From assembly GCA_947630005.1 (NCBI GenBank), contig CANRGB010000004.1, positions 1 through 54,683 of the forward strand: 54,683 nt of DNA, written 5' to 3'. The DNA comes from an uncultured Lachnospiraceae bacterium. GTDB lineage: Bacteria > Bacillota > Clostridia > Lachnospirales > Lachnospiraceae. The stretch's first letter is position 1, and each line of letters starts with the position of its first letter. The position numbers and the translations under genes are program-made. Positions 1-54,683 of this stretch are shown here, piece by piece. The notes beneath the pieces are model-generated. The model made no database searches and was not told the DNA's origin. It saw only the letters and a list, made by a program, of their open reading frames with translations.

Positions 1-1
1 C

Positions 2-340
2 CAGGACGGCGGACGCCAGGGCCAGGGAAGAGGCCAGGACGGGCGCCAGGGCCAGGGCAGGAATCAGGACGGACGTTCGGGCCAGGGCAGAGGCCAAGAA
101 GGGCGCCAGGGCAGAGGTCAGGATGGACGTCCGGGCCAGGGCAGGAATCAGGACGGCGGACGTCCGGGTCAGGGCAGAAGCCAGGACGGGCGTCCGGGCC
201 AGGGCAGGAATCAGGACGGACGTCCGGGCCAGGGAAGAGGCCAGGATGGGCGTCAGGGAAGAGGTCAGGATGGACGTCCGGGCCAGGGCAGGAATCAGGA
301 CGGACGTCCGGGTCAGGGAAGAGGCCAGGGCGGACGCCAG
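2..340 (+). repeat. Degenerate ~30-33 nt tandem repeat encoding Gln/Gly/Arg-rich ([10 protein letters not shown]-like) N-terminal region of IF-2
   Basis: Repeated 'ggccagggcaggaatcaggacggacgtccg' variants; aatcagga recurs at about 61, 146, 209 and 293. Confidence 0.9.
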
Positions 341-2317
341 TCTATGGGAATTCCCAAACCTCCGGTCGAGAGCAAGCCGCTTGAGAAAGAAAGCAGAAAG
401 CGCACCGAACGCGGCGACCGCAACCGCGGCGACAAGGGGGAGAAGCTTGATCGTCTTGAGAGGACAGGAAGAGCAGGCCAGAAGGGAAATTCGGGCAGAG
501 GAAATCTGAAGAATTCCAAACCGGCAAAACCGGCCGCGAAACCGGCGGAAAAGCAGGAAGAGACGATCCGCAACATCGTGATTCCTGAGAAACTGACGAT
601 CAAGGAGCTCGGCGAGGCCATGAAGGTGCAGCCGTCCTTAATTGTGAAAAAACTTCTGCTCCAGGGCATGATGGTCACCGTGAATGAGGACATCGATTAT
701 GACAAGGCCGAGGAGATCGCGCTGGAATTCAACTGTATCTGTGAGAAGGAAGAAAAGGTGGATGTCCTTGCGGAGCTTCTGAAAGAGGAAGCGGAGGACG
801 AGACAAAAATGGTGCCGCGCTCACCGGTCGTCTGTGTTATGGGTCATGTTGACCACGGCAAGACGTCTCTGCTTGACGCGATCCGCAACACGCATGTGAT
901 CGACAAGGAAGCGGGCGGAATCACACAGCATATCGGAGCCTATGTCGTCTCCATCAACGGAGAACGGATCACGTTCCTTGATACGCCGGGCCATGAAGCG
1001 TTCACGGCGATGCGTATGCGCGGCGCGAACGCGACGGATATCGCGATCCTTGTCGTAGCCGCGGATGACGGCGTCATGCCGCAGACGGTTGAGGCGATCA
1101 GCCACGCGAAGGCTGCCGGCACGGAGATTATTGTCGCGATCAATAAGATCGACAAGCCGAGCGCCAATGTGGAGCGCGTAAAGCAGGAACTGTCCGAGTA
1201 TGATCTGATCCCAGAAGACTGGGGCGGAAGTACGGTATTTGTCCCGGTATCCGCGCACACGCATGAGGGAATTGACAATCTGCTTGAGATGATTCTTCTG
1301 ACGGCCGAGGTTGCGGAGCTTCGCGCGAATCCGGACCGCAGGGCGAGAGGACTTGTCATTGAAGCGGAGCTTGACAAAGGAAAAGGACCGGTCGCGACGG
1401 TACTGGTACAGAAAGGAACGCTTCACGTTGGGGATCCGGTCGCCGCAGGCTCGTGCTTCGGCAAGGTCCGCGCGATGATGGACGATAAGGGACGCCGCGT
1501 AAAAGAGGCAGGACCGTCCACTCCGGTTGAGATTCTCGGCCTCTCCGATGTGCCGAAGGCGGGCGAGATCTTTGTCGCTCTTGAAAATGACAAGGAAGCG
1601 CGTACCTTCGCCGAGACCTTTATCAGCGAGAGCCGGGAGCGGATGATCGAGGAGACGAAATCCAGAATGTCGCTTGACGATCTGTTCTCCCAGATTCAGG
1701 CCGGCAATCTCAAGGAACTTGACATTATCGTAAAAGCGGATGTCCAGGGTTCCGTGGAGGCGGTAAAGCAGAGCCTTCTGAAACTTTCAAATGAGGAAGT
1801 TGTCGTGAAGATCATTCATGGCGGAGTAGGCGCGATCAACGAATCCGATGTCAGCCTTGCTTCGGCTTCCAACGCCATCATCATCGGCTTCAACGTACGT
1901 CCGGACGCCATGGCAAAGTCCAGCGCGGAGCGGGAAGGCGTGGATGTCCGTCTGTACCGTGTCATTTATGACGCGATCGCGGATGTGGAAGCCGCCATGA
2001 AAGGAATGCTTGATCCGATCTTTGAGGAGAAGATCACCGGCCATGCCGAAGTGCGTCAGATCTTCAAGGCTTCCGGAGTCGGAAACATTGCCGGAAGCTA
2101 TGTGACGGACGGCGTTTTCCAGAGAAACAGCAAGATCAGGATCAGGAGAGACGACAAAGTGATCTATGAGGGCGCGCTGGCTTCCCTGAAACGGTTTAAA
2201 GACGATGTGAAAGAAGTCAGGGCAGGCTATGAGTGCGGTCTTGTATTTGAGAAATTCAACGATATCATGGAAGATGACAAGGTGGAAGCGTACACCATGG
2301 TTGAGGTTCCGCGATAG
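2..2317 (+). CDS. infB: Translation initiation factor IF-2, 5' truncated by window edge
   Basis: Frame 2 is open from the window start through the listed ORF (344..2317), so the ATG at 344 is internal. Upstream in-frame translation is [16 protein letters not shown]... IF-2 GTPase motifs [33 protein letters not shown]. Confidence 0.95.
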
Positions 2318-2341
2318 AAGACGGTTTGAAGGATTGATAAA

Positions 2342-2740
2342 ATGAGGAAAAACAGCATTAAAAATACAAGGATCAACGGGGAAGTTTTAAAAGAACTCTC
2401 CTCGATCATCCGCAATGAGGTCAAAGATCCGCGGATAGCGCCGATGACTTCGGTGGTGTCCGTGGAGGTCGCCCCCGATCTCAAAACCTGCAAAGCATAT
2501 ATTTCTGTGCTTGGCGATGAGAAAGCGGCAAACGACACACTGGCCGGGCTGCGGAGCGCGGAAGGCTATATCCGCAGACAGCTTGCGGCGAGCGTCAATC
2601 TCAGGAACACGCCTGAGATAAGATTTATACTGGATCAGTCGATCGCATACGGCGTATCCATGACGAAACTGATCGATGACGTCATGAGAGATATGAACAG
2701 AGAAGGGAATGAACAACAGGATGATGAATCTATCAGCTGA
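2342..2740 (+). CDS. rbfA: Ribosome-binding factor A
   Basis: 132 aa, IRNEVKDPRI..., immediately downstream of infB. Confidence 0.92.
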   Translation: MRKNSIKNTRINGEVLKELSSIIRNEVKDPRIAPMTSVVSVEVAPDLKTCKAYISVLGDEKAANDTLAGLRSAEGYIRRQLAASVNLRNTPEIRFILDQSIAYGVSMTKLIDDVMRDMNREGNEQQDDESIS

Positions 2741-3695
2741 TCTGCAGGGAGCTTCGAGAGTGGCCATGGCAGGTCATCTCAGACCGGACGGCGACGCGAT
2801 CGGCGCCTGCCTCGGACTTGGACACTACCTGCGCGCGAATATGCCGGAGCTGGAAGTTACCATTTATATGGAAGAAGTTCCTTCGCAGTATCATCTGCTG
2901 CAGGGAGCGGACGAGATCCGTACGGACTTTTCCGCGGACGAGACGTATGATGTGTTCTTTGCGCTTGACTGCGCGGACGCGTCGCGTCTTGGAAAGGCGA
3001 AGAAATATTTTGACAGCGCGGGCAGGACCGTCTGCATTGATCATCATGTGAGCAATCCCGGGTATGCAGACGCCAACGAGATCCTGCCGGACGCGAGTTC
3101 TACGTCGGAGATCGTCTGCGGCCTGCTTGACGAGGAACGGATCCCGAAGGCGGCAGCGGAAGCGCTGTATCTCGGAATCGTGCATGATACGGGAGTCTTC
3201 CGCTATTCCTGTACGGCTCCGGAGACGATGGAAACGGCCGCAAAGCTGATGCGCAAGGGGATCGACAGCAACAGGATCATCAATGAGACATTTTATGATA
3301 AAACCTACGTTCAGAATCAGCTTCTGGGGCGGGCGCTTTCCCGGAGCGTTCTGCTCCTGAACGGGAAAGTCATCGTCAGCTATATACGCGGGAAGGAACT
3401 GACCCTTTACGGCGCCGGCTCCAGCGATATGGAAGGCATTGTCGAGACCCTGATGGGAACAACCGGAACCGAAGCTTCGGTCTTTCTGTACGAGACCGGA
3501 CTGAACGAGTACAAGGTCAGCATGCGTTCCAGAAATATCGTGGACTGCAGCGTGATCGCGAAAACGCTCGGCGGAGGCGGCCATGTCCGGGCCGCGGGGT
3601 GCAGCGTGTGCGGCGAGATCTGCGACGCGGTGGATATGATTGTGCACCATATGGAAGAACAGATCCTGGACGCAGAAGGGGAGACGCACGCGTGA
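2709..3695 (+). CDS. nrnA: DHH-family bifunctional oligoribonuclease/PAP phosphatase NrnA-like (start may be 2721 or 2724)
   Basis: GHLRPDGDAIG, DCADASRLG, IDHHVSN and C-terminal GGGGHVRAAGC (DHH/DHHA1 motifs); overlaps rbfA end. Confidence 0.88.
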   Translation: MNNRMMNLSADLQGASRVAMAGHLRPDGDAIGACLGLGHYLRANMPELEVTIYMEEVPSQYHLLQGADEIRTDFSADETYDVFFALDCADASRLGKAKKYFDSAGRTVCIDHHVSNPGYADANEILPDASSTSEIVCGLLDEERIPKAAAEALYLGIVHDTGVFRYSCTAPETMETAAKLMRKGIDSNRIINETFYDKTYVQNQLLGRALSRSVLLLNGKVIVSYIRGKELTLYGAGSSDMEGIVETLMGTTGTEASVFLYETGLNEYKVSMRSRNIVDCSVIAKTLGGGGHVRAAGCSVCGEICDAVDMIVHHMEEQILDAEGETHA

Positions 3696-4588
3696 CCGAC
3701 GGCATTTTAAACATATACAAGGAGAGCGGATATACCTCGCATGATGTTGTGGCGAAGCTGCGGGGCATCCTGAAGCAGAAAAAGATCGGGCATACCGGGA
3801 CGCTTGATCCGGCGGCGCAGGGAGTGCTCCCGGTATGTCTGGGGAAAGCGACGAAAGTCTGCGGCATGCTGACCGAACATCGGAAAGAATACCGGGCGGT
3901 GATGCGCCTTGGTGTCGTGACAGACACACAGGATATGACAGGAACAGTTCTCTCGGAACGGACGGTTTCCTGCACCGAACATGAAATCAGGGACTGCGCC
4001 GCCGGCTTTGCCGGAAAACAGATGCAGCTTCCTCCGATGTATTCGGCCGTCCGTGTGGGAGGGAAACGGCTCTATGAGCTTGCGAGAAAAGGAATCGAGG
4101 TCAAACGCGAGACGCGTCCGATCGAGATCTTTTCCATCCGCATCGAGGAGATCTGCCTTCCGCTTGTCACAATGACAGTCGAATGTTCCAAAGGGACCTA
4201 CATCCGGACGCTCTGCCACGACATCGGACAGGCTCTGGGCTGCGGAGGCTGTATGGATTCGCTTCTGCGCACCGCGTCAGGACCGTTTAAGCTGGCCGGC
4301 AGTGTCAGGCTGTCCGAAGCGGAAGCGCTGTACCGCGCCGGCCGCCTCTCAGAGATACTGGTTCCGACCGACCAGGTATTCTGCCGGCTGCCGCGTCTGA
4401 TATTGACTGCGGATGAGGAACGGCTCGTAAAAAACGGAAATCCGCTCGTCCGGCATTTCCCGGCGGAAAAAAGAGAAGCCGGGGACGGGGAACGGTTTCG
4501 CGTTTACGGGACGAACGGGGATTTTCTGGCCGTTTACCAGTGGAACGACGCCCGTTCCGCCTTTGTTCCGGTCAGAATGTTTCTGTGA
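3692..4588 (+). CDS. truB: tRNA pseudouridine(55) synthase TruB (GTG start overlapping upstream stop)
   Basis: IYKESGYTSHDVVAKLR, KIGHTGTLDPAAQGVLPVCLGKATK. Confidence 0.92.
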   Translation: MTDGILNIYKESGYTSHDVVAKLRGILKQKKIGHTGTLDPAAQGVLPVCLGKATKVCGMLTEHRKEYRAVMRLGVVTDTQDMTGTVLSERTVSCTEHEIRDCAAGFAGKQMQLPPMYSAVRVGGKRLYELARKGIEVKRETRPIEIFSIRIEEICLPLVTMTVECSKGTYIRTLCHDIGQALGCGGCMDSLLRTASGPFKLAGSVRLSEAEALYRAGRLSEILVPTDQVFCRLPRLILTADEERLVKNGNPLVRHFPAEKREAGDGERFRVYGTNGDFLAVYQWNDARSAFVPVRMFL

Positions 4589-4652
4589 GCCGGCTGTGCC
4601 CGGCCGCAGAACCGCGGATATTCAGGATACTACCGGTACGGGAGGTAAGTAC

Positions 4653-5549
4653 ATGAGATACTTTTATGGAACGACAGATTTTTATTCGGAAGTTCCGACT
4701 GCTGTAACGCTTGGAAAATTCGACGGACTGCATCTGGGGCATCAAAAGCTGATCGGCCGCATTCTCGCGAAAAAAGAACAGGGCCTTTCGAGTACGGTGT
4801 TCGTGATTGCGCCGCCCGGTGTTCCACGACTCCTCACAAGCGCGGAAAAAAGAAAAAAGCTCGAAGACGCCGGCGTCGACTGTCTGGTGGAATGTCCGTT
4901 CATTTCGGAAATCCTCAGTATGGGTCCGGAACAGTTCATGACGGAAGTTCTTCTGAAGAAATTAAAGGCGGCTTATCTGACTGTCGGCACAGATTTCCGG
5001 TTCGGATATCAGAGAAGCGGGGACGTCCTTTTTCTGAAAAATCATCAGGAAGCTTATGGGATACAGGTGGACGTCATAGAAAAAGAGCGGATGAATGACC
5101 GCGTGATCAGCAGTACTTATGTGCGGGAAGCGATGCGGGAAGGAAAGATGGAGCTGGCGCAGAAGCTGCTTGGTTATCCGTATTCCGTGACCGGAACTGT
5201 GCGGCACGGAAGACAGCTGGGCCGTACGATCGGCATGCCGACGGTGAATCTGGTTCCCGAAAAGGACAAGCTGCTCCCGCCCAACGGGGTTTATTTTTCA
5301 CGCGTGCGCATCGAAGGGACCTGTTACCGGGGGATCACCAATATCGGCTGCAAGCCGACGGTTAACGGAGATTTTATCGGCGTTGAGACGTATCTGTATG
5401 ATTTCTCAGGGGAGCTTTACGATAAAGAGATCGTGGTAGAGCTTCTCTCGTTCCGGCGGCCGGAGCGCAGGTTTGAATCGCTGGAGAAACTGAAGGAGCA
5501 GATGCACAGGGACATTTTGTGCGGGAAGGAGTATTTCCGTGAACCTTAA
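4653..5549 (+). CDS. ribF: Bifunctional riboflavin kinase/FAD synthetase
   Basis: VTLGKFDGLHLGHQ..., GRTIGMPTVNL, NIGCKPTVNG; SD ggaggt before ATG 4653. Confidence 0.92.
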   Translation: MRYFYGTTDFYSEVPTAVTLGKFDGLHLGHQKLIGRILAKKEQGLSSTVFVIAPPGVPRLLTSAEKRKKLEDAGVDCLVECPFISEILSMGPEQFMTEVLLKKLKAAYLTVGTDFRFGYQRSGDVLFLKNHQEAYGIQVDVIEKERMNDRVISSTYVREAMREGKMELAQKLLGYPYSVTGTVRHGRQLGRTIGMPTVNLVPEKDKLLPPNGVYFSRVRIEGTCYRGITNIGCKPTVNGDFIGVETYLYDFSGELYDKEIVVELLSFRRPERRFESLEKLKEQMHRDILCGKEYFREP

Positions 5550-5985
5550 TCTGTGGACCGCGAGTTTTATATGTTTTATACTCTCAGCAGTCTTTGCGGC
5601 AGTTTCGGCCGTCTGCCGCCATATGGAAAAGAGCAGACGGCCTTACGCAAAGAAAACACGGGGACGCGTGGTACATATTATTACGGAGCCTGCGGACGGA
5701 GGAAAGAACCGCACGGAATTTCACGACCGCCAGTATGCGGTGATTGAATTTTTTGCGCAGGGCCGTCCGACCAAGGTGCGGAGCCAGGCTTCCGTCTATC
5801 CGTGTCCCTATCACATCGGACAGGAGCTGGATCTCTGCTATGATCCCGACGCTCCGGAACATTACCGGATACTGACTGACCGGAAATGGGAAATTCTGGC
5901 CGCGCTGGCTTACGGGCTTTCCCTTGCGATGATCGCGGCAGGGTGCGCCCTGTTTCTGCTATTCGCGGGCCGGTATGAATTGTGA
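5539..5985 (+). CDS. DUF3592-like small membrane protein
   Basis: GTG start with SD; N- and C-terminal TM segments flanking a soluble region; overlaps ribF end. Confidence 0.6.
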   Translation: MNLNLWTASFICFILSAVFAAVSAVCRHMEKSRRPYAKKTRGRVVHIITEPADGGKNRTEFHDRQYAVIEFFAQGRPTKVRSQASVYPCPYHIGQELDLCYDPDAPEHYRILTDRKWEILAALAYGLSLAMIAAGCALFLLFAGRYEL

Positions 5986-6050
5986 CGGAGCAGGGAAGAG
6001 CCGCGTGGAAAAAACGGGAATTTTGTCCGGTAAATAACAGGATTTTCTGG

Positions 6051-6079
6051 TTGACGCTCAAAAAAGAATATGCTATAGT
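6051..6079 (+). promoter_or_regulatory. sigma-A-like promoter for rpsO (TTGACG-N17-TATAGT)
   Basis: -35 at 6051-6056, -10 at 6074-6079, 17 nt spacer. Confidence 0.75.
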
Positions 6080-6197
6080 AAAAAACGTGTTCGGGAAAGC
6101 GGATGCTGATCCCGTACTTTAATCAGCCTCTGCCCGGAGGCGCGGACTTTCCGGCCCGCTTCTTAGCAGAAGGTGTTTATCAGACAGGAGGAAAATC

Positions 6198-6464
6198 ATG
6201 ATTTCTAAGGAAAAGAAAACAGCGATCATCAACGAGTATGCGAGAAAGCCGGGCGACACAGGTTCACCGGAAGTTCAGGTCGCGGTGCTGACGGCGAGAA
6301 TCCAGGAGCTCACAGAGCATCTGAAAGAGCATCCGAAGGATCACCATTCCAGAAGAGGACTTCTGAAGATGGTAGGTCAGAGAAGAGGGCTTCTTGCGTA
6401 TCTGAAGAAGACGGATCTGGAAGGATATCGTACGCTGATCGCCAGACTGGGTATCAGAAAGTAA
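6198..6464 (+). CDS. rpsO: 30S ribosomal protein S15
   Basis: 88 aa; [36 protein letters not shown]. Confidence 0.97.
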
Positions 6465-6476
6465 GCGGCAAAACGG

Positions 6477-6494
6477 GGGCGGAGTATTCCGCCC
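6477..6494 (+). terminator. 7-bp hairpin after rpsO (GGGCGGA-gtat-TCCGCCC), weak T tract; terminator or processing site
   Basis: Perfect inverted repeat 6477-6483/6488-6494. Confidence 0.5.
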
Positions 6495-6761
6495 TGCTTT
6501 GTGTAAGCCGCGCAGTCTCATGGCGGATACGGATGTTCTGCAGGAAAATGCCGAGACCACTGAAAAGCGGATTTTTGGGGAACAGATCTGACAGGAAAAT
6601 CCTTTTTTCAGTTGTTTCGGATTCCATGCATATCATCCGTCTGCCGCCTGATTTACGCAAAAGCAGAGAAAACGAGGTACGCAGCGGGTTTTGGTCCCGC
6701 TGCAGAGCAGACGCTGTTCCCGCGCCGCGGGCAGCACCAGACACAGAAAAGGAGAGATGAT

Positions 6762-8861
6762 ATGTACAAGAGTTTTTCAATGGAAATCGGGGGAAAAACA
6801 CTGACGGTGGATATAGGCCGTGTCGGAGCGCAGGCAAATGGCTGCGCGTTTATGCACTATGGGGAGACGACGGTTCTGTCCACGGCGACCGCGTCCGAAA
6901 AGCCGCGCGAGGGGATTGATTTCTTCCCGCTCAGCGTTGAGTATGAGGAAAAGCTGTATTCTGTCGGAAAGATTCCCGGCGGTTTTAATAAGAGAGAGGG
7001 CAAGGCCTCCGAGAACGCGGTTCTTACTTCGCGCGTGATCGACCGGCCGATGCGCCCGCTGTTCCCGAAGGATTACCGCAACGATGTCACGCTGAACAAT
7101 ATGGTCATGTCTGTGGATCCCGAATGCCGCCCGGAGATCACGGCAATGCTTGGCTCCGCGATCGCGACCGCGATTTCCGACATTCCGTTCGACGGACCGT
7201 GCGCGATGACTCAGATGGGACTGGTGGACGGAGAATTTATTGTGAATCCTTCCCAGTATCAGTGGGATACCGGCGATCTTCAGCTCACCGTAGCCTCCAC
7301 CGGCGAGAAGGTCATTATGATCGAGGCCGGGGCCAACGAAGTGAAGGAAGACGTCATGATCGACGCGATCTACAGATGTCATGACATCAATCTGAAGATC
7401 ATCGAATTCATCAGACAGATCGTTGCGGAGACAGGAAAACCGAAGCACACGTATGAGAGCTGCGCGATTCCGGAAGAGCTTTTTGAAGCAATCAGAGGGA
7501 TCGTTCCTCCCGCGGAGATGGAGGAAGCGGTATTTACGGATGTAAAGCAGGTGCGTGAGGAAAATATCCGTCAGATCCAGGCAAGGCTTGAGGAAGCGTT
7601 CGCGGAGAACGAAGAGTGGCTGGGACTCCTCCCGGAGGCGCTCTATCAGTATCAGAAGAAGACTGTCCGCAAGATGATCCTGAAGGATCACAAGCGCCCG
7701 GACGGACGCGCGATCACGCAGATCCGCCCGCTTGCGGCTGAAGTCGATATCATTCCGAGAGTCCATGGATCCGCGATGTTTACGCGCGGCCAGACGCAGA
7801 TCTGTACGGTCACGACGCTCGCTCCGTTATCCGAGATGCAGCGTGTCGACGGCCTTGACGAGAATATTCAGAATAAGAGGTATATGCACCATTATAATTT
7901 CCCCTCCTATTCCGTTGGGGAGACAAAGGTCAGCCGCGGACCGGGACGCCGTGAGATCGGCCACGGCGCGCTCGCGGAGAAGGCTCTGGTTCCGGTACTT
8001 CCGTCGGAGGAAGAGTTCCCGTACGCGATCCGCACAGTGTCCGAGACCTTTGAGTCGAACGGATCCACTTCGCAGGCCAGCATCTGCGCGTCCACGATGT
8101 CCCTGATGGCGGCCGGCGTTCCGATTAAGAAGCCGGTTGCCGGTATTTCCTGCGGACTTGTGACCGGGGATACGGACGACGATTACATTGTTCTCACGGA
8201 TATCCAGGGCCTGGAGGACTTCTTCGGGGATATGGATTTCAAGGTTGCGGGAACGCACGACGGAATTACGGCGATTCAGATGGATATCAAGATTCACGGT
8301 CTGACGAAAGACATTGTAAAGGAAGCGATCGCGCGGACAAAGGAGGCGAGGGAATACATCCTGAACGAAGTCATGCTTCCGTGCATCGCGAAACCGCGTG
8401 AGAGCGTCGGCAAGTACGCGCCGAAGATCATCCAGATCATGATCGATCCGCAGAAGATCGGAGATGTCGTGGGACAGCGCGGCAAGACGATCAATACGAT
8501 CATCGAGCGTACGGGTGTGAAGATCGATATCACGGACGACGGAGCCGTATCGGTATGCGGCACGGATCAGGCGATGATGGACAAAGCCGTTGAGATGATC
8601 CGCATTATCGTGACGGATTTCGAAGCCGGGCAGATTCTCACCGGCGAGGTCGTCAGCATCAAGGAGTTCGGCGCGTTCATCGAATTTGCTCCGGGCAAGG
8701 AGGGAATGGTTCATATCTCCAAGATTGCGAAGGAGCGGATCAACCGCGTCGAGGACGTTCTGACTCTCGGAGATAAGGTGAAAGTCGTCTGCCTCGGCAA
8801 GGATAAGATGGGCAGAATGAGCTTCAGCATAAAGGATGTAAAGGAAAAACGCAGTAAATAA
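6762..8861 (+). CDS. pnp: Polyribonucleotide nucleotidyltransferase
   Basis: PNPase motifs, KH (GQRGKTINTIIERTGVKIDI) and S1 (GEVVSIKEFGAFIEFAPGKEGMVHIS) domains; SD ggagag before ATG 6762. The listed start at 6612 is probably too long. Confidence 0.95.
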   Translation: MYKSFSMEIGGKTLTVDIGRVGAQANGCAFMHYGETTVLSTATASEKPREGIDFFPLSVEYEEKLYSVGKIPGGFNKREGKASENAVLTSRVIDRPMRPLFPKDYRNDVTLNNMVMSVDPECRPEITAMLGSAIATAISDIPFDGPCAMTQMGLVDGEFIVNPSQYQWDTGDLQLTVASTGEKVIMIEAGANEVKEDVMIDAIYRCHDINLKIIEFIRQIVAETGKPKHTYESCAIPEELFEAIRGIVPPAEMEEAVFTDVKQVREENIRQIQARLEEAFAENEEWLGLLPEALYQYQKKTVRKMILKDHKRPDGRAITQIRPLAAEVDIIPRVHGSAMFTRGQTQICTVTTLAPLSEMQRVDGLDENIQNKRYMHHYNFPSYSVGETKVSRGPGRREIGHGALAEKALVPVLPSEEEFPYAIRTVSETFESNGSTSQASICASTMSLMAAGVPIKKPVAGISCGLVTGDTDDDYIVLTDIQGLEDFFGDMDFKVAGTHDGITAIQMDIKIHGLTKDIVKEAIARTKEAREYILNEVMLPCIAKPRESVGKYAPKIIQIMIDPQKIGDVVGQRGKTINTIIERTGVKIDITDDGAVSVCGTDQAMMDKAVEMIRIIVTDFEAGQILTGEVVSIKEFGAFIEFAPGKEGMVHISKIAKERINRVEDVLTLGDKVKVVCLGKDKMGRMSFSIKDVKEKRSK

Positions 8862-8929
8862 CGTGTGGAGACAGCAAATGTGCGGGTTTCTGCAGGGATG
8901 GCGGCAGCCCGTGCTGCCTGTATATATCG

Positions 8930-8956
8930 GAGCGCCGCAGTTTATCTGAGGCGCTC
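8930..8956 (+). terminator. Hairpin downstream of pnp (GAGCGCC...GGCGCTC followed by TTTG)
   Basis: 7-bp outer stem plus CAG/CTG inner stem; preceded by a second hairpin GGCAGC-ccgt-GCTGCC (8903-8918). Confidence 0.5.
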
Positions 8957-8996
8957 TTTGCACAGCAGTTTGAAAAAACTGGGAAAGGTGGTAAAA

Positions 8997-11276
8997 ATGA
9001 GATACAGAGTGATAACCCTGGTACTTGGGCTCTCCCTGGCTGCCATATCTGTTTCGGGATGCAGCGGGAAACTGAATTCGGGAAGACCGGAAACAGAAGC
9101 GCGGGTACAGACAGAACCTCAGTCAATTGAAGTCCTCGATATGGAAGTGGTTTCGGAGACGGAGAAGACAGCGCAGGCTGCTTTGGCAAAAGACGGCTCA
9201 GCGCCCGCCGATGAGCAGGAAACGGCTCCGGATGAGACGGCGGCCCGGGAGCAGCCGGAGGAGAATCTGCCTGTAGGAAGAATCTGGCAGGGTATCACTG
9301 CTTTGCATGAGGAGAAAGAAAACGCGGGAGAACAGACGAACCCGCCTGAGACGGAAGAAAAAACGGCGATTCCCGGATCGGATGAGGAAGAAGTGCTTAT
9401 CCTTGAGGAAGATATAACAGGCCAGGCGGAAGAGCCGGCGGAGGCAGGATCCGAAACGGCGGAGGAACCCGGCAGCGGAATTTCAGAGTCTGCAGGCGAA
9501 ATAAAAACAGCGGAGGCACAGAACGGATTTTCAGAAAATCCGGATGAACCGGAGACCGCGGAGGATGCCATCATCGAAGTTATAAATGAAGACGGCACGG
9601 TGACAGGATTTGAGGAGGAGTCTGAGAGCGAACCGGAATTCGAAAGCAAATCGGAATCTGGAACCATGGAGGAATCCGGGGAAGAACCTGAGTCCGAGGA
9701 TGAATCAGAGTCTGAGAGTGAATCAGAAACCGAAATCATGGAGGAATCCGGGGAAGAACCAGGGTCCGAGGATGAATCAGAGTCTGAGAGTGAATCAGAA
9801 ACCGAAATCATGGAAGAATTCGGGGAAGAACCGGAATCCGAGGATGAATCAGAGTCTGAGAGTGAATCAGAAACCGAAATCATGGAAGAATCCGGGGAAG
9901 AACCGGAATCCGAGAATGAATCAGAGTCTGAGAGTGAATCAGAAACCGAGACGATGGAAGAGTCCGGGGAAGAACCGGAGTCCGGGAGCGAATCAGAACC
10001 TGAAAGCGAAGAGAAATCTGAAGCTGTAGAGGAATCTGAGGAAGAACCGGAGTCCGAGGACGAATCAGAATCAGAAACCGAAACCATAGAGGGGTCCGGG
10101 GAAGAACCGGAATCTGGGGATGAATCAGACGAAGAAGAACCGGAATCCGGGAACGAATCGGAATCTGAAAGCGAACCAGAATCTGAGGATGAATCAGAAT
10201 CTGAAGAAGAATCAGAGTCTGAGAGTGAATCAGAATCCGAAGAAGAGCCGGAATCCGAAAGCGAATCGCAGGAGCCGGGTTTTCAGCTTGGGACGTCCAT
10301 CGACCGCGTGAATGTGCGGTCGGATGCTTCGACGGAATCGGAGTCAAAAGCGCTGCTTCGGCCCGGCAGCAAGATTATTATCCTTGAAAACAGAGAGGAC
10401 GGCTGGTCCATGGTCAAGTATGAGTCGGATCAGGGAATTGACGCGGGATATGTCAAGACGGAATATCTGCTTTCGGCGGATCATCTCCGGATCGCAGCCG
10501 CGAATGTCAACGTCCGCAGCGGACCGGACAGCGATTCAGAAGATAATAAGATCGGGAAATTCGAGGGCGGAGAGGAAATTCCGGTGCTTGACGAGGAAAA
10601 CGGATGGTCCCAGATCGCTTTTGAAAGAGACGGGGCCGTGGAAACCGCTTATGTGAAGTCGGAATTTCTCGCCGAATATAACTATCTGGATTCGGACAGC
10701 GCGATCATCTCGGAATATAAGAACATGCTGGAAGGGGAAGGCCTGGATGCGGAGGAACTGATAAAGGAATCCGTCGGAGAAACAGAGGCGCATCAGGAAA
10801 CGGAAGCTTCCGTGACGGACAACGGACTTCCCGCCTGGCCCAAAGACCCGGTCGCGGCGCAGTTTGCGCTTGCGCGGTGGCTGGTTCCGGATCTTAGGAC
10901 CGTCGGGGTCATCTACACGAGAGGAAACCAGGAGACGAGGGATCTGGTCAAGGTTTATAAGGATACGGCTCAGGACTATGATATGGAGCTTGTGGAAGCG
11001 GCGGTTACGGAACTGGAGGACATTGATTTTGCCGCGGCTGAGCTGGTCGGAAACGTATACGGAATTCTGCTCATCGATGATGAAACGGTCAACTCCGCGG
11101 TGAATGTCGTCACGGCGTACGCGGATGAAGTGGGGATCCCGGTGATCGGATTCAACGAAGAGCAGGTCAAAAACGGATGCGCGGCGGCTGTTGACAACGG
11201 AACGGTTTATTTCAGCCGCGGGGAGCTTGACAAGCTCGGGATTTCTCTGGATGTCGAACCAAGCGCTGTTGAGTAG
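8997..11276 (+). CDS. Lipoprotein: Ser/Glu-rich repeat stalk + two bacterial SH3-like domains + C-terminal ABC_sub_bind-like domain
   Basis: Lipobox LAAISVSGC after ATG 8997; SH3 cores [13 protein letters not shown]...GWSMVKY and [12 protein letters not shown]...GWSQIAF; C-terminal [16 protein letters not shown]...[14 protein letters not shown]...[20 protein letters not shown]. Confidence 0.8.
9696..9983 (+). repeat. About four tandem 72-nt (24 aa) repeats encoding [24 protein letters not shown]
   Basis: 'gag(g/a)atgaatcagag' unit starts at 9696, 9768, 9840 and 9912, an exact 72-nt period; diverged E/S repeats continue to about 10270. Confidence 0.9.
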
Positions 11277-11361
11277 CGCATGCGTCCGCCAAAGATTTCC
11301 GTCTCATAAGGATCCGTTTTTATGAGATAAAAATGATAACAGAATAAGGAGTGGAGAATAC

Positions 11362-12693
11362 ATGCCGGAAAAAGAGAATACAGGCAGGGAAAGCGCGCGG
11401 AAGCTTCTGGATTTTATACAGAAAAGCCCGGACAGTTTTCATGCCGCGGAAAACGCCGCGGAGATGCTGAGGAAACACGGGTTTGCGCGCCTGCGGGAAG
11501 ACAGACCGTGGGAGATTTCGCCGGGCGGCGATTACTATGTCATGCGCAACGGTTCTTCTCTGATCGCTTTCTCGATACCGGAACAGTCTTTTTCAGGTTT
11601 TCAGATTATCTGCAGTCATACGGATTCGCCGTCTTTTAAGATCAAGGCGGTCCCGGAGCTGCAGGGGAACGGGTACATCCGGCTCAATGTGGAAAAATAC
11701 GGCGGGGCGATCCTGGCTCCCTGGTTCGACCGTCCTCTTTCGGCGGCGGGCAGGCTGCTTGTGCGGACGCCGAACGGAGTAAATTCCGTGCTCGTAAATA
11801 TCGACCGGGATCTGCTGATCATCCCCAGTCTCGCGATTCATCTGAACCGGGAGGCGAACGACGGCTATAAGTACCGTATACAGAAGGATCTCTGTCCGCT
11901 TTACGCGGAGGCCGCGCAGGGGCGTACGTTTCTTTCGCTGGCCGCCGGGGAGGCCGGCGTCAGGGAGGAGGATCTGCTGGGAGCCGACCTCTGTCTTTAC
12001 AACCGGCAGAAGGGAACTTTTCTGGGAGCAGAAGGGGAATTTATCGCAAGTCCGAGGCTGGATGATCTTCAGTGTCTTTTCTCGTCGCTTCAGGGCTTTC
12101 TGCGCGCTGAAAATTCCAGAAGCATCAGGATGTTCTGCGCGTTTGACAACGAGGAAGTCGGAAGCAGGAGCCGCCAGGGGGCTGCCTCGACGTTTCTTCC
12201 CTATACGCTTGAGAGGATTGTCCGCGGGATAGGCGGCGGAAGAGAAAAGCTGATGACCGCCCTTGCCTCCAGTTTTATAATATCTGCGGACAACGCGCAC
12301 GCGGTCCATCCCGCCTACCCGGAAAAGTCGGATGCGGAAAACAGGCCGCGCATGAACGGAGGGATCGTCATCAAATATAACGCGGGGCAGAAGTATACGA
12401 CGGACGCGAGAAGCGCCGCTGTGGTCAAGCTGCTCTGCGAGCGGGCAGAGGTGCCGTGGCAGACCTATGTCAATCATTCGGATGTCGCGGGAGGCTCAAC
12501 GCTTGGAAACATACTGAACGCGCAGGTATCCCCGTACACGGTGGATATCGGCCTGGCACAGCTCGCGATGCATTCGCCGTGCGAAACCGCGGGGGCAAGG
12601 GACGGCCGGTATCTGGAGCTGATGGCGGAAGAATTTTACAGCTCGTACCTTCTGGCGGATGAGAATGAAAATCTGACGCTTGTCAGGGCGTGA
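11362..12693 (+). CDS. M18 family aminopeptidase
   Basis: ICSHTDSPSFKIK, FCAFDNEEVGSRSRQGAAS, ISADNAHAVHPAYPEK. Confidence 0.9.
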   Translation: MPEKENTGRESARKLLDFIQKSPDSFHAAENAAEMLRKHGFARLREDRPWEISPGGDYYVMRNGSSLIAFSIPEQSFSGFQIICSHTDSPSFKIKAVPELQGNGYIRLNVEKYGGAILAPWFDRPLSAAGRLLVRTPNGVNSVLVNIDRDLLIIPSLAIHLNREANDGYKYRIQKDLCPLYAEAAQGRTFLSLAAGEAGVREEDLLGADLCLYNRQKGTFLGAEGEFIASPRLDDLQCLFSSLQGFLRAENSRSIRMFCAFDNEEVGSRSRQGAASTFLPYTLERIVRGIGGGREKLMTALASSFIISADNAHAVHPAYPEKSDAENRPRMNGGIVIKYNAGQKYTTDARSAAVVKLLCERAEVPWQTYVNHSDVAGGSTLGNILNAQVSPYTVDIGLAQLAMHSPCETAGARDGRYLELMAEEFYSSYLLADENENLTLVRA

Positions 12694-12712
12694 AAATGAA
12701 CCATAAAAAATA

Positions 12713-12741
12713 TTGACAGGATTTTTGCGCGGTGCTATAAT
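12713..12741 (+). promoter_or_regulatory. Consensus sigma-A promoter for metQ (TTGACA-N17-TATAAT)
   Basis: -35 12713-12718, -10 12736-12741, both exact consensus. Confidence 0.85.
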
Positions 12742-12742
12742 G

Positions 12743-12759
12743 CCTATAATTTTGATAGG
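12743..12759. promoter_or_regulatory. Palindromic operator-like site CCTAT-N7-ATAGG overlapping the predicted TSS of metQ
   Basis: cctat aattttg atagg directly after the -10; resembles Rrf2-type operator architecture (inference). Confidence 0.5.
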
Positions 12760-12823
12760 ATATCAGAATTAAGAAACAGATGAGAAACAGACTTGGAACA
12801 GATGAGAAGAGGAGGAACGATCA

Positions 12824-13702
12824 ATGAAAAAGTTTTTTGTTTCATTTCTGACATTGTCACTTGCGGCCCTGACGGCCGCGGCCCCTCTGGCGGTCAGCGC
12901 CGATGAGGATAAGGTGATCACAGTTGCAGCATCCCCGACGCCGCACGCGGAAATTCTGGAGCAGGCAAAACCGCTGCTTGCGGAGCAGGGATGGGATCTT
13001 GAGGTTACGGAGTTCGAGGACTATGTCCAGCCGAACCTTGTCGTGGAGAGCGGCGATTTCGACGCGAATTATTTCCAGCACATTCCGTATCTTGAGGATT
13101 TCAACGCGAATAACGGCACGCATCTTGTAAACGCGGGCGGTATCCACTATGAGCCGTTCGGCATTTATCCGGGTACGAAGGCTTCCCTTGACGAACTGGA
13201 AAAAGGAGACGTCATCGCGGTGCCGAACGATACGACGAACGAGGCGAGAGCGCTTTTGCTGCTTGAGGCGAACGGCATCATCACTCTGAAGGAGGATGCG
13301 GGCCTTGCGGCTACGGTCCAGGATATCGAGGAGAATCCGCAGGAGATTGAGATCCAGGAGCTTGAGGCAGCGCAGGTATCCCGCGTGAAAGATGAGGTCG
13401 CCTTTGTCGTCCTGAACGGAAATTATGCGCTGGAGGCAGGCTTCTCTGTGGCCAATGATTCGATCGCGTATGAATCGTCTGATTCCGAGGCCGCCAGAAC
13501 GTATGTGAACGTGATTGCGGTGAAAGAGGGAAATGAGAACAGCGAGAAGATCCAGGCTCTGATCCAGGTTCTGACCTCTGATGAGATCAGATCCTACATC
13601 GAGGAAACCTATGACGGCGCCGTGATTCCTTTTGAGGAATCCGAAGACGCGGCCGAAGCCCCGGCGGAAACCGAAGCAGGGACCGAGGCGGAGACGGAAT
13701 AA
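12824..13702 (+). CDS. metQ: MetQ/NlpA-family methionine ABC transporter substrate-binding protein, no lipobox
   Basis: VAASPTPHAEILEQAKPLL, DANYFQHIPYL, GIYPGTKASLDEL, NDTTNEARALLLLEANGII; adjacent to metN/metI. Confidence 0.9.
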   Translation: MKKFFVSFLTLSLAALTAAAPLAVSADEDKVITVAASPTPHAEILEQAKPLLAEQGWDLEVTEFEDYVQPNLVVESGDFDANYFQHIPYLEDFNANNGTHLVNAGGIHYEPFGIYPGTKASLDELEKGDVIAVPNDTTNEARALLLLEANGIITLKEDAGLAATVQDIEENPQEIEIQELEAAQVSRVKDEVAFVVLNGNYALEAGFSVANDSIAYESSDSEAARTYVNVIAVKEGNENSEKIQALIQVLTSDEIRSYIEETYDGAVIPFEESEDAAEAPAETEAGTEAETE

Positions 13703-13764
13703 GCCGTCCACAGCCCGCCGGGATATCAGGTATCAAGATACGCAGCGATTATAGATTGTCGGAG

Positions 13765-13797
13765 ACAGCCGCCGGTATGACGCATATCGGCGGCTGT
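13765..13797 (+). other. 10-bp perfect hairpin between metQ and metN
   Basis: ACAGCCGCCG (13765-13774), 13-nt loop, CGGCGGCTGT (13788-13797). Confidence 0.75.
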
Positions 13798-13814
13798 AAT
13801 AACAGGAGGGGGAC

Positions 13815-14822
13815 ATGGATCCGATCATTCAGGTTGAACATGTAAGTAAGATTTTCGGAGAGAAGGACCGCAGGGTGGACGCGGTCAGCGACGTCAGCTT
13901 TGAGGTAGAGAGAGGAGATATTTTCGGGATCATCGGTCTGTCGGGAGCAGGGAAGAGCACGCTGGTGCGCTGCCTGAATCTGCTTGAAAAGCCGACCTCG
14001 GGGCGGGTGCTGATCAACGGCACGGATCTGGCCGGGTTAAAGCCAAAGGATCTGCGGAAAGAGAGACAGAATATCGGCATGATCTTTCAGCATTTTAATC
14101 TGCTGATGCAGAGAAACGTGACGGATAACATCTGTTTCCCGATGGAGATCGCGGGGGTGAAAAAGCAGGAGGCGAAAAAACGCGCGGCCGAGCTTCTGAA
14201 GATCGTCGGCCTTGAGGAAAAAGCGAAGGCTTATCCCGCGCAGCTCTCAGGAGGACAGAAACAGCGCGTTGCGATCGCGCGGGTTCTTGCGAATAATCCC
14301 GCGATCCTTCTGTGCGACGAGGCGACGAGCGCGCTGGATCCGCAGACAACGAAATCGATCCTCGCGCTTCTGAAACAGATCAATGAGGAGTACGGGATCA
14401 CGATCGTGGTGATCACGCATGAGATGAGCGTCGTGCAGCAGATCTGCCGTCATGTGGCCGTCCTTGATCACGGGAAACTTGAAGAATCCGGTACGGTGGA
14501 GGAGCTGTTCCGCCGTCCGAAGACAGAGGCGGCGCGCCGTCTGATCATCAGCGGCACCGAGCAGATCAGCCGGATGCGCGGAAAGCGGACGATCCGGGTG
14601 ACTTTTTCGAATCACACCGCGTTCGAGCCGATCATCGGCAATATCACGCTGGAGTTCAGGACTCCGGTAAACATTCTGTATGCCGACACCAAGACAATCA
14701 ACGGAAACGCCGAGGGGGAGATGATCCTGCAGCTTCCCGAATCACAGGAGATCGCGGATAAGATGATCCGGTACATACAGGAAAAAAATCTTGGAGTGGA
14801 GGAGTTGAAGAATTATGTTTGA
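13815..14822 (+). CDS. metN: Methionine ABC transporter ATP-binding protein with C-terminal NIL domain
   Basis: Walker A GLSGAGKST, signature LSGGQKQR, Walker B ILLCDEATSALD. Confidence 0.95.
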   Translation: MDPIIQVEHVSKIFGEKDRRVDAVSDVSFEVERGDIFGIIGLSGAGKSTLVRCLNLLEKPTSGRVLINGTDLAGLKPKDLRKERQNIGMIFQHFNLLMQRNVTDNICFPMEIAGVKKQEAKKRAAELLKIVGLEEKAKAYPAQLSGGQKQRVAIARVLANNPAILLCDEATSALDPQTTKSILALLKQINEEYGITIVVITHEMSVVQQICRHVAVLDHGKLEESGTVEELFRRPKTEAARRLIISGTEQISRMRGKRTIRVTFSNHTAFEPIIGNITLEFRTPVNILYADTKTINGNAEGEMILQLPESQEIADKMIRYIQEKNLGVEELKNYV

Positions 14823-15477
14823 CAGAGAACTGATGCTCATGCTTCTGGAAGGAACAGGAGATACAATATATATGACGCTGCTGTCGACACTGTTCGGCTA
14901 CATACTGGGACTTCCGCTCGGGATCATCCTGACAGTGACGGACCGGGAGGGGATCCGGCCGAACGCCGTCGTTTACAAGGTGCTGGACTTTCTTGTCAAT
15001 CTGGCAAGAAGCATTCCGTTTCTGATCCTGCTGATCCTTGTTATTCCGATTACCCGCTTTATTGTCGGGAAAACTTACGGTTCAAGCGCGACCGTCGTTC
15101 CGCTTGTCATCGCGGCGGCTCCTTTTATCGCCCGTATGGTTGAGTCCTCCTTAAAGGAAGTGGATCACGGGGTCGTGGAAGCGGCCGTCAGCATGGGAGC
15201 GGGCACAATGACGATCATCTGGAAGGTGCTGCTCGCCGAGGCGAGAACCTCCCTTCTGGTCGGGGTGACGATCGCCCTTGGCACGATTCTCGGCTATTCC
15301 GCGATGGCAGGCGTCGTCGGAGGCGGAGGACTTGGAGACATTGCCATCCGCTACGGCTATTACCGGTATCAGACGGATATCATGCTGCTGACGCTCGTGG
15401 TGCTGGTGGCCCTGGTGCAGATTATGCAGGGGATCGGCACGATGCTCTCAAAGAAGCTGGACCGCAGACGGGCGTAA
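14815..15477 (+). CDS. metI: Methionine ABC transporter permease
   Basis: 220 aa, five predicted TM segments, ARSIPFLILLILVIPITR, AMAGVVGGGGLGDIAIRYGYYRYQ. Confidence 0.93.
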   Translation: MFDRELMLMLLEGTGDTIYMTLLSTLFGYILGLPLGIILTVTDREGIRPNAVVYKVLDFLVNLARSIPFLILLILVIPITRFIVGKTYGSSATVVPLVIAAAPFIARMVESSLKEVDHGVVEAAVSMGAGTMTIIWKVLLAEARTSLLVGVTIALGTILGYSAMAGVVGGGGLGDIAIRYGYYRYQTDIMLLTLVVLVALVQIMQGIGTMLSKKLDRRRA

Positions 15478-15572
15478 GGGCGCCGCTGTCCGTCTGGACC
15501 GCAAACGGGAGCAAGGGCAGGTTTTAGCCGGGAAACCCTGTCTTTTTCGGCTTTCGGCCGGCCGCGGGAAAG

Positions 15573-15601
15573 GTCTAATGCCGGAGGTTTCCTCATATAC
15601 T
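15573..15601 (+). promoter_or_regulatory. Sigma-E-like promoter upstream of yqfC (GTCTAAT-N14-CATATACT)
   Basis: -35-like 15573-15579, 14-nt spacer, CATATACT 15594-15601; same geometry as the site upstream of spoIVA. Confidence 0.45.
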
Positions 15602-15626
15602 GGATAATAAACCGATTGAGGCGTTT

Positions 15627-15902
15627 ATGAGAGAGAAGTATGCTCTGCTGGCAGGCGGTCTGACAAAAGCGCTTCAACTTCCCGACGATTTTTCCAGAGA
15701 AAGCGTCATGATCTCCATGCATGGCCAGGAACATGTCTGGATTGAGAATTTCAAGGGGATCTCCTCCTATACGGAGGAGGAGATCCGGCTTGTGACAAAA
15801 AGAAGAAGCGTCTGCATTTCCGGCAGACGCCTGAAGATCGTATCCTACGCGAAGGATGAGATCGAAATCACAGGCTGTATCCAGAAACTGGAATATCAAT
15901 AA
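15627..15902 (+). CDS. yqfC: Sporulation protein YqfC
   Basis: 91 aa, immediately upstream of a YqfD homologue and phoH (conserved order). Confidence 0.82.
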   Translation: MREKYALLAGGLTKALQLPDDFSRESVMISMHGQEHVWIENFKGISSYTEEEIRLVTKRRSVCISGRRLKIVSYAKDEIEITGCIQKLEYQ

Positions 15903-15930
15903 AGATCGGCGGAGGCAGGATGGGGGATAC

Positions 15931-17235
15931 ATGGAACGGAAACTGCTGAGATTTTTGCGGGGTTACGTCCGGATTCGGATCACGGGAAATTCCTATGACC
16001 GTTTTCTGAATCTCTGTGCCTTTCACGGAATCGTATTGTGGGATCTCTGCCCGGCAGGGGAATCCTACGAAGTCAGTCTGTCCAGGGAAGATTTCAGAAA
16101 GCTCCGGGCGATCACGAGAAAGAGCCATGTCAGAATCCGGATCACCAGGCGGTATGGTCTTCCTTTTTTTGTACACAGAAACAGAAAAAGGAAAGTTTAT
16201 CTGGCGGGAATCGCGGCCGCGGCCCTGTTTATGTTCTGGCTTTCCTCGCATATCTGGCTGATCACGATCGACGGAAACGTGTCGCAGACCGACGATGTGC
16301 TGTTTGAATATCTGAGCGGAATCGGGATTACGCATGGGATGCTGAAGAAAAATGTGGACTGCCGGGCGCTGGCAGCCGATATCCGGAATTATTTTACTGA
16401 TTTTACCTGGGCGGCCGCCCGCCTGGAAGGCACCAGGCTGGTTATTTCCGTAAAAGAAGGAATTTTAAGGGACGGGGCGGAGAGCAGAACAGGCATGGCA
16501 AAAGAGGAAGAAGATCAGAAGGAGCCGGGAAAAACGCCGGAAGATCCGGCGGGGGAGGAAAAGGACGGACCTGCCGATCTGGCGGCCTCGGAAGACGGGA
16601 TTGTCGAATCAATTTATGTGCGGCAGGGACTGCCGCGGGTGGAAGCCGGAGCGCAGGTAAAATCCGGCGATATCCTGGTAAGCGGCGCGCTGCCGGTCTA
16701 TGACGATTCGGGTTCCGTAAGGACTTATCAGTATGTCTCGCCTGACGCGGATATTGTGATCCGCAGCGCGATGGAATACCGCGACAGGATACCGCTGCGC
16801 GTGCGCCGGAAAGAATACACCGGGGAAACGAAGAAAAGCATTCTTCTGCGCATCGGAGACGTTCCGTTTGGCATAGGAAGCGCCGGCGGCACTTTTGAAA
16901 AATTTGACGTCGAAAGAGAGATCCGGCAGGCAAAATTATTTGAAAATTTTTACCTTCCGCTGTATGCGGAGCTTTTGACCGTGAAAGAATACCAGTATAA
17001 GGATGAAATCCTGACAAAAGAACAGGCCCGAAGCCGGGCCAATGAAAATTTTCGACAATTCTTAATAAATTTACGGCAAAAAGGGGTTCAATTATTTGAA
17101 AATGATGTTAAAATAGAATGGCATGAGAATTTCTGTCTGGTATCCGGCACGCTTGCAGTCGGAAAAGAAGCAGTCAGAAGAGTTACTATACGCAGGGAAC
17201 CACAGGAGGAATTACACACGGATGAATATGGTTGA
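15931..17235 (+). CDS. yqfD: Sporulation protein YqfD
   Basis: MERKLLRFLRGYVRIRITG..., single N-terminal TM; YqfC-YqfD-PhoH-YbeY order. Confidence 0.85.
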   Translation: MERKLLRFLRGYVRIRITGNSYDRFLNLCAFHGIVLWDLCPAGESYEVSLSREDFRKLRAITRKSHVRIRITRRYGLPFFVHRNRKRKVYLAGIAAAALFMFWLSSHIWLITIDGNVSQTDDVLFEYLSGIGITHGMLKKNVDCRALAADIRNYFTDFTWAAARLEGTRLVISVKEGILRDGAESRTGMAKEEEDQKEPGKTPEDPAGEEKDGPADLAASEDGIVESIYVRQGLPRVEAGAQVKSGDILVSGALPVYDDSGSVRTYQYVSPDADIVIRSAMEYRDRIPLRVRRKEYTGETKKSILLRIGDVPFGIGSAGGTFEKFDVEREIRQAKLFENFYLPLYAELLTVKEYQYKDEILTKEQARSRANENFRQFLINLRQKGVQLFENDVKIEWHENFCLVSGTLAVGKEAVRRVTIRREPQEELHTDEYG

Positions 17236-18235
17236 GATATCAATCGAGATTCCGGCAGAGCATGAGCGGAATGTATTTGGACAGTTTGACCAGTTTATAA
17301 AGAAAATTGAGAGGACGCTGCTGGTGACGGTGCTCAACAGGGACGGAACGGTGAAAATACTTGGGAGTCCGTCAAACGCGGAGCAGGCAAGGCGCGTGCT
17401 GCAGAGCCTCTGTGAGCTCTCAAAAAGGGGAAATGTGATCACAGAACAAAACGTCGATTATACGCTGTCGCTTGCCATGGATCAGAAGGAGTCCGCGATC
17501 GTGGAGATCGACAGCGACTGTATCTGCCATACGATCAGCGGCAGGCCGGTCAAGCCGAAGACCCTGGGACAGAAGGAATACGTGGACGCGATCCGCAAAA
17601 ATATGATTGTTTTCGGGACAGGACCGGCGGGAACCGGCAAGACGTATCTCGCGATGGCGATGGCCGTCACCGCGTTCAAGAACGAGGAAGTGAGCCGGAT
17701 CATACTGACAAGGCCGGCGATTGAGGCCGGCGAAAAGCTTGGTTTTCTCCCGGGCGATCTTCAGAGCAAGGTGGATCCGTATCTGCGGCCGCTCTACGAC
17801 GCGCTGTATCAGATCCTGGGGCCGGACAGTTTTCTGAAAAACATGGAGAAAGGCCTGATTGAAGTCGCGCCGCTCGCGTACATGCGCGGACGGACGCTTG
17901 ACAATGCGTTTATCATTCTCGACGAGGCGCAGAATACTTCCCCGGCCCAGATGAAAATGTTTCTGACAAGGATCGGGTTCGGATCCAAGGTTGTCGTGAC
18001 CGGAGATCTGACGCAGAAAGATCTTCCGAAAGATATGCCGTCGGGGCTTGACGTGGCGATCCGCGTGCTGAATAAGGTGGAGGATATCCGTTTCTGTACG
18101 CTGACGAGCAAGGACGTCGTCCGGCATCCGCTGGTGCAGAAGATCGTAAACGCGTACGAGGAGTACGAAAGACGCAGAGACAACCCGCATACGAAAAATG
18201 CCCCCGGCAAACGCAGAAAGAGCGGAGGTGCCTGA
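17222..18235 (+). CDS. phoH: PhoH family protein
   Basis: TGPAGTGKTYLAMAMAV, ILTRPAIEAGEKLGFLPGDL, IILDEAQNTSPAQMKMFLTRIGFGSKVVVTGD; SD aggagg before ATG 17222. Confidence 0.93.
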   Translation: MNMVEISIEIPAEHERNVFGQFDQFIKKIERTLLVTVLNRDGTVKILGSPSNAEQARRVLQSLCELSKRGNVITEQNVDYTLSLAMDQKESAIVEIDSDCICHTISGRPVKPKTLGQKEYVDAIRKNMIVFGTGPAGTGKTYLAMAMAVTAFKNEEVSRIILTRPAIEAGEKLGFLPGDLQSKVDPYLRPLYDALYQILGPDSFLKNMEKGLIEVAPLAYMRGRTLDNAFIILDEAQNTSPAQMKMFLTRIGFGSKVVVTGDLTQKDLPKDMPSGLDVAIRVLNKVEDIRFCTLTSKDVVRHPLVQKIVNAYEEYERRRDNPHTKNAPGKRRKSGGA

Positions 18236-18732
18236 TGACTGTTGATTTTGCAGACGAGAGTTCGCTTGAACTTGGCATTGATCCCGAAGAGACGGCCGGG
18301 CTGGTCGTCAGCCAGGTTCTTGATTATATGGAATGTCCGTATGAGGCGCAGGTCAGCGTTCTGGTTACGGACGAGGACAGGATTCACAGCCTGAATCTCG
18401 CGCACCGGGGGATTGACCGCGCGACGGACGTTCTGTCATTTCCGATGGCCGAATATGAGACCCCAGGAGATTTTTCGTTCCTTGAGGAGGATGGGGCAGA
18501 CTGTTTTGATCCGGACACCGGGGAGCTGCTGCTGGGGGATATCGTGATCTGTGCGGCCCGTGTGCTCTCCCAGGCCAGGGATTACGGGCACAGCGTGCGG
18601 CGGGAGTTTGCGTTCCTTGTGGCGCACAGCATGCTGCATCTGCTCGGATACGATCACATGGAAGAAAGAGAGGCTGCCGTGATGGAGCAGAAGCAGGAAG
18701 AGATTCTGCGGCAGCTGGATATCTTAAGATGA
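18235..18732 (+). CDS. ybeY: Endoribonuclease YbeY
   Basis: ATDVLSFPM, HSMLHLLGYDHMEE zinc motif; ATGA overlap with phoH. Confidence 0.93.
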   Translation: MTVDFADESSLELGIDPEETAGLVVSQVLDYMECPYEAQVSVLVTDEDRIHSLNLAHRGIDRATDVLSFPMAEYETPGDFSFLEEDGADCFDPDTGELLLGDIVICAARVLSQARDYGHSVRREFAFLVAHSMLHLLGYDHMEEREAAVMEQKQEEILRQLDILR

Positions 18733-18745
18733 GGAGGAATTATAA

Positions 18746-19876
18746 ATGAAAAACAAGGGATGGAAGAGACTGGGAGCCTTGATGTTCGCTGCCGTACTGA
18801 CAGCGGGGAGCGTGCTTTGCGGTCCGGAGCGTGCGTTTGCCGAAGAGACGGCGGATGCGGGTTTTACCGGAGAGATGGTCAGAAGCTTTCTTACCGGGAA
18901 GCTGGTGCCTGATACGATCGGACGGGCCAGGGCGATTTCAGTTATGTACAATAATATTCAGGATGCGCTTCCGCAGTCCGGGATCGCGAATGCCGAGATT
19001 GTCTATGAGGCCCCGGTTGAGGGAGGAATCACCCGTCTGATGGGAATCCTTGAGGATTATCAGGACGTGGACCGTATCGGTTCCGTGCGGAGCTGCCGCA
19101 ATTACTTTGTCTATTTCGCGCGGGAATTTGATACATACTACCTGCATTTCGGCCAGGCAGTTTACGCGCTTGACCTGCTGAATCGTCCGGAAACGTTGAA
19201 TCTGAGCGGACTGGAAGAGGCGGGCGAAGGAGAAGGCGAGATCATGTATTACCGCTCCGACGATTTCGAGGCGCCGCACAATGTGTTCACCAACTATGAA
19301 CTTGTGCAGGACGGAATCGAATTCCGAAAGTATCCCAGGACTTATTCCGATGAATATCTGGCGCAGAACGGACATTATCAGTTCGCGGACGACGGAGCGC
19401 CCGTCACGCTTGACGGGGGAGAGGACGCGGCCGTGGTCGTTCCCGGTTATGAGTTCAACAGCGCGTATTTCACGTACGACAGTTCTACAGGCAAATATTC
19501 CAGGTATCAGTACGGCGGACCCCAGATCGATATGCTGACGGGGAACGGACTGACGTACACGAATATCATTCTCCAGTACTGTTCCTGGGAGCCGTTTGAC
19601 GAGAACGGTTATCTGAATATCGATACGATCTCGGGAGGAGAAGGCAAATACATCACAAACGGCAAAGCGATCGACATCACCTGGCAGAAGGACGCGGTCA
19701 ACATGGATGACGCGTTCGCCAGCGAGAATTTCGGCGTGACGCATTACTATGATCTGAACGGCAGCGAGATCACGCTCAACCAGGGAAAAACCTGGGTGTG
19801 CATCGTGCTGGATACCCAGGGCGATCAGGTTGCCCTTTATCCTGATACCGATTCTTTTGCAGACAGCGGATATTGA
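18746..19876 (+). CDS. DUF3048 (YerB-like) secreted protein
   Basis: Signal peptide; AISVMYNNIQDALPQSGIANAEIVYEAPVEGGITRLMGI...RIGSVRSCRNYF. Confidence 0.82.
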   Translation: MKNKGWKRLGALMFAAVLTAGSVLCGPERAFAEETADAGFTGEMVRSFLTGKLVPDTIGRARAISVMYNNIQDALPQSGIANAEIVYEAPVEGGITRLMGILEDYQDVDRIGSVRSCRNYFVYFAREFDTYYLHFGQAVYALDLLNRPETLNLSGLEEAGEGEGEIMYYRSDDFEAPHNVFTNYELVQDGIEFRKYPRTYSDEYLAQNGHYQFADDGAPVTLDGGEDAAVVVPGYEFNSAYFTYDSSTGKYSRYQYGGPQIDMLTGNGLTYTNIILQYCSWEPFDENGYLNIDTISGGEGKYITNGKAIDITWQKDAVNMDDAFASENFGVTHYYDLNGSEITLNQGKTWVCIVLDTQGDQVALYPDTDSFADSGY

Positions 19877-19888
19877 TTAGAGGTTATT

Positions 19889-21553
19889 GTGAAGAGTAAG
19901 AAAAGGACAAGCAGTAAAAATTATCTGGTTCAGGGGTCGATACTGGCCGCCGCGTCGATCATCGCCAAGATCATCGGCATGCTCTACCGCTTCCCGCTGA
20001 CGAATATTCTGGGGGATACGGGGAACAGCTACTACTCGACCGCGAATGAAATCTACAATATTATTTTGATGATATCGTCGTTCAGCCTGCCGCTTGCGGT
20101 TTCAAAACTGGTCTCCGAGCGGCTGAACCGCAGGGAATACCGGAATGCGTACAGAGTTTTTCTGTGCGCGGTCCGTTTTGCTGTCGTGGCAGGCGGTATC
20201 GCGGCGCTTCTGACGTACCTGCTGGCCGGGTTCATCACAAAGTATGTGATGTCTTTTGGGCTTGCGGTCCATGCGCTGCGCGTGCTTGCGCCGGCGATTC
20301 TGATCTGCGCGATCGTGGGAGCGTTCCGCGGATATTTTCAGGGCTATTCCACGATGCTGCCCACAGCGGTTTCTCAGGTCCTGGAGCAGATCGTAAACGC
20401 GGTGGTGACGATTGTCTGCGCCGGCATCATGTACAATTACGGGCTGTCCCTGGCTGCGGACGAAGGAAACGAACTGCTTGCTCCGGCGTGGGGAGCGGCC
20501 GGCGGTACATTCGGCACGGTTGTAAGCCTCACGGTGGCAATGCTCTTTATGATGATGGTTTATGTCGGGAAAAAGGATACGATCGGGGCGCAGCTGCGCA
20601 GGGATCACACGGACCGGCTCGAAACAAGAAGCGAAATTTATCATGTGCTGGCGCTTACGATCCTGCCGATCATCCTGAGTACCGTACTTTATAATATTAC
20701 AAACGTGGCGGATCAGGGTATCTTCAACCGGGTGCTCCGCAGCCAGGGGTATACGGAGGGACAATACGGAACGATCTGGGGCATCTATACCGGGAAATTC
20801 CGTGTCCTGATGAATGTTCCGCTCTCTCTGGCATCCTGTCTGGCCCCTTCGATCGTCCCGAGTCTTACGGCGGCGGTACAAAGAAGAAGCAGGCGTGAAG
20901 CAGTGGAAAAGGTGCGGACAGCCATACGTTTTACGATGCTTCTGACGATCCCAAGCGCGGTGGGCATGGCCGCGCTCGGAGGCCCGATCATCCGGCTGCT
21001 GTTCCCGAGCACAAAGACGGGACTTCCTCTTGCGGCGGGAATCATGCAGGTGGGAGCGCTGATGACGATCTTTTACGGCCTTTCGACGCTCACCACAGGA
21101 ATCCTCCAGGGACTGGGAAAACTGAGACAGCCGCTGATCAACTGTGCGATTGCGCTGGTGTTTCATTTTATCCTGCTTTATTTCCTGCTCACGGCGGCAA
21201 ATCTGAATATTTACGCCGTCATATATTCCAATATCTTTTTTGCTGTCCTGGTGAGCATTCTGAACGGAATCGCGATCGGGCGGACGCTGCGTTACCGGCA
21301 GGAGATCCTGAGAACATTCCTTGTGCCGACAATCGCGTCTGTCATTATGGGGGCCGGCGCTTATCTCGTCTATACCGGAGTGAATAAGCTGTTCGGAAAC
21401 GCGTTTGCGACATGCGTCGGTATTCTGACCGGCGTTATCCTGTACTGCGTAGGACTTGTGTCTTTCCGCGGAATTACGATCGAGGAGATTGCGGCGATGC
21501 CGAAAGGGCATCTGATTATTAAACTGATAAGAAAGCTCGGGCTGATGAGGTAG
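19889..21553 (+). CDS. Polysaccharide biosynthesis / SpoVB-like MOP-superfamily flippase
   Basis: Many TM segments; GSILAAASIIAKIIGMLYRFPLTNILGDTGNSYYS; GTG start. Confidence 0.85.
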   Translation: MKSKKRTSSKNYLVQGSILAAASIIAKIIGMLYRFPLTNILGDTGNSYYSTANEIYNIILMISSFSLPLAVSKLVSERLNRREYRNAYRVFLCAVRFAVVAGGIAALLTYLLAGFITKYVMSFGLAVHALRVLAPAILICAIVGAFRGYFQGYSTMLPTAVSQVLEQIVNAVVTIVCAGIMYNYGLSLAADEGNELLAPAWGAAGGTFGTVVSLTVAMLFMMMVYVGKKDTIGAQLRRDHTDRLETRSEIYHVLALTILPIILSTVLYNITNVADQGIFNRVLRSQGYTEGQYGTIWGIYTGKFRVLMNVPLSLASCLAPSIVPSLTAAVQRRSRREAVEKVRTAIRFTMLLTIPSAVGMAALGGPIIRLLFPSTKTGLPLAAGIMQVGALMTIFYGLSTLTTGILQGLGKLRQPLINCAIALVFHFILLYFLLTAANLNIYAVIYSNIFFAVLVSILNGIAIGRTLRYRQEILRTFLVPTIASVIMGAGAYLVYTGVNKLFGNAFATCVGILTGVILYCVGLVSFRGITIEEIAAMPKGHLIIKLIRKLGLMR

Positions 21554-21702
21554 CTTCTCTTTAAATCGGACAAAGCAAACGACAGGACTGAAAACGGGAC
21601 AAAAAGCGAACAAAAACGCGGGAACAGAGGCAGAAATAAGGAACTGAAAACTAAGAAACAGAAAATATTAAACAGAAACAGAAAACGGAAATGTAAATAA
21701 AA

Positions 21703-22548
21703 ATGGAAACAAGAGAATATTTAAAAGACAAGCGCAGGATTGTCGTAAAGATCGGCAGTTCTTCCATCACGCATGAAGAGACAGGGGCGCTGAATCTCAC
21801 AAAACTTGAAGTTCTGGTGAGGGAACTTTGTGACCTGAAAAATATGGGAAAGGATGTGATACTGGTGTCCTCGGGCGCGATCGCGGTGGGAAGACAGGCG
21901 GTCGGATTTCATCACAGACCCCAAAAGCTTGCGGAAAAGCAGGCGTGCGCGGCGATCGGACAGGCGCAGCTTATGATGATCTATCAGAAACTGTTCAGCG
22001 AGTACGGACACAGGGCGGCCCAGATTCTGATGACCAAGAACACCATGATCAACAACCTGAACCGCAAAAACGCCCTGAATACATTTGAGGAGCTCCTTGC
22101 GATGGGGGCGATCCCGATTGTCAATGAAAATGATACGGTGGCCACCTATGAGATCGAGTTTGGAGACAACGATACGCTTTCCGCGATCGTCGCCGCTCTT
22201 CTGAACGCGGATCTGCTGATCCTTTTGTCGGATATCGACGGTCTCTATACGGACGATCCGCATACCTGTCCGGACGCCAGGTTTATCGATGACGTGGAAA
22301 CGATTGACGGGGATCTGATGCGGATGGGGAAAGGCAGCAGCAGCAGTGTGGGGACCGGGGGCATGGCGACCAAACTCTCGGCGGCCCGGATCGCTACGGC
22401 CGCGGGGGCCGATATGATCATCGCGAACGGGGAGGATTTTCATATCCTTCACCGGATCATCCAGGGAAACAAGCTGGGAACATTGTTTAAAGGACAGCAC
22501 GACAAAGATTTTTATCTGATCGATATTCTGGAGGAAGAGGGCATATGA
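21703..22548 (+). CDS. proB: Glutamate 5-kinase (short form, no PUA domain)
   Basis: RIVVKIGSSSIT, ILVSSGAIAVGR, NENDTVATYEIEFGDNDTLSA, GTGGMATKLSAARIA; 281 aa. Confidence 0.93.
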   Translation: METREYLKDKRRIVVKIGSSSITHEETGALNLTKLEVLVRELCDLKNMGKDVILVSSGAIAVGRQAVGFHHRPQKLAEKQACAAIGQAQLMMIYQKLFSEYGHRAAQILMTKNTMINNLNRKNALNTFEELLAMGAIPIVNENDTVATYEIEFGDNDTLSAIVAALLNADLLILLSDIDGLYTDDPHTCPDARFIDDVETIDGDLMRMGKGSSSSVGTGGMATKLSAARIATAAGADMIIANGEDFHILHRIIQGNKLGTLFKGQHDKDFYLIDILEEEGI

Positions 22549-22763
22549 ATGAAGCGAGGCTTCAGAGAATCAACGAACTGGCGAGGAAATCAAAAGCGGA
22601 AGGGCTGACGAAGGCGGAACGCGCGGAACAGGCGGTGCTCAGGCAGGAGTACATAGAGGCGATCCGGCGCAGTCTGCGCGGTCAGCTTGACCGGATTGAT
22701 GTGATAAATGCGGACGGGACAATAGAGAATCTGGGGGAAAAACATGAAAAAAGAGGACATTAG
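22545..22763 (+). CDS. DUF896 (YnzC-like) protein
   Basis: 72 aa; [47 protein letters not shown] overlap with proB. Confidence 0.85.
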
Positions 22764-24540
22764 GAAGCTGGTGTTTGCCAGGAGAAAAGAGCAGCTCAGG
22801 CAGGAACTGGAAGCGAAAAGCCACAGAATCTGCGAGACGATCATTCAGATGGAAGATTTTCAGAAGGCTTCTTCTGTCTATGTCTACATGGATTATAACG
22901 CGGAGGTTATGACCAGGGAAATCATCGAGGAGGCATGGAAACAGGGAAAGAAAGTCGCGGCTCCAAAAGTCGAGGGCGACACCATGACCTATTATTACAT
23001 AACGTCCTATGAGGATGTGAAGCCGGGCTATTTCGGGATACCGGAGCCCGAGCCGGTAAATCCGGCGAATGACGAGAACGCTCTGGTGATCATTCCCGGC
23101 GTGGGATTCGACGGGAACCGTCACCGCTGCGGTTACGGAAAAGGATTCTACGACAAATTTCTGGCGGCCCATCCGTTCCATCCGACGGTTGCCGCGGCGT
23201 TTGAATTTCAGATCATGGACGAGGTGATGAGCGATGTGTTTGATATCTGTCCAAAGTATCTGGTAACGGAAGAACGCATTATCGCCGACCCGGACGTGCT
23301 GCTCGCGAGCATCGGAAAGAAAGCAAAGCATGTGGAGCCGGAAATCCGGAGTCTTTCCTCAGCGGACAAAGACAGGGCGCTTCTTGCGGTCGCGGACGCG
23401 CTGGAAAAACGCCGCGGGGAAATATTCAGCGCCAACCAGACCGATATACATCTGGCCCGTGAGAACCATATGAAGGAGGGGCTGATCGACCGGCTGATGC
23501 TGAACGACGCCAGGATCGAGGGAATGTCGGAAGGACTGCGGCAGATTGTTTCTCTGGACGATCCGATCGGTGAAGTGACCGGAATGAAGAAGCGCCCGAA
23601 CGGTCTTTTGATCGGGCAGAAGCGTGTTCCGCTCGGCGTGATCGGCATCATCTATGAGTCGAGGCCGAATGTGACGGCGGATGCCTTCGGACTCTGCTTC
23701 AAGACGGGGAACGTCGTGATACTGAAAGGAGGAAGCGACGCGATCCATTCCAACCGCGCGATCGTGGCCGTTATCCGGGACACGTTAAAAGACTGCGGCA
23801 TCTCCGCGGACGCGATTCAGCTGATCGACGCGGCGGACCGTGAGGTTACCTCCCGTTTTATGCGGCTGAAGCAGTATGTCGACGTGCTGATCCCGCGCGG
23901 GGGCGCCGGACTGATCCGCGCGGTAGTCGAGAACAGTACGATTCCGGTGATCGAGACAGGGACGGGGAACTGTCATATTTATGTGGATGACGGCGCGGAT
24001 CTCGATATGGCCGTCTCAATCATCAATAATGCGAAAACGCAGAGGATCGGCGTCTGCAATGCCTGCGAATCGCTTGTCGTTCACGAAAACATCGAGAAAG
24101 AACTTCTCGGGAAATTAAAGCAAAAACTGGATGAGCATAAAGTCGAGCTGCGCTGTGACGAAAAGGCTCTTGCCTGCGTCGAGGGAGGCGTGGCCGCCGC
24201 CGAACAGGACTGGGGCACGGAATATCTGGATTATATTCTCTCGGTAAAGACGGTTTCTTCCCTGGAAGAAGCGATTGCGCATATTAACCGCTATAATACC
24301 GGTCATTCTGAAGCGATCATCACAAAGGATTACGCGCATGCGATGAAATTCCTCGATGAGATCGACGCGGCGGCAGTCTATGTCAACGCTTCCACGAGAT
24401 TTACGGATGGCTTCGAATTTGGATTCGGCGCGGAAATCGGCATCAGCACGCAGAAGCTGCATGCGCGCGGCCCCATGGGACTGCTCGCTCTTACCACAAC
24501 GAAATTCATCATCTTCGGGAATGGCCAGGTGCGCCCGTAA
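22744..24540 (+). CDS. proA: Fusion: 5-formyltetrahydrofolate cyclo-ligase (about aa 1-184) :: glutamate-5-semialdehyde dehydrogenase ProA (about aa 185-598)
   Basis: N-terminal 5-FCL signature [26 protein letters not shown]-terminal ProA motifs [41 protein letters not shown]; single uninterrupted 598-aa ORF. Confidence 0.92.
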
Positions 24541-24614
24541 ATTCCGTCCTGCAGTCTGCCGGAAAAGAGGCGCTGTCATCGGCACGGCAGGGAAAGTCTG
24601 AAGATAACAGTTTT

Positions 24615-24670
24615 AACAGGCCGCTGTGAAGTATGGATCGGAAAAAGGACATGGTTCACAACGGTCTGTT
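24615..24670 (+). other. 16-bp near-perfect hairpin in the proA-miaB intergenic region
   Basis: AACAGGCCGCTGTGAA (24615-24630) / TTCACAACGGTCTGTT (24655-24670): one G-T and one mismatch, 24-nt loop, followed by ttgtat. Confidence 0.7.
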
Positions 24671-24795
24671 TTGTATTGCAGCGCGCAGGTCATACACGGC
24701 TGTGTTCACAAGCCGCAGAAAAGTGAACCGGATACCGGAATAAAACAGTTGCTTTCTTTTGTTTTGTCGTTTAAACTAGGAAAGGATAATGAACT

Positions 24796-26250
24796 ATGTA
24801 TAATAAGACAGAGATTGACGGAATCGATCTTCGCCAGGCTCCTCCTGCGGGCGAACCGGACAGGCAGTATTATTTTATGGCGAAATGCAGGGAATGGACG
24901 CGGGATTTCCGGGAGCAGAACGGACGCTCTCCAAGGGCCTGCGTGGTCAATATGGGCTGCCAGATGAACGCACGCGACTCGGAAAAACTGAGAGGAATCC
25001 TCGAAACCGGAGGATACGAGCTGAGCCAGAACGAGGAATCCGATCTTGTCATATACAACACATGTACGGTGCGGGAGAATGCCAATCTGAAGGTATACGG
25101 GAGACTTGGCTATCTGGGAAATCTCAAGAAAAAGAATCCGGGGATGAAGATTGCTCTGTGCGGCTGCATGATGCAGGAGCCGGAGGTTGTCGAGAAAATT
25201 AAAAAGAGTTTCCGCTATGTGGATCTTATTTTCGGAACCCATAATATTTTTAAATTTGCGGAGCTGCTGACAACGATGCTTGAATCTGACCGGATGGTGA
25301 TCGATATCTGGAAGGACACGGACCAGATCGTGGAGGATCTCCCAGCGGACCGGACCTATTCCTTCAAATCCGGAGTCAATATCATGTTCGGCTGCAATAA
25401 CTTCTGCAGCTACTGTATCGTCCCCTACGTCCGGGGAAGGGAGCGCAGCCGGAAGCCGGACGATATCATCTGCGAGATCGAACGCCTGGCGGCGGACGGC
25501 GTGAAAGAAGTCATGCTGCTTGGACAGAATGTCAATTCCTACGGGAAAAATCTGGAGGAACCGGTCACCTTCGCGGAGCTTCTGCGCCGTGTGGAGCAGA
25601 TCAGCGGTATTGAGCGCATCCGCTTTATGACTTCCCATCCCAAGGATCTGTCCGACGAACTGATCGAGGTCATGAAGCATTCCGATAAGATCTGCCGTCA
25701 TCTGCACCTTCCGCTTCAGTCGGGAAGCAGCCGCATCCTGAAAAAAATGAACCGGAAATATACGAAGGAACAGTATCTTGCTCTCGCGCAGAAGCTGAGG
25801 AGCGAGATTCCTGACCTGTCCCTGACGACCGATATCATTGTTGGATTTCCCGGAGAGACGGAAGAGGACTTTGAAGAGACGCTGGACGTCGTGCGTAAGG
25901 TCCGCTATGACAGCGCATTCACGTTTATTTACTCCAGACGGACCGGTACGCCCGCCGCCGTCATGGAAGATCAGATCCCGGAAGACGTCGTCAAAGAACG
26001 CTTTTCGCGCCTTCTGACGCTTGTGCAGGATATCTCAAAAGAGATGTCCGCCCGTATCCAGGGACAGACGCTTCCTGTGCTGGTAGAATCTGTCAACGGA
26101 CAGGATAAGACTCTGGTGACAGGACGGCTCGGCAATAACCTGATCGTTCATTTTCCGGGGACAGAGGATCTGATCGGCAGAACGGTAAATGTATATCTAA
26201 AAGAGTGCAGGGGCTTCTATTACATAGGAGAACCGGCGGCGGACAGATAG
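24796..26250 (+). CDS. miaB: tRNA-2-methylthio-N6-dimethylallyladenosine synthase
   Basis: NMGCQMNARDSEK, GCNNFCSYCIVPYVRGRERSR radical SAM CxxxCxxC, C-terminal TRAM. Confidence 0.93.
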   Translation: MYNKTEIDGIDLRQAPPAGEPDRQYYFMAKCREWTRDFREQNGRSPRACVVNMGCQMNARDSEKLRGILETGGYELSQNEESDLVIYNTCTVRENANLKVYGRLGYLGNLKKKNPGMKIALCGCMMQEPEVVEKIKKSFRYVDLIFGTHNIFKFAELLTTMLESDRMVIDIWKDTDQIVEDLPADRTYSFKSGVNIMFGCNNFCSYCIVPYVRGRERSRKPDDIICEIERLAADGVKEVMLLGQNVNSYGKNLEEPVTFAELLRRVEQISGIERIRFMTSHPKDLSDELIEVMKHSDKICRHLHLPLQSGSSRILKKMNRKYTKEQYLALAQKLRSEIPDLSLTTDIIVGFPGETEEDFEETLDVVRKVRYDSAFTFIYSRRTGTPAAVMEDQIPEDVVKERFSRLLTLVQDISKEMSARIQGQTLPVLVESVNGQDKTLVTGRLGNNLIVHFPGTEDLIGRTVNVYLKECRGFYYIGEPAADR

Positions 26251-26270
26251 ATGAAAGAAGCGAGGGGAAC

Positions 26271-28973
26271 ATGGCACAGTTAACACCGATGATGCAGAAA
26301 TATGTAGAAACAAAAGAACAGTACAAGGACTGCATTTTATTTTATCGGCTGGGTGATTTTTACGAGATGTTTTTTGAGGATGCCCTGCAGGCGTCCAAGG
26401 CGCTTGAGATCACGCTGACAGGAAAAGACTGCGGGCTTGAGGAGCGCGCCCCGATGTGCGGGGTGCCTTACCACGCGGCGGATGTTTACCTGAACAAGCT
26501 GGTTTCAAAAGGTTTCAAAGTGGCGATCTGCGAGCAGATGGAAGATCCGAAGCAGGCAAAAGGCCTGGTAAAGCGTGAGGTGATCCGGATTGTGACGCCG
26601 GGTACGAATCTGAGCGAGCAGGCACTTGATGAGACGAAAAATAATTATCTGATGTGCATTGTCTGCATGAGCGACCGCTACGGTATTTCGGCTGCCGATA
26701 TCACGACGGGCGAATACCTGGTCACCGAGGTGGACGATGAGCGGAAAATGCAGGATGAGATCACAAAATTCGCGCCGAAGGAGCTGATCTGCAATCAGTC
26801 TTTCTTCGTCAGCGGCTTTGAGGTCGACGACCTGAAGAACCGCCTCGGGACTGCCGTCTATCCGCTTGACAACTGGTATTTCGACGACGCGCTCTGCACC
26901 CGCGGCCTGATGGAGCATTTTCATGTAAAATCTCTGGACGGCCTCGGCCTTGCGGATTACAACTGCGGGGTGATCGCGGCCGGCGCTTTGCTGCAGTATC
27001 TGACGGAAACACAGAAAAGCGGTCTGGAGAATCTGACTTCACTGACCGCTTATTCGATTGCAAAATATATGATTCTCGACAGCTCTTCCCGCAGGAATCT
27101 GGAACTGTGCGAGACGCTGCGTGAAAAGAACAAGAAAGGCTCGCTTCTCTGGGTGCTCGACAAGACGAAGACGGCGATGGGAGCGAGACTGCTTCGGCGT
27201 TTCATCGAGCAGCCGCTTCTGGAAAAAAGTGAGATTGTGCGCCGTCTGGATGCCGTCGGGGAGCTGAAGGACAACGCGATCACAAGAGAAGAACTGCGGG
27301 AATATCTGAATCCTGTCTATGATCTGGAACGCCTGATCAGCCGCATCAGCTACCAGACCGCGAATCCGCGCGATATGACGGCTTTCCGCTCTTCTCTTGA
27401 GATGCTGCCCCATATCAAGTATCTGATGACCGGGCTCGGCTCTCCCCTTCTGACCGAATTAAGGGAGCAGATTGATGAGCTTGAAGATCTCTGTGATCTG
27501 ATCCGGCGGGCGATCGTGGACGAACCTCCGGTCGTGATCCGCGAGGGAGGCATGATCCGGGAGGGATACAACGAGGAGGTCGACCGGCTCCGCAGCGCGA
27601 AGAGCGACGGGAAAAAATGGCTCGCGGATCTTGAGGCGAAGGAGAAAGAGAAAACCGGAATCAAGAATCTGAAGATCAAATACAACAAGGTGTTCGGCTA
27701 TTATCTGGAAGTCACGAATTCCTACAAAGATATGGTTCCGGATTATTATATGAGAAAGCAGACATTGTCGAACGCGGAGCGCTATATTACGCCGGAGCTC
27801 AAAGAGCTGGAGGATATGATCCTGGGGGCGGAGGACAGGCTCTATACGCTGGAATATGATCTGTTTGTCGAGGTGCGGGACAAAACCGCGAAGGAAATCC
27901 TGCGCATCCAGAAGACGGCGAGAGCGGTTGCCGGAATTGACGTGCTCGCGTCGCTGGCCCTTGTCGCCGAACGCAGCGGATATGTAAAACCTGTGATCAA
28001 TGAGAAGGGCCTGATCGAGATCAAAAACGGCCGTCACCCGGTCGTGGAGAAAATGATGGCGAACGATATGTTCATCGCCAACGATACATACCTGGACAAC
28101 GCGAAGAGCAGGGTCTCGATCATCACCGGGCCGAATATGGCGGGGAAATCGACCTACATGCGCCAGACGGCGCTTATCGTGCTGATGGCCCAGATCGGGA
28201 GCTTTGTTCCGGCGGACAGCGCCAGAATCGGTCTTGTGGACCGAATCTTTACCCGTGTCGGCGCGTCGGACGATCTCGCGAGCGGGCAGAGCACGTTTAT
28301 GGTGGAGATGACGGAGGTCGCGAATATCCTGCGTAATGCGACGAAAAACAGCCTTCTGATCCTGGATGAGATCGGGCGGGGAACCAGCACGTTCGACGGG
28401 CTCAGCATTGCCTGGGCGGTCGTGGAGCATATCAGCAATCCGCGGCTTCTCGGCGCGAAAACACTCTTTGCGACGCATTATCATGAGCTGACCGAACTGG
28501 AAGGCAAGCTGACCGGCGTGAACAACTACTGTATTGCCGTGAAGGAAAAGGGAGACGATATCGTATTTCTGCGCAAGATCGTAAAAGGAGGAGCGGACAA
28601 GAGCTACGGGATCCAGGTCGCGAAGCTGGCCGGGGTTCCGGATTCCGTGATCGAGCGGGCGAAGGAGCTGGTCGAGGAGCTTACGACGGCGGATATTACG
28701 GACAAAGTACAGGAGATCAGCGCGGAATCCCAGAAGGCGAAAAAGGCAAAAACCCCGAAATATGATCAGGTGGATCTGGATCAGATGGCTCTGTTCGACA
28801 CCGTGACGGATTCGGATGTGCTGCAGGAGCTGCAGGAGATTGATGTCTCGAATCTGACGCCGGTCGAGGCCCTTAATACGATCTACCGTCTGCAGAACAA
28901 ACTGAAAAACAGATGGCAGAGCGAGAGTTCCGCGAAACAGAGCTCCGGACTGGATGAGAGAAAGAGCGGCTGA
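26271..28973 (+). CDS. mutS: DNA mismatch repair protein MutS
   Basis: TPMMQKYVETKEQYKDCILFYRLGDFYEMFFEDA, TGPNMAGKSTYMRQ, LDEIGRGTSTFDGLS; C-terminal QMALF clamp-like motif; SD before ATG 26271. Confidence 0.97.
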   Translation: MAQLTPMMQKYVETKEQYKDCILFYRLGDFYEMFFEDALQASKALEITLTGKDCGLEERAPMCGVPYHAADVYLNKLVSKGFKVAICEQMEDPKQAKGLVKREVIRIVTPGTNLSEQALDETKNNYLMCIVCMSDRYGISAADITTGEYLVTEVDDERKMQDEITKFAPKELICNQSFFVSGFEVDDLKNRLGTAVYPLDNWYFDDALCTRGLMEHFHVKSLDGLGLADYNCGVIAAGALLQYLTETQKSGLENLTSLTAYSIAKYMILDSSSRRNLELCETLREKNKKGSLLWVLDKTKTAMGARLLRRFIEQPLLEKSEIVRRLDAVGELKDNAITREELREYLNPVYDLERLISRISYQTANPRDMTAFRSSLEMLPHIKYLMTGLGSPLLTELREQIDELEDLCDLIRRAIVDEPPVVIREGGMIREGYNEEVDRLRSAKSDGKKWLADLEAKEKEKTGIKNLKIKYNKVFGYYLEVTNSYKDMVPDYYMRKQTLSNAERYITPELKELEDMILGAEDRLYTLEYDLFVEVRDKTAKEILRIQKTARAVAGIDVLASLALVAERSGYVKPVINEKGLIEIKNGRHPVVEKMMANDMFIANDTYLDNAKSRVSIITGPNMAGKSTYMRQTALIVLMAQIGSFVPADSARIGLVDRIFTRVGASDDLASGQSTFMVEMTEVANILRNATKNSLLILDEIGRGTSTFDGLSIAWAVVEHISNPRLLGAKTLFATHYHELTELEGKLTGVNNYCIAVKEKGDDIVFLRKIVKGGADKSYGIQVAKLAGVPDSVIERAKELVEELTTADITDKVQEISAESQKAKKAKTPKYDQVDLDQMALFDTVTDSDVLQELQEIDVSNLTPVEALNTIYRLQNKLKNRWQSESSAKQSSGLDERKSG

Positions 28974-29004
28974 GACGGATGACGAGCAGGTGGAGGCGGC
29001 GAAA

Positions 29005-31014
29005 GTGAATACGATTTCAGTACTGAACCAGGAAACGATAGATAAGATCGCGGCGGGCGAGGTTGTGGAGCGCCCTTCGTCCATCGTAAAAGAACTGGTG
29101 GAAAACGCGGTCGACGCGGGGGCAAACGCGGTCACCGTGGAGATCCGGGACGGCGGAACCACGCTGATCCGCATCACGGATAACGGGAGCGGGATCGCAC
29201 CGGAAGATGTCCCGACCGCGTTTCTGCGCCATGCGACAAGCAAGATACGGACAATGGAGGATCTGCAGACCGCCGGCACGCTGGGTTTTCGCGGAGAGGC
29301 GCTCTCAAGCATCGCGGCGGTCGCGCAGGTAGAGGTGATCACGAAGACCGCGGACAGTCTGACCGGGATCCGCTATCTGATCGACGGCGGCGTGCCAAAA
29401 GGGACGGAGGAGATCGGAGCGCCCGCCGGTACGACTTTTCTGGTGCGGAACATGTTTTACAACACGCCGGCCCGCAAAAAATTTCTGAAATCTGTCGTGA
29501 CGGAGGCCGGTTATATCAGCGACCTGATGGAACGGCTGGCGCTCTCGCATCCGGAAATCTCATTCAAATTTATGAATCAGGGACAGACGAAGATGCATAC
29601 GTCAGGAAACGGGCGGCTGAAGGATATTGTGTACGGGATCTACGGAAGGGATATCTCGGCCAATCTGCTGCCTGTGGAAGCGGACTGCGGGTTTTTCAGA
29701 ATCACAGGCTTTATCGGCAAGCCGGTGATCTCCCGCGGCAATCGGAATTACGAAAATTATTTTGTGAACGGACGGTATGTGCGCAGCAGCCTTATCGCCA
29801 AAGCGATCGAGGATGCCTACCGGCCGTTTATGATGAATCACCGCTATCCTTTTACCGCTCTTATGATCACGATGGACGGAAAATACCTGGACATCAATGT
29901 GCATCCGACAAAGATGGAAGTGCGTTTTTCGGATCAGGCCGGGATATATGATCAGATTGTCCATACGATCAAGGAAATTCTCGACGGCAGGGAACTGATC
30001 CCCGAGGTTTCGCCGGGTCATATCCCGGGAGAGAAAAAGCCTGCCGCCCGAAGCCGGCAGACAGGAAGCGGGCAGAATCCGTCCGACGTGCCGGCTCAGA
30101 CAGCACGGGAATTGTTCCCGGAGAAAGAGTCCGGGGCCGGAAGCCGACTCCCCGTGCGGTCTTTTGACGCGGCGGAACAGAAAACCGAGGAAGACGCCCG
30201 GACGGAAAAGATTCCGAAACAGGACAGGGAGAAAAAATCCGAAGAAATCTGTTACCCGGAACCGTTTGAGGAGGTCAGGCGCAGCATGATCGCCGAACAT
30301 TCCGGGGAGTTTCAAAAAGACGCGGAGCCGGAAAGCGAACCTGACGGCCGCGGACAGACGTCTGCCGAATCCCCGGACGGATCAAAATCTGTCCAGATGG
30401 ATCTGTTTGAAGACCGGCTTCTTTCCCGTAAAAATGTAAAGGAGCACAGGCTGATCGGGCAGGTTTTCGATACGTACTGGCTCGTGGAATTCCGCGAAAA
30501 ACTCTACATTATCGATCAGCACGCGGCGCATGAGAAGGTTCTGTACGAGCGTTTTATAAAACAGCTTGCCGAAAAACAGCAGACGTCCCAGATGATCAGT
30601 CCGCCGCTGATCCTGAGTCTCTCGATGCAGGAAGAACAGATCCTCGAAAAATACAGGGAGAATTTTACGGCGGTGGGATTTGAGATCGAACCGTTCGGCG
30701 GCCGTGAATACTCCATACGGGCCGTCCCGGGAAATCTCTACGGGCTGGCGGACAGGGAGCTGTTCCTTGAGATGCTGGACGGGCTCGGCGATATTTCAGA
30801 GCGCGCCGCGGCGCAGATCATCAACGACAAGATCGCTTTGATGTCATGCAAAGCGGCGGTCAAGGGAAACAGCCGGCTGTCGGTGCAGGAGGCGGATGAA
30901 CTGATCGGCGAGCTTCTTGGCCTGGAGAATCCCTACAACTGCCCCCATGGGAGGCCTACGATTATTTCCATGACAAAATATGAGCTTGGCAGAAAGTTCA
31001 AGCGGACGCTGTAG
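29005..31014 (+). CDS. mutL: DNA mismatch repair protein MutL (GTG 29005, or ATG 28954)
   Basis: IAAGEVVERPSSIVKELVENAVDAGA, GFRGEALSSIAAV; endonuclease motif DQHAAHEKVLYE; linker QMDLF. Confidence 0.95.
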   Translation: MNTISVLNQETIDKIAAGEVVERPSSIVKELVENAVDAGANAVTVEIRDGGTTLIRITDNGSGIAPEDVPTAFLRHATSKIRTMEDLQTAGTLGFRGEALSSIAAVAQVEVITKTADSLTGIRYLIDGGVPKGTEEIGAPAGTTFLVRNMFYNTPARKKFLKSVVTEAGYISDLMERLALSHPEISFKFMNQGQTKMHTSGNGRLKDIVYGIYGRDISANLLPVEADCGFFRITGFIGKPVISRGNRNYENYFVNGRYVRSSLIAKAIEDAYRPFMMNHRYPFTALMITMDGKYLDINVHPTKMEVRFSDQAGIYDQIVHTIKEILDGRELIPEVSPGHIPGEKKPAARSRQTGSGQNPSDVPAQTARELFPEKESGAGSRLPVRSFDAAEQKTEEDARTEKIPKQDREKKSEEICYPEPFEEVRRSMIAEHSGEFQKDAEPESEPDGRGQTSAESPDGSKSVQMDLFEDRLLSRKNVKEHRLIGQVFDTYWLVEFREKLYIIDQHAAHEKVLYERFIKQLAEKQQTSQMISPPLILSLSMQEEQILEKYRENFTAVGFEIEPFGGREYSIRAVPGNLYGLADRELFLEMLDGLGDISERAAAQIINDKIALMSCKAAVKGNSRLSVQEADELIGELLGLENPYNCPHGRPTIISMTKYELGRKFKRTL

Positions 31015-31086
31015 ACGGACGGACCGCAAAACCGGTCTTTTGTAAATCAGACATCTGCAAATGAAAAAGAACAGGGAGTGCGACGG

Positions 31087-32562
31087 ATGAAAGAATTCAG
31101 ACATGAGGATTTAAGGACGCTGGCGCTGGAACTGCCGGATGAAGTGTTAAAATACAAACTGTGCGGGGATCTGCAAAGCGCACGGGACGCGATCGGCCGC
31201 TGGATGGAAAAGCCGGTCTCGGATGAACTGAAAAAACGGATGGAGCTGGAACTGCTGATCCTGGATGAATATCCGGCGCAGTTTCCCTATACGAGAGAGC
31301 AGACCGTCAGGCTGATGGCGGAACTGCTTCCGGATTTCACGGGGGATGATCTGGACCGCATCGACCGGGAAGGGCGCGCGGAATGGGTGATTCTTGACGG
31401 GGAAAAACATTATATCCATAATATTGTCCGGAATATCACCGGAAACGACGACGAAATCATTGCCCGGATCAGGGAGAACGGGACTGAGCAGGCTAAAAAA
31501 CGGATTCCGCAGGCGGAGCCCGCGGCCCTTCTGGCACGGGCAAACGCGGACCTCATCAAAAACGGACATGCGAAATGGAGATTTCATATGAGAACCTCCA
31601 TCCGCCTGAAAGAAGAACGGTTCCGGCCGGGCATGAAGCTGAAGGCACATCTGCCGCTCCCGGCGGAGCATCATCAGATTTCGGATGTGAAAATTCTTTC
31701 CTGCTCGGACGGGAAGGTGACGATCGATCCGCCGGATTCTCTGTACCGCTCAATCTGTTTTGAGGATACGCTTTCCGAAAACCGGGAATTTTTTGTGGAG
31801 TATGAATATACCGTTACGCTGACGTACCATGATCTTTCCCGCGCAGGAGAGCACGGCGCGGCGCCGGAGGAAGAGTCCGCGCATAAAACCGAAACAGAGT
31901 CCGTGATACCAAAACGGCTTGTTCCCGGGACGGCGCAGTGGAAGACTTATACCGGAGAACAGTATCCGCATATCCGTTTTTCCCCGGATCTGGTTTCCCT
32001 TGCGGAAGAGATTGTCGGGAATGAAGAACGGCCGCTGGAAATTGCGCGGAAAATCTATGATTACATTACCAGGAACGTTAAGTATTCGCTTGTGCAGGAG
32101 TATTTCCTGATCCCGGACATCCCGCAGTACTGCGCCCGGAATCTCCGGGGTGACTGCGGCGTGCAGGCGCTGCTGTTTATCACGCTCTGCCGTATCTGCG
32201 GCGTTCCGGCGAAATGGCAGTCCGGGCTGAATGCGCGTCCGAAGCCGGGCACTGTCGGACCGCACGACTGGGCGATGTTCTACGCGGAGCCGTACGGCTG
32301 GCTGTTTGCGGATCCTTCATTCGGAGGTTCCGCGTTTGACGACGGAGACGAGGCGCGCAGAGCTTATTATTTCGGAAATATCGATCCGTTCCGCATGGCT
32401 GCGAACAACGCATTCCAGCAGCCTTTTGCGGACGCGAAGAAATACCGCCCGATCGATCCGTACGACAGTCAGACCGGAGAGATCGAGTCGGAAACATGCG
32501 GATTCGGAAACGCCGATCTGATCACGGAGCAGGTGATGATCTCGGGAGAAAAATGTCTGTGA
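31087..32562 (+). CDS. Transglutaminase-like domain protein
   Basis: LRGDCGVQALLFITLCRICGVPAKWQSGL...GPHDWAMFYAEPYGWLFADPSFG (Cys/His/Asp triad). Confidence 0.8.
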   Translation: MKEFRHEDLRTLALELPDEVLKYKLCGDLQSARDAIGRWMEKPVSDELKKRMELELLILDEYPAQFPYTREQTVRLMAELLPDFTGDDLDRIDREGRAEWVILDGEKHYIHNIVRNITGNDDEIIARIRENGTEQAKKRIPQAEPAALLARANADLIKNGHAKWRFHMRTSIRLKEERFRPGMKLKAHLPLPAEHHQISDVKILSCSDGKVTIDPPDSLYRSICFEDTLSENREFFVEYEYTVTLTYHDLSRAGEHGAAPEEESAHKTETESVIPKRLVPGTAQWKTYTGEQYPHIRFSPDLVSLAEEIVGNEERPLEIARKIYDYITRNVKYSLVQEYFLIPDIPQYCARNLRGDCGVQALLFITLCRICGVPAKWQSGLNARPKPGTVGPHDWAMFYAEPYGWLFADPSFGGSAFDDGDEARRAYYFGNIDPFRMAANNAFQQPFADAKKYRPIDPYDSQTGEIESETCGFGNADLITEQVMISGEKCL

Positions 32563-32634
32563 CAGGAATCCGCGGAATCTGCCCGGAAATGCGCCGCAGG
32601 ACATAACGTTCAGGGAAGGGGAGGGAATCAGTTT

Positions 32635-33627
32635 ATGGAAGAGAACCGGAAACCTCTGGTCGTGCTGACAGGACCTACCGCGGTCGGAAAGACGGAGCTC
32701 TCGATCCGGCTTGCCGAGCGGATCGGCGGAGAGATCGTTTCGGCCGATTCCATGCAGGTTTACCGCGGCATGGATATCGGTTCCGCGAAAGTGACCGCTT
32801 CACAGATGCGCGGGATTCCTCATCACCTGATCGACATTCTGGAGCCAGATGAGGAATTTCACGTGGTGCGGTTTCAGGAGCGGGCAAAACAGTGCATGGA
32901 TGAGATTTACGCGAGGGGAAACATCCCGATCCTGGCCGGCGGCACCGGATTCTATATCCAGGCGGTATTGTACGATATTGATTTTACGGCGACGCGGTCG
33001 GATCCGGATTACCGGGAAGAGCTGGAAAAGCTTGCCTGTGAGCGCGGAGCGGATTATCTCCACGAAATGCTGCGAGAGGTCGATCCGGAGTCGGCGGAGG
33101 CGATCCACGCAAACAATGTCAAGCGGGTGATCCGCGCGCTCGAATTTTACCGGGAGACGGGGGAGAAAATCTCCGGGCACAATGAGGCGGAAAGACAGAA
33201 AAAATCTCCTTACTGCTTCGCTTATTTCGTACTGAACGACGAGAGGAGCCGTCTGTACGAAAATATCGACCGGAGAGTCGATCAGATGATGGAACAGGGA
33301 CTTCTGCAGGAGGTTGCGCGGCTGAAGGAAAAAGGCTGCCGCAGGGATATGGTATCGATGCAGGGGCTCGGATACAAGGAAATTCTGGAATATCTCGACG
33401 GGGAGATCACACTTGACGAGGCGGTACGCGTCCTCAAACGGGATACCCGGCACTTCGCAAAGCGGCAGCTCACCTGGTTTCGCCGGGAAAAGGATGTGAT
33501 CTGGGTGGAAAAAGGCCGGTTCGGATATGACAGCGAGCGGATCCTGGAGTACCTGCTGTCGGTTTTGCGTGAGAAAGGAATTTTATGGAACGATTATACA
33601 GTGCAATGGGGATCAGCCCCGAAGTAA
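32635..33627 (+). CDS. miaA: tRNA dimethylallyltransferase
   Basis: VVLTGPTAVGKTELSIRLAERIGGEIVSADSMQVYRGMDIGSAK. Confidence 0.95.
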   Translation: MEENRKPLVVLTGPTAVGKTELSIRLAERIGGEIVSADSMQVYRGMDIGSAKVTASQMRGIPHHLIDILEPDEEFHVVRFQERAKQCMDEIYARGNIPILAGGTGFYIQAVLYDIDFTATRSDPDYREELEKLACERGADYLHEMLREVDPESAEAIHANNVKRVIRALEFYRETGEKISGHNEAERQKKSPYCFAYFVLNDERSRLYENIDRRVDQMMEQGLLQEVARLKEKGCRRDMVSMQGLGYKEILEYLDGEITLDEAVRVLKRDTRHFAKRQLTWFRREKDVIWVEKGRFGYDSERILEYLLSVLREKGILWNDYTVQWGSAPK

Positions 33628-34859
33628 AAGCCTTCGGGGACCGGATTCTCGAAAATCTGAAAGAACGATTTGAAGCGATTGACGAGATGGCTGAGTACAA
33701 TCAGCTCAAGGTGATCCGCGCGATGCAGACCTGCCGCGTGAACGCCGGATGTTTTCAGACGTCAACCGGATACGGTTACGACGATAAGGGCAGAGACACG
33801 CTGGAGGAGGTCTACGCGGCGGCTTTCCACGCGCAGGCCGCGCTTGTCCGCCCGCAGATTGCCTGCGGAACCCATGCGATCGCGACAGCGATCGCGGGAA
33901 ATCTCCGCCCGGGGGATGAGCTTCTCTCAATTTCCGGAAAACCGTACGATACGCTGGAGGAAGTGATCGGTATCCGGCCGTCCGCCGGATCTTTGGCGGA
34001 GTACGGGATAACGTACGCGCAGGTGGATCTGCTGGAGGACGGAAGCTTTGACCTGGAAGGCATCCGAAAGGCGGTGAATCCCCGGACGAAGATGATCGAG
34101 ATTCAGCGCTCCAAAGGGTATCAGACAAGACCGACGCTCTCCGTCGCGCAGATCGGAGAGGCGATCGCGTATGTGAAAAGCATCCGGCCGGATATTATCT
34201 GCATGGTGGACAACTGCTACGGGGAATTTGTCGAGGCCATAGAGCCGACGGACGTGGGTGCGGACCTGATGGCAGGCTCCCTGATCAAGAATCCGGGCGG
34301 CGGACTGGCGCCGATCGGAGGCTATATCGTCGGAAAAGAAGAATATGTCAGACAGGCGGCCTTCCGGCTGACGACGCCGGGACTCGGACGGGAAGTCGGA
34401 GCGTCGCTCGGCGTGATGCAGTCGTTTTACCAGGGATTCTTCCTGGCGCCGGTTGTGACCGCCGCGGCCTTGAAAGGCGCTGTTTTCGCGGCAAATATAT
34501 ACGAAACGCTGGGATTTTCCGTCGTCCCGAACGGAAAAGAGGACCGGCATGATATTATACAGGCGGTGGAATTCGGGACCCCGGAGGGAGTCATCGCGTT
34601 CTGCCGCGGGATTCAGGCCGCCGCCCCTGTGGACAGCTATGTGACGCCGGAGCCCTGGGAGATGCCGGGATATGACAGCGATGTGATTATGGCGGCCGGC
34701 GCTTTTGTGCAGGGTTCTTCCATTGAACTGAGCGCGGACGGACCGATCAAACCTCCCTACGCGGTTTATTTTCAGGGAGGTCTTACATGGCCGCACGCGA
34801 AATTCGGCGTTCTGATGTCGCTTCAGAAGCTGTACGAAGACGGGATCGTGAAGTTATAA
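33585..34859 (+). CDS. Methionine gamma-lyase family / YnbB-like PLP enzyme
   Basis: TGYGYDDKGRDTLEEVYAAAFHAQAALVRPQIACGTHAIA, MVDNCYGEF, SLIKNPGGGLAPIGGYI; overlaps miaA 3' end. Confidence 0.87.
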   Translation: MERLYSAMGISPEVKAFGDRILENLKERFEAIDEMAEYNQLKVIRAMQTCRVNAGCFQTSTGYGYDDKGRDTLEEVYAAAFHAQAALVRPQIACGTHAIATAIAGNLRPGDELLSISGKPYDTLEEVIGIRPSAGSLAEYGITYAQVDLLEDGSFDLEGIRKAVNPRTKMIEIQRSKGYQTRPTLSVAQIGEAIAYVKSIRPDIICMVDNCYGEFVEAIEPTDVGADLMAGSLIKNPGGGLAPIGGYIVGKEEYVRQAAFRLTTPGLGREVGASLGVMQSFYQGFFLAPVVTAAALKGAVFAANIYETLGFSVVPNGKEDRHDIIQAVEFGTPEGVIAFCRGIQAAAPVDSYVTPEPWEMPGYDSDVIMAAGAFVQGSSIELSADGPIKPPYAVYFQGGLTWPHAKFGVLMSLQKLYEDGIVKL

Positions 34860-34884
34860 TTCATTTACCTGGGGGACGGATCAG

Positions 34885-36153
34885 ATGAAACGGATCATAG
34901 TAATAGGAGCGGGCGCCTCGGGCATGATGGCCGCGATCGCCGCCGCAAGAAACAAGGCGGCCGTCACGGTTGTGGACGCGATGGAACGGGCGGGGAAAAA
35001 GATTCTTCTGACGGGAAACGGCAGGTGCAACCTGACCCACATGGACGAACACCCGGAGGATTCCTGCTTTGGCGCGGACCGCGGCTGGATCCGCGCGGTC
35101 ATGCGGCAGTTTCCGCCCGCAGAGACGCGCCGGTTTTTTGCGGAACTGGGACTCCCCACATTTGAGAAGAACGGATACGTCTACCCGGTCACGGGGCAGG
35201 CGTCCTCCGTGGCGGCGGTGCTGACCGCCGAGATGAGACGGCTCGGGGTAAAGCTGAAGCTGTCGGAAAAGATCCTGTTCCTGGAAAAGGAGGACCGGAT
35301 CTGGAAGGCGCGGACCGCCTCCTGGTGCTACGAGGGGGACGCGGTGATCCTTGCCTGCGGCTCAAAGGCGGCTCCGAAGACCGGTTCGGACGGAAGCGGA
35401 TACGAGCTGGCCAGGATGACGGGACACCGGATCGTCCCGGTGAGCCCCGCGCTGACGCCTGTCATCTGTGAGGGAGATTTTTTCCGGAGCGCTGCCGGCG
35501 TGCGGTGCCGGGCCGAGGTTTCCCTGTATCCGCGCGGGACGGACGGAAAAAGCAGAGGACAGGCGCTTCACCGGGAAAGAGGAGAACTTCTCTGGACAAA
35601 CTACGGGGTTTCGGGAATTCTCGTTTTTCAGCTCAGCCGCTTCATATCATCCTCCCGCAGACCGGAAAAGGAACTGATTCTGGAAGCGGATCTTCTGCCG
35701 GACCTCTCGGAGGACGAGCTCTTCCGAACGATTTCGGCGCGGGCCGAAGCGCTCGGCCGGGAGAGAATTTCCGTGCTGTTTGCCGGGATGCTGAATGAAA
35801 AGCTGATTCCCCTGATCCTGAAAAACGCGGAACTGACCGGAAAAGATTCCTGTGAAAAGCTGCTGAGGGAGAAAGGCAGGATCGAAGCTTTGGTTCACGG
35901 GATCAAACACGTTTTGCTGATTCCGAAGGGAACCAAATCCTTTGACGCCTGTCAAGTGTGCGCCGGAGGGGTTGACACGGCGCAGACTGACTGCAGGACC
36001 CTGGAATCCAGACTGCGAAGCGGCCTGTATTTTGCCGGGGAGATTCTGGATGTGGACGGACTCTGCGGCGGCTATAATTTACAGTGGGCCTGGGCCAGCG
36101 GGTATACCGCGGGAAGGGCGGCTGCGTCGGACGGAACGCCCGGACCGGTCTGA
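34885..36153 (+). CDS. HI0933-like NAD(P)/FAD-dependent oxidoreductase
   Basis: IIVIGAGASGMMAAIAAARN, KKILLTGNGRCNLTH, CAGGVDTAQTD, GEILDVDGLCGGYNLQWAWASG. Confidence 0.88.
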   Translation: MKRIIVIGAGASGMMAAIAAARNKAAVTVVDAMERAGKKILLTGNGRCNLTHMDEHPEDSCFGADRGWIRAVMRQFPPAETRRFFAELGLPTFEKNGYVYPVTGQASSVAAVLTAEMRRLGVKLKLSEKILFLEKEDRIWKARTASWCYEGDAVILACGSKAAPKTGSDGSGYELARMTGHRIVPVSPALTPVICEGDFFRSAAGVRCRAEVSLYPRGTDGKSRGQALHRERGELLWTNYGVSGILVFQLSRFISSSRRPEKELILEADLLPDLSEDELFRTISARAEALGRERISVLFAGMLNEKLIPLILKNAELTGKDSCEKLLREKGRIEALVHGIKHVLLIPKGTKSFDACQVCAGGVDTAQTDCRTLESRLRSGLYFAGEILDVDGLCGGYNLQWAWASGYTAGRAAASDGTPGPV

Positions 36154-36276
36154 CAATTCCAGCCAGGAGCTGTTTTTATATAGAACTTATGATTTACACT
36201 TTGCGGGTTCTGACTCTGACGCCGCGTCATGATCCCGCAGCACCGCCTTACGGAAAGAGAAAGGAGGAAGCAACTT

Positions 36277-37479
36277 ATGAAAAAAGAGGATTTAAAGAGG
36301 ATTTTTTACCAGTCCCTGACGGGGTTCGCCTCGCTGGCTCTGGCAATCCTGCTTTTTTTCTGCATTCGGGATTTTAACCGGATTCACGGAGCCCTTCTCT
36401 GGCTGATGGGAGTTCTCACACCGTTTATCTACGGAGGGGTTCTCGCTTATCTGCTGAAGACGCCCTGCAATTTTCTGGAAAAGCAGCTTCAGGAAAGACT
36501 GCCTGAAAAAATCCGGAAATACGCGCATGCGTCGGCTGTGTTTCTTGTGATAATCCTGACCATTTTTGTGATCTATTTCCTGCTCAGCATTGTTCTGCCG
36601 GAGATCGTGAACAGCATCGCCACCCTGATCAAAGTCGTGCCGAGAGAGCTGGACCGTCTTTCCAGATGGCTCATCAAAGAGCTGGAAGGCAACGAAGTCG
36701 CGCAGAATTATGTGAGCACCGGAATTTCCAACATCGAGAAAAAGCTGCAGGACTGGGCGGGCAACGACCTTCTTCCCACGCTTCAGGGGATGATGGGGGG
36801 ATTCGCAAGTACGGTCGGTTCGGTCTTTTCTGTCGTCAAGGACGTGGTCATTGGGATCATCATCTGCATTTATCTTCTGCTTGGCCGCAAAACGTTCGCG
36901 CGGCAGGGCAAAGCGCTGATCTGCGCTGTATTCAGCAGGGAATGGGCGGATAAGATTCTGGACGAGCTTGCCTTTATCGATAAGACGTTCGTGGGATTTT
37001 TCGGCGGAAAGATTCTGGACAGCGCCATCGTCGGCGTGATCTGCTACGTGTTCTGTCTGATCATGACGGTTACCATGGATTTCAGGAACGCCGTACTCAT
37101 CAGCGTCATCATCGGGGTTACCAATATCATTCCGTATTTCGGTCCTTTTATCGGGGCGATCCCGTCGGCGCTGCTGATCCTGATCAACAGTCCGGTAAAC
37201 TGCGTGATCTTCATCATCTTTGTCGTGATTCTGCAGCAGTTTGACGGAAACATTCTCGGACCGAAACTGCTCGCGAACAGCGTGGGACTTACCGGATTCT
37301 GGGTACTGTTCTCAATCACGCTGTTCCAGGGACTGATGGGATTTGTCGGGATCCTGATCGGGGTTCCCGTGTTTGCGGTCATCTACGATCTCGTCCGCAG
37401 GCAGATCCGCAAAGGACTGCGCAGCCACGGAAGAGAAGAACTGCTGGAACAGGATCCGGCTGAAGAAACCGCGGATTAG
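36277..37479 (+). CDS. AI-2E family transporter
   Basis: Multiple TM; VIIGVTNIIPYFGPFIGAIPSALL, GNILGPKLLANSVGLTGFWVLFSI; SD aaggagg before ATG 36277. Confidence 0.88.
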   Translation: MKKEDLKRIFYQSLTGFASLALAILLFFCIRDFNRIHGALLWLMGVLTPFIYGGVLAYLLKTPCNFLEKQLQERLPEKIRKYAHASAVFLVIILTIFVIYFLLSIVLPEIVNSIATLIKVVPRELDRLSRWLIKELEGNEVAQNYVSTGISNIEKKLQDWAGNDLLPTLQGMMGGFASTVGSVFSVVKDVVIGIIICIYLLLGRKTFARQGKALICAVFSREWADKILDELAFIDKTFVGFFGGKILDSAIVGVICYVFCLIMTVTMDFRNAVLISVIIGVTNIIPYFGPFIGAIPSALLILINSPVNCVIFIIFVVILQQFDGNILGPKLLANSVGLTGFWVLFSITLFQGLMGFVGILIGVPVFAVIYDLVRRQIRKGLRSHGREELLEQDPAEETAD

Positions 37480-37562
37480 AACGGCAGAAAGGGGCCGTCC
37501 TGCTCTCAGTGGCCGCGCCGGGGAAACGGCGGCAAAAACAAAGACAGGCGGGAGAATGTAAA

Positions 37563-39269
37563 ATGATACGCATCAGTGAACTGAAACTGAAGCCGGATCA
37601 CACAGCGGGTGATCTGGAACGGGAGATCCGAAAGGCACTGCGGCTGAAAACAGAACCTTTCACTTACGAGATCATGCGTCAGTCCATCGACGCGAGAAGA
37701 AAACCGGAGCTGTTTTATGTCTACACGGTGGATGTGTCGGCCGCGCACGAAGCGTCCATTGTGCGCCGCGCAAAAAACAGAAAGGCGGCCGTGGTCGAGC
37801 GCAGAGAATACCGGTTTCCGTACGAAAAAAACAGTCTTCGCCTCCCGGGAGAAGCGCCGGCGGGGAAATCAGACAGACCGGTCGTCGTCGGGAGCGGCCC
37901 GGCCGGACTTTTCTGCGCGCTGATGCTTGCGCGCGCCGGACTTTCTCCGCTGATTCTTGAGCGCGGCGAGTGTGTGGAAAAACGGATGCGCACCGTTGCG
38001 CGCTTCTGGCAGACCGGGGAGCTGGATCCGGAATCGAACGTACAGTTCGGAGAAGGGGGAGCGGGTACGTTCTCCGACGGAAAGCTGAACACGCTGATCA
38101 AAGATACGACGGGCAGAATCCGTTTTGTGCTGAAAACGTTTATCGAAGCCGGAGCGGATCCGAATATTCTCTACCGTCAGAAACCGCATATCGGAACCGA
38201 TGTTCTGACGGCTGTGGTGAAGCGGATCCGGCAGGAGATCCTGTCCCTTGGCGGCGAGATACGGTTCGGCCACTGTCTGGAGGGAATAGAGCAGAAAGAA
38301 GACTGCACGCTGCGGCTTCATATCCGAAACCGGGAGGACTCCTGCCTGCAGCGGGAACGGGAAGCGTTCCCCGAACGGTATGAGATCGAATCCAGAAATG
38401 TCGTTCTCGCGATCGGTCACAGTTCGCGCGATACGTTCCGCATGCTGGAGCGGTTCGGGCTTTCCATGCAGGCGAAAGCGTTTGCGGTCGGTCTGCGGAT
38501 GGAACATCCGCAGGCTGTGATCAACCGGGCGATGTATGGGGAAGACTGTCCGTATGAGCTGGAAGCGGCGCCCTACAAGACCGCCTGTAAATGCGGAAAC
38601 GGCAGAGGCGTATATTCGTTCTGCATGTGTCCCGGCGGTTATGTGGTGAACGCGTCCTCGGAGCCGGGGCGGCTCGCGGTGAACGGCATGAGCTACAGCA
38701 GACGGGACGGAGAGAACGCGAACAGTGCGATCGTGGTCACGGTTACACCAGAAGACTACGGCGCCGCGGATCCGCTTGCCGGGATCCGTTTCCAGGAAAA
38801 GCTGGAACAGGCGGCTTACCGCTGCGGAAACGGAAAAATACCGGTGCAGCGGTACGGCGACTACAAAGAAAACAGAAAAACAGAAAAGCTGGGATCCGTA
38901 CATCCGCAGACAAAAGGCGCATGGGAACCCGCCAATCTCCGTACGATTCTTCCGGAAGAACTGAATCAGTCGCTGATTGAGGGGATCGAGGATTTTGGAA
39001 GAAAGATCCAAGGGTTTTCGGATGAGGACGCTCTGCTTTCCGGAGTGGAAAGCCGGACTTCCTCCCCGGTCAGAATCCCGCGGGGGGACGACTGTCAGAG
39101 CTCCGTCGCGGGAATTTTTCCCTGTGGGGAAGGGGCCGGGTATGCCGGAGGGATCACCTCTGCCGCGGCGGACGGAATCCGGGTGGCGGAGGCCGTCTGC
39201 CGCCGCCTGCTTGGCGATAAGACAAAAGCCGCCCCGCCTTTGGGCGGCGGACCGGCAGAGAAAGGATGA
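37563..39269 (+). CDS. FAD-dependent dehydrogenase-like oxidoreductase, function unknown
   Basis: RPVVVGSGPAGLFCALMLARAGLSPLILERG, NVQFGEGGAGTFSDGKLNT, GEGAGYAGGITSAAADGIRVAEAV. Confidence 0.85.
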   Translation: MIRISELKLKPDHTAGDLEREIRKALRLKTEPFTYEIMRQSIDARRKPELFYVYTVDVSAAHEASIVRRAKNRKAAVVERREYRFPYEKNSLRLPGEAPAGKSDRPVVVGSGPAGLFCALMLARAGLSPLILERGECVEKRMRTVARFWQTGELDPESNVQFGEGGAGTFSDGKLNTLIKDTTGRIRFVLKTFIEAGADPNILYRQKPHIGTDVLTAVVKRIRQEILSLGGEIRFGHCLEGIEQKEDCTLRLHIRNREDSCLQREREAFPERYEIESRNVVLAIGHSSRDTFRMLERFGLSMQAKAFAVGLRMEHPQAVINRAMYGEDCPYELEAAPYKTACKCGNGRGVYSFCMCPGGYVVNASSEPGRLAVNGMSYSRRDGENANSAIVVTVTPEDYGAADPLAGIRFQEKLEQAAYRCGNGKIPVQRYGDYKENRKTEKLGSVHPQTKGAWEPANLRTILPEELNQSLIEGIEDFGRKIQGFSDEDALLSGVESRTSSPVRIPRGDDCQSSVAGIFPCGEGAGYAGGITSAAADGIRVAEAVCRRLLGDKTKAAPPLGGGPAEKG

Positions 39270-40156
39270 AACGCATGTATGAACTGATACAGGCAGGAGA
39301 AAAAAGCTATTATATCAACTGTCCGGCAAAAATCGGCGTCTACGACGCGGGGGACAATAACGTTTACCTGATTGACAGCGGCAGCGACAAGGACGCGGGC
39401 AGAAAGGTCCGGCAGATTCTCGACAAAAACGGCTGGCATCTGAAAGGGATTCTGAACACGCACTCAAACGCCGACCATATCGGGGGAAACCGTTATCTTC
39501 AGAATCAGACCGGCTGCAGGGTATTTGCCGGAGGAATTGAGGCCGCGTTCACAAAATATCCGGTTCTCGAACCTTCGTTCCTTTACGGCGGATATCCGTG
39601 CAAAGATCTGCGGCATAAGTTTCTGCTCGCGCAGGACTGCGAAGTCACGGATTTTTCGGACGAAGCCTTTCCGAAAGAGATCGAGATCATTCCGCTGCCG
39701 GGTCATTTCTTTGACATGACGGGGTTCCGGACGCCGGATCAGACGGTATTTCTCGCGGACTGCGTCAGCAGCCGGGCGACGCTTGAAAAATATGCCGTTT
39801 CATTTATCTATGACGTCGGCGCTTATCTGAAGACACTGGACATGGCGGAGAAGATGAAGGCGCCGCTGTTTGTCCCCGCTCACGCGGAAGCATCGGAAGA
39901 CCTGGGAGAGCTCATACAGTTCAACCGGGCGAAAGTGTATGAGATAGCGGAAAAGATCCTTGTCTTCTGTGCGGAGCCGGCCTGTTTTGAGCAGATCCTG
40001 CAGAGAATATTCACGGAATATCATCTGGTGATGAATTTTGAACAGTATGCTCTGGTCGGGAGCACGATCCGCTCCTATCTGGCCTGGCTGAAGGACCAGG
40101 GAAAACTGGAGGCTGCATTTGCGGATAATCTGCTGCTGTGGCGGACCGCGGATTAA
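39266..40156 (+). CDS. MBL-fold metallo-hydrolase
   Basis: ILNTHSNADHIGGNRYL, PLPGHFFDMTG, FLADCVSS. Confidence 0.82.
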   Translation: MKRMYELIQAGEKSYYINCPAKIGVYDAGDNNVYLIDSGSDKDAGRKVRQILDKNGWHLKGILNTHSNADHIGGNRYLQNQTGCRVFAGGIEAAFTKYPVLEPSFLYGGYPCKDLRHKFLLAQDCEVTDFSDEAFPKEIEIIPLPGHFFDMTGFRTPDQTVFLADCVSSRATLEKYAVSFIYDVGAYLKTLDMAEKMKAPLFVPAHAEASEDLGELIQFNRAKVYEIAEKILVFCAEPACFEQILQRIFTEYHLVMNFEQYALVGSTIRSYLAWLKDQGKLEAAFADNLLLWRTAD

Positions 40157-40173
40157 AAACGGAGGGAATCGGA

Positions 40174-40989
40174 ATGAATGACAAACTGGAAGATCTGAAA
40201 CGCCGCCTTCGGGAGGCAGGCCGCGTGGCCGTCGCGTTTTCAGGCGGCGTGGACTCTGCTTTTCTGCTGAAGGCCGCGCATGACGCGCTGGGAGACGGGG
40301 CCGTCGCGGTCACGGCCCGGTCCTGCTTTTTCCCGGAACGTGAGATGCGCGAGGCAAAAGAATTCTGTGAAAAAGAGGGCATCCGGCAGGTGATTGTCAG
40401 CGCGGATGTGCTTCAGACCGAAGGCATCGCCCAAAATCCAAAAAACCGCTGTTATCTGTGCAAACGCGTCCTGTTTCAGAAGATTCTGCAGGCGGCAGAG
40501 GAGAACGGCGCCGCGTACGTCGCGGAAGGCTCCAACATGGACGACCTGGGGGATTACCGCCCGGGACTGCAGGCGATCGCGGAACTCGGAATCAAAAGCC
40601 CTCTGCGCGAAGCCGGTCTTACCAAACAGGAGATCCGCGCGTATTCAAAAGAACTTGGACTTCCGACCTGGAAGAAGCCGTCCTATGCCTGTCTCGCTTC
40701 CAGGTTTGTCTATGGCGAGGAGATCACGGAAAAGAAGCTTTCCATGGTGGACCGCGCGGAACAGCTTCTGCTTGACCGGGGCTTTGAGCAGATGCGGGTT
40801 CGGATTCACGGAACAATGGCCCGGATTGAACTGCTGCCGGAGCAGTTTGAGAAACTGATGAAGCAGGAGATCCGGGAAGAGATCACAGAGAAGTTCAGAG
40901 AATACGGCTTTTCCTATATCACGCTCGACCTGCAGGGCTATCGGACCGGAAGTATGAACGAGATGCTAAAGAGGCAGATACCCCAATGA
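40174..40989 (+). CDS. larE: LarE-like ATP-dependent sulfur transferase
   Basis: PP-loop VAVAFSGGVDSAFLL, RCYLCKRVLF, LPTWKKPSYACLASRF. Confidence 0.85.
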   Translation: MNDKLEDLKRRLREAGRVAVAFSGGVDSAFLLKAAHDALGDGAVAVTARSCFFPEREMREAKEFCEKEGIRQVIVSADVLQTEGIAQNPKNRCYLCKRVLFQKILQAAEENGAAYVAEGSNMDDLGDYRPGLQAIAELGIKSPLREAGLTKQEIRAYSKELGLPTWKKPSYACLASRFVYGEEITEKKLSMVDRAEQLLLDRGFEQMRVRIHGTMARIELLPEQFEKLMKQEIREEITEKFREYGFSYITLDLQGYRTGSMNEMLKRQIPQ

Positions 40990-41014
40990 AGATTCGCAGA
41001 TTGGAGAAGGTTGA

Positions 41015-41932
41015 ATGGACAAGATAAACACGGAAAAAGCGGAACAGGAAACAAACGCCGTGGCAGAGGAGCGCGTCAGGAAGGCGGAGCGGAGCATCAT
41101 CAAAAAGTTCCGCCGGGAATTGTGGTGCCGCTTTACCAAAGCGGTCAGAGAGTACGAGCTGATCAAAGACGGAGACAAAATCGCCGTCTGTATTTCGGGC
41201 GGCAAGGATTCCATGCTGATGGCCAAACTGTTTCAGGAACTGTACCGGCACGGAAGAAAGAATTTTGAACTCGTTTTTCTCGTCATGAATCCGGGATACA
41301 ATGAGGTCAATTATCAGCTGATCCTCGACAACGCAAAGCTTCTTCGCGTACCTGTCACGGTTTTTGGCTCGCAGATTTTTGATATCGTCGCGGGCGAGAA
41401 AAACTCGCCCTGCTATCTCTGCGCCAGGATGAGACGCGGATTTCTTTATCAGAAGGCGCGGGAGCTCGGCTGCAATAAGATCGCGCTCGGACATCATTAC
41501 GATGATGTGATCGAGACAATTCTGATGGGAATGCTGTACGGCGGACAGGTGCAGACAATGATGCCGAAGCTGCACAGCGTGAATTTTGATGGGATGGAAC
41601 TGATCCGTCCTCTGTATCTGATCCGTGAGCAGGACATCATCCGCTGGGCGGACTACAACGGACTTCGCTTTATCCGCTGCGCCTGCCGCTTTACGGAGAA
41701 ATGCGCGATGCAGGACGGCCCGGTCACAGGTTCCAGAAGAGAAGATGTCAAGCGGCTGATCCGGCGGCTCGCGGAGGACGACCCGGCGGTCGAAAGCAAC
41801 ATATTCCGGAGCGTCGAGAATGTGAATCTTCACACGCTCATCGCCTACAAAAAAGACGGAGTGCGGCATCATTTTCTGGATGAATATGATATTTCCGAAA
41901 AATGCTCCGCGGACGGAGAAAACCCCGCGTAA
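41015..41932 (+). CDS. TtcA-like tRNA thiolation ATPase (PP-loop, two Cys-pair motifs)
   Basis: IAVCISGGKDSMLMAKL, PCYLCARMRRGFLY, ALGHHYDDVIETILMGM, RCACRFTEKCAM. Confidence 0.82.
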   Translation: MDKINTEKAEQETNAVAEERVRKAERSIIKKFRRELWCRFTKAVREYELIKDGDKIAVCISGGKDSMLMAKLFQELYRHGRKNFELVFLVMNPGYNEVNYQLILDNAKLLRVPVTVFGSQIFDIVAGEKNSPCYLCARMRRGFLYQKARELGCNKIALGHHYDDVIETILMGMLYGGQVQTMMPKLHSVNFDGMELIRPLYLIREQDIIRWADYNGLRFIRCACRFTEKCAMQDGPVTGSRREDVKRLIRRLAEDDPAVESNIFRSVENVNLHTLIAYKKDGVRHHFLDEYDISEKCSADGENPA

Positions 41933-41964
41933 ATTCTGACAGGATCTGGAAAGGAACAAAAACC

Positions 41965-42957
41965 ATGAAAAAAATAAAAAAATATCTGAGACGGGCGGCG
42001 TTTCTGTTTTTGATTTTTCTGCTTGCGTCCGGCTTTGACGGCGCGAGAGCGGAAGCTGCCGCTCCGTCCGCGCTTCATGTAAAAGGAACAAAACTTGTAA
42101 ACGCGAAAGGAAAGACGGTACAGCTTCGCGGCGTGAGCACCCACGGCCTTTCCTGGTTCCCGCAGTATGTGAACCAGAAGGCGTTCACTTACATGAAAAA
42201 GAACTGGAAGATCAATGTGGTGCGTCTGGCGATGTACACGGCGGAATACAACGGATACTGCACCGGAGACGCGCAGAACCGCAAAAATCTGGAGAAGCTT
42301 ATCGACAACGGCGTCCGTTACGCCTCAAATGCGGGACTGTATGTGATTATTGACTGGCATATTTTAAGTGACGGAAATCCGACAACTTACCAGAAGCAGG
42401 CGGTTTCCTTCTTTAAGAAAATGGCGAAGAAATATAAGAACCGTTCCAATGTCCTCTATGAGATCTGCAATGAGCCGAACGGAGGCGCGGATTGGAGTAC
42501 GATCCGCTCCTACGCGGCCAGGATCATAAAGACCATACGGAATTATGACAAAAAAGCGGTGATTCTTGTCGGTACGCCTACGTGGTCGCAGGACGTGGAC
42601 GCGGCGGCAAAAAATCCGCTGAAGGGCAGCAATCTGATGTACACGCTGCATTTTTACGCCGGGACGCACGGACAGTTCCTCCGGGACAAGGCGCAGGCGG
42701 CCCTCAAAGCGGGACTTCCGCTTTTCGTATCGGAATTCGGAATCTCGGACGCGTCCGGCAGCGGCACCCTGAACAAGACGGAGGGAAAGAAATGGCTGAA
42801 CTTCCTTGATAAGAACAAGATCAGCTATGTCGCGTGGAGCCTCTCGAACAAAAATGAGAGCTCGGCCCTGCTTAGCTCTTCCGGCAGCAAGACGACGGGG
42901 TGGAGGAAAAGCGATCTCAGCGACTGGGGCAGATGGTTTACCGCCCGTCTGTCCTGA
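41965..42957 (+). CDS. Secreted glycoside hydrolase family 5 (cellulase-like)
   Basis: Signal peptide; LRGVSTHGLSWFPQYVN, YVIIDWHIL, NVLYEICNEPNGG (acid/base), PLFVSEFGIS (nucleophile). Confidence 0.88.
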   Translation: MKKIKKYLRRAAFLFLIFLLASGFDGARAEAAAPSALHVKGTKLVNAKGKTVQLRGVSTHGLSWFPQYVNQKAFTYMKKNWKINVVRLAMYTAEYNGYCTGDAQNRKNLEKLIDNGVRYASNAGLYVIIDWHILSDGNPTTYQKQAVSFFKKMAKKYKNRSNVLYEICNEPNGGADWSTIRSYAARIIKTIRNYDKKAVILVGTPTWSQDVDAAAKNPLKGSNLMYTLHFYAGTHGQFLRDKAQAALKAGLPLFVSEFGISDASGSGTLNKTEGKKWLNFLDKNKISYVAWSLSNKNESSALLSSSGSKTTGWRKSDLSDWGRWFTARLS

Positions 42958-43025
42958 AAAGGAACCGCGCGAAGTCGGAGAAAACGCCTGACCGCGGCAA
43001 AAGAGTAAATTTCCGCATGGTAAAA

Positions 43026-43054
43026 GCATAACCGGGCAGGCCCCCTCATATATT
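43026..43054 (+). promoter_or_regulatory. Sigma-E-like promoter for spoIVA (GCATAAC-N14-CATATATT)
   Basis: -35-like 43026-43032, 14-nt spacer, CATATATT 43047-43054. Confidence 0.6.
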
Positions 43055-43080
43055 AGAGTAGTATATGCAGGGGGTCTTTT
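43041..43080 (+). terminator. 12-bp hairpin (one bulge) followed by TCTTTT; its 3' arm contains the spoIVA SD
   Basis: CCCCCTCATATA (43041-43052) / TATATG(C)AGGGGG (43062-43074), then tctttt, ATG at 43082. Confidence 0.7.
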
Positions 43081-43081
43081 C

Positions 43082-44551
43082 ATGGAAAAATTTGATCTGT
43101 ACAAAGATATCCAGGCAAGGACGGGCGGAGAGATCTACGTCGGCGTCGTCGGACCCGTCCGTACCGGAAAATCCACGTTTATCCGAAAATTTATGGAACA
43201 GCTTGTCCTGCCGGGACTGGCGGAACAGGAGAGAAAACGGGCCACCGACGAGCTGCCTGCGAGCGCTGCCGGACGCACCGTGACGACCGTGGAACCCAAG
43301 TTTATCCCGCGGGAATCGTTTCCGCTGAGCCTCGGAGACGAGACGGCCATGCGCGTCCGCCTGGTGGACTGCGTCGGCTTTACGGTTCCGGGCGCGGAAG
43401 GGCTGACCGAGGACGGCGCGCCGCGAATGGTACATACGCCGTGGTCGAAAGAACCGATCAGCTTTTCGGAGGCCGCAAAGACCGGGACAAGAAAGGTAAT
43501 CACGGATCACGCGACGATCGGACTCGTCATTACGACGGACGGCAGCTTTGGGGAACTGCCCCGCCAGAGTTTTCTTGAAGCGGAAAAGGAGACGATCGAA
43601 GAACTGAAGGCGATCGGAAAACCGTTTCTGGTCGTCGTAAATTCGGCGGATCCGTACGGAAAGGACGCGAAAGACACCGCGGCCTATCTGCTGAAAACCT
43701 ACGGAGAAAACTGTGTCATACTGAACTGCGAACAGCTGAAAAAAGAAGAAATCTTTACGATCTTTGAACAGTTTCTCCTGGAGTTTCCGCTGACCAGGAT
43801 CGTCTTTCAGATTCCCAGATGGATCGAGACGCTGGAGAATACCCACTGGCTGAAACAGGAATTGTTTGAAGGCGTCCGGCAAAAGCTGAAGGGCCTGAAA
43901 ACGATCCGGGATCTCTACAGGGAAGATCTTCTGGTGCCGGGAGAACACATCAGAAAGACGAAGCTCGAGTCCGTTGATCTGTCGACGGGGGCCGCGGAGG
44001 TCGCGCTGTCCGTCGATGAGGCGTTATATTATCAGATCCTCAGCGAGATGACAGATACCGAGATCAGAAGCGAATATCAGCTCATTTCCATCATACGCGA
44101 GATGGCAAAGCTCAGAAAAGAGTATGAGGCGGTAGCGCTCGCCGTATCCGAGGTGAAGCAGAAAGGCTACGGGATCATAACGCCCTCCAGGGATGAGATC
44201 CGCCTGGAGGAACCAGTGCTGATCCATCAGGGAAATAAGTACGGGGTAAAGATCAAGGCGACTTCGCCCTCGATTCACCTGATCCGCGCGGAGATCGAGA
44301 CAGAGCTTGCGCCAATTGTGGGGAGCGAATCCCAGGCCCAGGATCTGATCAGCTACATGAAAGAAAACGCCGCTTCCGAGGAAGGGCCCTGGAAAACGCT
44401 GATTTTCGGAAAGTCCATGGAGCAGATGGTAGACGACGGAATCAGGGCAAAGCTCTCTGTCATAAGTGAAGGAACCCGGCAGAAACTGCAGAACGCCCTG
44501 AAGCGGATCGTAAACTCTTCAGGCGGAAGACTGATCTGCATCATCCTCTGA
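43082..44551 (+). CDS. spoIVA: Stage IV sporulation protein A
   Basis: MEKFDLYKDIQARTGGEIYVGVVGPVRTGKSTFIRKFMEQLVLP...LVDCVGFTVPGA; 489 aa. Confidence 0.97.
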   Translation: MEKFDLYKDIQARTGGEIYVGVVGPVRTGKSTFIRKFMEQLVLPGLAEQERKRATDELPASAAGRTVTTVEPKFIPRESFPLSLGDETAMRVRLVDCVGFTVPGAEGLTEDGAPRMVHTPWSKEPISFSEAAKTGTRKVITDHATIGLVITTDGSFGELPRQSFLEAEKETIEELKAIGKPFLVVVNSADPYGKDAKDTAAYLLKTYGENCVILNCEQLKKEEIFTIFEQFLLEFPLTRIVFQIPRWIETLENTHWLKQELFEGVRQKLKGLKTIRDLYREDLLVPGEHIRKTKLESVDLSTGAAEVALSVDEALYYQILSEMTDTEIRSEYQLISIIREMAKLRKEYEAVALAVSEVKQKGYGIITPSRDEIRLEEPVLIHQGNKYGVKIKATSPSIHLIRAEIETELAPIVGSESQAQDLISYMKENAASEEGPWKTLIFGKSMEQMVDDGIRAKLSVISEGTRQKLQNALKRIVNSSGGRLICIIL

Positions 44552-44556
44552 GAAAC

Positions 44557-44583
44557 CTGCCGCAGAAATCTGCGGCAGCTTTT
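44557..44583 (+). terminator. Intrinsic terminator after spoIVA
   Basis: CTGCCGCAGA-aa-TCTGCGGCAG then cttttt. Confidence 0.85.
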
Positions 44584-44595
44584 TGCGCATTTCAT

Positions 44596-44624
44596 TTGAC
44601 AAATTTAAATATATGGCATATAAT
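44596..44624 (+). promoter_or_regulatory. Consensus sigma-A promoter (TTGACA-N17-TATAAT) for the SleB-like gene
   Basis: -35 44596-44601, -10 44619-44624. Confidence 0.85.
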
Positions 44625-44670
44625 ACAAAAGTGTTACAGAATTTTTAAGAAATACATAAGGAGACAAGCT

Positions 44671-45717
44671 ATGCGCAAAAAGCAATGGGGGTTGTATACA
44701 GGATTGTTTCTGATGATGTTCTTGTTCCTCGCCGTACCGGTGCGTTCTGAGGCGGCATGGACGAGAAATGCCGACGGCACGTATTCTTTCTACCGGAAAG
44801 ACGGGACGAAGGCCGTAAATACCTGGATCAACAAGACGTACTATGTAAATGCCGAAGGCATACGTCAGACAGGGTGGCTGGTTTATAAAAACAAAACGTA
44901 TTTTCTTACAAAATCCAACGGGAAAAAGATAACAAAATGCTGGGTGAAGACCAACGGTAATTTCTATTATTTCAACGCGAACGGCGTGATGGTCAAAAAC
45001 AGGAAAGTCGGCCAGTACTATGTCGGGTCCGACGGAAAGCGTCTGTACAATACCTGGGTTGACGATATATATCTGGGCAGCAGCGGCAAGAGCGTAAAGG
45101 GACTGCAGACGATCAACGGCAGCTATTATTATTTTGACAGTTCCACCGGAAAGAAAGCCGTTTCCTGCAGAATGACGCTGAACGGAGTCGTGTATGAGTT
45201 TGCGCAGAACGGCGTGGGGATCGTTATCTCCGACGGAAAGATCCCGGTTACCGGAATCAGCGTTGAGGATACCTATTACTCCGATCCTTACGCGGACGAT
45301 GAGACGCTGCTTGGCGCGATCATTTACTGTGAGGCGGGCAACCAGGCTTACAACGGCCAGCTTGCCGTCGGCTTTGTCATCATGAACCGCCTGCATTCAT
45401 CAGCTTTCCCGGGATCTTCCATACGGGAGATCGTCTATGCCAAGACGCAGTTTTCCCCGGCGCGGGACGGGAGCCTCACCAGAGCCCTGACGAATCCGTC
45501 GATCGTGAGTGCGCAGTGCAGAAAAGCTGCCAAGGAGACGCTGAAGCTGTACAAAAATTATACGGCGGGGAAAAAGATCTATCTTGAGGTCGGTAAAAAT
45601 ATTGAGTTTTCCGAATATATGTTCTTCATGACGCAGCCCGCGTACATACGGCTTGGCCTGAAATCGGAATATCTCAAGATCGGAGATCATGTTTTCTTCA
45701 AAAACTGGAAAAAATAA
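44671..45717 (+). CDS. Secreted cell wall hydrolase: choline-binding-like repeats + SleB/Hydrolase_2 domain
   Basis: SD aaggaga before ATG 44671; signal peptide; repeats of TYSFYRKDGTKAVNTWI / NGNFYYFNANGVMV type; ETLLGAIIYCEAGNQAYNGQLAVGFVIMNRL. Confidence 0.88.
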   Translation: MRKKQWGLYTGLFLMMFLFLAVPVRSEAAWTRNADGTYSFYRKDGTKAVNTWINKTYYVNAEGIRQTGWLVYKNKTYFLTKSNGKKITKCWVKTNGNFYYFNANGVMVKNRKVGQYYVGSDGKRLYNTWVDDIYLGSSGKSVKGLQTINGSYYYFDSSTGKKAVSCRMTLNGVVYEFAQNGVGIVISDGKIPVTGISVEDTYYSDPYADDETLLGAIIYCEAGNQAYNGQLAVGFVIMNRLHSSAFPGSSIREIVYAKTQFSPARDGSLTRALTNPSIVSAQCRKAAKETLKLYKNYTAGKKIYLEVGKNIEFSEYMFFMTQPAYIRLGLKSEYLKIGDHVFFKNWKK

Positions 45718-45735
45718 AGCGCGCGCGCAAAATTT

Positions 45736-45775
45736 AAGGCAAAATCGAACGCATGATTGATTTTGCCTTTTTTTT
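45736..45775 (+). terminator. Intrinsic terminator after SleB-like gene
   Basis: AAGGCAAAATC (45736-45746) / GATTTTGCCTT (45759-45769) with T8 tract to 45775. Confidence 0.9.
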
Positions 45776-45785
45776 GTGCTAAAAT
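45757..45785 (+). promoter_or_regulatory. Putative promoter TTGATT-N17-TAAAAT embedded in the terminator
   Basis: -35-like 45757-45762 within the terminator 3' arm, -10-like 45780-45785. Confidence 0.45.
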
Positions 45786-45860
45786 GCTGAAAGGCAAAAC
45801 ATTTTTTATCCCGGCCGCAAGGTATTTTGACACACGACAAACCGCACAGAAAGAGAGACT

Positions 45861-46361
45861 ATGAAGAAAAAAGCAGCTTATTTTGGAATTTTTACTTCGC
45901 TCGCGCTGATATTGAGCTATATTGAATCATTGCTTCCTTTGTTTTACGGGATACCGGGCGTGAAACCGGGACTTGCGAACAGTATGACGCTTGTCATGCT
46001 GTATTTTGCGGATCCTCCCACGGCGCTTATGCTCGCGGTGACCCGGATTCTGCTGTCAGGTTTTCTGTTCGGTAATCTTTTTGCCATACTTTACAGCCTG
46101 GCCGGCGGTCTGTTCAGTTTTCTGGTGATGTATCTTGTCAAAAAATTCTCGGGTTTTTCCATGATCGGGGTGAGCGTTGCCGGAGGTATCTCCCATAACA
46201 TCGCGCAGCTTGCGATCGCCATGCTTCTGGTTGAAAACCTGAACCTGCTGTACTATCTTCCGGTGCTTCTGGTTTCCGGTCTTGTGACAGGGACGTTGAT
46301 CGGCATCATCAGCCGGGAGGTATTCCGGCGTCTTCCTTCCGATCTGTTTTCCATGCGGTAA
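45861..46361 (+). CDS. Gx transporter / heptaprenyl diphosphate synthase component I family membrane protein
   Basis: IESLLPLFYGIPGVKPGLANSMTLVMLYF, SVAGGISHNIAQLAIA. Confidence 0.82.
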   Translation: MKKKAAYFGIFTSLALILSYIESLLPLFYGIPGVKPGLANSMTLVMLYFADPPTALMLAVTRILLSGFLFGNLFAILYSLAGGLFSFLVMYLVKKFSGFSMIGVSVAGGISHNIAQLAIAMLLVENLNLLYYLPVLLVSGLVTGTLIGIISREVFRRLPSDLFSMR

Positions 46362-46466
46362 AAGAGTCTGGGGCCGTGCGGGAAAATGCCGCCGGTATCC
46401 CAAGGCTTTCTGCGCGAAACGGCAAAAGCGCGGGTTCGGGAATCATGAATGAAAGCAGGAGAATCT

Positions 46467-47057
46467 ATGTTTGCATATTTAAAAGGAACAGTCGAAGAAG
46501 TTTCGGAAAACAGCCTTATTCTGGACGTCGGCGGGGTGGGGTATCAGCTCCTTGTCCCCGCGATGAATCCGTCGGAAATGCCCCGGCAGGGCGAAACGCT
46601 CAAGATCCATACCTATCTGAGCGTGCGGGAGGACGCGGTTCAGCTTTACGGATTTCGTTCAGGCGGAGACCTTGCCCTTTTCAGACTTCTGATCTCGGTG
46701 AACGGCATAGGACCGAAAGCCGCGCTGGGGATCCTGTCCGCCCTGACGGCGGACGATATCCGGTTCGCCATTCTCTCCGACGATGTGAAGACAATCGGGA
46801 AAGCCCCTGGAATCGGACCCAAAACGGCCAGGAAGATCATTCTTGAACTGAAGGATAAGGTCAGCCTTGAGGAAGCGTTTGAAAAAAAACTGGAAAACAC
46901 ACAGGCGGGTGTTTCTCCCCGGGACGAGGCCGCGGAAGCCCTTGTATCCCTTGGCTACTCAAGAAGCGACGCTCTGCGCGCGGTGCGGAGCATTGAGATT
47001 TCGGAGGATATGACCGCGGAGGCGATTCTGAAGCTGGCTCTGAAAAAGATTTTTTGA
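46467..47057 (+). CDS. ruvA: Holliday junction branch migration protein RuvA
   Basis: MFAYLKGTVEEV, LISVNGIGPKAALGILSAL, PGIGPKTARKIILELKDK. Confidence 0.95.
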   Translation: MFAYLKGTVEEVSENSLILDVGGVGYQLLVPAMNPSEMPRQGETLKIHTYLSVREDAVQLYGFRSGGDLALFRLLISVNGIGPKAALGILSALTADDIRFAILSDDVKTIGKAPGIGPKTARKIILELKDKVSLEEAFEKKLENTQAGVSPRDEAAEALVSLGYSRSDALRAVRSIEISEDMTAEAILKLALKKIF

Positions 47058-47092
47058 CCGTTTGCCGGAATATTTGAAGGACAGGAGAATTT

Positions 47093-48091
47093 ATGGAAAA
47101 GAGAATTATCACGACGGACGTCACGGAGGAGGATTCCCGTCTGGATACGGGGCTCCGTCCGCAGTCTCTGGATGAATATATCGGGCAGGAAAAGACCAAA
47201 AAGACGCTCAGGATTTTCATTGAAGCGGCAAGGCAGAGAAAAGATACGTTGGATCACGTCCTGTTTTACGGACCTCCGGGCCTTGGGAAAACGACGCTGG
47301 CGGGAATCATTGCCAATGAGATGGACGTCAATCTTAAGATCACTTCCGGTCCGGCGATAGAAAAACCCGGAGAGATGGCAGCCGTTCTGAATAATCTGCA
47401 GGAAGGGGACGTCCTGTTTGTCGATGAGATCCACCGGCTGAACCGGCAGGTGGAGGAAGTGCTCTACCCGGCGATGGAGGATTTCGCGATTGACATTATG
47501 ATCGGAAAGGGGGCCGCCGCCCGCTCAATCCGGCTTGATCTGCCGAGATTCACGCTGGTCGGGGCGACGACAAGAGCCGGACTTCTGACCGCTCCGCTGC
47601 GCGACCGTTTCGGCGTTGTGCAGCACCTTGAATTTTATACGGAAAAAGAGCTTCAGACGATTGTCATCCGTTCGGCCTCCATGCTCGGCGTTGAGATTGA
47701 CGCGCGGGGGGCGCTGGAGATCGCCCGGAGGTCGAGAGGCACGCCAAGGCTTGCCAACCGGATGCTCAAGAGAGTCCGGGATTACGCGCAGGTGCGCTAC
47801 CGCGGCGATATCACGTCCGCGGTCGCGGCGGAGGCTCTGGATCTGCTCGAGGTGGACAGATACGGACTGGATCTGGTAGACCGGAAGATTTTGAAAACGC
47901 TGATCGTCAAATTCGGGGGAGGGCCGGTCGGCCTGGATACGCTTGCGGCATCGATCGGGGAGGATTCCGGTACGATCGGAGATGTGTACGAGCCGTATCT
48001 GATCAAAAAGGGATTTATAAACCGCACGCCGAAGGGAAGAACCGCGTCGGATCTGGCGTATGAGCATCTGGGCCTGAAAAGGGAAGAATAG
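47093..48091 (+). CDS. ruvB: Holliday junction DNA helicase RuvB
   Basis: [65 protein letters not shown]. Confidence 0.97.
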
Positions 48092-48109
48092 GTGCGGACA
48101 AAATTTTAG

Positions 48110-48137
48110 TTGTAATTCCCTCAAAGTTGTTTATAAT
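48110..48137 (+). promoter_or_regulatory. Sigma-A-like promoter for zapA (TTGTAA-N16-TATAAT)
   Basis: -35 48110-48115, -10 48132-48137. Confidence 0.65.
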
Positions 48138-48212
48138 ATGATTTACAGGAAGTTTATCTGTCTGCCAGGTGGACTGCCATAGAACTTTTTTGAGGTAGAA
48201 AGGCGGATCGCT

Positions 48213-48617
48213 ATGTCGTCAAAGAATAAAACTCAGGTGATTATCGCCGGAAAAATATATACGCTCAGCGGATATGAGAGCGAGGAATATCTTCAGCGCG
48301 TGGCTGCTTATCTGAATGCGAAAATTTCCGAGTTCAAAAGTGCGGACGGTTACAGCAGAATGAGTCCGGAGATGCGGGGAATTCTTCTGAATTTGAATAC
48401 GGCTGACGATTACTTTAAAGCACGGACGCGGATTGAGGAGCTGGAGCAGGAACTTTCTGCCAAGGACCGGGAGATTTATGAACTGAAACATGATCTGATC
48501 ACCGCCCAGATCCGGCTGGAGAACGCGGAAAAAGAAAATTCCGCTCTGCAGGACAGAATGCTGGAGGATCAGAAAAAGATCATTCAGATGGAATCCCGGC
48601 TGAAGAGTCTGAAATAA
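48213..48617 (+). CDS. zapA: Cell division protein ZapA
   Basis: VIIAGKIYTLSGYESEEYLQRVAAYLNAKISEF + coiled coil. Confidence 0.85.
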   Translation: MSSKNKTQVIIAGKIYTLSGYESEEYLQRVAAYLNAKISEFKSADGYSRMSPEMRGILLNLNTADDYFKARTRIEELEQELSAKDREIYELKHDLITAQIRLENAEKENSALQDRMLEDQKKIIQMESRLKSLK

Positions 48618-48839
48618 GAAAAGAAAAGCGGCAGCTGCAGGGATCTGCATATACTTCCTCGTCAGGCAGGGAAGGGTTTATGGAGATTTTTGCAGCTCTT
48701 TTCGTATCTGTTTTGTATACTCGACCGCAGGCCCGTTCAAGGAAGTCAGCTGCTGGCGCAGCATGCGGGCCGCGCGGCGGGCAGGAGGAAAAGCCGCCTC
48801 CTGCTCGATTTCGCAAAAGAACATGAGGGGGAGATCAGG

Positions 48840-51338
48840 ATGGAACTGCTTGCGCCTGCAGGTTCTTATGACAGTCTGAAGGCGGCGGTAAACGCGGGGG
48901 CGGACGCGGTCTATATCGGCGGACACCGCTTCGGCGCGCGCGCTTTTGCCGATAATCCCGGGGAAGATCTGCTTCTTAGAGGGATTGATTACTGCCATGT
49001 GAGAAGGAAAAAGCTGTATCTGACGGTAAATACGCTGCTCAAGGAGCAGGAGCTCGAAGAGGAACTGTATGAATACCTGCTGCCCTGCTACAGGGAAGGA
49101 CTGGACGGCGTGATCGTACAGGATCTCGGCGTCATGTGTTTTCTGAAGGAAAATTTCCCGCTGCTTCCGATCCACGCGAGCACGCAGATGACGGTGACGG
49201 GCACGGACGGCGCGAGGTTCCTCGGCAGTCAGGGGATCCGCCGCGTCGTGGCGGCAAGAGAGCTTTCTCTGGAAGAAATCCGGACGATCATCGCGGAGAC
49301 GGGACTTGAGATCGAGACGTTTGTACATGGCGCCATGTGCTATTCCTATTCGGGGCAGTGCCTGTTCAGCAGCATGATCGGCGGACGCAGCGGAAACCGC
49401 GGACGCTGCGCGCAGCCCTGCCGTCTGCAGTACAGTCTGTGTGATCCGCAGGGAAAGCAGCCCGGACGTCCCCGGTATCTGATGAGCCTGAAAGATATGT
49501 GCGCGGTCGGGCTTCTGCCCGAACTCGCGGAGGCGGGCGTCGCCTCCCTGAAAATCGAAGGACGCATGAAACGGCCGGAATATACGGCCGGCGTAGTCAG
49601 TATTTACCGAAAATATCTTACGGACTGTCTTTGCGGCGGCCGCTCCCGCGTTTCCGACGAGGATAAAAGAATCCTGCTGGATCTGTACAGCCGGGGCGGC
49701 TTCTCGGAAGGGTATTATCACAGGAAAAACGGGCCGGACATGATGACCATGCGGCGGCCGAACCAGCAGGGGAGCAATGCGGCGGACATTCTGAAAAAGG
49801 GAGAGCAGGTCCGGGCAAAGGCTCTCTGCCGGATATCGAAAGGAGATATCCTCGAGGCGGTGCCGGATACGCCGGGGCAGAAGGGTCCGGAGATTACCAT
49901 GAAGGAAACCGTCGGGAAGGGAGATGTCTTTTGTCTTCCGTCTTCTTTTTCAGGACTGAAAAACGGGCAAAAACTTTTTCGCACGCGGAACGAGGCGCTT
50001 TTAAAATCCATAGAGCGGGATTTTATACTCACGGAATGTAAAGAAAAAATTAATGGTGTCTTAATTATTTCGCAGGGCAAACCTGTTATACTGAAAGTAG
50101 TCTGCGGCATTTTTGAGGCGGAAGCGCAGGGCGGTACTGCTGAAAAAGCAGTCCGGCAGCCCATGACGCGGGAGACGATCCTCCGGCAGCTGAAGAAGAC
50201 CGGAGATTCTCCGTTTGTCTTTTCTGATATTGAGATCCGGATGCGGGAAGAGGTCTTTTTCCCTCTGCAGATGCTGAATCAGATCCGAAGGGACGCTCTT
50301 TCCCTTTTGGAAGAAAAGATCCTGTCCGCGGGAAGAAGAGAAGCGCCGCAGCGGTTCAGACCGGCGTCTGACAGCGCAAAAGAAACGTCGCAGCGGCCCA
50401 GACCGGCGTCTGACAGCGCAAAAGAAACGCCGCAGCGGCTCAGACCGGCGTCTGACAGCGCGAAGGAAACGCCGCGGCAAAAGACGGGCGGTTTTCTGCT
50501 TACCGTATCGGTACAGGAGGAGGCGCAGCTTGAGGAGATCCTGAAAAAAACGGCGTCCGGCGCGCTCTCTGTGGACACGGTCTATCTGGACGCGCAGTTC
50601 TTTTTCTCAAAAGCGGGGAAGCCACTGCCCGAGGAACAGGCAGAAGCGCTGATGAGACGCGTGCATGAGGCCGGGTGCCGCTGTTTTTTCCAGATGCCTC
50701 CGATCTTCCGCAGGGATCTTCGCAGAGTATATCAGACGCCTTCCGTGCGCCGGATCCTTGCCAAAGCGGACGGATTTCTGGTGCGGACGATCGACGCGTT
50801 TGCCTTTCTCCGCCATGAGGGATACCAGAATCCCATTGTCTCGGAAGAGGGATTCTACGCCTGCAACAGAAGAGCCGCTGCCTTTCTTATGCAGAGCGGC
50901 GTGTCGCGGCTTACGCTGCCGGCGGAACTGAACGCGTCCGAGCTTGAAGCTCTGGGCTGCGCCGGCAGAGAGCTGCTTGTATATGGAAGGATCCCATTGA
51001 TGTTTACCGCGCAGTGCCTGAGAAAGAATACTTCCGGATGTACGAAAATTCCGTCCGTACTGTTCCTGAAAGACAGAAAAAAGATGCTGTTTCCTGTCAG
51101 AACGAGGTGCCTGGAGTGCTGCAATGTCATTTACAATTCAGTGCCTCTGGATCTGCGCTCCTGCAGGGATGAGATCCTGCGCCTCTCGCCGTCTCATCTG
51201 AGACTTTCCTTTACCACAGAAACGACCCGGGAAACGGGAAAGATACTTTTAGAATACAGTGAATTTTTGTCAGGAGATCAGACCGCGCGCGGCGCCGCTC
51301 CGGGGACAAGAGGTCACTTCAGAAGGGGAGTGGAGTAA
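48840..51338 (+). CDS. U32 family peptidase
   Basis: MELLAPAGSYDSLKAAVNAGADAVYIGG, MCYSYSGQCLFSSMIGGRSGNRGRCAQPCRLQY; ATG 48840 preferred over listed 48690. Confidence 0.92.
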   Translation: MELLAPAGSYDSLKAAVNAGADAVYIGGHRFGARAFADNPGEDLLLRGIDYCHVRRKKLYLTVNTLLKEQELEEELYEYLLPCYREGLDGVIVQDLGVMCFLKENFPLLPIHASTQMTVTGTDGARFLGSQGIRRVVAARELSLEEIRTIIAETGLEIETFVHGAMCYSYSGQCLFSSMIGGRSGNRGRCAQPCRLQYSLCDPQGKQPGRPRYLMSLKDMCAVGLLPELAEAGVASLKIEGRMKRPEYTAGVVSIYRKYLTDCLCGGRSRVSDEDKRILLDLYSRGGFSEGYYHRKNGPDMMTMRRPNQQGSNAADILKKGEQVRAKALCRISKGDILEAVPDTPGQKGPEITMKETVGKGDVFCLPSSFSGLKNGQKLFRTRNEALLKSIERDFILTECKEKINGVLIISQGKPVILKVVCGIFEAEAQGGTAEKAVRQPMTRETILRQLKKTGDSPFVFSDIEIRMREEVFFPLQMLNQIRRDALSLLEEKILSAGRREAPQRFRPASDSAKETSQRPRPASDSAKETPQRLRPASDSAKETPRQKTGGFLLTVSVQEEAQLEEILKKTASGALSVDTVYLDAQFFFSKAGKPLPEEQAEALMRRVHEAGCRCFFQMPPIFRRDLRRVYQTPSVRRILAKADGFLVRTIDAFAFLRHEGYQNPIVSEEGFYACNRRAAAFLMQSGVSRLTLPAELNASELEALGCAGRELLVYGRIPLMFTAQCLRKNTSGCTKIPSVLFLKDRKKMLFPVRTRCLECCNVIYNSVPLDLRSCRDEILRLSPSHLRLSFTTETTRETGKILLEYSEFLSGDQTARGAAPGTRGHFRRGVE
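50346..50471 (+). repeat. Three tandem 42-nt (14 aa) repeats inside the U32 gene
   Basis: In-frame units at 50346, 50388, 50430 encode PQRFRPASDSAKET / SQRPRPASDSAKET / PQRLRPASDSAKET. Confidence 0.92.
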
Positions 51339-51342
51339 AGTT

Positions 51343-53019
51343 ATGTCAAATCTGATCATTCAGGTGTCAAAATATCTGATCATAATCCTGATGGCGCTGT
51401 ATACGTTTCAGTGTTTTACGGTTTTTTCCAAACAGGATGAGGAAGACCGCAATTTTGTGTTTCTGCGGCAGAACACGTTAATGTTTTTTATGCATTTTGT
51501 GGCGTTCACCGTGCTCTATCTTGAGATGGGGGACGTGATGGTGCTGTTTTTTTACGGATCTCAGGTGATTTACCTTGCGGCCACGCTGATCCTGTTCCGG
51601 AATCTTTACCCGCTCGCGTCGAAGCTTCTGATCAATAATATGTGCATGCTGATCACGATCGGATTTATTATGATCACCCGGATCTCCTACGAAAAATCCG
51701 TAAAGCAGTTTAAGATCATAGCGCTTTCCACGGTGGTAGCCCTCATCATACCGCTTATCATCCGCAAACTGCGGTTCATCACGAAAATGTACTGGTTTTA
51801 TACGATGGCGGGCATCGGCCTTCTGGCCCTGGTCGCGATCATGGCGAGATCGACCTACGGTGCGAAGATTTCCTTTGATCTCGGACCGGTTTCCATACAG
51901 CCTTCGGAGTTTGTCAAGATTATCTATGTGTTCGCGATCGCCGGGCTTTTGTCGAACGCCAGGGAATTTAAGCGCGTTGTGATCGCGACGGGACTGGCGG
52001 CGGTTCATGTGCTGATTCTTGTCGTCTCAAAGGATCTGGGGAGCGCGCTGATCTTTTTTGTCACGTATCTTGTCGTCCTGTTTGTGGCGACGAAAAATCC
52101 GTTTCTTGTGCTCGCCGGAATACTTTCCGGATCGCTGGCGGCGGTCGGCGCGTATTTTATGTTCGGGCATGTCCGTGTCCGCGTCGAGGCGTGGAGAGAT
52201 CCGTTTGAGGACTATTACGTCAACGGCTACCAGATCAGCCAGTCTCTGTTCAGTATTGCCGCGGGCACCTGGTTCGGCACGGGGCTGTACCAGGGATCGC
52301 CGACCGCAATCTCGATCGTAGAGCAGGATTTTATGTTTTCGGCGATCGCGGAGGAGCTCGGCAGCATTTTCGGCATCTGCCTGATCCTTGTGTGCATGAG
52401 CTGCTTCATTATGTTCGTCAATATCTCGATGCAGCTGACCAACCGTTTTTACCGTCTGGTGGCGGTCGGACTCGGGGCGACCTACGCGACGCAGGTCTTC
52501 CTGACGATCGGAGGGGGGATCAAGCTGATTCCATCGACGGGCGTGACGCTTCCGCTGGTCAGCTACGGGGGAAGCTCCGCGCTCAGCACGCTGATTATGT
52601 TTTCCGTCGTGCAGGGACTTTATATGCTGCAGAGGGACGAGGAAAAAAAACAGCGGGAACTAAGCGGACAGGATCCGTACGAAGATCCCTATGAAACTCC
52701 TCCGTACGAAGCGTACGATCCGGCAGATTACGGATATCCGGAGGACAATGCGGCATACGGCGGCTATGACGGGCGCATGCCGCAGGACGGGTACGGAGCC
52801 CGGGATGGTTACAGCGGCTATTCGGATCCGGGCGGCTATCCTCCGTACGGAGAATACGGGAACCAGGATCCTTACGCGGGGTACGGCGGCCCGGATGATT
52901 ACGGCGGAAATTACGGACCGGGCTGGCAGTCCGGCGGATACGAAGAAGATTACGGCAGTCAGGGAGGTGGCAGAGGAGATGGCTCAGGGAAGCAAAAACG
53001 GAAGAAGCGGAAAAAATGA
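51343..53019 (+). CDS. FtsW/RodA/SpoVE family (SEDS) protein with a long Tyr/Gly-rich C-terminal tail
   Basis: QPSEFVKIIYVFAIAGLL, DLGSALIFFVTYLVVLF, IPSTGVTLPLVSYGGSSALSTLIMF; tail about 52665-53016. Confidence 0.92.
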   Translation: MSNLIIQVSKYLIIILMALYTFQCFTVFSKQDEEDRNFVFLRQNTLMFFMHFVAFTVLYLEMGDVMVLFFYGSQVIYLAATLILFRNLYPLASKLLINNMCMLITIGFIMITRISYEKSVKQFKIIALSTVVALIIPLIIRKLRFITKMYWFYTMAGIGLLALVAIMARSTYGAKISFDLGPVSIQPSEFVKIIYVFAIAGLLSNAREFKRVVIATGLAAVHVLILVVSKDLGSALIFFVTYLVVLFVATKNPFLVLAGILSGSLAAVGAYFMFGHVRVRVEAWRDPFEDYYVNGYQISQSLFSIAAGTWFGTGLYQGSPTAISIVEQDFMFSAIAEELGSIFGICLILVCMSCFIMFVNISMQLTNRFYRLVAVGLGATYATQVFLTIGGGIKLIPSTGVTLPLVSYGGSSALSTLIMFSVVQGLYMLQRDEEKKQRELSGQDPYEDPYETPPYEAYDPADYGYPEDNAAYGGYDGRMPQDGYGARDGYSGYSDPGGYPPYGEYGNQDPYAGYGGPDDYGGNYGPGWQSGGYEEDYGSQGGGRGDGSGKQKRKKRKK

Positions 53020-54490
53020 GCGTTCCGCGAAAAAGATCCGCACCCGGGAAATCCGGCTCGATCAGGATAATCCCGAAATCGGAACGCGCAACACGGAACT
53101 CGGCATTATCACTTATACATTTGTGTTTCTGTTTATTATCATGATCGGCTATCTTGTCTACCTGAATATCTGGGAAGTCGATTCGCTCAACGCCAATGTC
53201 TATAACACGAAGCACGACGTCAACGTGGACAAATATATCCGCGGATCGATTTTGTCCGCCGACGGCACGGTGCTTGCCGAGACGCAGGTGGCGGACGACG
53301 GGACGGAAACGAGAGTGTATCCCTGCTATAATATGTTCGCGCATGCCGTCGGCTATTCGACAAACGGAAAGTCAGGAATCGAGTCGGCTTATAATTCCGA
53401 TCTCCTTTCCTCCCACGCGTCGCTTCTGACGCAGATCCGGGATGAATCGAACGAACAGAAGGCGCACGGAGACACGCTGGTCACCACTTTGAATTATTCT
53501 CTTCAGAACACGGCTTACCAGGCGCTTGGGGGGTATAACGGCGCTGTGGTGGCGCTTGAACCGGATACCGGCAAGATTCTTGCCATGGTCTCCAAACCGG
53601 ATTATGATCCGAATCAGATCGGAGAGCTTTGGGAAAGCCTGATCAGCGACGAGTCAAGCAGTGTGCTTCTGAACCGCGCGACGCAGGGCCTGTATCCGCC
53701 GGGATCCATATTCAAGATACTGACCGCGCTTTCGTACATGAGACAGAAGCCGGGCGCATACAGGAATTTTTCTTATGAATGTACATCGGAGCTCACCAAA
53801 GAGGGCGTCACGATCAGCTGCTATAATCATACCGTGCACGGCAGGGAGGATCTGAAAGCGGCGCTGTCCCATTCGTGCAACACGGCTTTCGCCTCGATCG
53901 GCCTGGAGCTGGATACCGGCGCATTCCACTCTCTCTGCGAGGAGTTTCTGTTCAACAAGGCGCTTCCGACTACGCTGATGCACAGCACCTCGAAATTTAC
54001 TCTTGAGGACAACGCATCCTACGGAGAGCGGATGATGACGGCGATCGGGCAGGGCAGCACGCTGGTCACGCCGCTTCATATGGCCCTGATTGCGGCGACG
54101 GTCGCCAACGGCGGCATTATGATGAGGCCCTATATCGTGGATCATATGGAAACGTACGACGGCGATCCGGTATCCTCCACAAAGCCTTCGTCCTACAAGC
54201 GTCTGATGACGGCGGAGGAGGCCAGGATTTTGAAGGAATTCATGACCGAGACGGTCACGGCCGGCACGGCAACGGCGCTTAACGGCTATGGATTTACGGC
54301 CGCCGGGAAGACAGGATCGGCTGAATTTGTCCTGAACGGGACCGAAGGAACCCATTCGTGGTTTATCGGATTTTCCAACCTGGAGAATCCGGATCTTGCG
54401 GTCGCCATCATCGCGGAGAACGGGGGAACCGGAAGCGATACGGCGGTTCCCATCGCGGCTCAGCTCTTTCGGACTTACTACGGGGTATAG
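52979..54490 (+). CDS. Penicillin-binding transpeptidase (class B PBP, PbpA-like)
   Basis: GLYPPGSIFKILTAL (SxxK), SHSCNTAF (SxN), AAGKTGSAEF (KTG); single N-terminal TM; ATG 52979 with SD ggaggt, overlapping the SEDS gene by 41 nt. Confidence 0.92.
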   Translation: MAQGSKNGRSGKNERSAKKIRTREIRLDQDNPEIGTRNTELGIITYTFVFLFIIMIGYLVYLNIWEVDSLNANVYNTKHDVNVDKYIRGSILSADGTVLAETQVADDGTETRVYPCYNMFAHAVGYSTNGKSGIESAYNSDLLSSHASLLTQIRDESNEQKAHGDTLVTTLNYSLQNTAYQALGGYNGAVVALEPDTGKILAMVSKPDYDPNQIGELWESLISDESSSVLLNRATQGLYPPGSIFKILTALSYMRQKPGAYRNFSYECTSELTKEGVTISCYNHTVHGREDLKAALSHSCNTAFASIGLELDTGAFHSLCEEFLFNKALPTTLMHSTSKFTLEDNASYGERMMTAIGQGSTLVTPLHMALIAATVANGGIMMRPYIVDHMETYDGDPVSSTKPSSYKRLMTAEEARILKEFMTETVTAGTATALNGYGFTAAGKTGSAEFVLNGTEGTHSWFIGFSNLENPDLAVAIIAENGGTGSDTAVPIAAQLFRTYYGV

Positions 54491-54593
54491 GCGGACGGCG
54501 CCGCTCCCCGGAGCAGATGATTTTTGGCCCCTGTTTTTGGAAATTCCCCAAAATTTCGGGAACCGCGGAGGAATGAACCGGAATATTTATCTC

Positions 54594-54622
54594 TTGCGTG
54601 ATTCACAAAAAAGAGTTATACT
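54594..54622 (+). promoter_or_regulatory. Putative promoter TTGCGT-N17-TATACT before the gene leaving the window
   Basis: Spacing of 17 nt; followed by aggagg SD and ATG 54667. Confidence 0.5.
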
Positions 54623-54666
54623 GTTTTCAGTCATTTTTGGCACAACGCATAGCAGGAGGAATTGCA

Positions 54667-54683
54667 ATGATTGAGGCAACAAG
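54667..54683 (+). CDS. Start of a truncated CDS (MIEAT...), product not determinable
   Basis: ATG preceded by aggaggaattgca. Confidence 0.5.

Follow-up and report, generated by a model that had tools for sequence, protein, structure and literature searches.

A segment of about 55 bp upstream of spoIVA appears to be a promoter, a terminator and a ribosome-binding site at once, so the point at which transcription starts appears to decide whether the mRNA is both made and translated. We consider this element probably to be a read-through insulator, through which SpoIVA synthesis depends on the gene's own sporulation promoter; in this bacterium and in most of its spore-forming relatives, only messages begun at that promoter seem to be translatable. 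The original prediction that promoter, hairpin and the sole spoIVA SD are superimposed was borne out in the window (the whole stretch of 54,683 nucleotides that was analysed, to which all positions refer), and the layout was found to recur 5′ of spoIVA across the family. The features of the locus are the following.

41902–42957, + strand: co-directional glycosyl hydrolase family 5 (GH5) gene upstream of spoIVA (PF00150, E = 1.6e-70)
43026–43032, + strand: −35-like element GCATAAC of a sigma-E-type promoter, with its ATA core at 43028–43030
43038–43055, + strand: hairpin 5′ arm (RNAfold), with the anti-SD CCCCCT at 43041–43046
43047–43054, + strand: −10-like element CATATATT, within the hairpin 5′ arm
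43059–43077, + strand: hairpin 3′ arm (RNAfold), with a bulged C at 43068
43060–43062, + strand: predicted transcription start, 6–8 nt 3′ of the −10, from promoter geometry
43069–43074, + strand: SD AGGGGG, within the hairpin 3′ arm
43075–43081, + strand: SD-to-ATG spacer TCTTTTC, also a terminator-like U-tract
43082–44551, + strand: spoIVA coding sequence, 489 aa (PF09547, E = 1.1e-103)

The sigma-E-type promoter (ATA-N16-CATATATT), the hairpin and the SD overlap within 43026–43081, and no SD other than AGGGGG was found upstream of the spoIVA ATG. RNAfold yields an 18-pair stem, interrupted by the single bulged C and closed by the loop GAG (43056–43058), with an energy of −24.4 kcal/mol (z −4.5; 0 of 200 dinucleotide shuffles were equally good). 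The 12-bp hairpin originally drawn at 43041–43074 survives as the core of this longer stem (43041–43052 with 43062–43074). Judged by promoter geometry, the predicted start would fall just 3′ of the loop and leave a leader of ~20–22 nt. On in silico folding, opening the SD costs 14.0 kcal/mol in the long transcript and 5.3 kcal/mol in the short one; the expectation that the SD is open in the short transcript thus holds as a large drop in cost, which stops above zero because part of the SD pairs weakly with the early codons. The GH5 gene, whose stop codon lies 124 nt from the spoIVA ATG, is a possible source of read-through. A scan of all 54.7 kb for the layout (SD, sigma-E-like −10 and −35, ORF and sequestered SD) returned this site as the sole match. 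A simple terminator scan made no call at the site, where only 5 of the 7 nt in the short U-tract are U and the stem is bulged.

We infer that the promoter depends on sigma-E and starts transcription at the predicted site, and that read-through, termination and a translational block really take place; these would act together as follows. RNA polymerase arriving from a co-directional upstream gene would transcribe both arms, and the RNA would fold into a strong hairpin with a U-rich tract behind it; most read-through transcripts would probably terminate there. In read-through RNA that continued, the SD would be locked in the 3′ arm and translation would be poor. The sigma-E RNA polymerase would bind the promoter lying across the 5′ arm and start at ~43060–43062, beyond that arm; since a leader of ~21 nt cannot form the hairpin, the sporulation transcript would be neither terminated nor blocked at its SD.

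The layout and its conservation, the covariation of its arms, the U-tract enrichment and the link to co-directional neighbours were computed here for 213 distinct spoIVA upstream regions (185 from Lachnospiraceae and 28 from the order's other families), drawn from named genomes and from the genus, order and family. In most Lachnospiraceae the parts follow one another in the order ATA, 16 nt containing a C-rich anti-SD, CATAYANT, a short loop (often TGTAaCAG), SD, U-rich spacer and ATG. Kineothrix alysoides (L041) is one cultured, sporulating member of the family that has the hairpin. The −10 scores at least 10 of 12 in 200 of the 213 regions. When the −10 was picked by its motif alone, blind to the −35, ATA stood exactly 16 nt 5′ of it in 77 of 142 loci, compared with ~4% at most other offsets, and counting [AC]TA raised the number to 99 of 142. 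The −35 is therefore real, as one block of a two-block element with the −10, and the fixed spacing (ATA-N16-CATA) fits the sigma-E consensus. The predicted leader of the relatives has a median length of 22 nt. In the order's other families the layout is occasional, being strong in 9 of 28 regions. Our literature search found no paper on spoIVA start sites in Lachnospiraceae.

Several variants of the region were observed alongside. In other families (L115–L119, L128, L133 and L139–L143), a palindrome, TGTAnnnATACA, lies just 3′ of the spoIVA −10 and may represent either a regulator site or a 5′-terminal RNA hairpin. Three close relatives (L102, L105 and L108) carry an extra hairpin of ~20 nt (GTGACACCCACGATGTGGGC) within the loop 5′ of spoIVA and keep both arms. 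In L064, L068 and L175, the old SD arm is succeeded on its 3′ side by another hairpin (GCCAACGCC...GGTGTTGGC) and by a new SD, which looks like a displacement of the start region.

Taking an unpaired probability below 0.2 as sequestration, the SD is sequestered in 153 of 213 folds of the long transcript (71.8%) versus 3 of 213 folds begun at the predicted start; among control genes with an SD at the same loci the fraction is 10.6% (n = 245). Opening the SD costs a median of 13.2 kcal/mol when the transcript is long and 2.5 when it is short, with the long form the costlier in 198 of 206 cases. In silico, then, RNA started upstream holds the SD in a helix, as it does in genes of the T4 e, I-TevI and sigG type.

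The SD itself differs by lineage (GCAGGGGG, CAAGGGGG, GGAAGGGG, AGGAGG and others), and the spacer 5′ of the −10 changes alongside. Column-based pair counting was replaced, because loop lengths vary and MAFFT columns misalign the arms; covariation was measured by arm permutation and per-sequence pairing. The duplex of a locus's own arms averages −14.9 kcal/mol, versus −10.85 ± 0.20 after permutation of the 3′ arms between species (z ~ −20, which is not a probability, since the permutation leaves relatedness in), and several standard pair types occur at each SD position. The same complementarity between arms is thus reached by different sequences. In some lineages (L031 and L156) the inner stem is another pair rather than the −10 and its complement, and the −10 lies in the loop.

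This variation bears on an operator reading, in which SpoIIID or some other regulator would bind the palindrome as DNA where it overlaps the sigma-E promoter and the RNA hairpin would be incidental. The palindrome does overlap the promoter, and B. subtilis spoIVA is activated by sigma-E and repressed by SpoIIID (PMC517825). A sequence-specific operator, however, would not tolerate arms that vary so widely while keeping their complementarity, nor is the variable loop length in its favour, and we regard this reading as very improbable. Marginally less probable still is that the hairpin acts inside the sporulation transcript as a riboswitch, thermometer or 5′ stabiliser, for which the leader hairpin that damps translation of B. 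subtilis sigG (PMC5942855) may be counted. The anti-SD lies upstream of the −10 in 176 of the 183 hairpin-bearing loci and 5′ of the predicted start in 182, as expected from the initial proposal that transcription starts 3′ of the 5′ arm, so the sporulation transcript would begin beyond that arm. The loop in the window is, moreover, only 3 nt long, and the window element has no match to an Rfam covariance model up to E = 1.

The spacer between SD and ATG contains TTTT in 54.5% of spoIVA loci versus 4.1% of control genes, making it ~13 times commoner, and TTTT goes with the hairpin (109 of 153 hairpin loci versus 7 of 60 without). The U-tract enrichment is family-wide; the window's own TCTTTTC and bulged stem went unflagged. 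Together with the covariation between SD and anti-SD, the placement of the U-tract on the hairpin lends comparative support to the suggestion that the hairpin would terminate read-through transcripts, hide the SD or do both, and each structural part of the earlier reading appears supported by comparative evidence.

A guard against read-through should need a co-directional neighbour, and the association of the hairpin with gene direction agrees with that expectation. Where the upstream gene is co-directional, the hairpin is present in 127 of 156 loci and the U-tract in 100 of 156; where it is not, the counts are 4 of 17 and 3 of 17. Upstream genes on the opposite strand were checked with Pfam, seven candidates without Pfam support being excluded, and those loci with ambiguous orientation, owing to long antisense ORFs, that were tested with Pfam proved co-directional. 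On a SpoIVA tree with 11 independent pairs, the hairpin comparison came out at 6.5 versus 0.7 pairs (median p 0.07) and the U-tract comparison at 6.2 versus 0.2 (median p 0.03), a weak to borderline result that makes the phylogeny-controlled test supportive, not decisive. About 18% of the co-directional loci have no hairpin, the close relatives L007, L008 and L050 among them. Neither the U-tract association nor the dependence on upstream-gene direction would be expected of an operator.

The same data raise the possibility that the hairpin serves chiefly to end transcription of the upstream gene, as an intrinsic terminator pushed up against spoIVA for economy of space. In that case the short intergenic gap alone would account for the SD lying in the 3′ arm, and masking the SD would have no selected role. 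The enrichment of U-tracts in spoIVA spacers and their tracking of upstream-gene direction fit such a terminator, as does the distance from stop codon to ATG, which is at most 80 nt in 63 of 133 co-directional hairpin loci and leaves little room for a separate one. On the other hand, 44 of the 153 hairpin loci have no TTTT run and still keep the SD paired, and a plain terminator needs no predicted start beyond the anti-SD arm, as is seen in 182 of 183 loci. The hairpin also stays with spoIVA across many unrelated upstream genes. These form 79 clusters, including gpsA, lactonase, ABC transporter, YgjP, Fe-hydrogenase and GH5 types, and at loci with rare neighbours the hairpin is present in 55 of 68; the element therefore belongs to spoIVA and not to one neighbour. 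The proposal of read-through from the GH5 gene accordingly stands as a dependence on co-directional neighbours, among which GH5 is not special. We judge the terminator-only explanation unlikely, though less so than the operator and in-transcript readings, and favour the insulator that combines termination with SD masking.

T4 gene e and I-TevI are established cases of this SD-masking logic (PMC3014915, PMC2988022). In the T4 late genes e, soc and 49, in the homing endonuclease I-TevI and in Aeh1 mobE, upstream-initiated transcripts sequester the SD, and the late promoter overlaps the 5′ strand of the helix (PMC3014915, PMC2988022). The spoIVA element resembles these in that the SD is hidden in the long transcript and a stage-specific promoter over the 5′ strand would give rise to an RNA without that strand, which would be translated. 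It differs from them in serving a bacterial developmental gene with a sigma-E-type promoter, conserved across a bacterial family, and in having a GC-rich stem followed by a U-tract, a probable terminator; the T4 cases have been tested by experiment, whereas the spoIVA case is predicted from sequence and folding.

For B. subtilis sigG (spoIIIG), a large hairpin that cannot form in PsigG transcripts was proposed to block translation of read-through from spoIIG, according to the earlier work as cited in PMC5942855. B. subtilis sigG is like spoIVA in being a sporulation gene with putative read-through from a co-directional neighbour and an own transcript predicted to be free of the hairpin, and unlike it in the gene, sigma factor and family concerned, in the U-tract on the spoIVA stem and in the arm covariation over many genera. 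With intrinsic (Rho-independent) terminators the spoIVA element appears to share, in most relatives, a GC-rich stem directly followed by a U-rich tract; unlike them, it has a 3′ arm that is also the SD, a U-tract that is also the SD-ATG spacer, a promoter inside and, in the window, a short U-tract of its own. Three things are new here: the probable terminator tail, arm covariation throughout the family and the reappearance of the layout at several sporulation genes.

The same promoter-in-hairpin layout was found at spoIIID in 12 of 20 family members. We see an even chance that Lachnospiraceae use a recurrent design for mother-cell sporulation genes beyond spoIVA, with promoters placed in terminator hairpins whose 3′ arm holds the SD; as part of this reading, the genes concerned would be spoIVA, spoIIID, some yabP and spoIIIAA genes and a CotS-like gene. 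Most spoIIIAA and yabP loci are without the layout. A strict search for CCCC-NN-CATA...GGGG gave few matches per genome, and those examined were often at sporulation genes; this pattern misses most variants of the layout. A genome-wide search for the palindrome CATATA...TATATG gave no excess over the reversed control, and the inner stem alone is therefore not a widespread motif.

In compact genomes, developmental genes must stay silent beside genes expressed during growth. If the recurrent design is true, the choice of promoter would permit or deny translation and so exclude developmental proteins from cells that are growing. The layout is conserved over ~100 genera of gut bacteria and in several sporulation genes. 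Annotation pipelines would miss such elements, and designers of expression constructs would miss or break them.

Some further loci are recorded here as separate observations. At the spoIIID loci (L325–L345, with the bacterium's own copy at L332), where the layout is frequent, it comes with the start codon TTG and, 3′ of the −10, with the conserved loop TGTAAAAACA. The layout also occurs at isolated yabP (L364, L365, L371 and L360) and spoIIIAA (L317 and L299) loci, and at L386 and L391, which concern a CotS-like gene (labelled by eye) and an unidentified gene. As a general case spoIIIAA was rejected, most of its loci having a short distance between promoter and SD and no hairpin. Directly 3′ of the spoIVA stop in the window, a GC-rich, seemingly perfect inverted repeat followed by TTTTT was seen by eye (44557–44585) and is likely a terminator after spoIVA. 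The gene downstream (44669–45717) would, also by eye, encode a secreted protein with repeats whose C-terminal region resembles cell-wall hydrolases of the SleB/CwlJ type, and is possibly spore-related.
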